Assembly (NCBI RefSeq): GCF_900116615.1
Contig: NZ_FPBF01000005.1
Coordinates: forward strand, 69,552 to 133,551
From: Algoriphagus locisalis
GTDB lineage: Bacteria; Bacteroidota; Bacteroidia; Cytophagales; Cyclobacteriaceae
Length of the DNA stretch: 64,000 bases
Reading direction: 5' to 3'
The position numbers were made by a program, and so were the translations under genes. The notes under the pieces are model-generated. The model worked only from the letters and a program-made list of their open reading frames with translations, was not told where the DNA came from and did no database searches. Shown one piece after another: positions 1 through 64,000 of the stretch. Position 1 is the first letter of the stretch. Every line of letters begins with the position of its first letter.

Positions 1-537
1 CTATACCACATTTGCAACGTCGGACTGCAACCCGTGGGATTTCCAATCTGGATTTATGCCAACTGCTAACCGCCACCCGAAACTTCCGTTTCCATCTTGC
101 TGGCAATACGCTTCCGCCTCCGAAAGACGACTACGGGCCAGCGCTGGTGAACAAATATCTCTTTAAAACCTAGGGTTGAAACCCTAGGCTATTAAAAAGG
201 CCGTGGGCATGAACGATATTGGAAAAGTGGCTACAAATAACCTACCTGCCAAAGGCATCATCACTGCAACTCCTCCCATTTTAAATTTCTAATCAAGCTC
301 TTCCTTCGGTCGTATTCTGTCATCCAGAGGCTGAAGATGAACTGTTTACCCAACCACGCCATCAATTAATGGAGACAGCAATGGCCAGAAGGGAAGGAAA
401 TTACATTATCAGAATTTATAGAATTATTTAGTTTACCTAGCATATACAGCACATTTAGTGCAGACCGCACATTCAATTGATAGCCAATGTGATAAACCTG
501 AATTTTCCTGCATGTTTAACCTAAAACCCATATACAT
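1..537. other. Gene-free leader region with repeat debris
   Basis: I see no convincing coding region here. The first 160 bases are GC-richer and look like worn interspersed-repeat sequence. A palindrome of the REP type follows at 169-188. From about 240 to 537 the DNA becomes AT-rich and leads into the first gene. No terminator or promoter stands out. Confidence 0.5.
169..188. repeat. REP-like palindrome
   Basis: The arms CCTAGGGT and ACCCTAGG form a perfect 8-bp inverted repeat around a short TGAA-type loop. Short palindromes of this kind are common intergenic repeats in Bacteroidota. It lacks a T tract, so it is unlikely to be a terminator. Confidence 0.5.
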
Positions 538-1284
538 ATGGCAAAACAAACAGGAATAATTACACTGAAAGGTCCAGTAGGAAGATTGTCTTTTTACAAG
601 ACCAGAGATGGCTATCTGGCCCGGGAAAAGGGCGGGGTAGAAAAATCCAGGATTATGAATGATCCTCGGTATGCGAGAACCCGCGAGAATATCCGGGAGT
701 TCACCGACAATGCCAACTCCTCCAAATTACTCAGGGATGCCCTGCGTCCTGTGATCTCGAAAATTGGGGATACCCGATTGAATCTCCGAATCACTAGAGC
801 TATGATGAAAGTGCTGAAAGCAGATCTCGTGAATGTGAGAGGAGATAGAAAGGTGAGAGAAGGGGATTGGAATCTGATGAAGGATATGGAGATGAACGCT
901 GCATCCTCCCTCGGAAGTACCCTTTTCTTTGATATCAGTCAGAGCGATACAGCAGCAGCCTTCGAAATTGGTTTACCGGCTTATACTCCTCAGGATTTAA
1001 TAGCCATTCCGGAAGGGGCAACCCACTACCGGATCACCGCAACGGGTGTGGGGCTGGATTTTGAGCAGGGAACACGGTCTTTGGTAAGTGCTTCCACTGG
1101 CTCAATTACAGTTTTGAATCCGGCATTGCCACAGACCCTCACAGTGGATAAAACCCAGTTGAGCGGAACCCACTTTGTTTTTGTGCTAAGTGTGGAATTT
1201 ATCCAGCAGGTCAACAGCGTTGAGTACTCCCTGAATAATGGGGCTCATAATGCTGCCAAAATTCTGGGCGTAGCTACGGTCTAA
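538..1284 (+). CDS. Conserved hypothetical protein, 248 aa
   Basis: The protein begins MAKQTGIITLKGPVGRLSFY and its first ~115 residues are strongly basic (R/K-rich, with RARTREN-like stretches), followed by a more neutral, beta-rich C-terminal half. The N-terminal style resembles a family of unknown function I associate with Bacteroidota, but I cannot name a Pfam domain. There is no signal peptide or membrane segment, so it should be cytoplasmic. It lies one base before the DUF5675-like gene and is probably cotranscribed with it and the small membrane protein after it. The basic first half would fit nucleic-acid binding, but this is only a guess. Confidence 0.7.
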   Translation: MAKQTGIITLKGPVGRLSFYKTRDGYLAREKGGVEKSRIMNDPRYARTRENIREFTDNANSSKLLRDALRPVISKIGDTRLNLRITRAMMKVLKADLVNVRGDRKVREGDWNLMKDMEMNAASSLGSTLFFDISQSDTAAAFEIGLPAYTPQDLIAIPEGATHYRITATGVGLDFEQGTRSLVSASTGSITVLNPALPQTLTVDKTQLSGTHFVFVLSVEFIQQVNSVEYSLNNGAHNAAKILGVATV

Positions 1285-1285
1285 A

Positions 1286-1834
1286 ATGAGACTGGTACTT
1301 CACAGAAAGTACAAAGCAACAGTTACCCTTGGGAGATTATTTCTCGGGCAGAAGCAGCTCTGCTTCACCCGGGAGCCTCCCAAGGCCTGCTTTGATACTG
1401 GGAAAACCTGTCTGGAAGAAGGGGTTTATGAGTTGGAACACGGCCTAGGTCTGTGTCTTCACAGACCGAAAAGTGCAATAATAGAAGGACTCAACCGCCT
1501 CGGTTCTTGTCTCCACGAACCGATAAGTTGCATGGAAGAAGGAGTCTATGAGCTAGAAGCTATTCATTCTGAGGCAAAAGGATGGGAGGTAGGAGTTGAA
1601 GAAAAAGGAAAGATCTCCAGTTACCCAGGAGATGAAAAGCTGGAATCCTACTCCATCTATCCAGTCACCAGCTATAGAGCTGATGGTACTCCTCTGTTCA
1701 CCAAACTGGCCTTCCTGCAATTGATGGAAAGGCTAGAGCTTGAATGGGAGCGGGGGGAAGTGGTAGAGTTACAGATTGTATCGGAAGGAATTCCTTATCT
1801 ATTGGAATCATGTCTGGAGCAGAGCTACTCTTAA
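1286..1834 (+). CDS. DUF5675-like protein, 182 aa
   Basis: The start MRLVLHRKYK...LGRLFLG..LCFT and the later C(L/M)EEGVYELE motif resemble the DUF5675 pattern (basic beta strand, then CIPxGxYEL). The C-terminal part (LAFLQLMERLELEWERGEVVELQIV) also fits that family's end. At 182 aa it is longer than my recollection of about 120-140 aa, and the EEGVYELE motif occurs twice (about residues 47-54 and 85-92), suggesting an internal duplication. Many cysteines lie in residues 29-83. DUF5675 has no settled function and is often seen near phage-like or secretion-associated genes. Its 3' end overlaps the next gene by 25 bases, indicating translational coupling. Confidence 0.65.
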   Translation: MRLVLHRKYKATVTLGRLFLGQKQLCFTREPPKACFDTGKTCLEEGVYELEHGLGLCLHRPKSAIIEGLNRLGSCLHEPISCMEEGVYELEAIHSEAKGWEVGVEEKGKISSYPGDEKLESYSIYPVTSYRADGTPLFTKLAFLQLMERLELEWERGEVVELQIVSEGIPYLLESCLEQSYS

Positions 1835-2031
1835 GTCTGGCCGGGGTGGTGACGATGATGCTGCTTTCGGTGATCGCTTACTTTCTAAAGCTGCTGATCG
1901 AGGATACCCGGCAGCTGAGGGATGAGTTGGCCAAGCTGAAGGAGCTCTTTATCCGATTGGAAGCCGAGCAGGCTTTGATGAAAACGGTCATGCAGCGAAG
2001 CCGCAGTCCGCCTAAGAGGAAAAGCATTTGA
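1810..2031 (+). CDS. Small membrane-anchored coiled-coil protein, 73 aa
   Basis: I chose the ATG at 1810 because it gives MSGAELLLSLAGVV and a clean transmembrane helix (about residues 5-27), followed by a charged heptad-like helix (DELAKLKELFIRLEAEQAL) and a basic tail. An earlier in-frame ATG at 1744 would add 22 residues overlapping the upstream gene and no recognisable feature. Size and topology resemble small holin-like or spanin-like membrane proteins, but nothing proves such a role. It overlaps the DUF5675-like gene. Confidence 0.6.
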   Translation: MSGAELLLSLAGVVTMMLLSVIAYFLKLLIEDTRQLRDELAKLKELFIRLEAEQALMKTVMQRSRSPPKRKSI

Positions 2032-2037
2032 ATAATG

Positions 2038-2137
2038 CGTCATTGCGAGAAGGCTGAAAGCCGACGTGGCAATCTCATTGTATTTGGCACTTCAAAGGTT
2101 GAGACTGCCGCGGCTCGTACCTCACCTCGCAGTGACG
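2038..2137. repeat. Palindromic interspersed element with CGTCATTGCGAG ends
   Basis: The left end CGTCATTGCGAG and right end CTCGCAGTGACG are inverted repeats matching at 11 of 12 positions. The 100-bp interior (GGCAATCTC... GAGACTGCC) also pairs partly, so the element can fold into one long hairpin. Similar sequences occur between genes in many bacteria. Here it separates the small coiled-coil gene from the next small gene. Confidence 0.65.
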
Positions 2138-2198
2138 GTGCTTTGATCCAACACCCGTCATCGGTCATCGGTCATCCGACATCCGACACCGGTCTCCA

Positions 2199-2233
2199 TA
2201 ACACTTAACACTTAACATTTTAACACTTAACAT
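2199..2233 (+). repeat. Short direct repeats of ACACTTAACA type
   Basis: The unit (AC)ACTTAACA occurs three to four times in about 35 bases just upstream of the ATG at 2241. Immediately before it is a low-complexity stretch of CGGTCATC/CCGACATC units (about 2157-2190). The repeats could be slippage products in the leader; no function is evident. Confidence 0.5.
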
Positions 2234-2240
2234 TCCAACC

Positions 2241-2492
2241 ATGAACATACTCACAGAAGTAAAACAACGCGCCACAGCGCCCACACCGCCCTTTTTTCAA
2301 AAGGTAAAAAAGGCAGGATTGATCATCGCCGCCATCGGCACTGCTGTACTCACAGCACCCGGTACGGTTCCGGCTATATTGCTGACTTATGCAGGTTATG
2401 CAATTACAGCTGGTACTGTCCTGGTCAGCATCTCCCAGCTCACTGTGGATGAGCAGAGGTTGGAAGAGAAGTTGATGGCTACGGTTCAGTAA
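2241..2492 (+). CDS. Small hydrophobic protein of unknown function, 83 aa
   Basis: The protein starts MNILTEVKQRATAPTPPFFQ and contains two adjoining Gly/Ala-rich hydrophobic segments (about residues 27-42 and 45-66), predicted as a membrane hairpin, followed by an acidic tail. It resembles small Bacteroidota proteins of unknown function that I cannot name. It is the last gene of the 0.5-2.5 kb group and is followed at once by a strong terminator. Confidence 0.55.
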   Translation: MNILTEVKQRATAPTPPFFQKVKKAGLIIAAIGTAVLTAPGTVPAILLTYAGYAITAGTVLVSISQLTVDEQRLEEKLMATVQ

Positions 2493-2513
2493 AGTGTATT
2501 GATTTTATAATGC

Positions 2514-2546
2514 AAAACCCGGACAGAAATTCTGTTCGGGTTTTTT
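2514..2546 (+). terminator. Rho-independent terminator
   Basis: A 10-bp stem (AACCCGGACA with TGTTCGGGTT, one G-U pair) and short loop are followed by six T residues. It ends the transcription unit of the small gene at 2241. Confidence 0.85.
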
Positions 2547-2613
2547 ATCCTTAGGTTTTAAATGTCTATAAATATTTGATATTCATGCTTTTAAGTTTTT
2601 ATTTTTAAAAAAA

Positions 2614-2767
2614 ATATGTATATCCGCTTTCTTACTAGTAAAGAGATAATAGCAGTATAGAATTTGGTTAACTCTAGAATTGAGGCCGCTTTGGTCTTCG
2701 GTCATTGGTCTTCCGACCAGATTAGCGAAGGATCTAAGGTGACTGGCATCATTGCGGATAATCATAT
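2614..2767 (+). repeat. MITE-like repeat, copy 1 (short form)
   Basis: The ends ATATGTATATCCGC and GCGGATAATCATAT form a 14-bp imperfect terminal inverted repeat. The interior holds GGTCTTCGGTCAT-GGTCTTCCGACC and GGTGACTGGCATCATT, shared with the other five copies in the window. At 154 bp it is the short form, without the two GC-rich hairpin modules. It lies directly downstream of the ECF sigma gene and has no coding capacity of its own. Confidence 0.8.
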
Positions 2768-2816
2768 AAACAAAATACTCAAGTTTATCTAAGTGTCAAA
2801 CAAACAGAAGCGCGTC

Positions 2817-3395
2817 TCAATTAAAAAGTAAAATTAACGCAAGTACTATACTTAGCACGTTGGTTTTTTGCAAAGCATCTCTGAAGGTATGTAAAGCTAA
2901 GTTGAGGTGGTTTTCTACGGTCTTTGTAGATATCCCTAATTCATCCGAAATTTCCTTATGTGAAAGACCTTTGATCCTTGAGAGTTCAAATACTTCCCTT
3001 CTGCGTTCGGGTAGGTCAAGAAGAGTCTCATCCAGCATATTTTTTAGATCCTTGTAATCCATGTCCTCTTGGACATTATTGCATGGCACGATCAAACTCA
3101 TCTGATATTCCTGAGTAGCCCGGAGTTTGATCTTCTTTTTGAATTCATCAATAATTATATTTTTGCTTATCTTATAAATATAGGAGTTGAGATTTTTTTC
3201 TGAATCCAACATAGTTCTACTCAACCATAATTTGACAAATACCTCTTGGGTGATCTCTTCCGCATCTGACTCAGCTAGCCCGTACTTTCTGCAGAATAGG
3301 AAAATTTTCTTATGAAATAATTCATATATCCCGTCAAACGCTCCTTTGTCGCCTTGCTTCAAACTACATACAAGGTTCTTGATGTGCTGATCCAT
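2817..3395 (-). CDS. ECF-type RNA polymerase sigma factor, FecI-like, 192 aa
   Basis: Region 2 is visible in EITQEVFVKLWLSR (about residues 48-61) and region 4 in ELGISTKTVENHLNLAL (helix-turn-helix, about residues 150-170). Such sigma factors direct transcription of an adjacent TonB-receptor operon when released by their anti-sigma partner. The gene is divergent from the FecR gene, with 214 bp between them. The protein ends in a hydrophobic tail (VLSIVLALILLF), a feature I recall in some Bacteroidota members. The likely targets are the SusC/SusD genes at 4.8-10.1 kb; this is inferred from neighbourhood. Confidence 0.92.
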   Translation of the reverse strand: MDQHIKNLVCSLKQGDKGAFDGIYELFHKKIFLFCRKYGLAESDAEEITQEVFVKLWLSRTMLDSEKNLNSYIYKISKNIIIDEFKKKIKLRATQEYQMSLIVPCNNVQEDMDYKDLKNMLDETLLDLPERRREVFELSRIKGLSHKEISDELGISTKTVENHLNLALHTFRDALQKTNVLSIVLALILLFN

Positions 3396-3609
3396 AAAAC
3401 TTGGAATTGTCTAAAAACTTTGAAAATGAAAGGCGATATGATTGAAATTATTTTTTGAATATAAGAAAAGTAAGCTAAAAATTTTACTGAACATGATATT
3501 TAAACACTATTTTATTGCAATATGGGGGTTAGACAAGGGTAAGCATGTTTTTTTTTAAAACCCTTTGGGGGCATGCTATCTTTTTTCAGTACTACTAAAA
3601 ACAAGTAAA

Positions 3610-4662
3610 ATGAACCCGGAATTAGTAAAAAAATTCTTTGAAGGGAAATGCAGCCCAGAAGAAGTACATCAGGTGTTGATCTGGATCAATTCAGAGGATG
3701 GAGCTATGGATCTAGAGGATGAGTTAGAAAAATTCGAGGGTACAGAAAATGCAAATTCGATCAGAAGTAAAGCAATGCTGGAAAAGATCCATCAACGTAT
3801 TATGGATTCTGAAAATGAATTATCTCCTAAGAGAAAAGCCAAGGTAAGAAGTCTGAAGGATCAGACTAAACCAACAACTACTTTTTTTCATAAATGGAAA
3901 TTAGGAGTAGCTGCATCAATTATACTCACTATGGTTGCTTCTGCGGTTTGGTTGTTTTCGAGTCGAAGAGAAGTTCATTCAGAAGCAAATGTTCCAGCTC
4001 AAATTGAATACCTGACTAGGGTGACCCAGGCAGGGGAGAAGTTAACTCTTAAACTGAATGATGGAAGTGTGATTCAGATGAATTCAAATAGTAAAGTACG
4101 GTTTCCGAAGTCATTTTCAGAAAATAGCAGAGATGTGTACATGCAAGGGCAGGTTTTCTTTGATGTGCAGCGTGATGAAAGCAAACCATTTCTTGTGCAT
4201 TCTAAAGGGCTGGTCACTAGTGTATTGGGCACTTCCTTTTCCATTCAGGAAGATTCGATTTCCCAGTTTAGTCAGGTGGCAGTGCTTATAGGAAAAGTAA
4301 AAGTTTCAAAGTCTGAAGAGGAAGGTAGGTCTGGGGAAAGCCTTGGGCTATTTCTAGAGCCTATGGATGCCGCTAGGTTTGATGGAACACAAGGGTCCTT
4401 AGAGCAGATCAAGGTAGATTATGACCAAGCATTTGCTTGGAAAGATAATGTGATAGTTTTCCGCGATGCATCATTTGATGAAGTCATCAGAAGATTGGAG
4501 AATTGGTATGGAGTGAGTTTCCAACAGAATCGAGAGTTTAAAAACCAAAAAGAATACACGGGGAACTTTGATAACCAATCTCTTGAAGACGTATTGATTG
4601 GACTTTCCTTCACGTATGATTTCCAATTTGAGATAAATAAATCAACAATAATCATTCATTAA
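3610..4662 (+). CDS. FecR-family anti-sigma factor / signal transducer, 350 aa
   Basis: The ATG at 3610 (MNPELVKKFFEG) gives a typical FecR N-terminus; an upstream in-frame ATG at 3565 would add an unlikely hydrophobic 15-mer. Residues 1-90 form the cytosolic sigma-binding part, residues 98-118 one transmembrane helix, residues ~125-250 the periplasmic FecR domain (LNDGSVIQMNSNS, GQVFFDVQRDESKPF), and the end (FDEVIRRLENWYGV) a DUF4974-type domain expected to meet the STN domain of the receptor. It passes the signal of an occupied receptor to the sigma factor at 2817-3395. Confidence 0.92.
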   Translation: MNPELVKKFFEGKCSPEEVHQVLIWINSEDGAMDLEDELEKFEGTENANSIRSKAMLEKIHQRIMDSENELSPKRKAKVRSLKDQTKPTTTFFHKWKLGVAASIILTMVASAVWLFSSRREVHSEANVPAQIEYLTRVTQAGEKLTLKLNDGSVIQMNSNSKVRFPKSFSENSRDVYMQGQVFFDVQRDESKPFLVHSKGLVTSVLGTSFSIQEDSISQFSQVAVLIGKVKVSKSEEEGRSGESLGLFLEPMDAARFDGTQGSLEQIKVDYDQAFAWKDNVIVFRDASFDEVIRRLENWYGVSFQQNREFKNQKEYTGNFDNQSLEDVLIGLSFTYDFQFEINKSTIIIH

Positions 4663-4797
4663 AAAAAGTGCCTATGCAGATATGAAAAAGCTTACAAACA
4701 AAAAGACCATCGATCAAAGCTGGATTTTGCCGTGCAGCGATGACCAATGATCTAATTGATTACAGACAACAAATTATTATCTATAAACAGGATTATT

Positions 4798-7700
4798 ATG
4801 AAGTCAAAGTTACTGAAAAAAATTGTAACCATGGGAAAATATGCCTTTCTCGGAATGGTACTTCAGTGCTTCTTTTTAAGCACTCTCTTGGCTAGCGAAA
4901 GCAGTGGTCAGACAAAAATGGAAGAAGTTTTTGTCACCATTCATCAAAAGCAATTGCCTATAAATGAAGTCTTCCAAAAAATAGAAAGTGAAACGGATTT
5001 CTTGTTTTCCTTCAGGAAACAGGATATCAAAGGTTCACACTATGCTAATGAGAAAATTGGAGAGAAAATTTCTGTTGAAAGCCTCTTACAGGAAATTTCA
5101 AAGGAATCCAACTTAAAATTTAAACAAGTCAATAATACCATTCATGTAGGTGTTAAGACCACTGAACCCCTAGTCCAAGAGCTGGTGGAAGCTGTATTGG
5201 TCACAGGTACTGTGGTAGATGAAAATCAGCTTCCTATGCCTGGAGTTACCGTCACTGTACGTGGAACTACTACTGGAACGGTCACAGATGTAGATGGTAA
5301 TTTTTCCATAGACGCCCCTGCTGATGGTTCATTGATCTTTTCATTTATCGGTTATGCTAGCCAGACTATAGAGATCGGAAGTCAAAGCATCATCAATGTG
5401 ACCTTAGCAGAAGACACCCAGGCGCTAGATGAGATCATAGTCGTGGGATATGGTACCCAGAAAAAAGTGAATCTAACCGGTGCTATTACAGCTGTAAAAA
5501 CAGATGAAATAAATGATATTCCCGCCACGAATCTTTCCAATACTCTTGCAGGTAGAGCTCCCGGTGTAAATGTCACAGGAACTTCCGGTTTGTCAGGGGC
5601 GTCTTCTTCCATCCGTATTAGAGGGAGCTTTGGTGATCCTTTGTATGTGATAGATGGAATAGTTAGGGATAAGGATGCATTTGATGCGCTGAACGCGAAT
5701 GAAGTAGATAATCTTAGTTTCTTAAAAGATGCTGCTTCAGCTTCTATTTATGGTTCACGTGCAGGAAATGGAGTTGTACTGGTCACTACCAAAAAAGGTA
5801 CTGAACAAAAGATGACAGTTGGATTGCAGACTTCTTATACGATGTACAATCCTACCCAAGAGCTCCTTTCTGATAAAACTACTGCCACCGACGAATTGAT
5901 CTATCAGAATAGAGTCGCGGAATTTTTAGGAACAACGCTTCCAAATGGACCTGAAGAATTCGCCTATTTTGAAAATAGAAGTTATAATGTGAATGACTTT
6001 ATCTGGCAAAACCCTTCCAGTCAAAATTATATTCTAAGTGTAACAGGAGGAAATGACAAACTCACCTACTATTCTATGTTGGGCTTTCTAGGTGAAGAAG
6101 GTGCTTATAAAAGTGTGGACCATGGGAAGTTTAACCTGAGAACCAATGTCTCCGCAAAAATCACGGACAGGATCACTTTGGATCTGAATGTTGCAGCTAC
6201 ACAGCAGAATCATGACCGGTTTTACTGGCCTTTTACTGGCGATGATGATTATGATGTCTCAGATTTATACAGGGTAAGTTTCAACTGGCCAAAGGTATAT
6301 CCTTTCTATACTGAAGCTGACGGTACACCTGCAGATTATGTAACCGACTTTCCTCTGCAGACTCCTATGGGCAGCTGGCAGGCCTGGAGTGTTATTGATC
6401 AGATCGTAGGAGACCGCTACATCAAAACCAGAAAGCGTCAGGTAAACTCAATTTTATCATTAAATATAGATTTGAGTGATGCGATAGAGGGACTTTCCAC
6501 CCGAGTGGTAGGAAGTTATCTGGCAGAGGACTACATGAGAAAAAAGTATCTGACCTATCAGAAAAATTATGTGTTTACCCAGGCAGATCCTGATGGAAAT
6601 AGATTTATTCCGGCTGCGCCTGATCCTAATAATATCAACATCTTTAATTTTAGCCAAAACCAGGAATTTTTGGACTACGAGCTAGAGACCGCCTGGAGTT
6701 ACCAGTTTGATTGGTTTTTAAATTACAATAGAACGTTTGGTAAAAATGGGATTACAGTTATGCTCGTCTATGAGCAGGCAGAAAACGGCGCCTATGGAGC
6801 ATATGCCAGAGCAGAAGATCCTGTGACAAATTACGATCAGGATTTTGTGTACTCTCAAGATGCTGAGCGTAGATATGGCAATGGCTGGGAAGAAATAGGA
6901 GCCAGACAATCATTGATCGGTAGAGCCAATTACAACTTTGATGAGAAGTACATTGCTGAGTTTTCTTTTAGATACGATGGAAACACACTATTTCCAAAAG
7001 GCAACCGCTGGGGATTCTTTCCTTCTGTTTCTGCAGCATGGAGACTGGCAGCAGAGGATTTTATGGCGGGCACTTCCAGCTGGTTGGATGATCTGAAATT
7101 AAGAATGTCTTATGGTACTACAGGTAATGACTTGGATGTAAATAACAACAGAATCAGTCCTTTTTCATTTAGAAATACGTATAGCAATGGAGGTAGTTAT
7201 ATTTTTGGTGATCAACTTTATACCAGCATAAGACCCGGTGCAACTCCTAATCCGAATTTGACTTGGGCAAGTTCAACCACTTATAACCTAGGGTTAGATT
7301 TTGAGTTGATCGATACCAGATTGGTAGGATCCATTGACGCATTCTATAAGCAGGAGGTAAATATATTGGGATCGAGGCTGGTGACCCTTCCCGATAATTA
7401 TGGACAATCACTGGCTCCTGAGAATTATGCCGAAAGATCCTGGAAAGGAGGGGAACTTGCATTGATGTGGAGAGATCAAACTGGAAGCGGAAAACTCAAG
7501 TATTCTTTCTATGGGAATTTGGGTTATGCCCGTGATCAATGGGATAAACTGGATCAGGATCCTATTTTTCTACCTGGCGGCAACCGGGCATCTGAAACCC
7601 AAATCGGTCAGCCTAGTGGAAGAATATTTGGATTGCGTTCGCTGGGTATTATTAGAACCCAAGAGCAGTTGAATTCTCTGTTGGAGTCTGGATTGAAGCA

Positions 7701-8310
7701 ATACGGCCGTGATCCCTATTTGGGAGGTCTATACTTTGAAGATATCAGAGGTGATGGTTTTTCTCCTGGACCTGATGGTAAAATCGATGGAAACGATTTC
7801 CAGCTACTTTCTAATAATGCTACTCCTAGGATAAATTATGGATTTGGCTTTGACCTGGATTGGAACAATTTCTCTTTGAATGCGCATTTCCAGGGAGTAG
7901 GAGTATATGACAGAATTATCAGCAATCAGGAAGGTGCAGGTATGAGACAGCATGGAGGTTCTATAAGACCATATTACCCGATATGGGCAGATGATGTATG
8001 GACCCCAGAAAACCCAGACGGTAAATATCCACGTCCTGTTGGTCAGAATTGGTATGAATCAGGAACAGGTGCTACTTCATTCTGGATCAAAAATGGCGCT
8101 TATCTAAGGTTGAAAAATCTGAATCTGGGCTACAATATCCCAAATAAAGTACTTTCCAACTTTAATATTCTAAGTGCTAAAATTTTCTTTAACGGCACCA
8201 ATTTATTTGCCATATCTGAAGTAAAAGAATTCCAGGACCCTGAGCAGAGAAACTATGATTCCTTTCCTCTAATGAGATCTTTTACCCTTGGTCTTGATGT
8301 TAAATTTTAA
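4798..8310 (+). CDS. SusC/RagA-type TonB-dependent outer-membrane transporter with STN domain, 1170 aa
   Basis: The ATG at 4798 places a lysine-rich start before a signal peptide ending near SESSGQ; an earlier ATG at 4756 is possible. Domains in order are an STN signalling domain (LPINEVFQKIESETDFLFSF), a carboxypeptidase-regulatory-like beta domain (GTVVDENQLPMPGVTVTVRG), a TonB-box-like DEIIVVGYGTQKK, a plug (LYVIDGIVRD) and a long beta barrel ending in aromatic FTLGLDVKF. The STN domain fits regulation through the adjacent FecR/ECF pair. It should form a lidded import complex with the SusD protein 10 bp downstream. The substrate is unknown, as no degradative enzyme adjoins the pair. Confidence 0.95.
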   Translation: MKSKLLKKIVTMGKYAFLGMVLQCFFLSTLLASESSGQTKMEEVFVTIHQKQLPINEVFQKIESETDFLFSFRKQDIKGSHYANEKIGEKISVESLLQEISKESNLKFKQVNNTIHVGVKTTEPLVQELVEAVLVTGTVVDENQLPMPGVTVTVRGTTTGTVTDVDGNFSIDAPADGSLIFSFIGYASQTIEIGSQSIINVTLAEDTQALDEIIVVGYGTQKKVNLTGAITAVKTDEINDIPATNLSNTLAGRAPGVNVTGTSGLSGASSSIRIRGSFGDPLYVIDGIVRDKDAFDALNANEVDNLSFLKDAASASIYGSRAGNGVVLVTTKKGTEQKMTVGLQTSYTMYNPTQELLSDKTTATDELIYQNRVAEFLGTTLPNGPEEFAYFENRSYNVNDFIWQNPSSQNYILSVTGGNDKLTYYSMLGFLGEEGAYKSVDHGKFNLRTNVSAKITDRITLDLNVAATQQNHDRFYWPFTGDDDYDVSDLYRVSFNWPKVYPFYTEADGTPADYVTDFPLQTPMGSWQAWSVIDQIVGDRYIKTRKRQVNSILSLNIDLSDAIEGLSTRVVGSYLAEDYMRKKYLTYQKNYVFTQADPDGNRFIPAAPDPNNINIFNFSQNQEFLDYELETAWSYQFDWFLNYNRTFGKNGITVMLVYEQAENGAYGAYARAEDPVTNYDQDFVYSQDAERRYGNGWEEIGARQSLIGRANYNFDEKYIAEFSFRYDGNTLFPKGNRWGFFPSVSAAWRLAAEDFMAGTSSWLDDLKLRMSYGTTGNDLDVNNNRISPFSFRNTYSNGGSYIFGDQLYTSIRPGATPNPNLTWASSTTYNLGLDFELIDTRLVGSIDAFYKQEVNILGSRLVTLPDNYGQSLAPENYAERSWKGGELALMWRDQTGSGKLKYSFYGNLGYARDQWDKLDQDPIFLPGGNRASETQIGQPSGRIFGLRSLGIIRTQEQLNSLLESGLKQYGRDPYLGGLYFEDIRGDGFSPGPDGKIDGNDFQLLSNNATPRINYGFGFDLDWNNFSLNAHFQGVGVYDRIISNQEGAGMRQHGGSIRPYYPIWADDVWTPENPDGKYPRPVGQNWYESGTGATSFWIKNGAYLRLKNLNLGYNIPNKVLSNFNILSAKIFFNGTNLFAISEVKEFQDPEQRNYDSFPLMRSFTLGLDVKF

Positions 8311-8320
8311 AGAAACTTCA

Positions 8321-10081
8321 ATGAAACGAATACTATATATACTCGGATTTATTATCATCTCCACAGGCTGTTCTGACTTTCTTGAAATAGAGGATATCAA
8401 TAATTATAGCCCTGATCTGGTATGGAGTGATCCAAACTTAGCCAATGCTTACATGGCAAATTTATATTCCATGTTTGGGAACTGGAATTCTGGGGCTGAC
8501 AGGTCAAGTCAGCAAATTGCCGGGATTTCCTGGTATGCAGATCGTATCACGATCTCTAACGGGGATTACAAAGACTGGAACTACGGTAGAATACGCTTGA
8601 TAAATCAGGCAATCCAAGACGTAAATGCCGGCGCACTTGACCAGGAGGTTAAAGATAACATTACAGGGCAAGCACTATTTATGAGGGCTTATACCTACTT
8701 CAATATGGTGATGTACCATGGGGGAGTTCCTTATGTAAAAGTGCCTCAGGACAGGTACGAAGATGATTTGTTTGTGGCCAGGAATTCTACTGCCGAATGC
8801 TTTGATTTCCTAATTGAAGATTTAGATCAGGCAATCAGCCTGCTTCCAGAGAACATCCCTTCATCCTCAGGTGATTTTGGGAAAGTTGATGGCAGTTTCG
8901 CACTGGCTTTCAAAGCTAAAGTCTTGCTTTATAAGGCATCACCTCAATTCAATCCTTCCAGTCCATTTGATAATAGCTATTGGGAGGAAGCACAGGCTGC
9001 AAATAAAGAGGCTTACGAGACACTCAGCGCTTTTGGTTATGGCTTGGCAGATGAATATTCTGAAATTGCACTGGATGAAGGAAATAGGGAAACAGTCTTC
9101 TCGGTGATCAATAGTTATCCGAACAAAATAGCAAGTTGGGATCACGGAGTCAGACCAGGGTCGGAAAGCCGGGGACCTGCGTCGGCTTGTCCAACTTGGG
9201 AATTTATACAAGAATTTCCTATGCTGGATGGAAAACTATACGATGATCCTACAGGTGAGTATTACATGACTGATGAGGAGTTTCTCCAAAACTATTGGAA
9301 GAACAGAGACCCCAGATTTGATCAATCCATCGTATGGAATGGTAAAGTATATGAAGTATCCGGAAAAGCAGGTAAAAGACAATATACTTCCTTGGGAATT
9401 GCGCATGAGTTAGATGACTTTGGAATCAATCCAAACGCAGGTATCAATTCGACTAATTTGGATAGGTACACTGGTTTCTTCATCCTTAAAAACAGTTTAT
9501 TGAATCTGACCCAACCTGAAGTGCAGCAATATGACGTGGATTACGTGTTGATGCGTTTTGCAGAGGTGATGTTGAATTACGCGGAAACTGCGAATGAAAC
9601 AGGTGATATGGCAACGGCTATGAATATCCTTAAGGAAATCAGGGAAAGAGCAGGAATTCTGCCGGGTGATGACGGCAATTATGGAATCAGTGCTACTAAT
9701 CGTGAGGATATGCGTGAAGCTATCTTAGCTGAAAGAAACATTGAATTTGCTTTTGAAGGCCATAGATTTTGGGACCTGAGAAGGCTTAGAATGTTGGATA
9801 GGTTAGATGGTGCTACCAAGCACGGTGTAGAAGCAATTGCTATCGATGAAGATGGTACAGAACTTTCCTTGGCTCAAGGTAGAGAATTGGCCTCTAGCTA
9901 TTCACTTACTGAAGAAGACTTCAAATATCAGGTTCTACAGGTGCCGAGATCTGGTGTGCAAAGCAGTGTACTACCAGAAAATTATTATTTCTTTCCTATA
10001 CAGAAAGCTGTATTGGACAGAAATAACCAATTAGAGCAGAATGTTGGCTGGGGAGGTACATTTGAACCTACTTTAGAGTAG
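8321..10081 (+). CDS. SusD/RagB-type nutrient-binding outer-membrane lipoprotein, 586 aa
   Basis: I chose the ATG at 8321 because it gives MKRILYILGFIIISTGC, a lipoprotein signal with Cys17; the 33-base longer form overlaps susC. The N-terminal SusD-like region and the C-terminal RagB/SusD segment (EILAERNIEFAFEGHRFWDLRR) are both recognisable, as is the usual tetratricopeptide-like alpha-helical middle. The protein caps the SusC barrel and binds the ligand at the cell surface. It is the last gene of the unit and is followed by a terminator at 10108. Confidence 0.95.
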   Translation: MKRILYILGFIIISTGCSDFLEIEDINNYSPDLVWSDPNLANAYMANLYSMFGNWNSGADRSSQQIAGISWYADRITISNGDYKDWNYGRIRLINQAIQDVNAGALDQEVKDNITGQALFMRAYTYFNMVMYHGGVPYVKVPQDRYEDDLFVARNSTAECFDFLIEDLDQAISLLPENIPSSSGDFGKVDGSFALAFKAKVLLYKASPQFNPSSPFDNSYWEEAQAANKEAYETLSAFGYGLADEYSEIALDEGNRETVFSVINSYPNKIASWDHGVRPGSESRGPASACPTWEFIQEFPMLDGKLYDDPTGEYYMTDEEFLQNYWKNRDPRFDQSIVWNGKVYEVSGKAGKRQYTSLGIAHELDDFGINPNAGINSTNLDRYTGFFILKNSLLNLTQPEVQQYDVDYVLMRFAEVMLNYAETANETGDMATAMNILKEIRERAGILPGDDGNYGISATNREDMREAILAERNIEFAFEGHRFWDLRRLRMLDRLDGATKHGVEAIAIDEDGTELSLAQGRELASSYSLTEEDFKYQVLQVPRSGVQSSVLPENYYFFPIQKAVLDRNNQLEQNVGWGGTFEPTLE

Positions 10082-10107
10082 AAGTGTCAATCATTCTATT
10101 TTCTTAG

Positions 10108-10147
10108 AGAAGGCTAGTTGAAACTATTCAGCCAGCCTTCTTTTTTT
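10108..10147 (+). terminator. Rho-independent terminator after susD
   Basis: AGAAGGCT and AGCCTTCT make a perfect 8-bp stem with an 18-base loop, followed directly by seven T residues. It closes the FecR-SusC-SusD direction of transcription. Confidence 0.8.
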
Positions 10148-10530
10148 ATGTTTTTGTTAGCTCCTGTTTTCATGCTGAGCTGTCTGGCAGGGCCGAAAAA
10201 TCCTTTTAGCGCAAGTCTTAGGACCTTGTGCTTAAAAAATGTCGGTCTCCTGACTACATTCAATTATTGTTCAAGCTATTTAGAGTACAATAATTGCTTG
10301 TTTTTTCTTACTGTTTCCCTAGTTTGTGGGGTATTATCAAGACCCTTTAAGCTAGGATTTGTAATTACATATTTGATTCAATAACCTTAGTGACCTCCTA
10401 GGGTCGCACCGTCTACTTCATTTTCTAGGGAAATGGCCCTTTGCTTTTTTCACCGGTTTAAACCCTGTAGCTATACAGTCTTGGGCATTTACAGGGGCAA
10501 GGGATAAATATCCATGCCTAAGTACAAACT
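10148..10530. other. Gene-free spacer
   Basis: No coding region is supported. A possible 88-codon frame from about 10118 starts inside the susD terminator, is rich in Cys and Leu and has no recognisable motif. The sequence after 10390 is moderately GC-rich with no clear repeat. Confidence 0.5.
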
Positions 10531-10597
10531 AAACTGACATTTTTTCATTCTAAAACTGACAAAATTTATACAAAACGACTTTGGCATTTTGCTTGAT
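10531..10597 (+). promoter_or_regulatory. Sigma-54-like promoter with two phased upstream boxes (hsp20)
   Basis: TTGGCAT at 10581-10587, five bases, then TTGAT at 10593-10597 match the -24/-12 pattern TGGCAC-N5-TTGCA at exact spacing, with C-to-T at one position and C-to-A in the -12 GC. Upstream, AAACTGACA occurs twice, at 10531-10539 and 10553-10561, exactly 22 bp apart (two helical turns), as expected of sites for an activator binding one face of the DNA. The start of transcription would be near 10608. The promoter assignment is inferred from pattern only. Confidence 0.5.
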
Positions 10598-10608
10598 TTT
10601 AGAGTCAT

Positions 10609-10680
10609 AGAATCGCGATTCTTTTACTTGGTATCCTGACTGTCAGAGTCTTGAATGGCCAATTGGACTGTGTAGTCAGG
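10609..10680 (+). promoter_or_regulatory. Structured 5' leader of hsp20
   Basis: The predicted transcript begins near a 14-bp perfect palindrome, AGAATCGCGATTCT (10609-10622). Further on, CCTGACT (10636-10642) can pair with AGTCAGG (10674-10680). The motif GACTGTCAG inside this leader recurs in the gene's terminator and at about 11270. A temperature-sensitive or regulatory fold is possible but unproven. Confidence 0.35.
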
Positions 10681-10714
10681 AGGTTTATTTGTTGAACTAT
10701 TAAATTGTAAAGCA

Positions 10715-11176
10715 ATGAACACATTAATGAAAAGAAACAGTTTAAGCCCCTCTGCTACCTTATTTGATGACTTTCCAAGCAGAGGCTTGTTTGATTGGCT
10801 GGATTCGGTTAGCATAGGAAGACCATCCGAAAGCAACGCCCTTCCCCGGGTGAATATTTCAGAAACTGGAAGTGATTTCCGCGTAGAGATGGCAGTTCCG
10901 GGCATGAAAAAGGAGGACTTCAGGGTAGAGTTGGACAATAATACCCTGGTTATTAAGGCCGAAACCTCCCAGAATCAAGAGGATAATTACGAAGAGCAAC
11001 TGGGCTACACCCGCAGGGAATTCAGCTACAGCTCCTTCTCCAGATCCTTTTACCTGCCGAATACCGTGGACAGTGACAGAATAGAGGGTAAGTATGAAGA
11101 CGGTATTCTCCGCTTGGTAATTCCTAAGAGAGAGGAAGCCAAGAAGAAACCCTCAAGAACTATAAATATTGGGTAA
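10715..11176 (+). CDS. hsp20: Small heat shock protein, Hsp20/alpha-crystallin family, 153 aa
   Basis: This is an ATP-independent chaperone that holds unfolding proteins as large cytoplasmic oligomers. The alpha-crystallin domain spans about residues 42-138, starting at LPRVNISETGSDFRVEMAVPG and ending with the signature GILRLVIPKRE. The C-terminal anchor I-x-I is present in RTINIG. The length is normal. A second in-frame ATG lies 12 bases downstream. The gene stands alone between a sigma-54-like promoter region and its own terminator, so stress-controlled expression of a single gene is likely. Confidence 0.95.
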   Translation: MNTLMKRNSLSPSATLFDDFPSRGLFDWLDSVSIGRPSESNALPRVNISETGSDFRVEMAVPGMKKEDFRVELDNNTLVIKAETSQNQEDNYEEQLGYTRREFSYSSFSRSFYLPNTVDSDRIEGKYEDGILRLVIPKREEAKKKPSRTINIG

Positions 11177-11180
11177 TAAA

Positions 11181-11216
11181 ATTCTGACAGTCTCTCATGA
11201 CTGTCAGAATTTGTTT
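11181..11216 (+). terminator. Rho-independent terminator after hsp20
   Basis: A perfect 12-bp stem, ATTCTGACAGTC with GACTGTCAGAAT, has a six-base loop and is followed by TTGTTTT. The stem carries the same CTGACAGTC core as the gene's leader. Confidence 0.88.
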
Positions 11217-11352
11217 TCTGATGATCAAAACACTAAAAGCTTTTTTGCAAAGAGCTAGCTTATTGCCCTTTGACTGTCAGTTGTTTTGAATTTTACCTCG
11301 AAGGCAGAATTGATGCTACCCCTATGATGTGTAACCAAAAAATAGCGTAAAA

Positions 11353-11634
11353 ATGAATAAAAATTCTTTTCTGGATTATTATAAAACCATACTCGAGAAA
11401 GTGAGTTTTGATCGCCGCTTATTTAGTAAAGAGTATAGCAAGGCCAAACAGATGCTCGGTGCATCCGAAAGCAGGGAATTGGATTACTGGCTAAAAAGCA
11501 AAGGATTAACACAACAGTTAGAGGCGGTTTCCTCTCAGAGAACCGGGGCTTGGGGATTTTCGCGGCAGCAAAAAGCGAATAATGCTAGCGCCCAAACAGA
11601 AAACAGTAGAAGTAGGCTCAGGCAATCCTCCTAA
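11353..11634 (+). CDS. Small hypothetical protein, 93 aa
   Basis: The N-terminal half (FLDYYKTILEKVSFDRRLFSKEYSKAK) is predicted helical, aromatic and charged; the C-terminal third is Ser/Gln/Arg-rich and probably disordered. There is no signal peptide. The helical segment resembles small Bacteroidota proteins of unknown function. It follows hsp20 after a terminator and a GACTGTCAG copy at about 11270, so it may share stress-related control. This link is speculative. Confidence 0.6.
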   Translation: MNKNSFLDYYKTILEKVSFDRRLFSKEYSKAKQMLGASESRELDYWLKSKGLTQQLEAVSSQRTGAWGFSRQQKANNASAQTENSRSRLRQSS

Positions 11635-11807
11635 AGTAGCTTTAAGGAAGTCTTGCTAAAATGGATTTAAGTCTTCAGGTATCATGGGGAATAAGCAGAT
11701 AACATTTTTTCCAAAAAAGCTTCGTTGAACCACAATTTTATTAAATTTCACAGTAGAATACTCCATTTTTACAATGTCTATCAGTGAAATGTGTAATTAA
11801 ACCAGCA

Positions 11808-12596
11808 ATGAATAAATTTTTACTATCCCTTAGCCTTATTTTCTTTTCGGCAGGTATTGCATCTGCCCAGGACGACGCTGCCGAATTGGCAAAAAAACTT
11901 GCCAATCCCATCGCATCCCTGATATCTGTTCCTTTTCAGAATAACACAGATTATGGGATCGGAGAGTTTAATGGAACGAGAAATACCATGAACATTCAGC
12001 CGGTAATTCCCATTTCCATCTCTAAGGATTGGAATATGATCACCCGAGTGGTTCTACCTGTGGTGACACAATACAGTATCACTGCCCCAGGCGAAAAGCA
12101 ATCAGGTTTGGGAGATGCTGTGATGTCTGCATTCTTTTCTCCTGCGAATTCCGAGAAGTTGACTTGGGGAGTTGGCCCTGCTCTACTGATCCCGACAGGC
12201 ACCAATGATTTCCTAACAACCGAAAAATTTGGAATGGGGCCAACAGCTATTGCGCTTAAGCAGGTAAATGGCTGGACTATCGGTGCCCTAGTCAATCAAA
12301 TCTGGTCTGTGGCTGGAAACGCTGATCGCCCTGATGTCAGCCAGATGTTTGTGCAGCCTTTTGTAAACTATAATTGGAAATCCGGCGCAGGAATCGGTGC
12401 AAATATGGAGTGGACCCAAAACTGGGAAGCTTCTACGGCTACAGTATGGCTAAACCCAACGATTTCTGCGGTGACTAGTCTTGGAAAACAGAAAACTCAA
12501 TTTGTGGTAGGGCCAAGATTAAATCTCGCGGCACCGGATGGTGGTAAGGCTGATTGGGGCTGGAGAGCCGTGGTGATTTTCCTTTTCCCGAAGTAG
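11808..12596 (+). CDS. Predicted outer-membrane beta-barrel protein, phenol-degradation-MetA/'neuromedin U'-like, 262 aa
   Basis: The ATG at 11808 gives a clear signal peptide (MNKFLLSLSLIFFSAGIASA, cut before QDD); an upstream ATG at 11784 adds eight residues. The mature protein is built of alternating strands with many Trp, Asn and Gly residues and ends in WRAVVIFLFPK, a typical barrel terminus. The pattern (SLISVPFQNN, GLGDAVMSAFFSP, WGVGPALLIPTGT) fits the barrel family annotated as MetA-pathway transporter. The gene at 17937 encodes a related barrel. The substrate is unknown. Confidence 0.75.
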   Translation: MNKFLLSLSLIFFSAGIASAQDDAAELAKKLANPIASLISVPFQNNTDYGIGEFNGTRNTMNIQPVIPISISKDWNMITRVVLPVVTQYSITAPGEKQSGLGDAVMSAFFSPANSEKLTWGVGPALLIPTGTNDFLTTEKFGMGPTAIALKQVNGWTIGALVNQIWSVAGNADRPDVSQMFVQPFVNYNWKSGAGIGANMEWTQNWEASTATVWLNPTISAVTSLGKQKTQFVVGPRLNLAAPDGGKADWGWRAVVIFLFPK

Positions 12597-12628
12597 GTAA
12601 GCCGATAGATAATTCAATAGTAATGCTA

Positions 12629-12666
12629 AGCGCAGTTTCGATTTACTTCGGGGCTGCGCTTTTTGT
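12629..12666 (+). terminator. Rho-independent terminator
   Basis: AGCGCAG and CTGCGCT form a 7-bp stem with an 18-base loop, followed by TTTTTG. It ends the transcript of the barrel gene at 11808. Confidence 0.7.
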
Positions 12667-12967
12667 TTTATGTGATTCCACCAATCACAGATCGTGCCCT
12701 TGGCACTCTGATAGTATAATTTGAATTCCCGTGACCAGCATTTCTTTACGCTCATTCTGCGCCGATCCTACACGCACCTTTGGTGCTAGTAAAAGATTAA
12801 TAAGTTGGGTGATAAAATACCACTGGGTTTGTTATGTGGGGAGCGGTGGGAGGACGGAATAGCGGGGGTGCGGCTGTTTGCGGGTAGAAGCATTATTCCG
12901 TCTTGGGCTTTTGGTACTTTTGGGCCAAGCCAAAAGTACGATAGATAGAAAGCCTCAGAATTAAATA

Positions 12968-13161
12968 ATATGTATATCCGCAATTGCACCAGTAAAAGGT
13001 AAAAAGCGACTTAATTTAGGTTAAACACAAGCTTTGCTGGTACTTCAGCCTGTCCCGCCACTGCGGGAGTCACCCGTCATCCCCGCCTGCCATCGGGCAG
13101 GGGTCTTCCAGCCTGATAAGCAAAGTAAAAGAGGTCACTGGCATCATTGCGAATAATCAGG
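12968..13161 (+). repeat. MITE-like repeat, copy 2 (long form)
   Basis: The ends ATATGTATATCCGC and GCGAATAATCAGGT match the terminal inverted repeat of copy 1 with some decay on the right. The 194-bp form contains two extra GC-rich hairpins, CCCGCC-act-GCGGG and CCTGCC-atc-GGGCAGG, absent from copy 1. It is over 90% identical by eye to copy 3 at 41226. Confidence 0.85.
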
Positions 13162-13537
13162 TTAAATAAGATTGAATTTAATAGCGAGGTACCTAAAGCC
13201 ACAGCGCTAAATATTTATGGCTTACCGCTACCCAGATTTGGTTCCACCTATTCTGGCAGATGCTACTTGTACTTATGATGCTAGTATGAATAGGTTTTTT
13301 TCTCACATTCCTCTGAATTTGTGGACACTCAAAAGGAGACTGATTACTCTGACTGAAAGCTCTCAGTTTTGGATTTGAATAGTACAAAATCTTACTGGTC
13401 TGTGTCCAATCTTCTGATTTAATTAGCCAAAAGTTCTATTTTTTGACATTAATCTCTTAATTTTTAGTCAGTACTCCGTTTTTGCTCTAATTTTATAATG
13501 AATATTAAACCAAGCTTGTTTGTCCTAATCCGAGGTT
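13162..13537. other. Gene-free AT-rich spacer
   Basis: I see no supported gene in these 376 bases. They run from the end of the MITE-like repeat to the ATG at 13538. The last 100 bases are AT-rich and probably hold the promoter, but no box is clear. Confidence 0.45.
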
Positions 13538-14587
13538 ATGAAGAATTTTAAGCTAAACCAACTAGGTATTGCCCTACTTTTTTGCTCATTTGGAGTGGTT
13601 TCAAATACATTTGGCCAGGGAGCCCAAAAGATTTTTAACCCCCTTTACGAAGACTATTACGACAGTCTAAAAAACATGGACTATCCCTATGTTTTCCCTT
13701 TTCTAGGAGCGGGAGCGGCCAAGCGGGGATATGACCTACCGTATGCATGGGGAGCCAGTGCGATTTATTTCACCCAGCAACAGCAGATTTTAATAGAAAG
13801 CACTGCAGTAGGATTCGGTGGTTCAGAACTGGTAGATATCAGTCAGTTTATCAAATTTGGTCCTACTATAGCCACTACTAATGCCTATTCTTTTCGTCCC
13901 GATGTTTGGGTTTTGCCCTTTTTGAATATCTATGGAATCTTAGGTGGAGGTACTACCAGTACTCAAGTAACTCTACTCGATCCGATTAGCTTTCAGACAG
14001 AGCAAAACTTCTCGGTCAGTAGCTATGGACTTGGGGCTACCTTGACAGCAGCAGCCGGTCCGGTCTGGTTTGCCTGGGACAACAACTACAATTTTGCTGA
14101 TGTGGAAGTAGTGGTAGAGCCGGTCCCGGCTTTCAACAGCAGTTTCCGGGTAGGTCATACCATCCCATCCATTTCCAATCCCCAGCGGAATTTATCCGTC
14201 TGGGCAGGGACGTTCTTTCAGGTAATCCAAAACGATACCCAAGGTTCGATTCCGGTGTCCAGTCTGGTTCCGGGTTTGGGGGATGGTGCCGCTATAGACC
14301 GACTGAATGAATGGGCGGATGATCTTCCTCCGGCTCAACGGGTGGTAGCCAAACAGATTATCGATAAAATTGAAGATGCTGCATCAGGTATAGACCCTGG
14401 CGATGCTTTGATAGAATACAGGCTCGACAAGAAAGTGGCGGCCCCTTTCAATCTGATATTTGGGGCCCAATACCAGTTTGACAAGCGGTGGATACTGAGA
14501 TCAGAATTGGGGGTATTTGGAAAGAGAAGCCAGTTTTTGCTAAATCTTAACTATAGATTTCCGGGCTTTTTCAAGAAGAAGTCCTAG
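13538..14587 (+). CDS. Predicted outer-membrane barrel protein of unknown function, 349 aa
   Basis: A signal peptide (residues 1-26, ending NTFGQ) is followed by a strand-rich sequence with Gly/Tyr/Phe alternation and a terminus (LLNLNYRFPGFFKKK) typical of outer-membrane barrels. Residues ~245-310 form a charged helical insert (RLNEWADDLPPAQRVVAKQI) that interrupts the barrel and may be a periplasmic or surface loop. I do not recognise the family. It opens a series of eight exported proteins transcribed in the same direction. Confidence 0.7.
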   Translation: MKNFKLNQLGIALLFCSFGVVSNTFGQGAQKIFNPLYEDYYDSLKNMDYPYVFPFLGAGAAKRGYDLPYAWGASAIYFTQQQQILIESTAVGFGGSELVDISQFIKFGPTIATTNAYSFRPDVWVLPFLNIYGILGGGTTSTQVTLLDPISFQTEQNFSVSSYGLGATLTAAAGPVWFAWDNNYNFADVEVVVEPVPAFNSSFRVGHTIPSISNPQRNLSVWAGTFFQVIQNDTQGSIPVSSLVPGLGDGAAIDRLNEWADDLPPAQRVVAKQIIDKIEDAASGIDPGDALIEYRLDKKVAAPFNLIFGAQYQFDKRWILRSELGVFGKRSQFLLNLNYRFPGFFKKKS

Positions 14588-14674
14588 TATGAATAGCTTC
14601 GATAAAGGGGTGGAATAATGACATAAAAATTAGAATCTTTTTTTTCCTAAAAACTGGCCAAAGCAGTATAAGAT

Positions 14675-15481
14675 ATGGTAAAAAATAGTAATCAGGCCTC
14701 TTCGGTCACCCGTCTTCGGTTTTCAGACAAAACGTTGGCTAATGACATCAATGTTACTTATCATAAAAAGTATAATTGTTTGATCAAGTTTTGTTTGTCT
14801 TTCGGACTTTTCATGTCCCTGGTCACTGTTTCCCAGGCCCAGGTAATTATGAGTCTGATCTTTGGAGACAAGCTGAATAATGAAGATAATCTCTTTGGGA
14901 TTCACCTGGATTACAGCTGGAACAACATGTCTTTGTCAGGCGCTCAGGATCCAATGGGATCTTTTAACCTCGGACTTTTTTATACCCATAAGTTTGATGA
15001 GAATTGGCATCTTAACCTTGATCTGATGGCTAAGTATCAGCGAGGTGCCGCAGGCATAGCTCCATATGACTTAGGAGATCCCAGTCTCAATATGTTTTAT
15101 GCAAACTCTGAAGTGACCCGTAAGATAAATTACTTCAGTATTCCGGCTACGATGCGTTATGCGTTTCAGGGAACCTACTTTGTGGAATTGGGGCCTCAGA
15201 TTTCTTTTAGACTCAAAGCACAGGATATTTTTGAAGCGGATCTGACTCAAGGGGATTTGACCTTAGAAAACGATATCAGGGAGGAAGTACAGCGCTTTGA
15301 TTTCGGATTTGTGTCCGGGGTAGGGATGTATATTGGAAAAGAGAAAGTAAATGCTTTCGGAATTCGCTATCAGGGAGGATTATCTGATGCGATGAAAAAT
15401 ATAGCAGGTAAGCAAAATCATAGTCAGATAGCTTTATATGCCAATCTTCCTATTGGAAGAGGAAAAATGAAGGCTGACTAA
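14675..15481 (+). CDS. PorT-like / outer-membrane beta-barrel protein, 268 aa
   Basis: The barrel part resembles the eight-stranded OMP beta-barrel type (Gly-rich amphipathic strands, YFVELGPQISFRL, GVGMYIGKEKVNAFGIRY). The hydrophobic signal core (LIKFCLSFGLFMSLVTVSQAQ) begins only at about residue 36, so the start at 14675 leaves an unusually long polar leader; a TTG at about 14780 would give a normal signal peptide. The leader codes partly for a CGGTCACCCGTCTTCGG stretch like the internal sequence of local repeats. The function is unknown. Confidence 0.65.
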   Translation: MVKNSNQASSVTRLRFSDKTLANDINVTYHKKYNCLIKFCLSFGLFMSLVTVSQAQVIMSLIFGDKLNNEDNLFGIHLDYSWNNMSLSGAQDPMGSFNLGLFYTHKFDENWHLNLDLMAKYQRGAAGIAPYDLGDPSLNMFYANSEVTRKINYFSIPATMRYAFQGTYFVELGPQISFRLKAQDIFEADLTQGDLTLENDIREEVQRFDFGFVSGVGMYIGKEKVNAFGIRYQGGLSDAMKNIAGKQNHSQIALYANLPIGRGKMKAD

Positions 15482-15545
15482 GAAATGCCTATAAAAGTAT
15501 AGTTTATATCTTATGTGCAACTAGTATTTTTAGTATTCAAAACTG

Positions 15546-16706
15546 ATGTCTATGAAGTTTATTTACACAGTAATTGTTTTTATGCTCCTAGTCAATGCTT
15601 CTACTGCGCAGGAGAAGGAAGAGAAGGAGAAGCTCAGTATGAAGGTCTTCAAGGACTCTCTGGACGGAAAACTTGACATGAGTGATTTTTTGATCAATTT
15701 TCATGGGTTTATTCCCGTAGCCCAGATAGTTACGGAACCTGCACTTGGGGGTATTGGGGTAATGCTGACACCTATATTCATTCAGCCAAATAAGCATCAG
15801 GATCTGGGAGAATTTGTTCCTCCGGATATTACTGCTGCTTTTGTGGGAATTACCGGGAATAAAACCTGGGGAATAGGCGCTTTACGAATCGCTTCCCTGC
15901 CAAAACAGCATCTGAAATATAGGCTCGGTGCTGTTTATGGAGATGTCAATATGGATTTTTTCAGAAATATTCCCGTTGTAGGCGAGCAAAAGTTTCCGTT
16001 TAATTTTAATACCACAGCTGCATTTGCTTCAGTGCTTAGACAGATAGGGGAAACTCAATTATTTGTTGGTCTGGAATACCTGTATCTGCATAATAAGGTC
16101 AGGCCGGATTTTGATTTTTTGCAATTACCTGATTTCATCGATGACAAAGCGCTGGACAATAACCTCAGCAGTGTTGGGATTGCCATGGAATTTGACAAGC
16201 GGGACAATGTTTTTTCCCCTAATAAAGGATTATATGTTGTTTCAGATTTTAGAATGAATGGTGCCTGGACAGGAAGTGATTATACCTATCAAAATTGGAA
16301 TATCGCTGCATTCCAATATTTCCAGTTTGCTCCTAAGTTGGTGAGTGGATTTAGGGCTGAAGGTAAATTACAGTTTGCTGATGCACCTTTCTATGTGAAA
16401 CCAGGTATTAGTTTACGGGGAGTACCATTGGCCAGGTATCAGGGAGATCAGACCTTTTTGCTGGAGACAGAGCAGCGTTATGATTTTACAGATCGTTGGA
16501 GTGCGGTGGGATTTGTAGGTGCGGCCAAAGCTATTACCAAGGAGCTTTCCTTCTCGGAGGCTGATCTGGTATATAATTATGGTACAGGGTTCCGGTACTT
16601 GATCGCCAGAAAATTCGGTTTAAGAACAGGAGTAGATGTGGCTTGGTCCAATGAGGATTTTGGATGGTATATTGTATTTGGATCTGCCTGGAATAATAGG
16701 AATTAA
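15546..16706 (+). CDS. BamA/TamA-superfamily surface-antigen barrel without POTRA domains, 386 aa
   Basis: After a signal peptide (ending NASTAQ) and a short charged segment, the protein runs as an Omp85-type barrel. The key sign is the L6-loop-like SLRGVPLARYQGD, close to the VRGF/Y motif, and an aspartate-rich strand EFDKRDNVFSPNKG typical of these barrels. It is too short for POTRA repeats, so it is not the essential BamA. Its family is usually annotated as bacterial surface antigen of unknown substrate. It lies 65 bp after the previous barrel gene. Confidence 0.75.
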   Translation: MSMKFIYTVIVFMLLVNASTAQEKEEKEKLSMKVFKDSLDGKLDMSDFLINFHGFIPVAQIVTEPALGGIGVMLTPIFIQPNKHQDLGEFVPPDITAAFVGITGNKTWGIGALRIASLPKQHLKYRLGAVYGDVNMDFFRNIPVVGEQKFPFNFNTTAAFASVLRQIGETQLFVGLEYLYLHNKVRPDFDFLQLPDFIDDKALDNNLSSVGIAMEFDKRDNVFSPNKGLYVVSDFRMNGAWTGSDYTYQNWNIAAFQYFQFAPKLVSGFRAEGKLQFADAPFYVKPGISLRGVPLARYQGDQTFLLETEQRYDFTDRWSAVGFVGAAKAITKELSFSEADLVYNYGTGFRYLIARKFGLRTGVDVAWSNEDFGWYIVFGSAWNNRN

Positions 16707-16879
16707 GTCAAAATAAGTAAGTCACTTATTCAAAATAGGACGGAGTGCTGATCTGGAAAAAACCTTCAGTTTCACTAGTTATTATAATTGCATCTGGAGC
16801 TCAGCCGGTTCTGATTTTTATGTATTGCAAACTGCTATACATACTTTTTGATAAATTGGCCTTGCATAAAATCGCCGTT

Positions 16880-17665
16880 GTGAGAAATAAAGCTTACTTA
16901 TTTGTTATTTTGATCTATGCTTCATTAGCTTGGCAGAGTTCCTTTGCTCAGACCGATACTACAGCAATAGAAAATCAACAAGAGGTCTGGCCTGAATTGA
17001 ATGTCTATTATAGAATAAACGATAATTTTCGGATATTTTCTACGCTTTCGGGCACAAAAGAAAGTAGCTCTTCATACAGTGAAGGAGCATATTCCATCTA
17101 CTTAGATTATTTCGGATTGAAGGCACCCATTTCCAAATTAAACTTTGTAGGTCGTGAAGAGCAATTTCGGTTCCGCCTACGTGGTGGTTATTTGTATTCG
17201 AGAACTCCTCCCACGGTGGAAGATGAGATAAAATCCCACACCATAAGATTTCAGACTTCAAATACCTTTTCGATGAGCCCAAAGTTTAGAGCTTACTACA
17301 AGGGGAAATTGGATATGGTCATTTCTAACGGCGACTTTAATGCTAGGTATATTCCTCATCTCAGGCTGGAGCGGGATTTCAAAACCGAATATTTGACATT
17401 TTCTGGATACACCTTTGTGGAAAGATATCTTGACTTTCAGGGTAGGGATCTGGATAGAACCCGGGTTGCTGCAGGAGCAAATCTCAGGGTAAGTAAAATA
17501 ATCGATTTTGAGATTTATTATCTGTACCAGTTTAAAAATAAAGCTAATGTCCCCAATGTAATTGCTATAGGTTCCCGGTTGAAGTTTTACTTATCCAGAA
17601 AAGTTAAAGTTTCCGAGCCTGAAGCTGATCTTAGCCGACCCAGTATTGAGGGATCGAGTTTTTAG
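16880..17665 (+). CDS. DUF2490-like outer-membrane protein, 261 aa
   Basis: I prefer the GTG at 16880 because it places a normal signal peptide (VRNKAYLFVILIYASLAW, cut near SSFAQ). The frame is open back to an ATG at 16745, which would add a second hydrophobic stretch and seems less likely. The mature protein starts with EVWPELNVYYRINDNFRIF, typical of DUF2490 barrels, and continues with paired amphipathic strands (RFRLRGGYLYSR, KFRAYYKGKLDM). The role is unknown. Confidence 0.7.
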   Translation: MRNKAYLFVILIYASLAWQSSFAQTDTTAIENQQEVWPELNVYYRINDNFRIFSTLSGTKESSSSYSEGAYSIYLDYFGLKAPISKLNFVGREEQFRFRLRGGYLYSRTPPTVEDEIKSHTIRFQTSNTFSMSPKFRAYYKGKLDMVISNGDFNARYIPHLRLERDFKTEYLTFSGYTFVERYLDFQGRDLDRTRVAAGANLRVSKIIDFEIYYLYQFKNKANVPNVIAIGSRLKFYLSRKVKVSEPEADLSRPSIEGSSF

Positions 17666-17936
17666 GACTTGGTTATGTGGGGAGTTTTTCTCGTTTTAGG
17701 AGAATAGGGCTGATGTTAACTTGAAACCTTTAAAAATGAGCTTAAAGCGCAAGAATTTCCCCCAATGTTTGATTTTGAATAGCTTTTATTTTATTTTTAG
17801 TTAGTCCTTATTTATTTATGTGAAAATATTGAGGAAGAGTTATATTTTAAGCAGGGATGATTTCAGAAATAGCTTGAGTGCAAATTCAATAGAATTATAA
17901 AAAAGATCATTTAAATAACCCTTAAACTAGACCGCT

Positions 17937-18758
17937 ATGATTTTTTTCACTAGACTAAGAAACTCTATTTTCCTGATTCTTTGTATTACTTTCACAGCTA
18001 TGGCACAGGAGGAAAAAGAAGAAACTGAGGCCGGTAAAACCTCAGTGGAGCTCTCCCAGCAGGTGATGAATCCTACCACTTTAGCTTGGCAACTCCAACT
18101 TGAGGAATTCACCATTTTTGATACGGAAGGGCAGGATGGATTTGCTCAGAATTTCCGCTTCAGGGGAATTATTCCATTGCAGAAAGGATTGTTGCTTCCT
18201 TTCCCACAATTGATCCGTGTCATCGCATTTTTCAATACAGCACCTGGAGGGCCTTCAGGCCTAGGTGACGTGACACTTAACCAGTTTTTTATCCTTAGCA
18301 AAAAGAGCTGGGGGCAATTCGGAGCTGGATGGAATGCTACCATACCTACTCGGACTTCACCGGAATTGGGGTCAGGACAATTGCAACTGGGGCCAGCAGC
18401 TACAGTCACTTTTACCGATCTTGGCAACTGGCAGATGTATTGGATCTGGGAGAATTTCTTCTCGGTGACCGGGAATGACAAATACGGTTCCAACATGTTT
18501 GCCGTCCTTCAGCCCAATATCTTTTACACTTGGCCAAATGGAGTATATGCAGGGATAGAGCCAGAATGGCAAATAGATTATAAGACAGGAAAGGTGGCCC
18601 TTCCGATGGATTTCAGGCTGGGTTATATCTGGTCTGGCAAGTTGAAATACAATGCTTATGTGGAGCCGGAATTTATGATGTACCGCTCTGAAGGCTATAC
18701 CCGTAACCTCAACAATTTCGGAATCCGCTTTGGGTTCAGATGGTATTTGCCAATGTGA
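17937..18758 (+). CDS. Predicted outer-membrane barrel protein, MetA-like, 273 aa
   Basis: A signal peptide (residues 1-23, ending TAMAQ) precedes an acidic stretch and then barrel strands: GGPSGLGDVTLNQFFILS, WGQFGAGWNATIPTRTS, and a terminus FGIRFGFRWYLPM. The order SGLGD...FF...GPA resembles the gene at 11808, so the two are probably distant paralogues. It ends 15 bp before the repeat-containing protein at 18774 and is likely cotranscribed with it. Confidence 0.75.
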   Translation: MIFFTRLRNSIFLILCITFTAMAQEEKEETEAGKTSVELSQQVMNPTTLAWQLQLEEFTIFDTEGQDGFAQNFRFRGIIPLQKGLLLPFPQLIRVIAFFNTAPGGPSGLGDVTLNQFFILSKKSWGQFGAGWNATIPTRTSPELGSGQLQLGPAATVTFTDLGNWQMYWIWENFFSVTGNDKYGSNMFAVLQPNIFYTWPNGVYAGIEPEWQIDYKTGKVALPMDFRLGYIWSGKLKYNAYVEPEFMMYRSEGYTRNLNNFGIRFGFRWYLPM

Positions 18759-18773
18759 TTTAACTGCTGATGT

Positions 18774-21056
18774 ATGATTAAAAAAAGAACCAAAAAGTAT
18801 ATGCTAATGGGATTTCAGGAAATAAAGCAATCACTTGCTGCAGGTCTAAATGCTTCCTTTGAGAGATTTGATTTTAGGGACTGTTTGGTTTATTGTATTG
18901 TTATGTGGTTCGCTCTGTTTAATGTCATGGGACAGCAAGCTATTGCACAGGAGCTGGATTCGCTGCAGGATATTGGCTGGCCAAGGCAAGTAGAAAAAGA
19001 TGGGGCCACCTTGCTATACTACCAGCCCCAGGTAGATGGATGGGAAGACTACAAGGTTCTAAAAGCTAGGGTTGCCTTTTCACTGACCACTAGTGAGGGC
19101 AAGCAGGCCATGGGTGTGACATCCATCAAGGCACATACCCTCGTGGACATGGATACCCGAACTGCTTTTCTACAGGATATCATCTACGAAGGGGTGAGAT
19201 TTCCGGCTGCAGATGTGAGTCAGTCCAAAAATCTGGAAAAATTGTTTATTACACTTGCCCCTACCGGCGGGGAAACTTTTGGTCTGGACAGGATCATGGC
19301 AGATCTACAGCATGGAAAACCCCAAATCAAAACGGTTGAATTAAATAACAATCCTCCCAAGATATTCTCCAGTGATGAACCTGCAATCCTATTACAGGTA
19401 GATGGGGAGCCTGTTTTGGCACCTATAGAAAAGACTGACCTGGAATTTGTGGTGAATACCAACTGGGATTTATTCTATGAGAAGTCCAAAAAGAGCTATT
19501 ATCTGCTGGTAGATCAGGTTTGGCTTACTTCACCTAAATTAGAAGGGCCCTGGGTAACCACTGGAAAATTGCCAAACTCCATGAAGAAACTTCCTGAAGG
19601 GGAAAACTTTGACGAGGTGAAAAAAATGGTTCCGGCGCCTAAGCCTACAGTATCACCAAAAGTTTATTATTCCGATTCTCCTGCTGAGCTTATTTTATTT
19701 GAAGGTGAGCCTAAGTATGCGGCTATAGATGGGACAGAACTTTTATATGCTGTAAACACAGAGAACGATATTTTTGTAGATAAAGGAGGAAACCTGTTTT
19801 TTGTGTTGTTTTCAGGGAGATGGTTTAGTTCCGCCTCTTTGAATGGTCCATGGGTGTATGCTGGGATTGATCTGCCTACTGATTTTTCCAATATCCCGGC
19901 AGATTCCCCCAAAGCCAATGTACTGGTATCCGTACCGGGTACAGTGGAGGCTTCCGATGCGGTGATGCTTGCTCAGATACCTACTACAGCAATTGTGAAT
20001 AAAAAGGAAGCAGAAGCCAAGGTTAGCGTAAGTTATGACGGTAATCCCGAATTCAGACCTATAGCAGGCACCTCCATGTTTTACGCATCCAATACCCAGC
20101 AAAAGGTCATCAAATTGGATGATGAATACTATTTATGTTATCAGGCGGTATGGTTTGATTCAGCCGACCCAAAAGGACCTTGGAAGACTTCAGAGAAAAT
20201 ACCTGATGAAATTTATTCCATACCTCCAAGTTCTCCTGTCTATAATGTGACTTACGTGACCCAGACTGCCCAGAGTGACAGCACGGTGCAAAGCAATGCA
20301 GGCGGTGGCTATTTTGGGATGTTTGTGATGGGTGCAGCAGTAGGGGCAACAATCGCTTATGGTACAGGTTATTATTATCCGCCTTATCTTTTTTGGGGGC
20401 CATATCCTTACCCTATCTATAGACCCTGGCCTATGACCTATGGCGTAGCAGCAGTGTATAACCCTTGGACTGGTGGCTATGCTATGGGAAGATCAGTGTA
20501 TGGACCTTATGGTGCTGCTCATTCTGCTGCCTGGTATAATCCTGCTACCGGTCGATATGGGCGCTCGGCTAGCGTTCAGGGATGGTATGGGGGAAGAACT
20601 TCGGCAAGTACTTACAATCCCTGGACTGGAACTTACGCCCATACTAATCAGGGTCACAGCCCTTATGCTCAGTGGGGGAATTCGGTGGCTGCAAGAGGAA
20701 ATCAATGGGTTCAAACTGGGCATGTAAGCACTCGCGGGGGAACAGCAGCAGGCTTTAGAACTTCCGGAGGAAGACAGGGAGTGATTGCCCATGGAACAAA
20801 CGGTACAGTAATTCATACCGACAATGGGGTGTTTGCGGGGCACGACGGAAATATTTACAGAAGAAATGAGGGTGGTGGCTGGAGTCAGTATAACCATGGC
20901 AATTGGAGCGATAGAAGCCAATCTATTAGCTCCCCATCGCAACAGCATGTGATGTCAGGATTGGATAGGTCTCAGATGTCCAGACAGAGGGGACAGGTAC
21001 AGACTCAGCGATTCAATTCATTTCAGAGAGCAGGTGGAGGATTCAGAAGAAGATAA
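18774..21056 (+). CDS. Large exported protein with three GPW modules and a Gly/Tyr-rich tail, 760 aa
   Basis: A late hydrophobic segment (about residues 37-58, ending AIAQ) acts as signal or anchor. Three similar modules follow, each ending in W-(F/L)-(T/D/S)-S-x-x-x-x-GPW: the GPW triplets fall at residues 258-260, 358-360 and 468-470. The modules alternate 'phenylalanine/tyrosine strand - D-x-Y/F-Y-L - W' and could be small beta-propeller-like or carbohydrate-binding folds; related proteins are often annotated 'carbohydrate-binding family V/XII'. Residues ~510-760 are rich in Gly, Tyr, Ser and Asn with YNP(W/A)TG repeats, like an adhesive or matrix domain. A hydrophobic Gly-rich segment (FGMFVMGAAVGATIAYG) lies between. 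Confidence 0.7.
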   Translation: MIKKRTKKYMLMGFQEIKQSLAAGLNASFERFDFRDCLVYCIVMWFALFNVMGQQAIAQELDSLQDIGWPRQVEKDGATLLYYQPQVDGWEDYKVLKARVAFSLTTSEGKQAMGVTSIKAHTLVDMDTRTAFLQDIIYEGVRFPAADVSQSKNLEKLFITLAPTGGETFGLDRIMADLQHGKPQIKTVELNNNPPKIFSSDEPAILLQVDGEPVLAPIEKTDLEFVVNTNWDLFYEKSKKSYYLLVDQVWLTSPKLEGPWVTTGKLPNSMKKLPEGENFDEVKKMVPAPKPTVSPKVYYSDSPAELILFEGEPKYAAIDGTELLYAVNTENDIFVDKGGNLFFVLFSGRWFSSASLNGPWVYAGIDLPTDFSNIPADSPKANVLVSVPGTVEASDAVMLAQIPTTAIVNKKEAEAKVSVSYDGNPEFRPIAGTSMFYASNTQQKVIKLDDEYYLCYQAVWFDSADPKGPWKTSEKIPDEIYSIPPSSPVYNVTYVTQTAQSDSTVQSNAGGGYFGMFVMGAAVGATIAYGTGYYYPPYLFWGPYPYPIYRPWPMTYGVAAVYNPWTGGYAMGRSVYGPYGAAHSAAWYNPATGRYGRSASVQGWYGGRTSASTYNPWTGTYAHTNQGHSPYAQWGNSVAARGNQWVQTGHVSTRGGTAAGFRTSGGRQGVIAHGTNGTVIHTDNGVFAGHDGNIYRRNEGGGWSQYNHGNWSDRSQSISSPSQQHVMSGLDRSQMSRQRGQVQTQRFNSFQRAGGGFRRR

Positions 21057-21259
21057 AAACCTGTTATAAGGTGCTGAGGCTAATAATTGTCTTATTTCAT
21101 GTAAAATTTAAATTTTGTACTGTGTTGAATTCCAATTTGATACTATGATGAAAACCTGTTATTTTTAAAGGATCAGTTGAAATTTGTAAGTACAGGGATT
21201 GAAAAATAAATTACCCCAAATGATTTATAAATAAGTTTAATTTTTGATCACAAACCAAA

Positions 21260-21334
21260 ATGAAATCGAGCAGAAATAAATCATCTCACAGTGCGATGAA
21301 TATTAAAGTGCAAGATTCCATATGACCTTTAAAA
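21260..21334 (+). repeat. Two-copy 75-79 bp repeat, copy A
   Basis: ATGAAATCGAGCA at its left and AGATTCCATATGACCTTTAAAA at its right match the same two blocks at 50350-50428, while the middle differs. It sits in the leader of the DUF4136 gene, 16 bases before the ATG at 21351, so it may carry a regulatory or processing signal. Confidence 0.6.
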
Positions 21335-21350
21335 AACAAATTACAAGCGT

Positions 21351-21929
21351 ATGAAAAATCTATCTAAACAAGTAATGATGGGAGCTATGATGATGCTCTT
21401 CTCTACTCTGGGATTTGCCCAGGTCAAAAGTGACTATGATAAGGAGGCTGACTTTACAGCTTATGAAACCTATTCCTTTCAAGGATGGCAAAAAGATTCG
21501 GACAAGCAACTGAATGAGTTTGACAAGAAGAGAATTCTGGATGCACTTAAAGCTGAATTTGATTCCCGGGGACTGTCTTTGGTGGAATCAGGAGCTGATG
21601 CTGAGGTAGCCCTTTACTTGGTATTGGACCAAAAAACCTCGACTACAGCTTATACTGACTTTATGGGAGGCATGGGCTACGGACCGCGTTGGGGCTGGGG
21701 AATGGGAGTAGGAGGCATGGGTATGGCTTCGGCTACCACCACCTACAATGAAGATGACTATACCGAAGGTACCTTGGTGGTAGATATGTATGATGAGTCT
21801 GGGAAGAAATTAATCTGGCAGGGAGTGCTTACATCGGTGGTACAGGAAAAGCCGGAAAAAAGAGAAAAAACTATCCCTAAGAAGATCAAAAAGCTAATGA
21901 AGGAATACCCAGTAGATCCTATGAAATAA
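21351..21929 (+). CDS. DUF4136 domain protein, 192 aa
   Basis: A signal peptide (residues 1-24, ending TLGFAQ) is followed by a DUF4136 pattern: VKSDYDKEADFTAYETYSF, then ILDALKAEFDSRGL and the terminal TLVVDMYDESGKKLIWQGV. A Gly/Met-rich insert (about residues 104-128) interrupts the domain. There is no lipobox Cys, unlike many family members, so it should be periplasmic or loosely outer-membrane bound. The function is not known. Confidence 0.8.
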   Translation: MKNLSKQVMMGAMMMLFSTLGFAQVKSDYDKEADFTAYETYSFQGWQKDSDKQLNEFDKKRILDALKAEFDSRGLSLVESGADAEVALYLVLDQKTSTTAYTDFMGGMGYGPRWGWGMGVGGMGMASATTTYNEDDYTEGTLVVDMYDESGKKLIWQGVLTSVVQEKPEKREKTIPKKIKKLMKEYPVDPMK

Positions 21930-22024
21930 AAGGGAGGGGCAGTAGGGTTTGGTTTAGCATACTTGCTGCCCTTTATCCTTTTTTTGCAATTAGATTCTGC
22001 ACGGTATCATTTATTCAGATTTAT

Positions 22025-22600
22025 ATGAAGAGATTAATTTTTATCAATTTAATTCTTGTGCTCAGTCTGATGAGTAATAATTGTTTTGCCCAAGAGGAGG
22101 ATGAGGCAGAAGACAATGAAGAGATGGAGGTAGAAGAATCAGAAGGCAGGCATAGTATAGCCTTTGTGCTGGGGCATGCGCGAATTGGACAGGGAAGGGA
22201 TGCGGATGGGAACAGGCAGTTTACAGCGGTTCCTTCTTTTGCGCTGGATTATAATTATTGGATTTCAGAAAAGTTTGCACTGGGCTTGCACACAGATTTT
22301 TTGAATGAGAATTTCTTTATAGAAACAGAAGACGAAGGGCAGTTGATTGAGCGTGAACGTCCAATTGCACCGGCTATAATGGGAACTTACAAATCTGGAG
22401 ATCATTGGAGCTTTGGATTGGGTTTCGGTCGGGAATTCGCCGAGGGTGAGGATTATTTTGTGACCCGCTTTGCCATAGAATATGGTGTAGAGATCCGGAA
22501 TGGCTGGGAAGTATTGGGGTCTCTCACACAGGATTTTCGGGCAAATGCCTATAATGTCACTTCGATAGGTATAGGAATTGAAAAAAGGTTTGGGAAATAG
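22025..22600 (+). CDS. Predicted small outer-membrane barrel protein, 191 aa
   Basis: The signal peptide (ending NNCFAQ) is followed by a very acidic stretch (EEDEAEDNEEMEVEE, residues ~24-38) and then about eight amphipathic strands ending in TSIGIGIEKRFGK. The acidic stretch might bind cations or a basic partner. I do not recognise a named family. It closes the run of exported proteins. Confidence 0.65.
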   Translation: MKRLIFINLILVLSLMSNNCFAQEEDEAEDNEEMEVEESEGRHSIAFVLGHARIGQGRDADGNRQFTAVPSFALDYNYWISEKFALGLHTDFLNENFFIETEDEGQLIERERPIAPAIMGTYKSGDHWSFGLGFGREFAEGEDYFVTRFAIEYGVEIRNGWEVLGSLTQDFRANAYNVTSIGIGIEKRFGK

Positions 22601-22709
22601 TGCTTGTAGTGATCAGCATAGCATTATTTCTTTGCTGGGGTTTTTCTAAAAATCAGAACTTGTATTCTCACCTTAAAATTCAGACTTTTAACTATCCCCT
22701 GATCTCAAA

Positions 22710-23885
22710 ATGAGCCTTGAACTCAACTTCTTCAATTTCATTTACCTTTTCTCCTGCAGTTTTGGCTACGTTTTAGGAATTGTTCTGTTGACGTTTGGCA
22801 TTCGGAAAAAGTCACCAAATATCCTGATGGGCTTGAGTTTCCTGTTTTTATCCCATGGAATCTTGTTGGCCGGACTTATTGATTCGGGCTTGATAGTTCA
22901 TTTTCCTTCCCTTTACCGCACAGGGAATTTAGCGGGCTTGATTTACGCATTTCTCCCCTTTCTCTACATTCAATATACCTTGTTTGATGCCAAGTTTAAA
23001 CTTTGGCATCTCGTACATTTACTTCCGGCGATTATTTATTTTGTTGATTTTCTGCCGGTTTTTATGATGGATTTCGATAGTAAAACGCAGTTGATTCTAT
23101 CTGAATATCAAGATCCCTACCTTCTGGTAAGCTTCACTCAAAGTCGTTTTTTTCCGGATAATTTCCATACGGAATTCAGGACTATCTTGGTTAATTTCTA
23201 TTGGGTTCTCAGTGTTGGGTTAGTTTGGAGGTATAAATCCAAAAATCCGGTTTTAGGTGAAAAAAAGGATGTGTTACGCTGGATCCAAACCTACCTGATT
23301 CTGCAGTTGATTCTCTTTGTTCCTTTTTATCTCACTTTTCAAAGCTCAGACACTGATTTGGTATTTAAAGCAGTGCATTTTGGTGCCACTTTACTTGACT
23401 TATCCACAGCCTTGTTTCTACTTTACTTCCCTAGCATTCTATATGGGGCCGGCTATAAAGAGAAGGAAGCTCAGTCGAAGGATGCAGATTCAACAGAAAG
23501 CACAAGTACAGGCTCTGAACCCATAGAAGCCCTAAAAGCTGCAGAGATTGCTATGATTCTGGAGAAGAAATTAGCTGAAAAGGTGTTTTTAAAACAGGGT
23601 TATACGGTGTACGATCTGGCCAAAGACTCAGGGATTCCACATTATTTACTAAGCCAGTTTATTAACCAGAATTTGCGGGTTTCCTTTCCTGATTACATCA
23701 ATAAAGCGAGAGTTATCCACAGCTGTGAGCTTCTTGAATTAGCCCATACTGAGAATTACACCTTAGAGGCAATCGGCAAACTATCCGGATTCAGTAACCG
23801 GAATTCCTTTTCGGCTGCTTTCAAGAAGGTAACTGGGAAATCCCCATCAGTCTATCTGAAAGAGAAAGTTACCCTAGAGAAATAG
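22710..23885 (+). CDS. AraC-family regulator with membrane-embedded N-terminus, 391 aa
   Basis: Residues 1-250 contain about seven hydrophobic segments (7TM-like), then a Ser/Thr/Glu-rich linker, and residues ~275-388 form a double helix-turn-helix AraC domain (TVYDLAKDSGIPHYLLSQFIN, LEAIGKLSGFSNRNSFSAAFKKVTGKSP). This architecture, a membrane sensor joined to a DNA-binding output, is common in Bacteroidota. The protein may control the phosphatase-sulfatase genes that follow in the same direction; this is inferred from order only. Confidence 0.9.
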   Translation: MSLELNFFNFIYLFSCSFGYVLGIVLLTFGIRKKSPNILMGLSFLFLSHGILLAGLIDSGLIVHFPSLYRTGNLAGLIYAFLPFLYIQYTLFDAKFKLWHLVHLLPAIIYFVDFLPVFMMDFDSKTQLILSEYQDPYLLVSFTQSRFFPDNFHTEFRTILVNFYWVLSVGLVWRYKSKNPVLGEKKDVLRWIQTYLILQLILFVPFYLTFQSSDTDLVFKAVHFGATLLDLSTALFLLYFPSILYGAGYKEKEAQSKDADSTESTSTGSEPIEALKAAEIAMILEKKLAEKVFLKQGYTVYDLAKDSGIPHYLLSQFINQNLRVSFPDYINKARVIHSCELLELAHTENYTLEAIGKLSGFSNRNSFSAAFKKVTGKSPSVYLKEKVTLEK

Positions 23886-24142
23886 GCTTTAACTTCCGTT
23901 TTTATGCTCAAATAGCCCTGATTTTTGCAAGTTCCCGCACTGATGCCTAACAGGTGATTACTTCTGTTGTTTATCTTCGTTAGCTCAATTTATGGGGTAA
24001 GCTTAGATGTTTTGGATAAAGTTAACTGAAGGTTAAATTTTAGCTCTCATTAGATTTGATTGCCTTGTCTTTGTGTTTTGTAATTGCAATTTTTAAATTA
24101 TAGCATCTTTTTATTTATATTAATTCTTCAAATATTCAGATT

Positions 24143-25195
24143 ATGAGATATCGCTTCACAGGTAAGCTGCACCAATTAGGTTTTCTGCTTTTATCAGTTT
24201 CACTTATTCTTTCCTGCGAAACCCCTGATGGTACAAGCAGCAACACGGAGGTAGTTGAAGCAGTCGGCAATGAAGAATTAGTTTTGGCTTCATGGCAAGA
24301 TGGAGCAAAGGACAAAATCATAAACTGGGTAGATGCTACTACCACAGAAGGCTCGCCGGATTTTATTCCAGTAGCTGACCGGATCGCTGTTTTTGATAAC
24401 GATGGCACACTCTGGTCTGAGCAGCCTATGTATTTTCAATTGGCATTTGCTATTGATGAGGTTAAAAGAATGGCTCCCGAGCATCCGGAATGGAAGAATA
24501 ACGCTTCTATTGCAGCTTTGCTGAATGGAGATATGCAGGGCTTTCTTTCAGGCGGGGAAAAGGCTCTCCTGCAAACTGTGGCCATCACACACACTGGGAT
24601 GTCCACACAAGAGTTTGACTCTCATGTGAAAAACTGGATAAAAACTGCCACCCATCCCAAAACAGGTAAGCACTATAACGAAATGATTTTTCAGCCTATG
24701 TTAGAACTCTTAGATTTTTTAAGGGCGAATGAGTTCAAAACGTTTATTGTTTCCGGTGGAGGTATAGACTTCATGAGGGCATGGGCAGAAGAAGCCTATG
24801 GAATTCCTCCATATCAGGTAGTGGGGTCTATGATGGGATTAACTTATGTGGATTCTACAGCTAGCCCAGAGCTCAGAAAGACTCCCGAGCTGTTTTTCAA
24901 TGATGATAAAGCCGGAAAGCCTGTGGGTATTGCCCGTGCTATAGGCAAGCGTCCTGTTTTTGCAGCGGGGAATAGCGATGGAGACTATCAAATGCTGCAA
25001 TATACTTCTACAGGCGATGGTGCCCGCTTCGGAATGTATATCCATCATACCGATTCGGTGAGGGAAGTGGCTTACGATAGAGAATCCCATATCGGTCAGC
25101 TAAACAAAGGCTTGGATGATGCTGCTAAATACAATTGGATGATTGTGGATATGGCAAAGGATTGGAAGGTTATCTATCCCTATGAAATGAAATAA
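24143..25195 (+). CDS. HAD-superfamily phosphatase-like lipoprotein, 350 aa
   Basis: A lipoprotein signal ends LILSC with Cys25. Motif I is FDNDGTLW (about residue 89, two nucleophile/acid aspartates), motif II is FIVSGGG, and the late motif GNSDGDYQML supplies the Mg-binding acids. It therefore looks like a functional phosphohydrolase anchored in the periplasm or outer membrane. It lies 53 bp before the first sulfatase. The pairing suggests joint release of sulfate and phosphate from a substrate, but the substrate cannot be told. Confidence 0.85.
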   Translation: MRYRFTGKLHQLGFLLLSVSLILSCETPDGTSSNTEVVEAVGNEELVLASWQDGAKDKIINWVDATTTEGSPDFIPVADRIAVFDNDGTLWSEQPMYFQLAFAIDEVKRMAPEHPEWKNNASIAALLNGDMQGFLSGGEKALLQTVAITHTGMSTQEFDSHVKNWIKTATHPKTGKHYNEMIFQPMLELLDFLRANEFKTFIVSGGGIDFMRAWAEEAYGIPPYQVVGSMMGLTYVDSTASPELRKTPELFFNDDKAGKPVGIARAIGKRPVFAAGNSDGDYQMLQYTSTGDGARFGMYIHHTDSVREVAYDRESHIGQLNKGLDDAAKYNWMIVDMAKDWKVIYPYEMK

Positions 25196-25248
25196 GCCAT
25201 CAGTAGCAAACTTTATTTTAAAACTATAATCACTTTTAACTTATAACT

Positions 25249-26877
25249 ATGAAACACAAATTCTCAATTTTAAAATCAGCCATTTTGGCCCTGTTATTTT
25301 TGCCGCTTTTGGCAGGTGCGCAGGATAAGCCAAATATCGTTGTCATCTGGGGCGATGATATCGGCTATTGGAACGTGGGTGCTTATACTCACGGAATGAT
25401 GGGGAGAACCCCGAATATTGATGTTATTGCCAAAGACGGTATGCTTTTCACTGACCATTACGGACAGCCTAGCTGTACTGCAGGTCGAGCAGCATTTATC
25501 ATGGGACAGTTGCCGGTAAGAACTGGGATGACTACAATCGGTATTCCTGGTTCAACACAAGGAATTCAGGCAGTGGATCCTACTTTAGCACAAGTACTGA
25601 AAACTCAAGGTTATGCTACTGCCCAGTTTGGTAAAAATCACTTAGGAGATAGAAATGAGTTCCTTCCCACCATGCACGGTTTCGATGAGTGGTTTGGCAA
25701 CCTCTACCACCTGAATGCGGAAGAGGAGCCGGAAGAACTGGATTATCCAGGTCAGAAAAACCCAGCTTACAAAGAGAAATTCGGTCCGCGCGGAGTTCTG
25801 CATACCTGGGCTACTGATACTGATGATCCTACAGTAGATCCTAAGTTTGGTAAAGTAGGTAAGCAGAGAATCGAGGATACGGGGCCACTTACGCGTAAGC
25901 GTATGGAGACGATCGATGCCGAAGTCACCGCAGAGACTTTGAAATACCTAGATCGAATAGAAAAAGAAGATGATGATAAGCCATTCTTCCTGTGGTATAA
26001 CACTACTGCTACCCATATCTGGTCTCATAGCACCAACAAGTACATACAGGCAGCAGTGGACGAAGGCCGTGCAGAAGAAGATGTGGTTCGTGCTAAGATG
26101 ATTGAGCATGATGAGTTGATTGGTAAGGTTCTTCAGAAGATAAAAGACATGGGTGAAGAAGATAACACCATCGTGATCTATTCTACTGATAATGGAAATG
26201 AATTGATGTACTGGCCTGATGGCGGGTATGCTCCCTTCCGCGGTGAAAAAGGAACTACCTGGGAAGGTGGTCTAAGAGTGCCTATGCTAGTGAAATGGCC
26301 AAGTAAAATCCCTGCTGGTACTTACTCAAATGGCATCCAAAGCCATGAGGATCTTTTCGTAACTCTTGCCGCTGCTGCAGGACTACCTAATATCAAAGAG
26401 GAGTTGTTGACTGGTAAAAATATTGGAGGCACAAACTTTAAAACTCATTTGGATGGGTATAATAACCTTGACCTTTGGACAGGAAAAACAGATAAATCAG
26501 CTCGTAGAGAATTGTTCTATTACGATGAATCTGATTTGATGGCTATTCGAGTTGATGCATGGAAAATGCACATAGGAGTGAAGCATGGTGGTAACTGGTT
26601 TGATGAGAAATCTTATCCAAGTGTTCCTTACATCGTAAACCTGTTAATGGATCCAATGGAAAAAATGACTCCTGATTCAGAAGAATGGGGGTATGCAGGC
26701 AGAAAATTCGTAGCTCAAAAACTTTGGGCGCCAACTGCAGCTGTTCCATTCATTCAAGCACATTTAAAATCACTTCTTGATTACCCACCAAGTCAAGGTG
26801 GTGAGTCCTTGAATATGAAGGCCTCTATCGAGAGAGCAATGAAAGCCATGGAGCAGCCAACTGGTGGAGTCCACTAA
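25249..26877 (+). CDS. Arylsulfatase-type sulfatase, 542 aa
   Basis: A signal peptide (MKHKFSILKS..., cut near AGAQ) directs export. The metal site begins with WGDDIG (residues 34-39). The active-site motif is CTAGR, with Cys76 as the predicted formylglycine precursor, fitting C-x-(P/A)-x-R. GKNHLGD and the late TDNGNE motif complete the alkaline-phosphatase-like fold. It has the same first seven residues and CTAGR context as the next gene, so they are paralogues. No formylglycine-generating enzyme gene is in the window. The gene has its own terminator. Confidence 0.93.
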   Translation: MKHKFSILKSAILALLFLPLLAGAQDKPNIVVIWGDDIGYWNVGAYTHGMMGRTPNIDVIAKDGMLFTDHYGQPSCTAGRAAFIMGQLPVRTGMTTIGIPGSTQGIQAVDPTLAQVLKTQGYATAQFGKNHLGDRNEFLPTMHGFDEWFGNLYHLNAEEEPEELDYPGQKNPAYKEKFGPRGVLHTWATDTDDPTVDPKFGKVGKQRIEDTGPLTRKRMETIDAEVTAETLKYLDRIEKEDDDKPFFLWYNTTATHIWSHSTNKYIQAAVDEGRAEEDVVRAKMIEHDELIGKVLQKIKDMGEEDNTIVIYSTDNGNELMYWPDGGYAPFRGEKGTTWEGGLRVPMLVKWPSKIPAGTYSNGIQSHEDLFVTLAAAAGLPNIKEELLTGKNIGGTNFKTHLDGYNNLDLWTGKTDKSARRELFYYDESDLMAIRVDAWKMHIGVKHGGNWFDEKSYPSVPYIVNLLMDPMEKMTPDSEEWGYAGRKFVAQKLWAPTAAVPFIQAHLKSLLDYPPSQGGESLNMKASIERAMKAMEQPTGGVH

Positions 26878-26917
26878 GTTGAGTTTCAATTAGGTGATTT
26901 AAGTAATTAATAAGCTT

Positions 26918-26960
26918 TTAAAAAGGCAGGCATTTTTCAATAGATGACCTGCCTTTTTTA
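26918..26960 (+). terminator. Rho-independent terminator after first sulfatase
   Basis: AAAAAGGCAGG and CCTGCCTTTTT form an 11-bp stem with a 17-base loop, ending in a T run. The two sulfatase genes are therefore probably separate transcripts at high efficiency, or partly read through. Confidence 0.8.
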
Positions 26961-27157
26961 TTGACTTTCCAGATAGAAGAATGAGATGATCTTTTCTTAA
27001 AGTATGGTTTGACACTGAAATTTTGATTTGAAAACTAGTTTTACTTCTATATGTTGGAATATTTAAAGAATAAAGTTTAACTTTTGAGTACGCTTTTATA
27101 GGAATGGAAACATGTAAAATATATTTAACCTAAGAATCACTTTTAAATTCATAATCT

Positions 27158-28678
27158 ATGAAACACAAATTCTCAATTTTCAAATCAGCTATCCTGATGC
27201 TGTTCTGTTTGCCTATGATGGCGCAGGCACAGGATAAACCCAATATCCTCGTGATTTGGGGGGATGACATTGGCTGGTCCAATGTCAGTTATATGAATAA
27301 TGGTATGATGGGGTACAAAACCCCCAATATCGACCGTATTGCAAAAGAAGGAGCCATGTTTACTGATTGGTATGCACAACAGTCCTGTACAGCAGGTCGA
27401 GCTGCTTTTATCCTAGGTCAGCACCCATTTAGAACTGGTCTTTTGACCATCGGTATGCCAGGATCTGAGCAGGGCATTCAGGATAATCAGCCTACTATCG
27501 CTGAGCTTTTAAAGCCTCATGGATATGCGACTGGACAGTTTGGTAAAAATCACCTGGGAGATCAGGATAAGCATTTGCCTACTGCTCATGGATTTGACGA
27601 GTTTTTCGGGAATCTCTATCACTTAAATGCTGAAGAAGAACCAGAAGGCTATTATTATCCAAAAAATCCGGAGTTCCGCGAGAAGTATGGTCCTCGTGGT
27701 GTGATTCATAGTACAGCTGATGGCAATATTCAAGATACGGGACCCCTTACCAGTACACGGATGGAGACTGTAGATGAGGAGTTTGAGGATGCTGCTATTG
27801 CATTTATTGAAAAAGCTCATGCGGATGGGAAACCTTTCTTTGTTTGGTTAAATGCTACACGTATGCACATATGGACACACCTGAAAGAGGAAAGCCAAGG
27901 TGCTACTGGAATCAGTATCTATGCAGATGGTATGGTAGAGCACGACAAAGCGGTGGGTAGAATACTTGATAAGCTAGATGAGCTCGGTATTGCTGACAAC
28001 ACGATTGTCATGTGGTCAACAGATAATGGTGCTGAGAAAATCACTTGGCCTGATGGTGGTACCACTCCTTTCAAAGGGGAAAAAGGTACTACTTGGGAAG
28101 GTGGCTTCCGTGTTCCTACAGCAATCAGATGGCCTGGTGTGATCAAGCCTGGTACGGTTTACAATGATATCTTCTCTCATGAGGATATGATGCCTACTTT
28201 ACTTGCCGCTGCGGGTGAGCCTAATATAAAAGAAAAAGTGCTCAACGGACATCAAGCTGCAGGCAAAACTTTCAAAGCTCACCTAGATGGCTACAACTTG
28301 CTGCCATACTTCAAAGGTGAAACACAAGAGGCTCCAAGAAAAGAGATTTTCTATTTCGATCAGGGAGGTAATTTGAATGCGATCAGGTATCAAGACTGGA
28401 AGTTGCACTTTACCATTACCGAAGGAAATATCAGTACTGCTTATAGAAAGCAACCATCATGGCCATTGGTGATTAACTTGAGAGCAGATCCCTATGAGGT
28501 TTCTCCAGAATCTGGAATGTATATAAAGTGGTATGCTGAGAATATGTGGTTGTTTGTGCCTGCTCAGGAACAAGCAGCTAAATTCCTATCTACTTTCAAA
28601 GAGTTTCCTCCTGTGAGTGGTTCCTCTCTTTCTATGGATGAAGTGATCAAACAGATGCTTACTCCAGCGAGAAATTAA
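27158..28678 (+). CDS. Arylsulfatase-type sulfatase, 506 aa
   Basis: It repeats the layout of the previous gene: signal peptide MKHKFSIFKSAIL (cut near AQAQ), WGDDIG metal motif, CTAGR with Cys77 as predicted formylglycine site, GKNHLGD and STDNGAE motifs. It is shorter by 36 residues, mainly in the middle (no WATDTDDP-type loop). The DNA just before both ATGs is also alike (AATCACTTTTAA), a sign of gene duplication including the leader. Different loops suggest different substrates. A terminator follows at 28692. Confidence 0.93.
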   Translation: MKHKFSIFKSAILMLFCLPMMAQAQDKPNILVIWGDDIGWSNVSYMNNGMMGYKTPNIDRIAKEGAMFTDWYAQQSCTAGRAAFILGQHPFRTGLLTIGMPGSEQGIQDNQPTIAELLKPHGYATGQFGKNHLGDQDKHLPTAHGFDEFFGNLYHLNAEEEPEGYYYPKNPEFREKYGPRGVIHSTADGNIQDTGPLTSTRMETVDEEFEDAAIAFIEKAHADGKPFFVWLNATRMHIWTHLKEESQGATGISIYADGMVEHDKAVGRILDKLDELGIADNTIVMWSTDNGAEKITWPDGGTTPFKGEKGTTWEGGFRVPTAIRWPGVIKPGTVYNDIFSHEDMMPTLLAAAGEPNIKEKVLNGHQAAGKTFKAHLDGYNLLPYFKGETQEAPRKEIFYFDQGGNLNAIRYQDWKLHFTITEGNISTAYRKQPSWPLVINLRADPYEVSPESGMYIKWYAENMWLFVPAQEQAAKFLSTFKEFPPVSGSSLSMDEVIKQMLTPARN

Positions 28679-28691
28679 TTGAATTTTCTTG

Positions 28692-28725
28692 AAGGTTATC
28701 CGGTCTAGGCTGGATAACCTTTTTT
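28692..28725 (+). terminator. Rho-independent terminator after second sulfatase
   Basis: AAGGTTATCC and GGATAACCTT form a perfect 10-bp stem with a 10-base loop and a following T run. It separates the sulfatases from the MoxR operon that starts 36 bp later. Confidence 0.88.
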
Positions 28726-28760
28726 ATTACCTATCAATTTAATTTTTAAATCTATTCTTT

Positions 28761-29729
28761 ATGACTCCGCAAGAAGCTATTCAGAAACTTAAAGCCAGAA
28801 TGTCGGCATCCATTATCGGCCAGGATGAATTGGTCGAACGATTGATTTTGGTACTCCTTGCCGATGGGAATATGCTCCTGGAAGGTTTGCCGGGACTGGC
28901 AAAAACCCGGGCCATAAAATCATTGGCAAAAGAGCTTGACTGTGGACTGAGTAGAATCCAGTTTACGCCGGATCTTTTACCCTCTGATGTCACGGGCACT
29001 GAAATTTACCAGCCTGAATTGGAGGAGAAATTTGTATTCCAACAAGGCCCTATTTTCAGCAATCTGATTTTGGCAGATGAAATCAACAGAGCTCCTGCTA
29101 AAGTTCAGTCAGCTTTGCTGGAAGCCATGGAAGAGCGGCAAGTCTCAGTAGCTGGCAAAACCTATAAAATGGATCCTCTTTTTATGGTCATGGCTACGCA
29201 AAATCCTGTAGAGCAAGAAGGGACTTATCCACTTCCGGAAGCACAGATGGATAGATTTCTAATGCATGTGGTGATTAGCTATCCTGATGATGCTTCTGAG
29301 CTTGCCATTTTGAGATTGAATAGAAATGAACAGTCAGCTGGTGGGCAGGTGGAAGCTAAGGAGAAATTATCTCCAGACGCCATTTTCTCTGCGAGAAAGG
29401 AAATAGCTCAGGTCAAAATCGCTGAGAATATGGAGAAATACATAGTGGATATTATTTCCGCTACCCGTTTCCCGGAGAAATACTCCAAGGAATTGGATAG
29501 TTGGATAGACTTTGGTGCCAGCCCAAGAGGAAGTATAGCCTTGGATAGAGCCTCCAGAGCTCATGCCTGGATGAATGGAAATGAGTTTGTCACTCCTGAT
29601 AACATCCGGGCAGTGGTGCATGATTGCCTGAGACATCGATTGATCCTCAGCTATGAAGCAAATGCCGATGGAATTACAGCAGACCAAGTGCTTGACGAAG
29701 TACTTAAAGCTGTCGCTGTGGTCGGGTAA
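28761..29729 (+). CDS. MoxR-family AAA+ ATPase, 322 aa
   Basis: Walker A is GLPGLAKTR (about residues 42-50), Walker B is LILADEIN (about 106-113), and the sensor region reads ATQNPVEQEGTYPLPEAQMDRF. MoxR ATPases act as chaperones that mature or insert metal into partner proteins together with VWA-domain proteins. It opens a run of six genes (MoxR, DUF58, DUF4381, BatA, BatB/C, BatD) on the same strand, typical of the Bat (aerotolerance) operon. Confidence 0.95.
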   Translation: MTPQEAIQKLKARMSASIIGQDELVERLILVLLADGNMLLEGLPGLAKTRAIKSLAKELDCGLSRIQFTPDLLPSDVTGTEIYQPELEEKFVFQQGPIFSNLILADEINRAPAKVQSALLEAMEERQVSVAGKTYKMDPLFMVMATQNPVEQEGTYPLPEAQMDRFLMHVVISYPDDASELAILRLNRNEQSAGGQVEAKEKLSPDAIFSARKEIAQVKIAENMEKYIVDIISATRFPEKYSKELDSWIDFGASPRGSIALDRASRAHAWMNGNEFVTPDNIRAVVHDCLRHRLILSYEANADGITADQVLDEVLKAVAVVG

Positions 29730-29827
29730 ATTCAATTTTGATTAATCGGGTTCTTTCCCGTCTCCCGTCTTCGGTCTTCCGTCAAGATTTCCACAAAGCC
29801 TAACTAATAATAACACAGCTTAAGGTT

Positions 29828-30763
29828 ATGTCCTCATCAAACTCCTTTCCTAAAGACATATTCACCTCACTCAAAGAGTTGCTGGGAATGGAGCGTCATT
29901 CTCAATTTTTTTCCATGATCGCCCGAAAGCAAAAGGTCAAAAGCATTTTGGGCGGTAGGCATGAGTCCAAACTGAGAGGAAGAGGGCTCGATTTTGAGGA
30001 AGTAAGGCAATATGTGAAAGGGGATGATATCCGGAATATCGACTGGAAAGTCACCGCGAGAACGAAGCAAACACACACCCGGGTTTTCTCCGAAGAAAAA
30101 GAAAAGCCAGCATTGATCGTAGTAGATCAGTCCAAATCCATGTTTTTTGGTTCTCAGGTTCGTACCAAGGCAGTTGTAGCGGCAGAACTTGCCGCCATTG
30201 CAGCATTCCGGGTGCTCAAACAAGGCGATCGGGTTGGTGGAGTTGTCTTTGCAGACAATGGAATCGACATCGTTCAACCCAAGCGGGATAGAAGAAATAT
30301 CCTTCGATTTTTGGAAAAGGTGGTCAGCAGAAACCATGAACTGGCAGAATCCACTCCGAACAATTTTGAAGATACCCTCAAAGAAGTAAGTAAGAAAATA
30401 AGAAACATCGTTACCCATGATTATCTGGTGATTGTGATTTCAGATTTTCATCGCTATTCCGAGCCGGTAACCCGTTTTATTAGCCAGATCGCCCAGCACA
30501 ATGATGTGATCATGGTGAAGGTTTTTGATCCGTTGGAGCGGGATATTCCAAATACTAAGTTTGTGGCGGGAGATCAGGAAACCCAGGTGACCGTCGATGG
30601 CAAAAGCAAGAAACTCCGAGAGACCTTCCAATCGGGTTTTGATCAGGACTTTCAGAGTTTTGAGGAACAGATGAAAAAGCATAGAGTACCGCTTTTTTCA
30701 CTGGACACAATTACTCCGGTGGAAGAACAGCTGAAGGAAGTTTTTAAAAGAAGTAAAAAATGA
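29828..30763 (+). CDS. DUF58 domain protein, 311 aa
   Basis: The DUF58 signature is RGRGLDFEEVRQYVKGDDIRNIDW with the following TRVFSEEKEKP. A degenerate VWA-like segment follows (VVDQSKSMFFGS, with D-x-S-x-S). There is no membrane helix, so it is the short soluble form of the family seen in MoxR operons. Its stop overlaps the next ATG by four bases (ATGA), so translation is coupled. Confidence 0.93.
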   Translation: MSSSNSFPKDIFTSLKELLGMERHSQFFSMIARKQKVKSILGGRHESKLRGRGLDFEEVRQYVKGDDIRNIDWKVTARTKQTHTRVFSEEKEKPALIVVDQSKSMFFGSQVRTKAVVAAELAAIAAFRVLKQGDRVGGVVFADNGIDIVQPKRDRRNILRFLEKVVSRNHELAESTPNNFEDTLKEVSKKIRNIVTHDYLVIVISDFHRYSEPVTRFISQIAQHNDVIMVKVFDPLERDIPNTKFVAGDQETQVTVDGKSKKLRETFQSGFDQDFQSFEEQMKKHRVPLFSLDTITPVEEQLKEVFKRSKK

Positions 30764-31251
30764 TTCTTTTTCAGGCCGATACTATCCCTGCAAACACTGC
30801 AAATCCTGCTAATTTGGATTTGGGGCAAATCTATGAGCCGCCACCGGTTTCATTTACTTTTGAGACGGTGGGTTGGGCTATCCTGGGTGGTTTGCTGATG
30901 ATGGGAGTTTTGGTCATTCTATTTTTTGCGATTAGAAAGTATTTGCGTAACCGCTACAGAAGAGAGGCTTTGGAAGCCTTGGCAAAATTGGAAACAGATC
31001 AAAATTCCTTTCCGCAGGTGTTGGTAATACTCAAGCGTGTGGCCATGCAGGTTTTTGGTAGAGAAAAAGTGGGGACATTATACGGTTCTTCCTGGCTTAG
31101 TTTTTTGGATAAAACTGGCAAACAAGTGGCTTTACTGAAATATGAAAAGCAAATAGAAGCGCTTATCTATCAGGACAAAATCCCCGATGATGCTGCGCGA
31201 AGAGAAATACTAGTTCAGGCTCAAAAATGGATAAAAACTCATGCCGGCTAA
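30760..31251 (+). CDS. DUF4381-type membrane protein of the Bat operon, 163 aa
   Basis: After a short periplasmic segment there is one transmembrane helix (about residues 45-66, AILGGLLMMGVLVILFFAI) and a cytoplasmic helical domain (RREALEALAKLE, then YGSSWLSFLDKTG). This matches the small DUF4381 proteins found between DUF58 and VWA genes. It overlaps both neighbours, by 4 and 11 bases. Its role is presumably to hold the complex at the membrane. Confidence 0.85.
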   Translation: MILFQADTIPANTANPANLDLGQIYEPPPVSFTFETVGWAILGGLLMMGVLVILFFAIRKYLRNRYRREALEALAKLETDQNSFPQVLVILKRVAMQVFGREKVGTLYGSSWLSFLDKTGKQVALLKYEKQIEALIYQDKIPDDAARREILVQAQKWIKTHAG

Positions 31252-32254
31252 TTTTGAAATAGCATATCTCTGGGTTTTTCTCCTTTTACCACTTCCATTT
31301 GTGGTGTATTGGATTTTGCCGTCTCTTCGGATACGCTCTGCTTCGCTTCGGCTACCTACTTATGAAAAGGCGTTGGGTTATACCGGCGAGAAACCCAGGA
31401 AATCTGCCTTTGTCAGAAGAAGAGGTGCTTTTACCTGGATCGTATTAATGCTGGTTTGGGTGTTGGTGTTGGGAGCATTATCCTCCCCTCAACTGGTGGG
31501 CGAACCTGAGATGAAAGTAAAGACCTCCCGTAATTTTCTGATTGCCGCAGATATTTCCTTCAGCATGGCCGAAAGAGACTGGGGAATCGATGGAGAGAAA
31601 GTTCGTCGCTGGGATGCTGTAAAAGCTTTGATGCACGACTTTATCCAAAAGCGGGAAGGTGATCGCATGGGCCTGATATTCTTCGGAAGTAGCGCCTACA
31701 TTCAGGCTCCTTTTACCCCGGATTTACAGACTGTAAACCAGCTCCTGGAGGAAGCAGATGTGGGTATGGCCGGGCAAATGACCCATATCGGAAAGGCTAT
31801 TACTAAAGGAGTAGAGCTTTTTGACAAGGATACCATAGAGACCAAGGTGATGCTCTTGCTGACCGATGGAGTGGATGCAGGGACGGAAATACTTCCACTG
31901 GACGCTGCGGATTTGGCTAAGAACGATTCCATTTTGATCTATACCATCGGTATTGGTGACCCTTCTGGTGTAGGAGTGGATTTGGATGAGCAGACCTTGC
32001 AGGAGATAGCAGAGATGACAGGAGGGCAATATTTTCAGGCAAAAGATGAACAAAGACTCCAGGAAATCTATGCTGAGGTGGATAAGCTGGAGCCTATAGA
32101 ATATGAGGAAGAAGAAAACCGTCCTACCACCTTGCTGTATTATTATCCCTTGGGGGCGGCATTGGGGCTGTTGCTATTATTGATGTTCTTCCAAAGTTTG
32201 TTCCAGTTGATTCGCAATTCAAGGGATGGCAGAAAGGAGGCTTCATATGGCTGA
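31241..32254 (+). CDS. batA: BatA-like VWA-domain membrane protein, 337 aa
   Basis: Two N-terminal hydrophobic segments (about residues 5-27 and 63-80) and a C-terminal one (about 301-320) flank a VWA domain. The metal-ion-dependent adhesion site is intact: DISFS (about residues 102-106), then the Thr/Asp elements (LLTDGVDAG). BatA-type proteins sit in the inner membrane with the VWA domain in the periplasm and work with MoxR. The gene overlaps its neighbours at both ends. Confidence 0.9.
   Translation: MPANFEIAYLWVFLLLPLPFVVYWILPSLRIRSASLRLPTYEKALGYTGEKPRKSAFVRRRGAFTWIVLMLVWVLVLGALSSPQLVGEPEMKVKTSRNFLIAADISFSMAERDWGIDGEKVRRWDAVKALMHDFIQKREGDRMGLIFFGSSAYIQAPFTPDLQTVNQLLEEADVGMAGQMTHIGKAITKGVELFDKDTIETKVMLLLTDGVDAGTEILPLDAADLAKNDSILIYTIGIGDPSGVGVDLDEQTLQEIAEMTGGQYFQAKDEQRLQEIYAEVDKLEPIEYEEEENRPTTLLYYYPLGAALGLLLLLMFFQSLFQLIRNSRDGRKEASYG
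32233..32240 (+). promoter_or_regulatory. Strong Shine-Dalgarno site for the BatB/C start
   Basis: AAAGGAGG lies six bases before the ATG at 32247, so that ATG and not the one at 32226 is the likely start. Such good ribosome-binding sites are rare elsewhere in the window, where leaders are AT-rich. Confidence 0.7.
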
Positions 32255-33962
32255 TCTTTTCCCGATAGATTGGAGTGAATTTCACTTCCTACGCCCAATA
32301 TTTTTATGGGCATTTTTGCCTTTGTTATTGACTTTGCTGATTAGTTTGTTGAGCATTCGTCAGGAAGTGACCTGGAAGGGAATGATTGCTCCGCATCTTC
32401 GACCATTTGTCATCCAAAAAGGGAATGAACGGATGAAGGTTTGGATGCAGCTTATCGGGTTTGTGGCGATGAGCTTAGGCATTTTGGGGATTTCCGGCCC
32501 TACTTGGAAAAAAGTGGAAGTCCCGGGACAAAAGCTGGAGACGCCACTGGTCGTGTTGCTGGATCTGTCCCAAAGCATGCTGGCTACAGATCTTCAGCCT
32601 ACCCGATTGGAGCGGGCTAAATTCAAGATTTCCGATCTGATCAAAGAAAACCCACAAGCTAGAATGGCCTTGATTGGCTTTGCCGGAACGGCGCATACTA
32701 TTGTTCCGCTGACTAAGGATTATGATATTATTCTCTCTCATATTGATGGACTCCGTCCGGATGTGATGCCTTATCCAGGTTCAAATCTGGAGGATGCGCT
32801 GACGCTAGCCGACACGCTTATGTCTGTGACGGATGCGCCGGGTACAGTATTGATTTTGTCAGATGATATAGAAGATCCCGAGTTTGAATTGATCCGGAAT
32901 TTTGTTCAAAACTCTGATAACAGCGTTCAGCTTTTGGCGATCAATACAGCAGGGGGAGCTGAGGTTCCAAATCTTTCTGGTCGGGGGACAATCAAGGATG
33001 AGGATGGAAATGTGATTGTATCTGCATTGAATGAGAATGTGCTGGCTCAACTGAATTCATTGGAGCAGGTCACGGTGAATCGACTCACACTGGATAATAG
33101 TGATGTGGAGCTGATCAGTAATGCAGTGAAAAAGAATCTGATTTTCACTGAAAAGCCGGAGGAAAAAGACGATGACTGGCGGGATGCAGGCTTTTTGCTA
33201 GTCATACCCATGGCTCTTTTGTTGTTGCTTTGGTTCCGAAAAGGCTGGGTGCTTTATGGCTTGCTTTTGATGGTTTTCACTTCCTGCTCAGGTGATAAAA
33301 CATTCGAAGATCTTTGGTACACCAAGGATTACCAAGGACAAAGATTGAGTGATCAGGGTGATTTTGCGGCAGCAGCGGAGGAGTTTGAAGATCCTCTTCG
33401 CAAAGGTGTAGCCTACTTCAAGGCTGGTGATTATGAAGCCGCTATTCAGGAATTTCAAGCCGATACCTCTGCTTATGGCGCATATAATCTTGGACTGGCT
33501 TATTATCAAAATGGAGACTATGATGCTGCACAGGGTGCCTTTGCGGAAGCAGAGGAACTGGATCCATCCATGGATCAGGCCTCAGCCAATAAGCAAAAGA
33601 TGGGAGAGCTTTCCGGAGGTGAGAAGGAAGTAAATCCAGAAGATGCTCAGGAAGCGGATCCAGATCAACAGGCAGACACCCAGCAAAACCAAAGTCCTGA
33701 AGATCTCAGTGGAGGTGGACAGGAAGCCACTAAAGAAGATATGGAGAAAGAGCGGCTATCCGAGACAGTGAATACAGATGTACGGAAAGGCAAGGAGCTG
33801 GATGAGGTGCCGGAAGATATAGAGGCGAATATGCAACAGCAAAACAGCAAGGTGCTGATGCGGAAAGTAGATGATGATCCTTCATTATTCCTAAAAAGGA
33901 AATTTGAATATCAGGTAAAAAAGGATAGTCTAAAACCAAAGTCTAATGCGCGGAATTGGTAA
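32247..33962 (+). CDS. batB: BatB-BatC fusion: VWA-domain plus TPR protein, 571 aa
   Basis: The first part is a BatB-type protein: N-terminal membrane segments, VWA domain with DLSQS metal site, and a second membrane segment (FLLVIPMALLLLLWF). Directly after it comes a hydrophobic stretch ending VFTSCSG (Cys347), which looks like the lipoprotein signal of a separate BatC, then TPR repeats (DFAAAAEEF, DYEAAIQEF, DYDAAQGAF) and a Gln/Glu/Lys-rich acidic tail. BatC is normally a separate gene, so this is a fusion or, less likely, an assembly artefact. Confidence 0.85.
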   Translation: MADLFPIDWSEFHFLRPIFLWAFLPLLLTLLISLLSIRQEVTWKGMIAPHLRPFVIQKGNERMKVWMQLIGFVAMSLGILGISGPTWKKVEVPGQKLETPLVVLLDLSQSMLATDLQPTRLERAKFKISDLIKENPQARMALIGFAGTAHTIVPLTKDYDIILSHIDGLRPDVMPYPGSNLEDALTLADTLMSVTDAPGTVLILSDDIEDPEFELIRNFVQNSDNSVQLLAINTAGGAEVPNLSGRGTIKDEDGNVIVSALNENVLAQLNSLEQVTVNRLTLDNSDVELISNAVKKNLIFTEKPEEKDDDWRDAGFLLVIPMALLLLLWFRKGWVLYGLLLMVFTSCSGDKTFEDLWYTKDYQGQRLSDQGDFAAAAEEFEDPLRKGVAYFKAGDYEAAIQEFQADTSAYGAYNLGLAYYQNGDYDAAQGAFAEAEELDPSMDQASANKQKMGELSGGEKEVNPEDAQEADPDQQADTQQNQSPEDLSGGGQEATKEDMEKERLSETVNTDVRKGKELDEVPEDIEANMQQQNSKVLMRKVDDDPSLFLKRKFEYQVKKDSLKPKSNARNW

Positions 33963-35277
33963 GATTTGGATAGGTATATTTTTTCTGCTGGCTTTCTCTT
34001 CGCTGAGAGTTCAGGCGCAAAGTCTATGGGCAGATGTGAGTGTGAACCATAACAGCACTTATTTGGGCCAGCCTGTGGAGGTTACCATTTCCGTTTACAC
34101 TTCCACTTGGTTTACAACTGGTTTGGATCTTGGGAATATCAAGGTAGAAGGCGCATTTACGGTGTATTTCAGGCCGGTGACTACTTCATTTAGTAAGGAT
34201 GGGAAGACTTTCGCCGGGGTCAAGCAGATTTACCATGTATTTCCCTATACGGACAAGGATATTACTTTTCCGGAATTGGATATAGAGGTAGAGTCACCGG
34301 CTCCAGGAGATTATAAAGGCAAAAAACATACAGTCAAAACGAAGCCGAAAGGAATAAAAGTTAAGCCTATTCCATCCAAGTTTTCGGATAGTGAGTGGCT
34401 CGTAGCAAATGGGCTGAGTGTGACGGAGCGTTGGTCTGGCGATAAAAATAGTATAAAAGTAGGTGATGTACTGGTAAGAACTATTTCCAGAAATGCTGCC
34501 GGTACAATTTCCGAGTTACTTCCCCCAATTGTCTGGGACAGTGTGGCGCATGTGAGTTTTTATCCATCCCGATCCGAGGTGACCAATAACAAAACGAAGA
34601 CTGCCATTTCGGCTACACGCACGGAGCTTATGCGCTATTTGTTTGAAGAAGAAGGAGAAGTGACTTTACCCGAAATGGTCTTTACCTGGTATAATCCTTA
34701 CAGAAATCAACTTTACAAGCGTACGCTGAAGGAAGTAAAAATTCAAGTACAACCTAATCCAGATCTTGGAGTTTTGGCAAGTGTGCGGGACTCCTTGGCA
34801 TTGCAGCAAGAAGAGCTGGCTGTGGAGGAAGCCACAGAGGATCAACCTTTGATGATTTTAGGAATGTCACCGGAGAAGTTTGCGGTTGTTTTGGTAGTAG
34901 CGATTTTATTGCTGATAATTTTAGTCAAGCTTCTCCGTAGAAGTATTCATGCGTTCCAACAAAGAAGACAAGCTTATTTGATCTCAGAGGAATTCCATTT
35001 TAATGAATTCAAAAAAGCCTCTAGAAGTAATTCTCAGCATACGATAGCCGCCAAGCTATATCGCTGGCTGGACGCCTTGGAATTAGATGAGCCAAATGCA
35101 GCATTTTTTGCGAAGTGCTATGGAAGTGATGCTTTGCAAAGCCAGGTGTCCACTATGGAAGCGAGATGGAGTAGCGGAAAGCAGTTTGAAAATATGAATC
35201 TAAGCGAATGGGCTTCTGCAAGGGAAAAATACCTACACCGTGGAGTGAAGGTAGATTCTGGATGGATTAATCCTTAG
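33946..35277 (+). CDS. batD: BatD-like protein, 443 aa
   Basis: A signal peptide (ending RVQAQ) is followed by strand-rich domains (YLGQPVEVTISVYTSTW, then ITFPELDIEVESPAPG), one transmembrane helix (about residues 310-330, FAVVLVVAILLLIILVKLL) and a cytoplasmic helical tail. This fits BatD, a large periplasmic partner in the Bat system. It overlaps the previous gene by 17 bases. No BatE gene follows. Confidence 0.85.
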   Translation: MRGIGKIWIGIFFLLAFSSLRVQAQSLWADVSVNHNSTYLGQPVEVTISVYTSTWFTTGLDLGNIKVEGAFTVYFRPVTTSFSKDGKTFAGVKQIYHVFPYTDKDITFPELDIEVESPAPGDYKGKKHTVKTKPKGIKVKPIPSKFSDSEWLVANGLSVTERWSGDKNSIKVGDVLVRTISRNAAGTISELLPPIVWDSVAHVSFYPSRSEVTNNKTKTAISATRTELMRYLFEEEGEVTLPEMVFTWYNPYRNQLYKRTLKEVKIQVQPNPDLGVLASVRDSLALQQEELAVEEATEDQPLMILGMSPEKFAVVLVVAILLLIILVKLLRRSIHAFQQRRQAYLISEEFHFNEFKKASRSNSQHTIAAKLYRWLDALELDEPNAAFFAKCYGSDALQSQVSTMEARWSSGKQFENMNLSEWASAREKYLHRGVKVDSGWINP

Positions 35278-35447
35278 TTTTCAGTGAGCAGGGAGCAGTC
35301 TCAGTTTTCAGTATTGGGAATGCCTCTTATGCTTTTTTGGTTCGGGCTGAAGCCCAACTCTATAAGATGAGTAAAGACTAAGACTTTTGAGGATATTGAA
35401 CTTCTACAACTTACTGCTTACAACATTTTTTCCTTTACCCAAGAACC

Positions 35448-36173
35448 TCACTTCACAGCCGGTTGAATAATATAGGATCTTACCCCCATCACGATCATTA
35501 GCTGTGCGATGGCATAAGTACCCATGATCATCACACTGGCATCAGGAATGGGCTGGTAGAATTTATTCAAGGCGATGATTCCATCGGAAATAAAAAACAA
35601 GCTCGCACCTATAAATACCTGCCAAAAAGAAGCGGGGTTGCACCTTCCATAACGCTCTCTAGCCATCGTGAGCATACTTACGATCACGATGATATAGACA
35701 ATCACAGGGATTTTTAAGGCTCCCAGATTGGGGTTGATCATGTAAAAAACGAATGCTGCTAGGAAATATATCGGCAGGTTGAAAAAGAAAGTTTTGATAA
35801 AGTTTACATTCAGAATTGACTCGGTAGGTTTTTGCGCGACCTTAAAACCAATGATGTAGCAGGCTTGTGCCAGAAAAAAAGCCCCAATTCCGTAAATGAA
35901 AAGCTCGTCCCACAAAAGGAGGATATCTCCAAGTAGGGAGAAAATCAAAGCCCCTAAAACAGATTTTGCCAGTAAAGTGGAGGAAATGGGTCTGGTAATT
36001 TGGTGGAAATAGCCAATTAACCCTACTAGTATCAAAGGTTTAGAGAAAAATCTAAGCTCAATTTTATGCTCTAGGATAAAAGCCATATCGACCAGAGTGG
36101 CAAACAAAAACAGGTAAAGCCAGAGTATATTTTTCTTTTTCAAGTTGATGATAATTTTGGGAATTATTCCCAC
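35448..36173 (-). CDS. YhhN-family (lysoplasmalogenase-like) membrane protein, 241 aa
   Basis: The protein is almost wholly made of seven to eight transmembrane helices with a short charged N-terminus (MGIIPKIIINLKKKN). The conserved YhhN acid in a helix is visible in SLLGDILLLW. YhhN proteins hydrolyse or bind ether-type lysophospholipids; the exact activity here is untested. It is convergent with batD and divergent from the TonB receptor at 36488. Confidence 0.85.
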   Translation of the reverse strand: MGIIPKIIINLKKKNILWLYLFLFATLVDMAFILEHKIELRFFSKPLILVGLIGYFHQITRPISSTLLAKSVLGALIFSLLGDILLLWDELFIYGIGAFFLAQACYIIGFKVAQKPTESILNVNFIKTFFFNLPIYFLAAFVFYMINPNLGALKIPVIVYIIVIVSMLTMARERYGRCNPASFWQVFIGASLFFISDGIIALNKFYQPIPDASVMIMGTYAIAQLMIVMGVRSYIIQPAVK

Positions 36174-36487
36174 GGTATAATATTCAATTGTAAGGGATCA
36201 AAATTCAGAATTTAATGTGGTTAAACAACCATTTTTCATTTTGTTGGATTTTGAGACTTTTTGAAATTTTATTCTAAAATACCAGCAGTTTTTTTAGAAT
36301 AAGGATGTTGAAAAATTCTTTTTTGGATTAAAGGCAGAATTTTATTCACCTTTCTATGTTATGAAATAGTTAAAATTTGTGAAATTTGTAGAGCAAAACT
36401 TAACAGTTTATACCCCTAGTTCAAGGAGGGTCAATTTACCTTTGCAAGTAATATTTTCAAACCAGTTTATATCAAAACGTACAAATT
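36174..36487 (+). promoter_or_regulatory. Divergent spacer with a possible -7 box of the TonB receptor
   Basis: The 314-bp spacer is AT-rich. TACCTTTG at 36437-36444 matches the Bacteroidota -7 element TAnnTTTG and lies 44 bases before the ATG at 36488; the corresponding -33 TTTG is not clear. No gene or repeat was seen in the rest. Confidence 0.4.
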
Positions 36488-39400
36488 ATGAGGCAAAATT
36501 TACTTAAAAGCTTGTTTTCACTCGTATTAGTGGTAATAGCCACTATCGGTGTATCTCAGGCACAGGTGACTACGAGTTCCGTAGTTGGTCAAGTAGTTGA
36601 TGCACAGGGAGAGACACTTCCTGGGGCAAATATTGTTGCAACGCACGTGCCTTCAGGTACTCGTTATGGTGCTGTCACTAACTTAGACGGCCGATTCACT
36701 ATTCCAAATATGAGAATTGGTGGACCGTACACAATCCAAGTAAGCTTTATTGGATACCAATCTTCTTCCTACAGTGATGTAGTTCTCAGACTTGGTGAGC
36801 CTTATTCGCTTTCTGTTACGCTTAATGATGACAGCACTGAACTTGGTGAGGTGATCGTTTCGGCATCAAAATCTTCGGAATTTGACTCTAATAAGACTGG
36901 TACTTCTACCAGTATTTCAACAAAGCAGTTGACCGATCTTCCTCAGATCAACAGATCTGTGACTGAGTTTACTCGTTTGACTCCACAGGCAAACGGAACC
37001 TCCTTCGCCGGTCGTGACTCTCGTTACAACAACCTTCAGGTAGATGGAGCGAATTTCAACAACGGTTTTGGTTTGAGCAGCAATCCTCTTCCAGGTGGTA
37101 ATTCTCAACCGATCTCTTTGGATGCGATCGAGCAAATCTCTGTTAACATTGCTCCTTTTGATGTGACGCAATCTGGTTTTACCGGCGCGGGTATCAACGC
37201 AGTAACACGTAGCGGTACCAATACATTTACCGGTTCTGCTTATTATTTTCATAAAAACCAGGACTTGCAAGGCAAGAAAATTGGTGATGTTGAGCTAGAA
37301 GCAACAGATGCTGCTACCAACAACTTCGGTTTTAGATTGGGTGGTCCAATCATCAAGAACAAATTATTTTTCTTCGTCAATGCAGAAAGAGAAACGAATA
37401 CAGGGGCAAATGCATCTGGAGCTAATCTTTGGAGAGCTTCTACTGACGGTGTAGCTGATCCGGACAATAACATCGCTAGAACCACAGTAGCGGATCTTGA
37501 AGCTGTACAAAGCCACTTGATCAATCAGTGGGGATACGATCCTGGTAGATACCAAGGTTTTGCAAATGAAGCAGAGCAGTATAGCACTAAGTTTTTGGCT
37601 AGAATTGACTGGAATATCAGTGACAAGCATAAACTAGCTGTTCGATATAATCAGGTGGTTGGAATTTCCCCACAGATCACAAACGGATCTTCTGGTCCAA
37701 GACCTAGAACTCCAGGTTCAGCGCAAAGAGTTAGTCAAAACTCTATTTCTTTTGAAAACGCAGCTTACGGTTTCGAAAATACAGTAAGATCTGTTACAGC
37801 TGAACTGAACTCTTACTTCAGCCCTAAGATCTCTAATCAGTTCTTGGCAACTTACTCCAAAATCCAAGATACCAGAACTACTCCAGGTGCTGAATTCCCA
37901 ATGGTTGATATTTGGGATGGTGGTGGAAGAGGTGATGGTGAATCTAACTACATGTCTTTTGGTACTGAACTATTCTCCTATAACAATGATGTGATAAATG
38001 ATAACTTCTCATTTATCAACAACCTGACTTATACTGAAGGTCGCCATACCGTCACTGCGGGAGCTGCTTTTGAAATCCAGAAATTCGGTAACTCATTTGT
38101 AAGATTAGGTACATCCTATTACAGATATGCTTCTGTGGAAGACTTCCTGACTACGGGTACTCCAAATGAAGTAGCCCCAATCATGTTCGGTTTGACTTAT
38201 CCTTATGAAGGCCAAGAGACTTATGCAAGAGTAAACTTCGGTTTGGCTTCTCTTTATGCACAGGACAAATTCGCGGTAAATGACCAATTGACTTTGACTT
38301 TAGGCCTAAGAGCAGAATTGCCAATTTATTTGAATGATCTTACTCCAAACGAGTCGATCAATGAGCTTACTTTATTGGATACAGAGTATCAGCCGAAAAA
38401 TTACGATTCAGGAAGCTGGCCTAAATCCCGTGTGATGCTGTCTCCTCGATTTGGATTCAACTATGACGTAATGGGCGATAGAAGCCTAATTGTAAGAGGT
38501 GGTACAGGCATTTTCTCTGGTAGAGTTCCATTTGTATGGTTGACGAATATGCCAACTGGAGCTGGTGTTCTTCAAAATAACGTAGAGCCTGGTAGCTATG
38601 AAGAAATCGAAGGATGGATAGGCAATGTGACTTTCCAGCCTGAGAAATACTATTATGTAGAAAATCCTCCTGCTGGTGCTGAAAGTGTATTCATCAAAAA
38701 TCCAACAGAAGGTGCTCCGAACTCTTTCGCTTTGGTTGATACAGATTTCAGAATGCCAATGGTTTGGAGATCAAGTTTGGGTGCTGATTATCAGTTGGGT
38801 GATTCTCCTTTTATGTTGACTGCTGATCTCCTTTACACCAAAGACATCAATGGTGTATTCCAGTTCGGAGCGAATAGAGCTATTTCTACTAACACAATGA
38901 ATAGCGCTGGAGACAACAGAGAAGTTGTTTTGCCGGGTACCAGTGTAGCATATAACCCAGCATTGGGTGCAAATAGTGCGACTATCTTGACTAACACGGA
39001 TGTGAAAGGCCATGCATTCAGCGCTACCTTAGGTCTGTCAGTTCCTGAGTACAATGGTTTCTCTGGTAGTGTGTTCTACACTTACTCTGCTGCCAAAGAA
39101 GTAAGCTCTAACTCGGGATCAAGTGCAAGTTCTGCTTGGGGAGCTTCTCCAAACATCAACTCTCCAAATGATCAGCGTCTGAATATCTCTGATTTTGCGT
39201 TGCCAAATAGGATCGTAGGTAACTTGAGCTATAAAATAGAATATACAGCCACTACTTTTGGTGTATATTACACTGGTGGAAACCAAGGAAGACTTTCTTA
39301 CACGTATGGCAATGATCTAAATGGTGACGGTATCAATGCTGACCTACTATTTATTCCTGAAAACACAGCAGATTTCAACTTTGTTGATATCGTTTCTGAC

Positions 39401-39820
39401 GGTAATGTGGTTTACACAGCACAGCAACAAAGAGATGCTTTTGATCAATATGTTGCAGAGAATGATCTAGAGGAATACAGAGGTGGATATGTGCCAAGAA
39501 ATGCGATCATCCAGCCATGGTTGAGCAGATTTGATGTAAGAGTTCTACAGGATCTTTTTACTAATTATGGTGAGAAAAAACACAAGGTTCAGCTGAGTTT
39601 AGATGTGGTAAACTTTGGTAACTTATTAAATAAGGATTGGGGAATTTCTCAAAGAACAAACGGATCGCAGAACCTTCTTTCTCGCTCTGGAGCAGTTAGT
39701 GCAAATCCTAACTATGTGATGAATCAGGTTTCTGGTGAACTACCTACTTCACTATACCAAAATGTAAGTAACTTCTCTACTACCTGGAGCATGCAGATAG
39801 GTTTGAGATACATCTTCTAA
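36488..39820 (+). CDS. TonB-dependent receptor, Oar-like, 1110 aa
   Basis: A signal peptide (ending VSQAQ) is followed by a carboxypeptidase-regulatory-like domain (VVGQVVDAQGETLPGANIVA), a plug (SEFDSNKTGTSTS, PFDVTQSGFTGAGINAVT) and a large barrel ending MQIGLRYIF. The order and plug sequence resemble Oar-type proteins (outer-membrane, OmpA-related), which take part in adhesion or development in myxobacteria and are widespread in Bacteroidota. No SusD partner adjoins. Codon use and strong leader suggest high expression. A terminator follows. Confidence 0.93.
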   Translation: MRQNLLKSLFSLVLVVIATIGVSQAQVTTSSVVGQVVDAQGETLPGANIVATHVPSGTRYGAVTNLDGRFTIPNMRIGGPYTIQVSFIGYQSSSYSDVVLRLGEPYSLSVTLNDDSTELGEVIVSASKSSEFDSNKTGTSTSISTKQLTDLPQINRSVTEFTRLTPQANGTSFAGRDSRYNNLQVDGANFNNGFGLSSNPLPGGNSQPISLDAIEQISVNIAPFDVTQSGFTGAGINAVTRSGTNTFTGSAYYFHKNQDLQGKKIGDVELEATDAATNNFGFRLGGPIIKNKLFFFVNAERETNTGANASGANLWRASTDGVADPDNNIARTTVADLEAVQSHLINQWGYDPGRYQGFANEAEQYSTKFLARIDWNISDKHKLAVRYNQVVGISPQITNGSSGPRPRTPGSAQRVSQNSISFENAAYGFENTVRSVTAELNSYFSPKISNQFLATYSKIQDTRTTPGAEFPMVDIWDGGGRGDGESNYMSFGTELFSYNNDVINDNFSFINNLTYTEGRHTVTAGAAFEIQKFGNSFVRLGTSYYRYASVEDFLTTGTPNEVAPIMFGLTYPYEGQETYARVNFGLASLYAQDKFAVNDQLTLTLGLRAELPIYLNDLTPNESINELTLLDTEYQPKNYDSGSWPKSRVMLSPRFGFNYDVMGDRSLIVRGGTGIFSGRVPFVWLTNMPTGAGVLQNNVEPGSYEEIEGWIGNVTFQPEKYYYVENPPAGAESVFIKNPTEGAPNSFALVDTDFRMPMVWRSSLGADYQLGDSPFMLTADLLYTKDINGVFQFGANRAISTNTMNSAGDNREVVLPGTSVAYNPALGANSATILTNTDVKGHAFSATLGLSVPEYNGFSGSVFYTYSAAKEVSSNSGSSASSAWGASPNINSPNDQRLNISDFALPNRIVGNLSYKIEYTATTFGVYYTGGNQGRLSYTYGNDLNGDGINADLLFIPENTADFNFVDIVSDGNVVYTAQQQRDAFDQYVAENDLEEYRGGYVPRNAIIQPWLSRFDVRVLQDLFTNYGEKKHKVQLSLDVVNFGNLLNKDWGISQRTNGSQNLLSRSGAVSANPNYVMNQVSGELPTSLYQNVSNFSTTWSMQIGLRYIF

Positions 39821-39840
39821 GAACATAATTTCAATAGTCT

Positions 39841-39873
39841 AAAAGCACCTCATTCTTGGGGTGCTTTTTTTGT
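39841..39873 (+). terminator. Rho-independent terminator
   Basis: AAAAGCACC and GGTGCTTTT form a 9-bp stem around a ten-base loop, followed by more T residues. It closes the Oar-like gene. Confidence 0.85.
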
Positions 39874-39921
39874 TTATTCTGTGCGTATTTTATTATTTTA
39901 AGGGAATAAAATTTTAAGACT

Positions 39922-40992
39922 ATGGAGAAAAAGTTACTGTTTTTAGCATTTGTTTTCGCGATCTTCTTTGAATCCGCTGCTCAGACGGATTCACTTTTGT
40001 TGAGTAATGGCAATCTGATCGTTGGCGAAATAAAAAGTATGGATAAAGGGGTCTTGACGATTGAGACGGACTATTCGGATTCAGATTTCAAAGTCACCTG
40101 GGGTGAGATAAGAAAACTTACCTCCAAGACGAAATACCTGATTACACTTTCTAACGGCAAACGCTATAACGGTACGCTGAATAGCATTGACAGCATACAA
40201 GCTGAGATAGACACCTATGATCCGGAAAACATTATTCGAAGTATCCGAGGAAGAAAGGCTGAAACAGAGCAGCCAATCGGTGGCAAAGAGCTGGTCAATT
40301 TATCAGAAATCGTATATCTCAATGCGTTGGATGAGGGTTTCTGGAGCAGGCTTTCTGCCAATATTGATTTAGGTTGGAGCCTGACGAGAGCAAATAATCT
40401 AAGGCAGTTTAACGTGAGGTCTGGGCTTGGTTACCTTGCTGATCGGTGGAAGGCAAGCGCTTCCTACAACTCACTGAGATCTACTCAGGATGAAGTGGAG
40501 GATGTCAAGCGTACAGATGGTAGCTTTGCCTTCAACTATTTTCTACCGAAAGATTGGTTCTTGTTGTACAATTTCACTTACCTGTCCAACACCGAGCAGT
40601 TGATCAGAAGTCGGGTAGGTAACCAGATCGGTTTGGGTAAATATCTAATCCACACCAACAAAACCTATTTCGGTTTTCAGACAGGTGTCAACTTAAACTC
40701 TGAATCCTATTTCGATGATACGCCTTCCAGGAATTCCGGGGAAGCCATGATAGGTGCAGAGCTGAATCTATACGACATTGGAGATTTGACCTTGCTTACT
40801 AACTTGATGGCCTATCCAAGTTTGACCGAATCAAATCGATTCAGAACGGATTTTAAACTAGACGTGAAATACGATTTCTTGGATGATTTCTATGTGAAAG
40901 TAGGTACTACGATGAACTTTGATAATCAGCCAATTGAAGGGGCAACTAAACTCGATTATATCTTTCAGACCACAGTGGGTTGGGAGCTCTAA
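39922..40992 (+). CDS. DUF481 outer-membrane protein, 356 aa
   Basis: A signal peptide (residues 1-20) leads to a small strand-rich N-terminal part (LSNGNLIVGEIKSMDKG, residues ~28-120, two similar SNG-type repeats) and a DUF481 barrel of amphipathic strands ending YIFQTTVGWEL. The family is called 'salt-induced outer membrane protein' in other phyla. It stands alone between a terminator and a repeat island. Confidence 0.85.
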   Translation: MEKKLLFLAFVFAIFFESAAQTDSLLLSNGNLIVGEIKSMDKGVLTIETDYSDSDFKVTWGEIRKLTSKTKYLITLSNGKRYNGTLNSIDSIQAEIDTYDPENIIRSIRGRKAETEQPIGGKELVNLSEIVYLNALDEGFWSRLSANIDLGWSLTRANNLRQFNVRSGLGYLADRWKASASYNSLRSTQDEVEDVKRTDGSFAFNYFLPKDWFLLYNFTYLSNTEQLIRSRVGNQIGLGKYLIHTNKTYFGFQTGVNLNSESYFDDTPSRNSGEAMIGAELNLYDIGDLTLLTNLMAYPSLTESNRFRTDFKLDVKYDFLDDFYVKVGTTMNFDNQPIEGATKLDYIFQTTVGWEL

Positions 40993-41020
40993 ATTTTCAT
41001 AAAATTCACTCTTTTCAAAT

Positions 41021-41050
41021 ATGCCCGATATCAGCGATGATGTCGGGCAT
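41021..41050 (+). terminator. Hairpin after the DUF481 gene
   Basis: ATGCCCGA and TCGGGCAT form an 8-bp stem with a 14-base loop. The following bases are TCTAGATTCT, so the T tract is poor; it may be a weak terminator or an mRNA 3' end. Confidence 0.5.
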
Positions 41051-41094
41051 TCTAGATTCTGATTAAACGCTTCTTTTCCAGTAGATTACAGTGG

Positions 41095-41171
41095 CCTCGA
41101 CTTCGCTCGGCCACCGGATTTTCCCCGCCTTCCCAAAAACCAAAACTAATGGGCACCTATCGAAGTCGAGG
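41095..41171. repeat. Small palindromic element
   Basis: CCTCGACTTCG and CGAAGTCGAGG make a perfect 11-bp inverted repeat enclosing 55 bp, inside which GGCC-type pairing (GTGGCC... GGCCAC at 41091-41114) forms a further hairpin. It is the first element of a repeat island that runs to 41620. Confidence 0.6.
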
Positions 41172-41225
41172 TGAAGCTTAATGGAATTTGGCTACTGGCA
41201 GAATTGCGTATATCTGTTATATAGA

Positions 41226-41419
41226 ATATGTATATCCGCAATTGCACCCGTAAAAGGTAAAAAGCGACTTAATGTATGTAAACACTAGCATTGCTGGTAC
41301 TTCAGCCTGTCCTGCCACTGCGGGAGTCATCCGTCATCCCCGCCTGCCATCGGGCAGGGGTCTTCCAGCCTGATAAGCAAAGTAAAAGAGGTCACTGGCA
41401 TCATTGCGGATAATCAGAT
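41226..41419 (+). repeat. MITE-like repeat, copy 3 (long form)
   Basis: The ends ATATGTATATCCGC and GCGGATAATCAGAT are intact. The interior carries both GC-rich hairpins and is nearly identical to copy 2. Its right end is almost joined to copy 4 (7 bp apart). Confidence 0.88.
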
Positions 41420-41425
41420 AATAGA

Positions 41426-41620
41426 AAATGTAAATTCGCTTTTCTGCCAGAAAGGAGCTCAAAGCAATCTAAGATGTTTTAAACTTAAAAATTGAGGCTA
41501 CTTAAGCCTGTCCCGCCAATGCGGGAGTCTTCGGTCATCCCCGCCTGCCATCGGGCAGGGGTCTTCCAGCCTGATAAGCAAAGTAAAAGAGGTCACTGGC
41601 ATCATTGCGGATAATCAGAT
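41426..41620 (+). repeat. MITE-like repeat, copy 4 (long form)
   Basis: This copy is in direct orientation right after copy 3. Its left end is decayed (AAATGTAAATTCGC) but the right end is perfect. The left third resembles copies 5 and 6 (TTTTCTGCCAGAAAGGAG), the right two thirds copies 2 and 3, so it is a mosaic. Confidence 0.85.
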
Positions 41621-41758
41621 AATAGATTAAAGTATCCTATATTTTTTCCATTGGTGGTGAAGATTTACCTTTCAGTATGTTTTGTTACTTTTTAGTGCAA
41701 TTACTGAGTTATTTTTGAATTCTGACAACCTTAAGAATGATCCCGAGGTTAACCTACC

Positions 41759-42544
41759 ATGTTGTACTATAAGATATTTTCTCATTCGGTGAGTAAGGAA
41801 TGGGTCGTGTTTATTCATGGTGCAGGAGGATCCTCTGCGGTATGGTTTAAGCAGTTGAAGGATTTCAGGGAAAAGTATAACCTCTTACTGATAGATCTTC
41901 GGGGGCACGGCAAGTCAGCCGACCTGCCTCAGCAGATTTATAACGAGGAATATACCTTCAAAGGAGTCACCAATGACGTCATTGAAGTGTTGGATTACCT
42001 GAGTATTCCTCCGGCTCATTTTATGGGTGTTTCTCTGGGGACTATTATAGTTCGACAGTTGGCAGAGCTGGAGCAGTGGCGAGTGAAATCACTGATTCTG
42101 GCCGGAGCAGTGACCCGATTGACCGTTCAATCCAGGATTCTCGTGACACTTGGGAGTACATTCAAACGGGTGATCCCTTACATGTGGCTTTACCGCTTGT
42201 TTGCCTTTGTGATCTTACCTCGTAAGCAGCATGCCGAATCCAGAAATTTGTTTGTCAGAGAGGCTCAAAAACTTTGTCAGAAAGAGTTTATCCGCTGGTT
42301 TCAATTGACCAAGGATATTAACCCTCTTCTGAACTATTTTAAAGAATCTGATCTGGGAATCCCCACCCTGTATGTCATGGGAGATCAGGATGTGATGTTT
42401 CTGGAGCCGGTTAAGAAAATTATTAAAACACATAAAAACTCAGTATTGAAGATTTTGAATAAATGTGGACATGTAGTGAACGTGGAAAAACCTGAAGAAT
42501 TTAACAGGCTTTCACTCGCATTTCTCCAAAATCAGCCTATTTAA
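41759..42544 (+). CDS. Alpha/beta-hydrolase, 261 aa
   Basis: The oxyanion region is FIHGAGGSSAVW (about residues 19-30). The nucleophile elbow is G-V-S-L-G (about residues 93-97, Ser95), the acid is in MGDQDVMF and the catalytic histidine in NKCGHVVNVEKP. These give a complete triad. It is soluble and without a signal peptide. The gene lies 17 bp before the RND adaptor gene and may be cotranscribed with it. The substrate (ester, lactone or other) is unknown. Confidence 0.9.
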   Translation: MLYYKIFSHSVSKEWVVFIHGAGGSSAVWFKQLKDFREKYNLLLIDLRGHGKSADLPQQIYNEEYTFKGVTNDVIEVLDYLSIPPAHFMGVSLGTIIVRQLAELEQWRVKSLILAGAVTRLTVQSRILVTLGSTFKRVIPYMWLYRLFAFVILPRKQHAESRNLFVREAQKLCQKEFIRWFQLTKDINPLLNYFKESDLGIPTLYVMGDQDVMFLEPVKKIIKTHKNSVLKILNKCGHVVNVEKPEEFNRLSLAFLQNQPI

Positions 42545-42561
42545 GTCCATTACTTTTCTAC

Positions 42562-43644
42562 ATGAAGAAGCAAACAAAAGTCATATTGATCATTGCAGTA
42601 CTTGTGATTGCCGCAGCTGCATATTTCTATCCTCGATTAGATACCCGCAAGAGCAATGATACTGGAGTAGCTTCCGTGGGAGCCAGTCCTGGAGCTCCAG
42701 CTACTCTTCCTGTGAAAGTGGTGAAGCTTCAGCGCGAGACGCTCAGAAATCAGCTATCGATCACCGGTACCATCATTCCTAATGAATCGGTAGATCTCCG
42801 TTCGGAAATTTCCGGTTTGGTTACCAAAATTGCCTTCAAGGAAGGGGAGTATGTCAGCAAAGGCACACCGCTGGTGTATCTAAATGACGACGAGCTTCAG
42901 GCACAATTCCAGCGGCTGGAATACACTCAGAAACTTTTTGAAAGCCAGGAAAACAGACAGAAACAACTTTTGGCCAGAGAAGCAATTTCACAGGAGGAAT
43001 ATGATATCGTCCTGAACCAGTACAATACCACACTTTCGGATCTGAAACTGGTGGAAGCGCAACTTTCCAAGACAGTTATCAGGGCTCCTTTCAATGGGAT
43101 TTTGGGTTTGAGACAAATCAGTGAGGGCTCGGTAATCGGGACAGCAGATGTTATTGCCAATTTCGTGAATATTGATCCGATCAAAATAGAGTTTTCCATC
43201 CCTGAGCGCTATGCAAATCAAGTTTCGGTTGGCTCCCCAATCTTTTTTACCAATGAATCTTCTCCAGAAGAAGTGCAAGGAAAAGTCTATGCCTTCGAGC
43301 CACAGATAGATGCTGCTACACGTACCCTGAAACTACGGGCAGAAAGTCCCAATAAGGAGCGGAAATATTTGCCGGGCATGTTTGTAAGGATCCGTTTTGT
43401 ATTAGATGAAGTTGAAGATGCCCTGATGGTGCCTTCAGAATCTGTAATCCCTGAGCTGCAGGGTTATAAGGTTTTCGTAGTCGGTGCTGATAATAAAGCT
43501 GAGGAACGCTCGGTAGAGATCGGTACCCGTACAGAATCCCACGTGCAGATCATATCTGGTCTGAAAGAGGGTGATCTGGTGCTCACCACAGGTGTTTTGC
43601 AAGCAAGTACAGGAACTCCTGTAGAATTCACCCAAATCAACTAA
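42562..43644 (+). CDS. RND efflux periplasmic adaptor (MFP/HlyD), 360 aa
   Basis: The N-terminal helix (residues ~6-24) anchors the protein in the inner membrane. A lipoyl half-motif (SGLVTKIAFKEGEYVSKG), a coiled-coil hairpin (about residues 110-170) and the second lipoyl/beta-barrel part (TVIRAPFNGILGLRQ) follow. It links the pump at 43646 to the TolC protein at 46708. The stop is followed after one base by the ATG of the pump gene. Confidence 0.95.
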   Translation: MKKQTKVILIIAVLVIAAAAYFYPRLDTRKSNDTGVASVGASPGAPATLPVKVVKLQRETLRNQLSITGTIIPNESVDLRSEISGLVTKIAFKEGEYVSKGTPLVYLNDDELQAQFQRLEYTQKLFESQENRQKQLLAREAISQEEYDIVLNQYNTTLSDLKLVEAQLSKTVIRAPFNGILGLRQISEGSVIGTADVIANFVNIDPIKIEFSIPERYANQVSVGSPIFFTNESSPEEVQGKVYAFEPQIDAATRTLKLRAESPNKERKYLPGMFVRIRFVLDEVEDALMVPSESVIPELQGYKVFVVGADNKAEERSVEIGTRTESHVQIISGLKEGDLVLTTGVLQASTGTPVEFTQIN

Positions 43645-43645
43645 C

Positions 43646-46600
43646 ATGGCTAGCTTATCCAATATAAGTGTAAACAGGCCGGTATTGGCTATCGTGATGT
43701 CTCTGGTCATCATGCTTTTTGGTGCCATTGGTATTTCCCTGTTGGGAATCCGGGAATTCCCGAGTGTGGATCCTCCAGTCATCAACGTAAGGACCACTTA
43801 CGTAGGAGCGAATGCGGATGTAATCGAGGCGCAGATCACCGAGCCACTCGAAGAAGCGATTAACGGCATCCAAGGGATTAAATCATTGACCTCTACCAGT
43901 AATGATGGAGGGAGTAGCATTACGGTAGAGTTTGATGTGGGGGCTGATCTGGAAGCTGCCGCAAATGATGTACGTGACAAGGTCTCCGGCGCACAGCGAA
44001 ACCTACCTCCTGATGCTGAGCCACCTGTTGTTTCCAAAGCCGATGCTGACTCGGAACCCATCGTATTCCTGAATGTGAAAAGTGACGAGAGAAGTCTTCT
44101 GGATCTCTCAGATATTGCGGAAAATATTTTCAAAGAAAGACTTCAGACCATACCGGGTGTCAGCAGGGTGCAGATCTGGGGGGAAAAAGAATATGCGATC
44201 CGACTCCGAATGGATCCGCTGAAAATGGCCTCTTATGGAGTTACTCCCTTGGATGTGCTTTCTAAAGTACAAAGTGAAAACGTGGAATTGCCTTCGGGAA
44301 AAATAGAAGGTGAGACCATCGAGCTTTCTGTGCGTACCAAAAGTAGGCTGAGTACTCCTCAGGAATTCAATGATTTGATCATCAAAGAAGATCAAAACAA
44401 CATTGTCCGATTCCAGGATGTAGGAAAAGCGGAGCTGGCAGCACTCAATGAACGTAGTATCCTGAAGCGTGACGGCGTGCCTATGGTCGGCGTAGTCTTG
44501 GTTCCTCTTCCGGGATCAAACAGTATAGAGATTGCCGACGAGTTCTACAGAAGGTTGGAATTTATCGAGAAGGATCTCCCTGAGGATGTGGGGTTAGAGA
44601 TTGGGTTTGACAAGACTAGTTATATCCGAAGTTCTATATCGGAGGTGAAAGAGACGATCATCACGGCCTTTGTTCTTGTTGTTGCCATTATCTTCTTATT
44701 CTTAAGGGATTGGAGAACCACCTTCATTCCTGTATTGACTATTCCTATATCCTTGATTGGGGTGTTCTTTGTGATGTACCTCATGGATTTTTCCATCAAT
44801 GTACTGACACTCCTAGGTATAGTTCTCTCGATAGGGCTAGTCGTCGATGATGCTATTGTGGTATTGGAAAATATTTATTCCCGAATCGAGAAAGGGGAAA
44901 ACCCTCAGGAAGCAGCTGAAAAGGGATCTGAAGAGATTTTCTTCGCAGTTATAGCCACCACAGTAGCGCTAGCTGCAGTTTTCTTGCCGGTAATATTCCT
45001 GACAGGAACTACCGGTCGTTTGTTCCGTGAATTCGGGATAGTGGTAGCTGGAGCGGTGATTATTTCCTCTTTTGTGGCCTTGACCATGACTCCTATGCTG
45101 AGTGCGAAGTTTCTGAAGAAACGGGAGAAGCATAATCGCTTTTATAATTTCACTGAGCCGGGATTTGTATGGATTAATGATAAATATGATCGTGCCCTTG
45201 GCTGGTTTATGCAGTTCCGTTGGGTTTCTTTCGTGATGATTGCGATCATGGGTTTTGGTATCTATTGGCTGTTCAACGAAATTCCTACCGAATTGGCACC
45301 TACTGAAGATAGAGGAGAAATCGTCATCCGAATGAATGGTCCAGAAGGAGCTACTTTTAGTTACATGGATCAGATAATTGATCAGATGGTAGCAGATTTT
45401 AAAGCTGACTACCCCAAAGATGAAGTAAGAGGTATGGTTTCGGTGACCTCTCCAGGTTTTGGATCTTCTAGTACCAACTCCGGTTTTGTGCGATTCATAC
45501 TTTCAGATGCAGAAAATAGAGAGAAGTCCCAAGGAGAATATTTCAATGAGATAAACCAAAAACTCAAGAAATATACCGGAGTGAAGGCCTTTGCTTCCCA
45601 GGCGCAATCCATTGGAAACAGCCGTGGTGGTCTTCCGGTACAGTATGTGTTGCAGGCGCCTACATTGGATAAGCTGAAGGAGGTCATTCCTACTTTTATG
45701 GCGGAAGTTGACAAGAGTCCTATCTTTATTTTCTCCGATATCAACCTGAAATTTACCAAGCCAGAACTGGAGATCGAAATCGATAGAGCAAAAGCCAGGA
45801 ATATTGGAGTATCGATTCAGGAAATCGCCAGAACATTGCAATTATCCTATTCAGGACAGCGATTTGCTTACTTTATCAAAAACGGAAAGCAGTATCAGGT
45901 AGTGGGAGAAATGCGGTTGGAAGATAGAAATGAACCTGTGAACCTGAGAATGTTATATGTACGTGCCGAAAATGGCTCCTTGGTGCAGCTAGACAACTTG
46001 GTAACGGTCACAGAAAAAAGTACGCCTCCGCAATTGTATCGTTTCAACCGTTTCGTAGCGGGCACAGTTTCGGCTAACCTTGCCGAAGGATACACAATCG
46101 GAGACGGCTTGGACGAAATGGATAGAATAGCCGCCGAAGTATTGGATGATTCCTTCACCACAGATGTGTCAGGTCCTTCTAAGGAATTCAGAGAGAGTTC
46201 AAACAGCTTGCTTTTTGCATTCCTGTTTGCCTTGATCCTAATATACCTTGTGCTATCGGCACAGTTTGAAAGCTTCCTGGATCCACTGACGATCATGTTC
46301 ACGGTGCCATTGGCACTGTTTGGGGCACTGTTTACCTTGTGGTTGTTTGGTTTTACCCTGAATATTTTCAGCCAGATCGGTATTATTATGTTGATAGGTT
46401 TGGTAACTAAAAACGGGATTCTGATTGTGGAATTTGCCAACCAGCGAAAAGCCACCGGCATGTCCATCGAGGAGGCGATTTATGGAGCTGCAGTTGCCAG
46501 ATTCAGACCGATTCTGATGACCAGTTTATCTACAATTTTGGGGATTTTACCAATCGCTCTGGGATTAGGTGCAGGTGCAGAAAGTAGGGTTCCAATGGGT

Positions 46601-46708
46601 GCGGCTGTAATCGGTGGATTGACCTTCGCTACTATTTTGACGCTTTTCGTGATCCCAGCTATTTATACTTATCTCACTTCCAAAGAAGGAAGATTAGCCA
46701 GAATTTAA
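43646..46708 (+). CDS. RND-family efflux pump inner-membrane subunit, 1020 aa
   Basis: The protein has the AcrB/MdtB-type layout with 12 transmembrane helices and two large periplasmic loops. The proton relay Asp-Asp in TM4 is visible in GLVVDDAIVVLENI, and the companion motif in TM10-11 is present (GLVTKNGILIVEFANQ). It exports small molecules from the membrane or periplasm using the proton gradient. Its stop overlaps the next ATG by one base (TAATG). Substrates cannot be read from the sequence. Confidence 0.96.
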   Translation: MASLSNISVNRPVLAIVMSLVIMLFGAIGISLLGIREFPSVDPPVINVRTTYVGANADVIEAQITEPLEEAINGIQGIKSLTSTSNDGGSSITVEFDVGADLEAAANDVRDKVSGAQRNLPPDAEPPVVSKADADSEPIVFLNVKSDERSLLDLSDIAENIFKERLQTIPGVSRVQIWGEKEYAIRLRMDPLKMASYGVTPLDVLSKVQSENVELPSGKIEGETIELSVRTKSRLSTPQEFNDLIIKEDQNNIVRFQDVGKAELAALNERSILKRDGVPMVGVVLVPLPGSNSIEIADEFYRRLEFIEKDLPEDVGLEIGFDKTSYIRSSISEVKETIITAFVLVVAIIFLFLRDWRTTFIPVLTIPISLIGVFFVMYLMDFSINVLTLLGIVLSIGLVVDDAIVVLENIYSRIEKGENPQEAAEKGSEEIFFAVIATTVALAAVFLPVIFLTGTTGRLFREFGIVVAGAVIISSFVALTMTPMLSAKFLKKREKHNRFYNFTEPGFVWINDKYDRALGWFMQFRWVSFVMIAIMGFGIYWLFNEIPTELAPTEDRGEIVIRMNGPEGATFSYMDQIIDQMVADFKADYPKDEVRGMVSVTSPGFGSSSTNSGFVRFILSDAENREKSQGEYFNEINQKLKKYTGVKAFASQAQSIGNSRGGLPVQYVLQAPTLDKLKEVIPTFMAEVDKSPIFIFSDINLKFTKPELEIEIDRAKARNIGVSIQEIARTLQLSYSGQRFAYFIKNGKQYQVVGEMRLEDRNEPVNLRMLYVRAENGSLVQLDNLVTVTEKSTPPQLYRFNRFVAGTVSANLAEGYTIGDGLDEMDRIAAEVLDDSFTTDVSGPSKEFRESSNSLLFAFLFALILIYLVLSAQFESFLDPLTIMFTVPLALFGALFTLWLFGFTLNIFSQIGIIMLIGLVTKNGILIVEFANQRKATGMSIEEAIYGAAVARFRPILMTSLSTILGILPIALGLGAGAESRVPMGAAVIGGLTFATILTLFVIPAIYTYLTSKEGRLARI

Positions 46709-48054
46709 TGAAGAAATTTAGCCTATTGCTCTTATTGAGCATTATTGCCACAAGCCTATTTGCCCAAAGTAATGAATCTCTGGATTTGGAGAAGGCGATC
46801 ACCATAGGTCTGGAGAAAAATCTGGATATCAAAATCGCCGTGGAGACGGTGGAAATTCAGGAGGGAAACGAAAGAATCGGTACGGGTGATTACCTCATGC
46901 CGATTGTGGATGCTACTTATACCAGGTCTTTCAGTACGGAAGATGTGGAGCAGGTATTTGCTACAGATCCAGAACCTCGGACTATTGACAATGCGCAGTC
47001 CAGGTCGAAGAATTTTAGCGTAGTAGGCATTTATGGATTTCGTCCGGAGAGTTTCATTGTGATGAAAAGACTGGGGGTTCTGACAGAAATATCCGAATTG
47101 GATGCCAAGATCGCTGTGGAAAACACCGTGGCAAATATTTCATCAGCTTACTATCGCTTAGTGTTGGAGTTGCAGCGATACGAGGTATTGAAGCGAACGC
47201 TGGAACTCAGTCAGGCCAGATTGGACATCGCAGAAGCTCAGTATTCTCTAGGAGGGGCAGGAAAGCGTGACTTTCTTACTGCGGAAGTGGATTACAATTC
47301 CGATCTAAGCTTGGTACTTGGACAGGAACAGGTCATCCAAAATGCCCGGGTAAATCTAAACGAATTGATGGCCTTAAATCCTGAAGAGCAATTCCTGGTC
47401 AATGATACGATCACGGTGGGAGAGCCCTTGCTTCTGCAAAATCTGGTGGAAAATGCATTCCTTGAAAACAAAACCTACCTCATTACCCAGCGTCAGGAAA
47501 ATGTAGCCTTTCTGCAATTGAAGGAATTACGGGCAAGCAGACTTCCTGTTATCAATTTGAATGCAACCTACGCTACCAATACTTCCAATTCTGATGCAGG
47601 GATTCTAATCCAAAATCAGCGTTCAGGATTCAACTACGGTGGAAATATTGCCTTGAATGTATTCAACGGATTTACCCTAAATAGGAGAATCCAGAATGCC
47701 AAGGTTCAGCAGAAGATCCAAGGCTTTGCGGTAGATCAATACGAGATTCAGCTTCGCTCTGATATTCATCGGGCTTTCAATACTTATATCACCAATCGCA
47801 ACTTGCTTGAGGTGGAGCAGAAGAATTATGCTGTGGCAAAAGAAAGCTCTGAAATCGCATTGGAAAGATTCAGATTGGGGATTGCTTCCTATCTTGAATT
47901 CCGGGATGCACAGGTGAATTTGCTTACTGCGGAGAACAGGTTGATCACTTCTATTTTCAACATAAAGGAGCAGGAAATCGAATTGAGACGGCTTTCGGGG
48001 AAGATTTTCTTTGACAACAGTTTTGAGGAATTGAACCTGCCCACAGAAGATTAA
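46708..48054 (+). CDS. TolC-family outer-membrane efflux protein, 448 aa
   Basis: A signal peptide (ending SLFAQ) leads into two repeats of long helices and barrel strands: SSAYYRLVLELQRYEVLKR and DIHRAFNTYITNRNLLEVE. These are typical outer-membrane efflux domains. The gene starts within the stop of the pump gene, so adaptor, pump and channel form one operon. Confidence 0.95.
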   Translation: MKKFSLLLLLSIIATSLFAQSNESLDLEKAITIGLEKNLDIKIAVETVEIQEGNERIGTGDYLMPIVDATYTRSFSTEDVEQVFATDPEPRTIDNAQSRSKNFSVVGIYGFRPESFIVMKRLGVLTEISELDAKIAVENTVANISSAYYRLVLELQRYEVLKRTLELSQARLDIAEAQYSLGGAGKRDFLTAEVDYNSDLSLVLGQEQVIQNARVNLNELMALNPEEQFLVNDTITVGEPLLLQNLVENAFLENKTYLITQRQENVAFLQLKELRASRLPVINLNATYATNTSNSDAGILIQNQRSGFNYGGNIALNVFNGFTLNRRIQNAKVQQKIQGFAVDQYEIQLRSDIHRAFNTYITNRNLLEVEQKNYAVAKESSEIALERFRLGIASYLEFRDAQVNLLTAENRLITSIFNIKEQEIELRRLSGKIFFDNSFEELNLPTED

Positions 48055-48108
48055 TACTGAAATGAAGTCTGCACTTGTAGCCTTCAATTTTTTAGTTGCT
48101 TTTTTTAG

Positions 48109-48157
48109 CGAATGCTTTATTTTTCTTTTGGCACAGCGTTTGCCAAAAGGGCATTCG
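48109..48157 (+). other. Large stem-loop between tolC-type and mltF-type genes
   Basis: CGAATGC/GCATTCG (outer) and CTTTTGGCA/TGCCAAAAG (inner) form a two-part stem of 16 bp with a seven-base loop. It has no T tract after it, but T-rich DNA before it (the reverse strand would be an A-rich terminator). It may protect or process the operon mRNA, or end transcription from the other strand. Confidence 0.6.
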
Positions 48158-48188
48158 TGTAACATCCAGAGTCTGACGGCTCTAGTGA

Positions 48189-49583
48189 ATGAAAAAAGCA
48201 TTAATACTACTTTCCTCTATAGCGATCCTTCTTCTCTTCGGTGTGCAATGCACATTTATAGAGAAGAACTTTGGCTCTCTTTCCAAGAAGGAAACCTACA
48301 TACTTGATCTTCCTGGCATACAAAACAGGGGTTTTATCAGAGCTGCAGTTGACAATAATTCCACAGGTTATTACATCTACCGTGGGCGCAGAATGGGCTA
48401 TGAATATGAGCTACTCCGCGATCTTGCGAAGCGTCTAAATGTGCAGTTGCATTTGGTTATGGTTTCAGATATCGATCGAGCCTTTGATTACCTCAAGGAG
48501 GGAAAGGTGGATTTGATTGCGATGAATCTTGAAAAAAGTAGTGAGCGCTCGGATAATACATCTTTTTCACACCCTCTTGGTAAAATGAATACCGTGCTGG
48601 TGGGAAATGAAAACTCCGGTAAAATCACTTCCTGGGAACACCTCTCATCAGATACAATTTACGTACGGGAAGGGGCAGTGTACAAAAATCAACTATGCCA
48701 TTTGAAGGATTCTCTTCAGTTAAATTATACCATCATCACTACTCCCGAGCATGAGGAAATCCTGATCGATAAAGTGGCTGAAGGTGAAATAAAATGGACG
48801 ATTGCCGATCAGAATATTGCACAAGCCAATGCGACCTACTATGGTGGACTGGATATTTCTTGGAAAGTTCAGAAAGAAGGAGACGTTTCTTGGGTCGTGC
48901 GGGAAAACTCCCCAAAGCTTCTAAGCTCCTTAAATACCTGGTTGGAGGATAAGCAAAAGCGCTTTATCCCTGATCTATATGCTAAATACTTCTTAACTCC
49001 AAAAAACAGTTATTTCAGAAGTAATAGCCCATTTTCTTCGCTGGCAGGAAATCAGATTTCTGTTTACGATGAGATCATCAAAGATGGTGCAGAGCAGTTA
49101 GGTTGGGATTGGCGATTACTTGCTTCCTTGGTTTACAAAGAATCCAGGTTTGATACCGTTGCGACTTCCTATGCCGGAGCAAAAGGATTGCTGCAATTAA
49201 TGCCGGTAACCCTAGAGCGATTTGGAGTGGAAAACCCTAATGATCCTTCAGAATCTTTAATGGGTGGAGTTCGGTATTTGAGGTACTTGGATAAGTTCTG
49301 GATGGAAAGAGTGCCCGATACTTCTGAGCGTCTGAAATTCGTATTGGCTTCCTATAACATAGGCCATGGTCATGTGGAAGATGCCTGGAGATTGACTTTG
49401 AAATATGGTAAAAACACCCAGTCTTGGGCTTCCGTTTCAGAGTTTTTAGAGCTAAAAAGCGATCCCGATTATTACCGGGATCCTATTGTCAAAAGTGGCT
49501 TCGCCAAAGGGCATTTGGCTGTGAACTATGTCAAAGACGTGATGAGTGTGTTCGAATCTTATAAAGCGCTCGTAGAACCTTAA
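48189..49583 (+). CDS. mltF: Membrane-bound lytic murein transglycosylase F-like, 464 aa
   Basis: The N-terminus is lipoprotein-like (hydrophobic, Cys21 in FGVQC, an atypical lipobox). Residues ~45-275 form a periplasmic solute-binding-type domain (NRGFIRAAVDNNSTGYYIYR, LLRDLAKRLNV). Residues ~295-440 are the SLT catalytic domain, with the catalytic Glu in YKESRFD, then AKGLLQLMP and ASYNIGHGH. It cuts peptidoglycan glycan strands, producing 1,6-anhydro ends. It follows the RND operon after a long hairpin. Confidence 0.93.
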   Translation: MKKALILLSSIAILLLFGVQCTFIEKNFGSLSKKETYILDLPGIQNRGFIRAAVDNNSTGYYIYRGRRMGYEYELLRDLAKRLNVQLHLVMVSDIDRAFDYLKEGKVDLIAMNLEKSSERSDNTSFSHPLGKMNTVLVGNENSGKITSWEHLSSDTIYVREGAVYKNQLCHLKDSLQLNYTIITTPEHEEILIDKVAEGEIKWTIADQNIAQANATYYGGLDISWKVQKEGDVSWVVRENSPKLLSSLNTWLEDKQKRFIPDLYAKYFLTPKNSYFRSNSPFSSLAGNQISVYDEIIKDGAEQLGWDWRLLASLVYKESRFDTVATSYAGAKGLLQLMPVTLERFGVENPNDPSESLMGGVRYLRYLDKFWMERVPDTSERLKFVLASYNIGHGHVEDAWRLTLKYGKNTQSWASVSEFLELKSDPDYYRDPIVKSGFAKGHLAVNYVKDVMSVFESYKALVEP

Positions 49584-49665
49584 GTTCCTTCGAGAAGCTA
49601 TCCCGCCGTGATCTGTGTCACACAGACCATTCTAAAATTGAATTCAGTAAGTGACTAGAGGTGGG

Positions 49666-50139
49666 TTAAGCTCCCTCGTGCAGCTCAAACATCGCTTCCA
49701 CTTCCACTGGAATATTATCCGGTAGGGTTCCCATGCCCACAGCGGATCGTACTCCGATCCCATTTTCCTCTCCCCAAACGGCTGCAAATAATTCACTACA
49801 GCCATTGATCACATATGGGTGACGCTCAAAAGTAGAGACACAATTTACCATTCCCAGCACTTTGATCACACGCTTCACCCGATTCAGCGAGCCTAGATTT
49901 GCTTTGATAGTAGCGAGCATGGCTAGGCCAACCTGTCTAGCCGCTAGTTTTCCTTCTTCTATATCAAGGTCTTGCCCTATTCTTCCCATGATGAGGCTAC
50001 CGTCATCCTGCACAGTGCCATGGCCTGAGAGGTACAAATATTTACCGTCAATAAGACAAGGTTTATAAACGCCGAGTGGTTTGGGCGCTGGAGGTAGGTT
50101 AAGTCCGAGTTTGGAGAAATTGCTTTCTGGAGATTCCAT
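49666..50139 (-). CDS. RidA/YjgF-family protein, 157 aa
   Basis: The ATG at 50139 (MESPESNFSKLGLNLPP) is preferred; a longer frame begins with TTG inside the adjacent MITE-like repeat. The protein follows the Rid fold (YLYLSGHGTVQDDG, VNCVSTFERHP, RSAVGMGTLPDNIPVEVEAMF). The conserved Arg before the final strand is present. Rid proteins hydrolyse reactive enamine/imine intermediates or have lost that role. It lies downstream of the GntP gene on the same strand, separated by two repeats. Confidence 0.9.
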   Translation of the reverse strand: MESPESNFSKLGLNLPPAPKPLGVYKPCLIDGKYLYLSGHGTVQDDGSLIMGRIGQDLDIEEGKLAARQVGLAMLATIKANLGSLNRVKRVIKVLGMVNCVSTFERHPYVINGCSELFAAVWGEENGIGVRSAVGMGTLPDNIPVEVEAMFELHEGA

Positions 50140-50166
50140 AGTTGGTGATTTTTTGAAATTAAAATT

Positions 50167-50340
50167 TTTGATTATCCGCAATCTTGCCAGTCACCTTTGA
50201 TTATCCGCTTATCTGGTCGGAAGACCGATGACCGAAGACTCCCGCATTGGCGGGACAGGCTGAAGTGGCCTCAATCCTTAAGTTTAATATACCCTATATT
50301 GCTTTTGCCTCCTTTCTTGCAGAAAAGCGGATATAAATAT
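50167..50340 (-). repeat. MITE-like repeat, copy 5 (intermediate form)
   Basis: In reverse orientation the ends are ATATTTATATCCGC and GCGGATAATCAAAA. At 174 bp it carries only one GC-rich hairpin module (CTCCCGCATTGGCGGGACAG). It sits between gntP and ridA. Confidence 0.85.
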
Positions 50341-50349
50341 TAAAATTAT

Positions 50350-50428
50350 ATGAAATCGAGCATGAACCAAAACGACACACAAAGGTATAATTGTAACGCA
50401 TGCGAAGATTCCATATGGCCTTTGAAAA
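50350..50428 (+). repeat. Two-copy 75-79 bp repeat, copy B
   Basis: ATGAAATCGAGCA and AGATTCCATATGGCCTTTGAAAA match copy A at 21260-21334. The copy lies ten bases before the stop side of the GntP gene and beside the MITE-like copy 5. Confidence 0.6.
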
Positions 50429-50438
50429 TTAATTATAA

Positions 50439-51752
50439 TCATATGAAAATATCGAGTATCAGCACTCCGACTAAGCCCGAAACCGCAACAATGGTTTCCA
50501 TCACCGACCAGGACTTGATCGTATCCTTGATGCTTACGTTGAAAAACTCCTTGTACATCCAGAATCCTGCATCGTTGAAATGCGAAAACATCAGACTTCC
50601 TGCGCCTATGGACAATACCAAAAGGTTAGGATCCACATTCATGGTGGTGACCAAAGGAGCAATAATCCCGGCTGTAGTCAGCCCAGCTACAGTTGCTGAG
50701 CCTACACAAACCCGGATAATAGCGGTAATGATCCAAGCCAAAATAAGTGGATGAATATCCCAGCTCTGCAACCCTTCTGCGATCACTAAACTAACGCCAG
50801 TATCAGTGAAGATTTGTTTCAATGCTCCAGCCCCAGCTACGATCAATAGAATCATGGCAATGTCCTTGGTTGCTACGGTATAGAGATCCATGATTTGTTT
50901 CATGGAGAAATTACGTTTTATACCCAGAGTATAGGTGGCTATCAGCACAGAGACCAACATCACCATGCCGGGATCTGCTACGAAAGCAACTAGGGGCGCT
51001 AAGCTGCTTTCTGGGGAAATATTCAGATTCAGAGCGGTGGTCGCAACCAAAAGGAATACCGGGAGAAGTGCAGTAAAGAAGCTGTTTGCAGTAGAAGGAA
51101 GTTCGGATTCAGGCTTGGTTTCTGCTTGGAAAGTCTTCAGAGGCTCTGCTTTCATATTCTTCAGTGTTCTGGCGAAAATCGGCCCTGCGAGCCCAATAGT
51201 AGGAATCGCTATCATAAATCCGTACAGGAGAGTCAAGCCCATATTGGCATCAAACTGAGCCACCAAAGCAGCGGGTGATGGATGCGGGGGCAAAAAACCA
51301 TGTGTCACCGAAAGTGCCGCCAAAAGCGGGATGCCTACATAGACAGCTGAGATTTTATATTGATAAGCAACAGTAAAAGCCAAAGGAACTAGTAGCACAA
51401 ATCCTACATTATAGAATAAGGGAATTCCCACGACCAAACCCGTGATGGACATGGCCCAGGTGATGTGCTTTTGCCCGAAAACCTTCATCAGGAAACCCGC
51501 GATGCGCTGGGCAGCACCCGATTCCGCCACCAACTTGCCGAGCATAGCACCCATCACGATCACGATCACCAAATCTCCAAGCAAGCCGCCCATGCCCCGC
51601 TGCACCGATCCTGCTATCTGATCTGCAGGCAGCCCCAGCAAAAAACCCGCAGCGATAGAAGCGATCAAAAAGGCCAAAAAAGGATTAAGCTTAGCCCAGA
51701 CAATCAGTAGCACAAGGATCGCTATACTGAGCAATACAAGAAGAATGGTCAT
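50439..51752 (-). CDS. GntP-family permease, 437 aa
   Basis: The protein has about 12-14 transmembrane helices and GntP-type segments (KLNPFLAFLIASIAAGFLLG, GFLLPPHPSPAALV-like HGFLPPHPSPA, RVCVGSATVAGLTTAG). Members are proton symporters for gluconate and related hydroxy acids. A RidA gene follows in the same direction, a pairing seen with catabolic or amino-acid-derived substrates, so gluconate is not certain. Confidence 0.92.
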   Translation of the reverse strand: MTILLVLLSIAILVLLIVWAKLNPFLAFLIASIAAGFLLGLPADQIAGSVQRGMGGLLGDLVIVIVMGAMLGKLVAESGAAQRIAGFLMKVFGQKHITWAMSITGLVVGIPLFYNVGFVLLVPLAFTVAYQYKISAVYVGIPLLAALSVTHGFLPPHPSPAALVAQFDANMGLTLLYGFMIAIPTIGLAGPIFARTLKNMKAEPLKTFQAETKPESELPSTANSFFTALLPVFLLVATTALNLNISPESSLAPLVAFVADPGMVMLVSVLIATYTLGIKRNFSMKQIMDLYTVATKDIAMILLIVAGAGALKQIFTDTGVSLVIAEGLQSWDIHPLILAWIITAIIRVCVGSATVAGLTTAGIIAPLVTTMNVDPNLLVLSIGAGSLMFSHFNDAGFWMYKEFFNVSIKDTIKSWSVMETIVAVSGLVGVLILDIFI

Positions 51753-51936
51753 AAGAAAAGGTTGGGTTTAGCTGGCTAAGATAAAAAACATTGGCGGATT
51801 AGGGTTTTGCGAAAGGAGTTTGTTGTGAAAAAGGATTGAATAGTCTTCAGTCGCAGTGATCAGTCTCAGAAGTTGGTAATAAATAATTTGTATGGAAATC
51901 TAAACCCCACTTTCGCTTTTGAATGTAGCTATCCGA

Positions 51937-54243
51937 CTATCTCTTAATCCATCGAGTTTGAATTGATGTGTCTGTATTTGAAAAAGTAATAATGTAAACA
52001 CCAGGGTTCATTTCTTGCAGTTTGTCGGATAATCTGACCTCGCTAAAGCTAAATGATGAAATCAATGCTCCCTGTGTCGAATTAATCGAGACTTGAGTAT
52101 ATTCAGACTTAAAGGTTTCAGGTAAGCTTACCCAGATTTTTCCCATTGAATGTGGGTTTGGATAGATAGTAAGTTGATCTGCTAAAGATGGAAGCTTCCC
52201 CTCAAGTCTTACAACTTCGCTCCATGATTCCTGGCCAAAGAAATCAACCACTCTGATTTGATAGTAAGACGTTAGGGATTGTGAATAGTTTTCGTCTTTG
52301 AATGAGTAAAAAGTTGGAGTTTCAGAATTTCCTTGGCTTGGGATTTCCCCGATTTTCAGCCAGTTTTCCAACCCGTTTTCCGAAGTGTAGATTTCAAACT
52401 TTTCATTGTCCTTTTCACTTGCCACTGACCAGGTGATCTGACGACTATTCCCTTTGACTTGGGCAGAAACAGAAAGCCAGGTCACCGGAAGAATGCTCAG
52501 GGTTCTGAAACTTCCTACGGTGAAGTTTTTATCAGAAAGATCGTCAAAGGTTAGACTTCGTATTGCCCAAAGGTTGTCCGTGTCTGAGCTTTCTATATGT
52601 GTCCCGGGTGCGGCATAACCAGTACAAACCAACCTAAGATCTTCCGGTTCATCAACGATTAAGTTTTTAGCTGAAATTCTCAATTCCAGCGGGTTTGAAC
52701 TTGAATTTAGTCCAGAAAAATTAAAGTAGCTGAATAGTCTGTATAGAATTGGAGTTGCGTCTGAATCGCTGAATCCGGGATTGAAATCAGCGCCATTATA
52801 TTCTGTATAGTCGATTGTAAGATCTCCTCCTGCATTTGTACCCAGCATCTGAACCTTTCTTATACCGCCATGGTACCGATCACCAAATGGGAAAGTAGCG
52901 TTAGAAGCCTCAAAGCTAGTGGGAGCGTTGGCATAAGTAAAGGAAGTGAGATTCTCCCAAGAACCTCCTTGATAATCCAAAGTGCCGTCGCTTGAGGTAT
53001 TTATAGTTAGGGTGTTGTTCTGGAAATTCAGTTTACCGTCCTGCATGCTGAGGTTTCGAAGGACGGTGAGGTTTTGATCAAAGGCAACTTCACCCCCGGA
53101 TTTGTTTACAGTCAGATCTTGTGGGTTTAATGCAAAGCCGGAAATAATTTGATCTTCGGCTCCTTCAAAAGTCAGGTGGGTATTATTCATCTGAAATTGA
53201 CCAGTTCCGGATTGAGTGATATTTCCCGTTACTGAAATCGCAGGAGGGAGAGTGACATTTTGGGAGCCCTGGATTTCTAAGTCATGGAATTTTAGTGGCA
53301 ATACAGAACTAGCGAAAGATTTAGAAATGAAATTCTGTGTTCCTGAGTTTTTATTGAAGGTCACTTTGCCATTAAGTTGAAAATTTGCAGCTTCGATTTG
53401 AGGGGATGTGCCTTCTAGGATTAATTCTCCACCGGATTGGAGATCGAAAAGCGCGGCACTAAGGGAAGCTGATCTGAATAAAATATCACTGTCACAATCA
53501 GAAACAAGTTTTGCCCCTGGTTCAATATGGAATTCCCCATAGTCACCTGATCCATAAATAGTAGTTTCAGTGTTGAATGAGAAAGTAGGACACTTACTGG
53601 GAGCCGAATTATTATCTATTTTTTGATAAACAGATCCCGATTTTATAGTAAAACTTAAAGCTTTGAAAGCTTCTTCTATGATTAATTCTACACTTGGGCC
53701 AGGATCAAAAACTACCGAGTACCTACTTCTATCAGATTGACCCGTCCATGTATCAAGTTTAATAATGGCTCTGGAATTTCCCTTGAAAGTCAGCGTACTA
53801 GTTATTGAGTTTCCTATCCAATTAATGCTGTTCCAAGCTCTATTAGGTATTCCTGGGGCAGCTCCATCAAACCCTTGTAAACTGCCGTAAATATCTAGAT
53901 TATTTCCGTTTAGGTTTAATTTTTCGCCAGCACTTGCCTGGGCGTTGATAAATACACTCTTCGCTTCCTCATCTCCAGTCAGTGTCACTAAGTGCCCTAC
54001 ATCTATGTAAATATCATTTGTCTGTCCAGGCTTTATGGATGCTGCTGACCAGACAGTCCCATCAAATATTTCCCAAATATTGATATTTCCATAATTACCT
54101 GATGCAACGCTGCGGTATGCTCCAATTTCCTGTCCTAAGGAAGCGTTTAAGACTAGGCACCAAAATGCAACTGCCAAGAATATAAGGTATATTCGGCTGT
54201 GAAAAAGAGCCCTACAGGCCAACGTTTTGCCCCGTGTTTTCAT
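51937..54243 (-). CDS. Exported surface protein with type IX secretion C-terminal domain, 768 aa
   Basis: A signal-peptide region (ending NASLGQ) leads to a long run of short strands with Asn/Gly/Leu/Ile ladders (LNLNGNNLDIYGSL, LTFEGAEDQIISGF), probably a right-handed beta-helix. A fibronectin-like segment (PVTWLSVSAQVKG... NEKFEIYTSENG) precedes the C-terminal sorting domain, LTIYPNPHSMGKIWV ... GVYIITFSNTD ... TRWIKR. The final ~75 residues are the signal for secretion and attachment by the type IX system. The start is only 43 bp from the divergent DUF4105 gene. Confidence 0.9.
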   Translation of the reverse strand: MKTRGKTLACRALFHSRIYLIFLAVAFWCLVLNASLGQEIGAYRSVASGNYGNINIWEIFDGTVWSAASIKPGQTNDIYIDVGHLVTLTGDEEAKSVFINAQASAGEKLNLNGNNLDIYGSLQGFDGAAPGIPNRAWNSINWIGNSITSTLTFKGNSRAIIKLDTWTGQSDRSRYSVVFDPGPSVELIIEEAFKALSFTIKSGSVYQKIDNNSAPSKCPTFSFNTETTIYGSGDYGEFHIEPGAKLVSDCDSDILFRSASLSAALFDLQSGGELILEGTSPQIEAANFQLNGKVTFNKNSGTQNFISKSFASSVLPLKFHDLEIQGSQNVTLPPAISVTGNITQSGTGQFQMNNTHLTFEGAEDQIISGFALNPQDLTVNKSGGEVAFDQNLTVLRNLSMQDGKLNFQNNTLTINTSSDGTLDYQGGSWENLTSFTYANAPTSFEASNATFPFGDRYHGGIRKVQMLGTNAGGDLTIDYTEYNGADFNPGFSDSDATPILYRLFSYFNFSGLNSSSNPLELRISAKNLIVDEPEDLRLVCTGYAAPGTHIESSDTDNLWAIRSLTFDDLSDKNFTVGSFRTLSILPVTWLSVSAQVKGNSRQITWSVASEKDNEKFEIYTSENGLENWLKIGEIPSQGNSETPTFYSFKDENYSQSLTSYYQIRVVDFFGQESWSEVVRLEGKLPSLADQLTIYPNPHSMGKIWVSLPETFKSEYTQVSINSTQGALISSFSFSEVRLSDKLQEMNPGVYIITFSNTDTSIQTRWIKR

Positions 54244-54286
54244 GCGAAAAAATATTCATTAAAAAAACGTCTATTAATTTAGGGAA

Positions 54287-55477
54287 ATGAATTATAAAAA
54301 AATAGTAATTAGTTTGATTTTTTTGCTGACTGTCAGTGGTTTATCTTCTTTGAGCGCCCAGCAGTACCAGATCAGCCTTCTAACCTGCGATCCTGGAGAG
54401 ATGATTTATACCTCCTTTGGGCATAGCGGAATCCGCGTGCTGGATCTGAGTACGGGCAGAGATGTGGTCTATAATTATGGGACTTTTGACTTTGGCGCGC
54501 CTAATTTTGTGCTGAATTTTGCCGGGGGCAGACTGGATTACTACCTCTCGGTTTCGACTTTTGATCGCTTTATCGCAGAATACGATTACTTCCAGCGTAG
54601 CGTTCGGGAGCAGGTTTTAAATCTGAATGAACAGCAGAAGTTGGACTTGATTAGCTTCCTGGAAACGAACTACCTGCCTGAGAACCGGGCTTATCGATAC
54701 GACTTTTTCTTTGACAACTGTGCAACACGCGTGCGTGATGCGATTGGGTCGGTATTGGGAGATCAGCTGGTCTGGAATGATGAAGTGCAGGAGCCTGTGG
54801 ACAAGACCTTTCGGGAATTGATTGATGAGATGGTGTATTTTATGTCCTGGTCAGATTTGGGAATTGACTTGGCACTGGGTTCTCGCTTGGATAGAGATGC
54901 CACTCCGCAGGAAGAGCAGTTTCTGCCCAAATATGTCGAAGCATCTTTTTCCCGTGCAGAGATACAAGGCGATGGGCCTACCCGTCCGCTGGTAGGGAAA
55001 AGCAGGGTAATTCTTGATTTTGAAAAACCTGAGGGATCTTTTGGAGCGATAAACCCTTATTGGATTTTCTGGGTAGTGGCGCTTATTTTCACAGCGATCA
55101 CATTCATAGGATTCAAGAAGAAAAAGCTGTTTCTAGGATTTGATATTGTGTTTTTTGGCATTTTGGGAATCATAGGTTTGGTGATAGCTGCGCTTTGGAT
55201 TGGTTCAGAGATTCCCTCTACGAAGTATAACTGGAACATACTCTGGGCATTTCCGGGGCATCTGGTTTTAGCCTTCGTTTTTTTCAAAAAAACACTCCAA
55301 CCTTGGGTATTGAGATACTTGCTCTTTGCTTTGATTATGGCTGATATAGCAGTAGTTTTTTGGATTATGGGCTGGCAATCTTTTCATCCAAGTCTGATTC
55401 CCTTGCTTTTGGTGCTGATCCTGAGAACGAACTATTTGTATTATAACATCGGGAAATTTAGGCCTGTCAAAAAGTAA
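54287..55477 (+). CDS. DUF4105 (Lnb N-terminal-like) membrane protein, 396 aa
   Basis: After a signal peptide (ending LSAQ) comes a DUF4105 domain with the conserved TCDPGEMIYTSFGHSGIRV and YDFFFDNCATRVRD motifs; Cys and His there resemble a papain-like site. Residues ~245-390 hold about four transmembrane helices and a basic cytoplasmic end. Related Lnb proteins act on lipoproteins in the envelope, so lipoprotein processing is a reasonable but unproved role. The stop codon sits on the first base of MITE-like copy 6. Confidence 0.85.
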   Translation: MNYKKIVISLIFLLTVSGLSSLSAQQYQISLLTCDPGEMIYTSFGHSGIRVLDLSTGRDVVYNYGTFDFGAPNFVLNFAGGRLDYYLSVSTFDRFIAEYDYFQRSVREQVLNLNEQQKLDLISFLETNYLPENRAYRYDFFFDNCATRVRDAIGSVLGDQLVWNDEVQEPVDKTFRELIDEMVYFMSWSDLGIDLALGSRLDRDATPQEEQFLPKYVEASFSRAEIQGDGPTRPLVGKSRVILDFEKPEGSFGAINPYWIFWVVALIFTAITFIGFKKKKLFLGFDIVFFGILGIIGLVIAALWIGSEIPSTKYNWNILWAFPGHLVLAFVFFKKTLQPWVLRYLLFALIMADIAVVFWIMGWQSFHPSLIPLLLVLILRTNYLYYNIGKFRPVKK

Positions 55478-55629
55478 TATGTAGATCCGCTTTTCTAGCA
55501 GCAAGGAGGCAAAAGCAATTTAGGATATGTTAAACTTATTAATTGAAGCCGCTTCGGTCTTCGGTCATCGGTCTTCCGACCTGCTAAGGAAGAATCTAAG
55601 GTGACTGGCATCATTGCTGATAATCTTAT
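55477..55629 (+). repeat. MITE-like repeat, copy 6 (short form)
   Basis: The ends are ATATGTAGATCCGC and GCTGATAATCTTAT. Its 153 bp match copy 1 in lacking both GC-rich hairpins. The left end overlaps the last base of the upstream stop codon. Confidence 0.82.
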
Positions 55630-55699
55630 AAAGTAATTTTCTCTTTCCCTCCAAACTTTTGCATAGGGAATTGGTGTTGGGTATTTTCGGACGAAGCTT

Positions 55700-57742
55700 A
55701 TGGAATTCAAACTTACCTCAGATTATCAGCCTACCGGAGATCAGCCCAAGGCAATAGCTGAACTCACCAAGGGTATCAATAATGGAGAACAGGCCCAGGT
55801 CTTACTGGGTGTGACGGGTTCTGGTAAAACTTTTACCGTGGCCAATCTGATCCAACAAACCCAGAAACCCACGCTGGTCTTGAGTCATAATAAGACGCTT
55901 GCTGCCCAGCTTTACGGTGAGTTCAAGCAGTTTTTCCCTGAAAATGCCGTCGAGTATTTTATTTCATACTACGATTATTATCAGCCGGAGGCATTTATCC
56001 CGACTTCGGGAACTTATATAGAAAAGGATCTCTCCATCAATGAGGAGATCGAAAAGCTAAGACTAAGTGCTTCTTCGGCTTTGCTTACCGGACGTAGGGA
56101 TGTGATCGTTGTGGCTTCGGTTTCCTGCATCTATGGTATAGGGAATCCTGATGAGTTTGGAAAAAATGTCATCAAGCTTCAGGAAGGCGACCGGATTCCT
56201 AGAAATCAGTTGCTCTTTAAGCTGGTGGATATTTTATATAGCAGAACCCAGCATGACTTAACTCGGGGGACTTTCCGGGTGAAAGGAGACACGGTAGATA
56301 TTTTTGTTGCTTATGCTGACTGGGGATACCGGATTTTCTTTTGGGGAGATGAGATAGAGGCGATTCAGCGTTTTGATCCAGCAACTGGCAAAAAGCTCAA
56401 TGATGAAAAAATCATTTCCATATTTCCCGCAAACCTGTTTGTAACTGGAAAAGACACCTTGCAAACGGCTATTCATGAGATCCAATATGATATGGTGGAT
56501 CAGGTGAATTTCTTCGAAAGAGAGGGTAAATTCATGGAAGCAAAACGACTTCAAGAGCGAACCGAATTTGACCTAGAAATGATGCGGGAACTGGGCTATT
56601 GCTCAGGTGTCGAAAACTACTCCAGGTATTTTGATAGACGAGCTCCAGGGGCTAGGCCTTTCTGCTTGCTGGATTATTTCCCGGATGATTTTCTACTTGT
56701 GGTGGATGAAAGCCACGTCACCTTACCCCAAGTTCGCGCTATGTGGGGTGGAGATAGATCCCGTAAAATCAATTTGGTTGACTTTGGTTTTAGGCTTCCT
56801 TCTGCTTTGGACAACCGTCCTTTGAAGTTTGAAGAGTTTCAGGATCTGACGAATCAGGTGATTTATGTTTCGGCTACCCCTGCGGATTATGAGTTGTCAC
56901 TGACGGAAGGTGTGGTGGTGGAGCAAATCATTCGTCCTACTGGATTGTTGGATCCTACGATCGAAGTGAGACCAAGCCAGAATCAAATCGATGATTTGCT
57001 GGAGGAAATAGACCAGACGATCAAAAGTGGTGCGAGAACCTTGGTGACCACGCTGACCAAACGGATGGCGGAGGAGCTTCAAAAGTTTTTGGAAAGAGCT
57101 GGTGTGAAATCACGCTATATCCACTCGGAAGTAAAAACCTTAGATAGGGTAGAGATATTGAGGGAATTGAGGTTGGGGATTTTCGATGTACTTGTGGGTG
57201 TGAACCTGCTAAGAGAGGGATTGGATTTGCCGGAGGTATCCTTGGTGGCAATATTGGATGCGGATAAGGAAGGTTTCCTCAGAAATGAGCGAAGTTTGGT
57301 GCAGACTATAGGTCGTGCGGCACGAAACTCAGAAGGGCGTGTGATTATGTATGCGGATAAAATCACGGACTCCATGCAGTCCGCGATTGATGAAACCAAG
57401 CGGAGACGTGCCTTGCAGATCGAGTATAATACTGCAAATGGTATTACTCCGACTACGATCTTAAAGTCACATGACAAGATTATGGGGCAGACCAAGGTGG
57501 CAGACTCGAAGAAAAATGCCAAGTTCTATGCGGAGCCTATGCCTGGCGAGGAAAGTATGGCTGCAGATCCTGTGGTGCAATATCTAAGTAAGGATAAGTT
57601 GGAGAAATTGATAGCTCAGACCCAGAAGTTAATGGAGAAAGCTGCTAAGGAACTTAACTTTATGGAAGCTGCCAGACTTCGTGATGAGTGGCAATCCCAA
57701 AAATCCAGGTTGGAGCAGCTAAATCGAGGTGTTAGTAAGTAG
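55700..57742 (+). CDS. uvrB: UvrABC excision nuclease subunit B
   Basis: The protein is 680 aa, a normal length. The start [19 protein letters not shown] is the typical Q-motif region. Walker A is GVTGSGKT, the DEAD-type box is VVDESHV, the beta-hairpin region is present ([20 protein letters not shown]), motif VI is QTIGRAARN, and the C-terminal UVR motif lies in the last ~40 residues ([20 protein letters not shown]). It loads on damaged DNA with UvrA and guides UvrC incision. No LexA-like site is evident upstream. Confidence 0.97.
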
Positions 57743-57797
57743 TTTTTCTACTACAATGTTAAAGTTCACAAAATATAAAACTATGTATTCTATGTGT

Positions 57798-57825
57798 CTA
57801 TGTGGTCAAAAGGAAAACCACATAG
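57798..57825 (+). other. Hairpin downstream of uvrB
   Basis: CTATGTGGT and ACCACATAG make a perfect 9-bp stem with a ten-base loop. No T run follows. Sequences of this CTATGTGG type recur as intergenic repeats in this phylum, so it may be a repeat rather than a terminator. Confidence 0.5.
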
Positions 57826-57965
57826 AAGCATAGGTGTCATAGGAAATAAATAAAGCATTCTAAAAGTACACTAAAAAGGTGCATCGCGATAGTTGCCTAA
57901 ATCGAGGACTTATTTAACTATTGTTGAAGATTAGAATGTGCAATTATTTCTATAATATATAAATA

Positions 57966-58601
57966 ATGACACTCCAAGAGGTGAAGTTGCTTGCTGCGAA
58001 AGGCGAGGGGCAAAGGATAGAATTCAAAAAGAAAGCGACTTTTCCTGAAAAGATTGTTAGGGAGTTAATCGCCTTTGCAAATACTTCAGGGGGCGATTTA
58101 TTGATCGGAGTGGATGATGACGGGACTGTTAGTGGTCAGCGGTTTATTGAGGAAGAGATTTTTGTGATGGAAAAGGCGATCAAAGAGCTGATTTTTCCTC
58201 GGTTAGATTATGAGTTGTTTTCGCTGAAACTCAATGAGAAAAAGGGAGTCGCCGTTTTCAAAGTTCCAATAAGTCCCAACCGCCCGCATTACCTCAAGGA
58301 GAAAGACCGAAAGCAAGCATTTATTCGAGTGGCAGACCGCTCTGTAAAGGCGAGTAGAGAAGTTTGGGAAATATTGCGGAGGGGGAAAAATCCTCGGGAT
58401 ATGGTTTTTACCTATGGGAGAAAGGAAGAGATATTGATGAAGGCTCTTGGCGAATCAGAGAAAATCACGCTCAAGGAATTTGCGAAACTGGCGAATCTGC
58501 CAAAATTTCTGGCTTCCAAAACCTTGGTTCGCTTGGTTTTGGCCAATGTACTTCAAATCCATCCGCAGGAATCGGAGGATTATTTTACGTTGAAGGAGTA
58601 A
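57966..58601 (+). CDS. AlbA_2 (Schlafen-like) DNA-binding domain protein, 211 aa
   Basis: The N-terminal AlbA_2 domain shows EGQRIEFKKKATFPEKIVRELIAFANTSGGDLLIGVDDDG and RVADRSVKASREVWEIL. A C-terminal winged-helix-like part follows (ITLKEFAKLANLPKFLASKTLVRLVLANVLQIHPQ). Such proteins are often regulators or parts of defence or toxin-antitoxin loci, but nothing here shows such a partner. The 3' end (from 58484) lies in the first copy of a 333-bp tandem duplication. Confidence 0.85.
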   Translation: MTLQEVKLLAAKGEGQRIEFKKKATFPEKIVRELIAFANTSGGDLLIGVDDDGTVSGQRFIEEEIFVMEKAIKELIFPRLDYELFSLKLNEKKGVAVFKVPISPNRPHYLKEKDRKQAFIRVADRSVKASREVWEILRRGKNPRDMVFTYGRKEEILMKALGESEKITLKEFAKLANLPKFLASKTLVRLVLANVLQIHPQESEDYFTLKE

Positions 58602-59149
58602 GGGCGTGCTATTCGGGATTTGCAATCCCGAATTTCACTTGGGTTGGGTAGAAAGAGAAGAAGATTATGTGTGGAGTAGTGCGGCGGGATATTTTGGGAT
58701 AAAAAAAGGAATGCTTGAATTGGCTGAGTTTGGGTGACTAGGGTTGAGCTTAGTTGGTTTATATGGATTATAAATCCAACGGATCGGCCTCGGGATTGCA
58801 AATCCCGAGGAGCGGTGAAATTGGCGAATCTACCAAAGTTTTTGGCCTCCAAAACCTTGGTGCGCTTGGTTTTGGCCAAAGTACTTCAAATCCATCCGCA
58901 GGAGTCGGAGGATTATTTTATGTTGAAGGACTAAGGGCATGCTATTCGGGATTTGCAATCCCGAATTTCACTCGGGTTGGGTAGAAAGAGAAGAACATTA
59001 TGTGTGGAGTAGTGCGGCGGGATATTTTGGGATAAAAAAAGGAATGCTTGAATTGGCTGATTTTGGGTGACTAGGGTTGAGCTTAGTTGGTTTATAAGGA
59101 TTATAAATCCAACGGATAAGCCTCGGGATTACAAACCCTGAGGAGCGTC
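58484..59149. repeat. 333-bp tandem direct duplication with REP-like palindromes
   Basis: Bases 58484-58816 recur at about 58817-59149 with roughly 5-8% difference. Each unit holds the last ~40 codons of the AlbA gene, a palindrome (ATTCGGGATTTGCAATCCCGAAT, 58611-58634 region) and a second one (CCTCGGGATTGCAAATCCCGAGG region, 58788-58810). The second palindrome in unit 2 is degraded (GGGATTACAAACCC). The duplicated end also supplies the last codons of the PLP-enzyme gene on the other strand. Confidence 0.85.
58817..58934 (+). pseudogene. Duplicated 3' fragment of the AlbA gene
   Basis: This fragment codes for KLANLPKFLASKTLVRLVLA and the rest of the C-terminus, with only a few substitutions relative to 58484-58601. 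It lacks the AlbA_2 domain and a start of its own and is the product of the tandem duplication. Substitutions are mostly silent or conservative (N to K, T to M, E to D). Confidence 0.8.
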
Positions 59150-60061
59150 CATAGGTAGTTTTATCCCGGTCCTTTCTGTAAAGCCAATATTCCCTTGCAG
59201 TCCGCCGGTGTGGATCATCAGCACTTTTGAGCCTCTTGGATAATAGCGGACACGGATGAGCTCCCAGAGTCCAAATGCCATTTTCCCTGTGTAAATAGGA
59301 TCAAGTACGATCCCGAAGTTTTCGTAAAACCACCAGATAAATTCGATTAACTTTTCATGGTATTTCGCATATCCTCCAAAGTGGAATTGTGTTAGGATAG
59401 AATATTGGCCTTCGCTGTAGATGCGGTGTATCCGGATTAGTTCGCTTACTTCTTTATTTATAAAGTTCCCTTTTAAGGAAGAGAATCCTGTAAGGTATTG
59501 TGTGGATGAAAGAGAAGCATACAGTCCTGCGAATGTGCCTCCAGTACCTATAGAGGAGCAGATAAAAGAAAATTGCTGATCTTCTGGGCCCAGAATTTCC
59601 GAGGTTCCCTGGATCGCCAATCCGTTGGTTCCCCCTTCAGGAATTAGGTAAAAATCTCCAAATCTCTCTTTCAGTTCCACCAGAAATTCAGATTCCGCTT
59701 TATTTCTATAGGCAGTTCTGTCAATAAAGTGAAGTTCCATGCCCGCTTTTTCGGCACTGGAAAGGGTGTGATTGAAGGGTTTAACACCCTCACCCCTGAT
59801 CAGCCCAATGCATTCCAAACCTTCAGCTTTTGCTGCTTGGGAAGTTGCGTAGATATGGTTGGAATAAGCTCCTCCAAAAGTCAACACCTTGTTCTTTCCT
59901 TCCTTTTTGGCTTGATCCAGATTGTGTCTGAGTTTGAAAAACTTGTTTCCAGAAACCTCCGGATGGACTAAATCCAAGCGTTTGACTGCCAATTCTATCC
60001 CCTTTTCCTCTAAAAAAGAATGTGTAAGAAACTGATTAGGTACAGGGTTTGGGCGGAGCAT
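59129..60061 (-). CDS. 1-aminocyclopropane-1-carboxylate deaminase / D-cysteine desulfhydrase family PLP enzyme, 310 aa
   Basis: The PLP lysine motif is SGNKFFKLRHNL (about residues 37-48, Lys40). The cofactor-binding loop GGAYSNHI and the later SSIGTGGTFAGLY and HTGGLQGN match the ACC deaminase/D-cysteine desulfhydrase family; I cannot tell which substrate applies. The gene is convergent with the AlbA side and divergent from rluD. Its last six codons (after PM, coding DAPQGL) and stop lie within the end of the duplicated unit, so the C-terminus may have been rewritten. Confidence 0.88.
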   Translation of the reverse strand: MLRPNPVPNQFLTHSFLEEKGIELAVKRLDLVHPEVSGNKFFKLRHNLDQAKKEGKNKVLTFGGAYSNHIYATSQAAKAEGLECIGLIRGEGVKPFNHTLSSAEKAGMELHFIDRTAYRNKAESEFLVELKERFGDFYLIPEGGTNGLAIQGTSEILGPEDQQFSFICSSIGTGGTFAGLYASLSSTQYLTGFSSLKGNFINKEVSELIRIHRIYSEGQYSILTQFHFGGYAKYHEKLIEFIWWFYENFGIVLDPIYTGKMAFGLWELIRVRYYPRGSKVLMIHTGGLQGNIGFTERTGIKLPMDAPQGL

Positions 60062-60119
60062 TGGTCGTGCTTTTTTGTTAAGGTATCAAAGTTAAGCTTG
60101 ATAATCCTATTTTTGCAGC

Positions 60120-61154
60120 ATGAGCATGCAACAAGAGGAAGATTTTGATGAGGAGGAGTTAGAGCTATACGAACATTTTAAGTTTGTAATAGACAAAGGC
60201 CAGACGCCCATCAGGATTGATAAGTTTTTAACAGGCAAAATAGCTTTCGCCACACGCAATAAAATCCAACAGGCCATAGATGCAGGGGCTATTCAGGTGA
60301 ATGGGGAATCTATCAAGGGGAGTTACAAGGTAAAGCCGCTTGATGATATACGTGTGATGATGGGCAAGCCACCACGTGATACGGAAGTGCTGCCTGAGGA
60401 TATTCCACTTGATTTTGTCTATGAGGATAAGCAGTTGCTCGTAGTAAACAAGCCTGCGGGCATGGTGGTGCATCCAGCTCATGGGAACTGGTCCGGCACT
60501 TTAGTGAATGGGTTGGTACATCATTTTCAGAATCTACCTGAGATGAAGGGGAATGAAGGCAGGCCAGGGCTGGTACATCGAATCGACAAGGATACCTCTG
60601 GATTGCTGGTGATCGCCAAATCTGAAGATGCCATGACATTTCTTGCAAAACAGTTTTTCCACCATACCATAGAGCGCACTTACCTGGCATTGGTGTGGGG
60701 AGAGCCTGAAGAGGATGCAGGTACAGTTGTAGGTCATGTAGGAAGAAGTGCCAAAAACCGTAAAATCATGGATGTCTTTCCGGACGGAAGTCAGGGCAAG
60801 CATGCTGTAACTCATTGGAAAGTGCTGAAGCGATTACGATATGTTTCGCTGATCCAGTGTAATCTGGAAACTGGACGCACCCATCAGATCCGGGCACATA
60901 TGAAATTCTTGGGACATCCGCTTTTCAATGATGCAACTTATGGAGGAGATAAAATCCGCAAGGGAACCCAATTCTCGAAGTATAAGACTTTTGTCCAAAA
61001 TGCATTTGATCTTTTACCAAGGCAGGCATTACATGCCATGTCTTTGGGATTCATTCACCCAGTCACCAATGAAAAACTATATTTTGAAGCACCGCTTCCT
61101 GAGGATTTTCAATCTGTTCTCGATAAATGGGATAACTATGTGAATTTCGAATAG
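60120..61154 (+). CDS. rluD: Ribosomal large subunit pseudouridine synthase, RluD/RluA family
   Basis: The protein is 344 aa. An S4-type RNA-binding domain (TPIRIDKFLTGKIAFATRNK, about residues 29-48) precedes the catalytic domain with HRIDKDTSGLLV, whose Asp is the nucleophile, and TGRTHQIRAHM. The most likely target is uridines of 23S rRNA helix 69, but RluA-family members differ in target. The acidic N-terminus (EEDFDEEELELYEHF) is common in Bacteroidota versions. The gene is divergent from the PLP enzyme, 58 bp away. Confidence 0.93.
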   Translation: MSMQQEEDFDEEELELYEHFKFVIDKGQTPIRIDKFLTGKIAFATRNKIQQAIDAGAIQVNGESIKGSYKVKPLDDIRVMMGKPPRDTEVLPEDIPLDFVYEDKQLLVVNKPAGMVVHPAHGNWSGTLVNGLVHHFQNLPEMKGNEGRPGLVHRIDKDTSGLLVIAKSEDAMTFLAKQFFHHTIERTYLALVWGEPEEDAGTVVGHVGRSAKNRKIMDVFPDGSQGKHAVTHWKVLKRLRYVSLIQCNLETGRTHQIRAHMKFLGHPLFNDATYGGDKIRKGTQFSKYKTFVQNAFDLLPRQALHAMSLGFIHPVTNEKLYFEAPLPEDFQSVLDKWDNYVNFE

Positions 61155-61368
61155 CATCACTTTCATTAGTGAATAGCCAATATTTCTATAGATTTTATGT
61201 TGATTCATTAACAAAATGGCTGTTTTTAGGCCGTATTGATAATATTGTGGCCTATCATTGAAAAATAGTCAATATACGGCTCTATATTATTATCGTTTTT
61301 AACGATACTTCATTTTTCAATCGTTTTCATTAAAAATACTGTAAATATTCAGTTTTATTTTTGAATTA
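61155..61368. other. AT-rich spacer with inverted repeats
   Basis: No coding region is supported. GCCGTATTGA (61230-61239) and TCAATATACGGC (61269-61280) can pair with a small bulge, and TATCGTT/AACGATA (61291-61307) form a short hairpin. These may end the rluD transcript or belong to an old repeat; neither has a good T tract. Confidence 0.45.
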
Positions 61369-61400
61369 TTTGCAATAAATAAACCGACCTTCTATATTTG
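61369..61400 (+). promoter_or_regulatory. Bacteroidota-type promoter for tRNA-like RNA 1
   Basis: TTTG at 61369-61372, 20 bases, and TATATTTG at 61393-61400 match the TTTG / TAnnTTTG consensus at normal spacing. Transcription should start near 61407, leaving a ~65-base leader before the RNA at 61472. Confidence 0.6.
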
Positions 61401-61471
61401 AATCATACAAAGAGGGAATAACAAACGGTTTACTCTCAAAGCACTCAAAATACATTGAAATTACACTACAC

Positions 61472-61598
61472 TGTAGGATGTTGAAATTGGCAGACAAGCC
61501 CTCCTGTCTCGGGGGTGGAGGTCATAGGATAAAGCATTTAGCGAGCTCGTAAATTTGCCTAACTACTCCGTGGAGGTTCGAATCCTTCTCCTACAGCA
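61472..61598 (+). ncRNA. tRNA-like RNA 1 with enlarged variable arm
   Basis: TGTAGGA (61472-61478) pairs perfectly with TCCTACA (61589-61595) as acceptor stem. The D-arm TTGAAATTGGCAGACAA is leucine-type. The anticodon stem is CCCTC/GGGGG with loop CTGTCTC, giving a GUC triplet (61506-61508) and an unusual U at position 37. The T-arm is GGAGG-TTCGAAT-CCTTC (61572-61588). The discriminator is G and no full CCA is encoded. Between anticodon and T arms lie 56 bases: a TGGAG/CTCCG stem and a copy-specific inner hairpin (TTTA...TAAA around CGAGCTCG). It is not a standard Leu, Ser or Asp tRNA. A terminator follows at 61628. Confidence 0.75.
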
Positions 61599-61627
61599 GG
61601 TTATTTTGGGTTTATTGTTAATTGACT

Positions 61628-61660
61628 AAAACCATGAAATTTTGTTTCGTGGTTTTTTTT
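61628..61660 (+). terminator. Rho-independent terminator of tRNA-like RNA 1
   Basis: ACCATGAAA and TTTCGTGGT form a 9-bp stem (one G-U pair), flanked by AAA/TTT that extend it, and a run of eight T residues follows. It shows that the upstream RNA is a transcription unit of its own. Confidence 0.85.
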
Positions 61661-62022
61661 ATGCCTTTTTTTATTTTAGATGGATTTTGCCTTTGTTCTA
61701 ATTAGCCCAATAAGATTTGGTGTATATAGGTGGCAACCTCCATTATTAAATCATTAATTACTATACCTATATTTGGTGATTAATTATTGATATTTCAAAT
61801 AATTTCTTTTTAATATATGTTTACTGTAAAAAAGTAAATTAAATCTTGTCAAAATTTTAATAAACCAATGATATCTCTAATTTTGACCCAGCAAAATAAA
61901 AAATGGAAGAGCTGATTGGTTTTGCGCTCCTTTAGAAACTTTGCTTATCAGACCTATTAAACTTTGATTTTCTAAAAATCAATAGAATTGGCAAAAGGCC
62001 AGTTAAGAGTAACATTCCACAT
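61661..62022. other. AT-rich spacer between the two tRNA-like genes
   Basis: No gene is evident in these 362 bases. A weak promoter-like pair, TTTG (61940-61943) and TA-AAC-TTTG (61958-61966), has non-standard spacing both within and between boxes. The sequence is not a copy of the leader of tRNA-like RNA 1. Confidence 0.4.
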
Positions 62023-62147
62023 TGTAGGATGTTGAAATTGGCAGACAAGCCCTCCTGTCTCGGGGGTGGAGAATCAAGTAAAAAGCGTAATTCAACCGGA
62101 CTATTGCCTAACTTCTCCGTGGAGGTTCGAATCCTTCTCCTACAGCA
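62023..62147 (+). ncRNA. tRNA-like RNA 2 with enlarged variable arm
   Basis: The first 49 bases (acceptor, D-arm, anticodon arm with GUC at 62057-62059, TGGAG) are identical to RNA 1, and the last ~43 bases (TTGCCTAACT, CTCCG, T-arm, acceptor, GCA) differ at one position. Only about 35 bases between them differ. The variable-arm stem can extend to seven pairs here (TGGAGAA with TTCTCCG). Both copies keep AAAGC(A/G) and TTGCC on the two sides of the tip, allowing a short inner stem. The RNA has its own terminator four bases downstream. Confidence 0.75.
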
Positions 62148-62150
62148 TAT

Positions 62151-62177
62151 AAAGCAGCACTCATGTGCTGCTTTTTT
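62151..62177 (+). terminator. Rho-independent terminator of tRNA-like RNA 2
   Basis: AAAGCAGCAC and GTGCTGCTTT form a perfect 10-bp stem with a four-base loop (TCAT) and a following T run. It begins only three bases after the tRNA-like 3' end. Confidence 0.92.
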
Positions 62178-62225
62178 CGTTTAAATTTGTCTTAAATGTC
62201 TAATTTAGACAAAACGACCAACTGA

Positions 62226-64000
62226 ATGAGCGAGGCCCACAAAGACAAGCATTCGAAACACCCTTTTCGAAAGAAAGTAGTGAGGTGGGTGATGTTTACT
62301 TTTTTAGCCATACTTTTTCTGGAATTTGTAGTTTATTTTGGTTCCAACCTATTGCTGTCGAGTTGGGCTAGGAGCAAAATCAATGAAGCGGCAAAGGATA
62401 TATATCTAGTTGATTTCAATCGGGTAAGGTTTTCCTTGCTCAGACGGGGCGTATTCATGGACGGCATCGTCATGAAGCCAATAGGGGATCGCAAACCCGG
62501 GCAAAATCAGGCATTGTTTGATTTGACCTTGGATGAATTGGCTTTGAAAAAACTCTGGTTTGACTTCTCTGAGGGCATCTTGTATGTGGGTGAATTGGAA
62601 TTTGATAATCCAAATATCAGTATGGATTTGCCTCCTAAATCCAATCAAACCGAGGGTAAGCAAAATGAAAACGAGAAAGGATCCCCTGTCAAAGCTCTTG
62701 AAGAGGAACTAAAGAAGATAATAGATAAGGCTAATTTCACTGGGGTATATATTCGTGAACTGGAAATCGATCATGCCGATTTATTCTTCTTGAATTTCCT
62801 AAGCCAAAATTCCTTAAAAGCGGAGAATACCAGGTTGCTTGTAAAGGATATCAACTGGGCGACTAAGGAGGAATGGGAGACTCCCTTTAATGCCAGGGGA
62901 TTTGAGTTTGATCTTGACAATGTAAACTTCCCGCTTCCTGATGGTGTGCATTCGATAAAATCTGAGAAGGTTTTTGTGAGTTCATTGGATAACAGGATTT
63001 TAATCAATGGTTTTCAGCTGACCCCAGATAGGACTGCCCAAAGCAAATCTTATTATGATGTGTATTTGAGTGAACTACGAGTTGGAAATGTGGACTTGAA
63101 TGAGGCTTTTATGTCCTCAAATGTTCTTATAGATGAGATAGTTTTAAATGATCCACACTTCAAAGTGGAGCAAAATGCCATCAGTGAGAAGGATAGTACA
63201 GCAAGTGGTGATCTAAACGAATTGATTCAGGGTATTCTCAAGTCTTTTGAGGTTCAGGAATTATCAGTGAATAATGGAAAGTTTTCCACTTATAGTTTGG
63301 CTGATACGCTAAAGAATAGGATTGATATCCAAAAGCTTGACTTTAAGATGATCAATTTTTACCTGGGTGCAGATGAGTCCAGAAAAGTCAATCAATTTTT
63401 CTATGGGGAGGAAGCAGCAATGGATATAGAAAAAGCTGATTTGTACTTATCCGATGAGGTCCACGTAATTTATGCTGATGGAGTAAGTGTGTCCTCTTTC
63501 AAAGACGAAATTATAGTTGAAAATATCAGGGTAGAACCAAGAGAGGATGCTTTGAAAAATGATCTTGCGAAGCACATCATGAGGATTTCACTGCCAAAAC
63601 TCGCCCTGACGAATACTAATTTGAAACGCCTTTACAATGAGGGTGTTTTTACTATTGAGGAGATGCTAATTCAGTCTCCAAAAGTTGAAATCACCGAACT
63701 TAGAAAATCTGAAGAAACTACAGAAAGGGTACCAGTAAAAGAACTTCTAAAGGGGTATATGGATGAGCTGTCCATCGGAAAAATGGACTTGAGAGATGGT
63801 GAAGTTCAGTTTAAAAATGAGATGGGAGTGCGGAGTGACGATATAGGTTTTGAGAAATTCAGCCTGTTATTGGAAAAAGTCTTTTTGCAACCTAATCTGG
63901 ATACAGATGTGAGAAACCAATTCCTTGCCGAAGAGATGGTGCTAAGTCTAGACAAATATAGGTTGAAGCTCAGGGATAATCTACATGAGTTTTTGGCTGA
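62226..64000 (+). CDS. AsmA-like membrane-anchored protein, 5' part (runs off the window)
   Basis: The frame is open from the ATG at 62226 to the window end, 591 codons without a stop. The protein begins with a basic segment (HSKHPFRKKVVRW) and one transmembrane helix (about residues 22-45, FTFLAILFLEFVVYFG), followed by a long repetitive series of short amphipathic beta strands (VRFSLLRRGVFMDGIVM, LKAENTRLLVKDI, IRVEPREDAL) with acidic spacers. This layout fits AsmA/TamB-like (DUF748-like) envelope proteins, which act in lipid transport or outer-membrane assembly. The end of the protein and its exact family cannot be seen. Confidence 0.8.
   Translation, partial: MSEAHKDKHSKHPFRKKVVRWVMFTFLAILFLEFVVYFGSNLLLSSWARSKINEAAKDIYLVDFNRVRFSLLRRGVFMDGIVMKPIGDRKPGQNQALFDLTLDELALKKLWFDFSEGILYVGELEFDNPNISMDLPPKSNQTEGKQNENEKGSPVKALEEELKKIIDKANFTGVYIRELEIDHADLFFLNFLSQNSLKAENTRLLVKDINWATKEEWETPFNARGFEFDLDNVNFPLPDGVHSIKSEKVFVSSLDNRILINGFQLTPDRTAQSKSYYDVYLSELRVGNVDLNEAFMSSNVLIDEIVLNDPHFKVEQNAISEKDSTASGDLNELIQGILKSFEVQELSVNNGKFSTYSLADTLKNRIDIQKLDFKMINFYLGADESRKVNQFFYGEEAAMDIEKADLYLSDEVHVIYADGVSVSSFKDEIIVENIRVEPREDALKNDLAKHIMRISLPKLALTNTNLKRLYNEGVFTIEEMLIQSPKVEITELRKSEETTERVPVKELLKGYMDELSIGKMDLRDGEVQFKNEMGVRSDDIGFEKFSLLLEKVFLQPNLDTDVRNQFLAEEMVLSLDKYRLKLRDNLHEFLA

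Follow-up and report, generated by a model that had tools for sequence, protein, structure and literature searches.

tRNA-dependent asparagine synthesis, as it occurs in Deinococcus, Thermus, Staphylococcus and Bdellovibrio, is carried out on tRNA-Asn by a non-discriminating aspartyl-tRNA synthetase (ND-AspRS) and the amidotransferase GatCAB. The pair recognised by bacterial GatCAB is U1-A72, and a survey of 547 genera contained 18 with AsnRS, GlnRS and GatCAB and without asparagine synthetase, some of them Bacteroidetes (available part of PMC4206432), while gatCAB was absent from 12 of 14 Bacteroidetes in the accessible text of another study (PMC3927822). In E. coli the AsnC regulator gene is divergent from asnA, an asparagine-forming function. 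Staphylococcus aureus has a tRNA-Gly with a role outside translation, in the cell wall. According to the part of the source available, this tRNA is charged by its synthetase and poorly recognised later in translation (PMC8007984). The allo-tRNAs have a long variable arm and 8/4 or 9/3 stems; a Ser identity is suggested for them, GUC is a common anticodon, and some forms are unused in E. coli translation (accessible part of PMC7609411).

The window analysed here, a stretch of 64,000 nt of Algoriphagus locisalis DNA, holds two copies of a tRNA-like RNA that are 85 % identical (Table 1). They are flanked by an RluA-family pseudouridine synthase gene (60120-61154) and by an ORF that begins at 62226. 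Sequence and alignment give an acceptor stem of 7 bp (TGTAGGA/TCCTACA), a D arm with the leucine-like loop AAATTGGCAGA, an anticodon-like stem CCCTC/GGGGG, a variable region with an insert of 40-odd nt, and a T arm GGAGG-TTCGAAT-CCTTC followed by G73 and C74. The copies do not differ in the 5' core or the T arm; they diverge in the insert and the flanks. The GUC triplet occupies 61506-61508 of copy 1, with U37 at 61509 and C38 at 61510, and 62057-62059 of copy 2. An earlier note on this DNA had described GUC at 34-36 with U37 in both copies, on a type-II body with a long variable arm and a leucine-like D-loop, and in these respects it was borne out by the sequence and the alignment. The apical parts of the variable arms carry palindromes, GAGCUC in the copy-1 type (61543-61548) and CCGG in the copy-2 type (62096-62099), which could form loop-loop dimers. 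Two terminator-like hairpins were observed 3' of the RNA copies compared to 0.5 expected, and the promoter-like element was assigned on what we take to be the Bacteroidota promoter consensus. With the first one or two bases left out, each copy alone folded no better than its shuffles by minimum energy (z +1.02 and +0.10). Elsewhere in the window (58364-58984) the 3' part of the gene at 57966-58601 is seemingly part-duplicated downstream, where similar overlapping ORFs share ACYSGFAIPNFT.

Table 1 Features of the two tRNA-like RNAs in the Algoriphagus locisalis window
Feature	Position	Strand	Basis or remark
tRNA-like RNA copy 1, mature part to G73-C74	61472..61597	+	DNA match and covariance-model match (136.1 bits), alignment
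tRNA-like RNA copy 2, mature part to G73-C74	62023..62146	+	Covariance-model match (135.8 bits)
Anticodon-like loop CUGUCUC, copy 1	61504..61510	+	U35, C36 and C38 invariant family-wide
Anticodon-like loop CUGUCUC, copy 2	62055..62061	+	Sequence, alignment
Variable arm with insert, copy 1 (GGAUAAA ... CUAAC; apical palindrome GAGCUC)	61517..61569	+	
Variable arm with insert, copy 2 (apical part with CAACCGGACU)	62068..62118	+	
Promoter-like TTTG-N20-TATATTTG of Bacteroidota type, 5' of copy 1	61369..61400	+	Read by eye
Terminator-like hairpin with T run, 3' of copy 1	61628..61661	+	Hairpin 61628-61656
Terminator-like hairpin with T run, 3' of copy 2	62151..62177	+	Hairpin 62151-62174

The RNA belongs to an apparently undescribed family: no description was found with ARAGORN, with Rfam or in a literature search of limited reach into subscription papers. 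RF00005 at its gathering score gave no match in the window, ARAGORN and Rfam called neither copy, and neither was among the 39 places found when the whole A. locisalis genome was searched with RF00005. A DNA search gave matches in 81 of 97 genomes, A. locisalis included, and at least 118 stretches from named genomes, among them those of Algoriphagus, Echinicola, Cyclobacterium, Belliella and further Bacteroidota, contained the exact 36-nt core. A covariance model was built from 44 diverse members, in which the cloverleaf, with its GG/TTC elbow, has its pairs formed in 96.0 % of cells and 14 pairs changed on both sides; the covariation score was 0.295, compared to 0.149 +/- 0.008 for shuffled alignments and 0.088-0.151 when slid. 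With a best E value below 1e-17 as the criterion, counted by hand from the tables and with strict filters that may miss some members, sampling of the order gave 139 genomes with the RNA out of 194 (including G492 and G574, near the cut-off and unread), and sampling of the phylum gave 40 out of 395. One family outside the class (f67) had it in all three genomes. Family members that were read scored 86-140 bits and the next class 66 bits or less; ten of ten lower-scoring matches checked (55-66 bits) were ordinary tRNA-Leu.

Extra bases, one or two, are present in the T stem of 6 of the 44 seeds (L154, L157, L158, L162, L165 and L170), the adjacent T loop being normal, and the insert sub-motif GGGUUGACCAC is common to several families (L082, L136, L143, L158, L170 and others). 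At six loci (L161, L235, L236, L237, L239 and L242) four to seven copies lie in tandem with short spacers, often near-identical, which suggests concerted evolution and a need for dosage. A 77-nt relative in genome G070 (L234:2038-2114, minus strand; 68.5 bits) lacks the long variable arm yet keeps the family acceptor end and, in its loop CUAUCUC, the UCUC, so the long arm may be dispensable. ARAGORN calls this variant tRNA-Asp(atc), and BLAST over 13 genomes gave a full-length match in its own genome alone; GatB and the AsnC subtype considered below are both present there.

Conservation was counted over 115 unique homologues found by the model. U1-A72, G2-C71, G73 and C74 occur in all of them, and so do U35, C36 and C38 in a recount that did not require these bases. 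U33, which is near universal among decoding tRNAs, is present in 86 and absent from 29; it is missing from at least one copy in 18 of 77 loci, and both window copies have it. G34 is present in 98 homologues and replaced by A, C or U in 17, and position 37 is U in 103, C in 9 and G in 3, with loop variants such as CGGUCUC, CAGUCUC, CCGUCUC, UCGUCUC, CUCUCUC, CUUUCUC and CUAUCCC. As U33 and G34 vary, conservation of the loop does not serve decoding, and the RNA appears unable to read codons. The earlier note had regarded the identical loops of the two copies as a sign of selection and had named varied anticodons in homologues as evidence to the contrary; the comparison of loops upholds selection for U35, C36 and C38, but not for the triplet as an anticodon, since positions 33 and 34 vary. 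Missense at Asp codons, also raised there, is unlikely, as U33 is dispensable and A. locisalis possesses ordinary tRNA-Asp(GUC) in two genes, grounds on which decoding as Asp was rejected. The RNA is probably kept off the ribosome, a possibility raised in the same note.

For bacteria, the available part of a compilation of identity elements gives G73, G10, G34, U35, C36 and C38 as Asp determinants, with G1-C72 aiding E. coli AspRS, A73 and core elements for Leu, a list of G73, C72, G2-C71, R4-Y69, C11-G24 and G30-C40 for Ser, and a set that includes G1-C72 and A37 for Glu (PMC9976931). Judged by the conserved nucleotides, aspartate would be the best-fitting identity, although G34 is incomplete and G10 occurs in just 15 of the 115 homologues. 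Charging by LeuRS or SerRS, as the earlier note envisaged, was rejected: position 73 is G throughout, not the A of LeuRS, position 72 is A throughout, not the C of the Ser list, and G30-C40 occurs in 2 homologues. Glutamate was rejected as well, on the invariant U1-A72 and G2-C71 and the lack of A37 and of G1-C72 (GluRS set: G1-C72, U2-A71, A37). Since U8 and C65 are invariant and unable to pair, the stems are 7/5 and 8/4 pairing is impossible; together with the poor showing of the Ser elements C72 and G30-C40, this speaks against membership among the allo-tRNAs. The RNA shares the long variable arm and the GUC triplet with them and differs in its leucine-like D-loop, in A72, in its occurrence in Bacteroidota and in its links to AsnC and GatB. 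With the tRNA-Leu of the same genomes it has the D-loop and the type-II body in common, but it carries G73, U1-A72, a loop NNNUCNC and a long structured insert.

The gene of an AsnC/Lrp-family regulator lies near the RNA in 53 of 78 loci according to neighbour-ORF clustering; among the 25 largest clusters, which are annotated in part, SufB follows with 12 loci and all remaining clusters have 5 or fewer. A tblastn search, counted without duplicates, placed the regulator gene in 52 of 74 loci, and it was not adjacent in 22; in all 52 it is divergent from, and upstream of, the first RNA copy, with a gap of 122-328 nt. The arrangement resembles that of E. coli asnC-asnA, except that the RNA gene occupies the place of asnA. 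The best PDB match of the regulator is E. coli AsnC (172 bits, the next 110), and four members scored 151-174 on the NCBIfam AsnC model, under its cut-off of 227. With a threshold of at least 224 bits, the AsnC subtype was present in 41 of 42 genomes with the RNA compared to 7 of 46 without it; genome G063 has the RNA and GatB and gave no AsnC match. In A. locisalis the AsnC orthologue (67 % identity) lies outside the window (G000:C5:202900-204200, L348), beside sufB as at several linked loci and with no RNA on its divergent side, and therefore the RNA has probably moved in this lineage.

A search with filters off for a diverged RNA at 25 AsnC loci (those of A. locisalis, G070 and genomes without the RNA) found none; its two hits were a tRNA-Asn (L260, 20.9 bits) and a distant weak stretch in L251 (11.5 bits). 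In the genomes without the RNA, ORFs up to 1.5 kb from AsnC were inspected over their initial 60 residues, and no asparagine synthetase was recognised among them. Neighbours of the AsnC-type gene in such genomes are that tRNA-Asn (L260:1372-1446), an AsnRS confirmed by scan (L266:2035-3450) and, at L258:3-674, a partial asparaginase-like ORF that is below the model cut-off.

From U1-A72 and AsnC it was predicted, before the search, that genomes with the RNA have GatCAB and are without asparagine synthetase. With GatB alone taken to represent GatCAB, GatB was found in 43 of 43 genomes with the RNA (G070 too) compared to 11 of 36 without it, in sets that were hand-picked and in which relatives are not independent. 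It was absent from all 21 tested RNA-lacking genomes that belong to the class but not to the order of A. locisalis, some of them members of families f23 and f24. Two families contain members without RNA and GatB (G098, G215 and G449 in f23; G113 and G208 in f24), the other tested members having both, and these paired states suggest at least two separate events. Where AsnRS and GlnRS occur together (31 genomes), GatB was present in 22 of 22 with the RNA and in 0 of 9 without it (Fisher p 5e-8, kinship ignored): in the tested genomes of this kind GatCAB has no known decoding duty and is retained only alongside the RNA. The published gatCAB count mentioned above (PMC3927822, as far as the source was available) agrees with the families that lack the RNA, not with those that have it, in which GatB was found.

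E. coli-type AsnB, taken as a match ending at model position 384-389 in an ORF 528-584 aa long (1204 aa as read in one case), occurred in 0 of 43 genomes with the RNA and in 20 of 36 without it. At least three of these proteins have a second match piece at 437-517, and the four of the 20 that were checked scored 871-935 bits on NF006949; a shorter, different match in G060 (1-376, 687 aa) was left uncounted. Genomes with the RNA do contain further AsnB-like proteins that exceed the TIGR01536 cut-off, six of which scored 193-308 on NF006949 (cut-off 499). A. locisalis itself has three, with 300-392 bits, above the TIGR01536 cut-off. Such proteins might produce asparagine. A joined query for AsnA, AsnRS and GlnRS was run on 31 genomes with the RNA and 12 without it. 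AsnA was found in 1 of 31 (G255) and 3 of 12, AsnRS in all 31 and all 12, and a strong GlnRS match in 22 of 31 and 9 of 12. The AsnRS match reached 575 bits or more in 29 of the 31, and in two genomes of f67 it was 277 and 295 bits, with proteins that pass the AsnRS cut-off. GatB is present in all three RNA-lacking genomes without a strong GlnRS (G074, G508 and G595). In the A. locisalis genome GatB, AsnRS and GlnRS were present, and searches for AsnA and E. coli-type AsnB found neither.

The presence of AsnRS, the apparently missing or reduced asparagine synthetases, the U1-A72 amidotransferase mark and the proposed succession of AspRS and GatCAB are shared with tRNA-dependent asparagine synthesis. 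The difference lies in the carrier, which here would be a separate non-decoding RNA with an Asp-type loop instead of tRNA-Asn, so that a discriminating AspRS might be enough. Among the hits listed for the 31 genomes with the RNA there was no second, archaeal-type AspRS-like protein. An AspRS search on 16 stretches gave ten readable N-termini and a shortened one, and in the five of the ten that came from genomes with the RNA the candidate ND site is occupied by L, F or K, as it is much the same in enzymes from genomes without it; the A. locisalis AspRS is outside this sample. His at this site is what we take to be the mark of non-discriminating enzymes, and the similarity between the two groups makes the residue a weak indication. 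The tRNA-Asn of A. locisalis also has U1-A72 and could be an alternative carrier, were the AspRS non-discriminating.

From the family and its structure, the conserved nucleotides, the linkage to AsnC, the co-occurrence with GatB and the absence of E. coli-type AsnB, we infer that the RNA is charged and amidated, that asparagine is then set free and that RNA synthesis responds to it. AspRS would load aspartate on the RNA via U35, C36, C38, mostly G34, and G73; GatCAB would recognise U1-A72 and amidate Asp-RNA to Asn-RNA; deacylation would then free asparagine for AsnRS and metabolism. The AsnC-type regulator, whose gene in most loci points away from the first RNA gene, would tune RNA synthesis to the asparagine level. 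Asn-RNA would be dangerous in translation, where Asp codons would be misread, and this fits the loss of U33, the large structured arm and, in some members, a bulged T stem, which together would exclude it. We consider it fairly probable, on these sequence-based grounds, that the RNA is such a carrier, kept out of decoding, dedicated to the formation of asparagine by AspRS and GatCAB, and controlled by AsnC. Points against this reading are that G34 varies and G10 is scarce, both being AspRS elements, that G1-C72 occurs in none of the 115 homologues, that AsnB-like paralogues exist, and that G255 has AsnA together with the RNA. The presence of GatB in part of the RNA-lacking genomes, G063 without AsnC, the loci and the window in which AsnC is not adjacent, and the 9 of 31 RNA-containing genomes without strong GlnRS are further such points; the last are uninformative, because GatCAB is there also needed for Gln-tRNA.

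The same identity elements and the links to AsnC and GatB would also fit if the RNA were charged, perhaps amidated, and served as a sensor of the Asp/Asn state or as an aminoacyl donor to a transferase or another product, not as the main source of asparagine. The AsnB-like paralogues kept in genomes with the RNA favour this reading, which we nevertheless regard as unlikely: it does not predict the absence of E. coli-type AsnB, and beside AsnC and SufB none of the large, partly annotated neighbour clusters exceeds five loci. Quite unlikely, in our estimate, is an uncharged structured regulatory RNA under AsnC whose UCUC loop or insert binds mRNA or protein, the association with GatB being inherited history. 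The promoter-like and terminator-like elements and the variable apical parts, different between the copies, would suit such a molecule, but the invariant U1-A72, G2-C71, G73 and C74 and the intact T loop are needs of a charged tRNA, and the distribution of GatB among AsnRS- and GlnRS-containing genomes, with the parallel absences in two families, would be left to history.

A type-II tRNA charged with Leu or Ser and misreading Asp codons, or a 7/5 cousin of the allo-tRNAs, is very improbable. Such an origin would account for the long variable arm, G73 and the leucine-like D-loop, and the nearest of the 32 distinct tRNAs of A. locisalis are indeed Leu(gag) (48/70) and Leu(tag) (47/70), the next having 43; against it stand the complete lack of A73 and C72, the loss of U33, the T-stem extras and, for the cousin, the stem lengths of the allo-tRNAs. 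Hardly credible at all is a functionless decaying tRNA gene or mobile tRNA-like repeat, to which the tandem arrays of 2-7 copies and the change of place in the A. locisalis lineage might point, given the covariation and the invariant sites across many families; plasmid and phage searches with copy 2 gave no match.

On the reading we prefer, that of an asparagine carrier, the RNA would be an amino-acid-making tRNA that never decodes, uniting the anticodon-loop identity of tRNA-Asp with the acceptor identity recognised by GatCAB, for which an ordinary discriminating AspRS would suffice and which, with an asparagine-sensing AsnC, would have taken over from asparagine synthetase in a large part of Cytophagales and in several further families of Bacteroidota; we give this wider statement about an even chance. 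Charging by a synthetase and poor use in translation, both predicted for the RNA, recall S. aureus tRNA-Gly, which is of ordinary tRNA size and has no link to amino acid synthesis. If true, aspartate would be converted to asparagine on an RNA without a promiscuous AspRS or mistranslation, and the RNA may be the missing carrier in genera with AsnRS, GlnRS and GatCAB and no asparagine synthetase, which would explain the Bacteroidetes of this kind in the available part of the survey (PMC4206432). It would then be an RNA counterpart of the amino-group carrier proteins, a tRNA withdrawn from the genetic code for metabolism.
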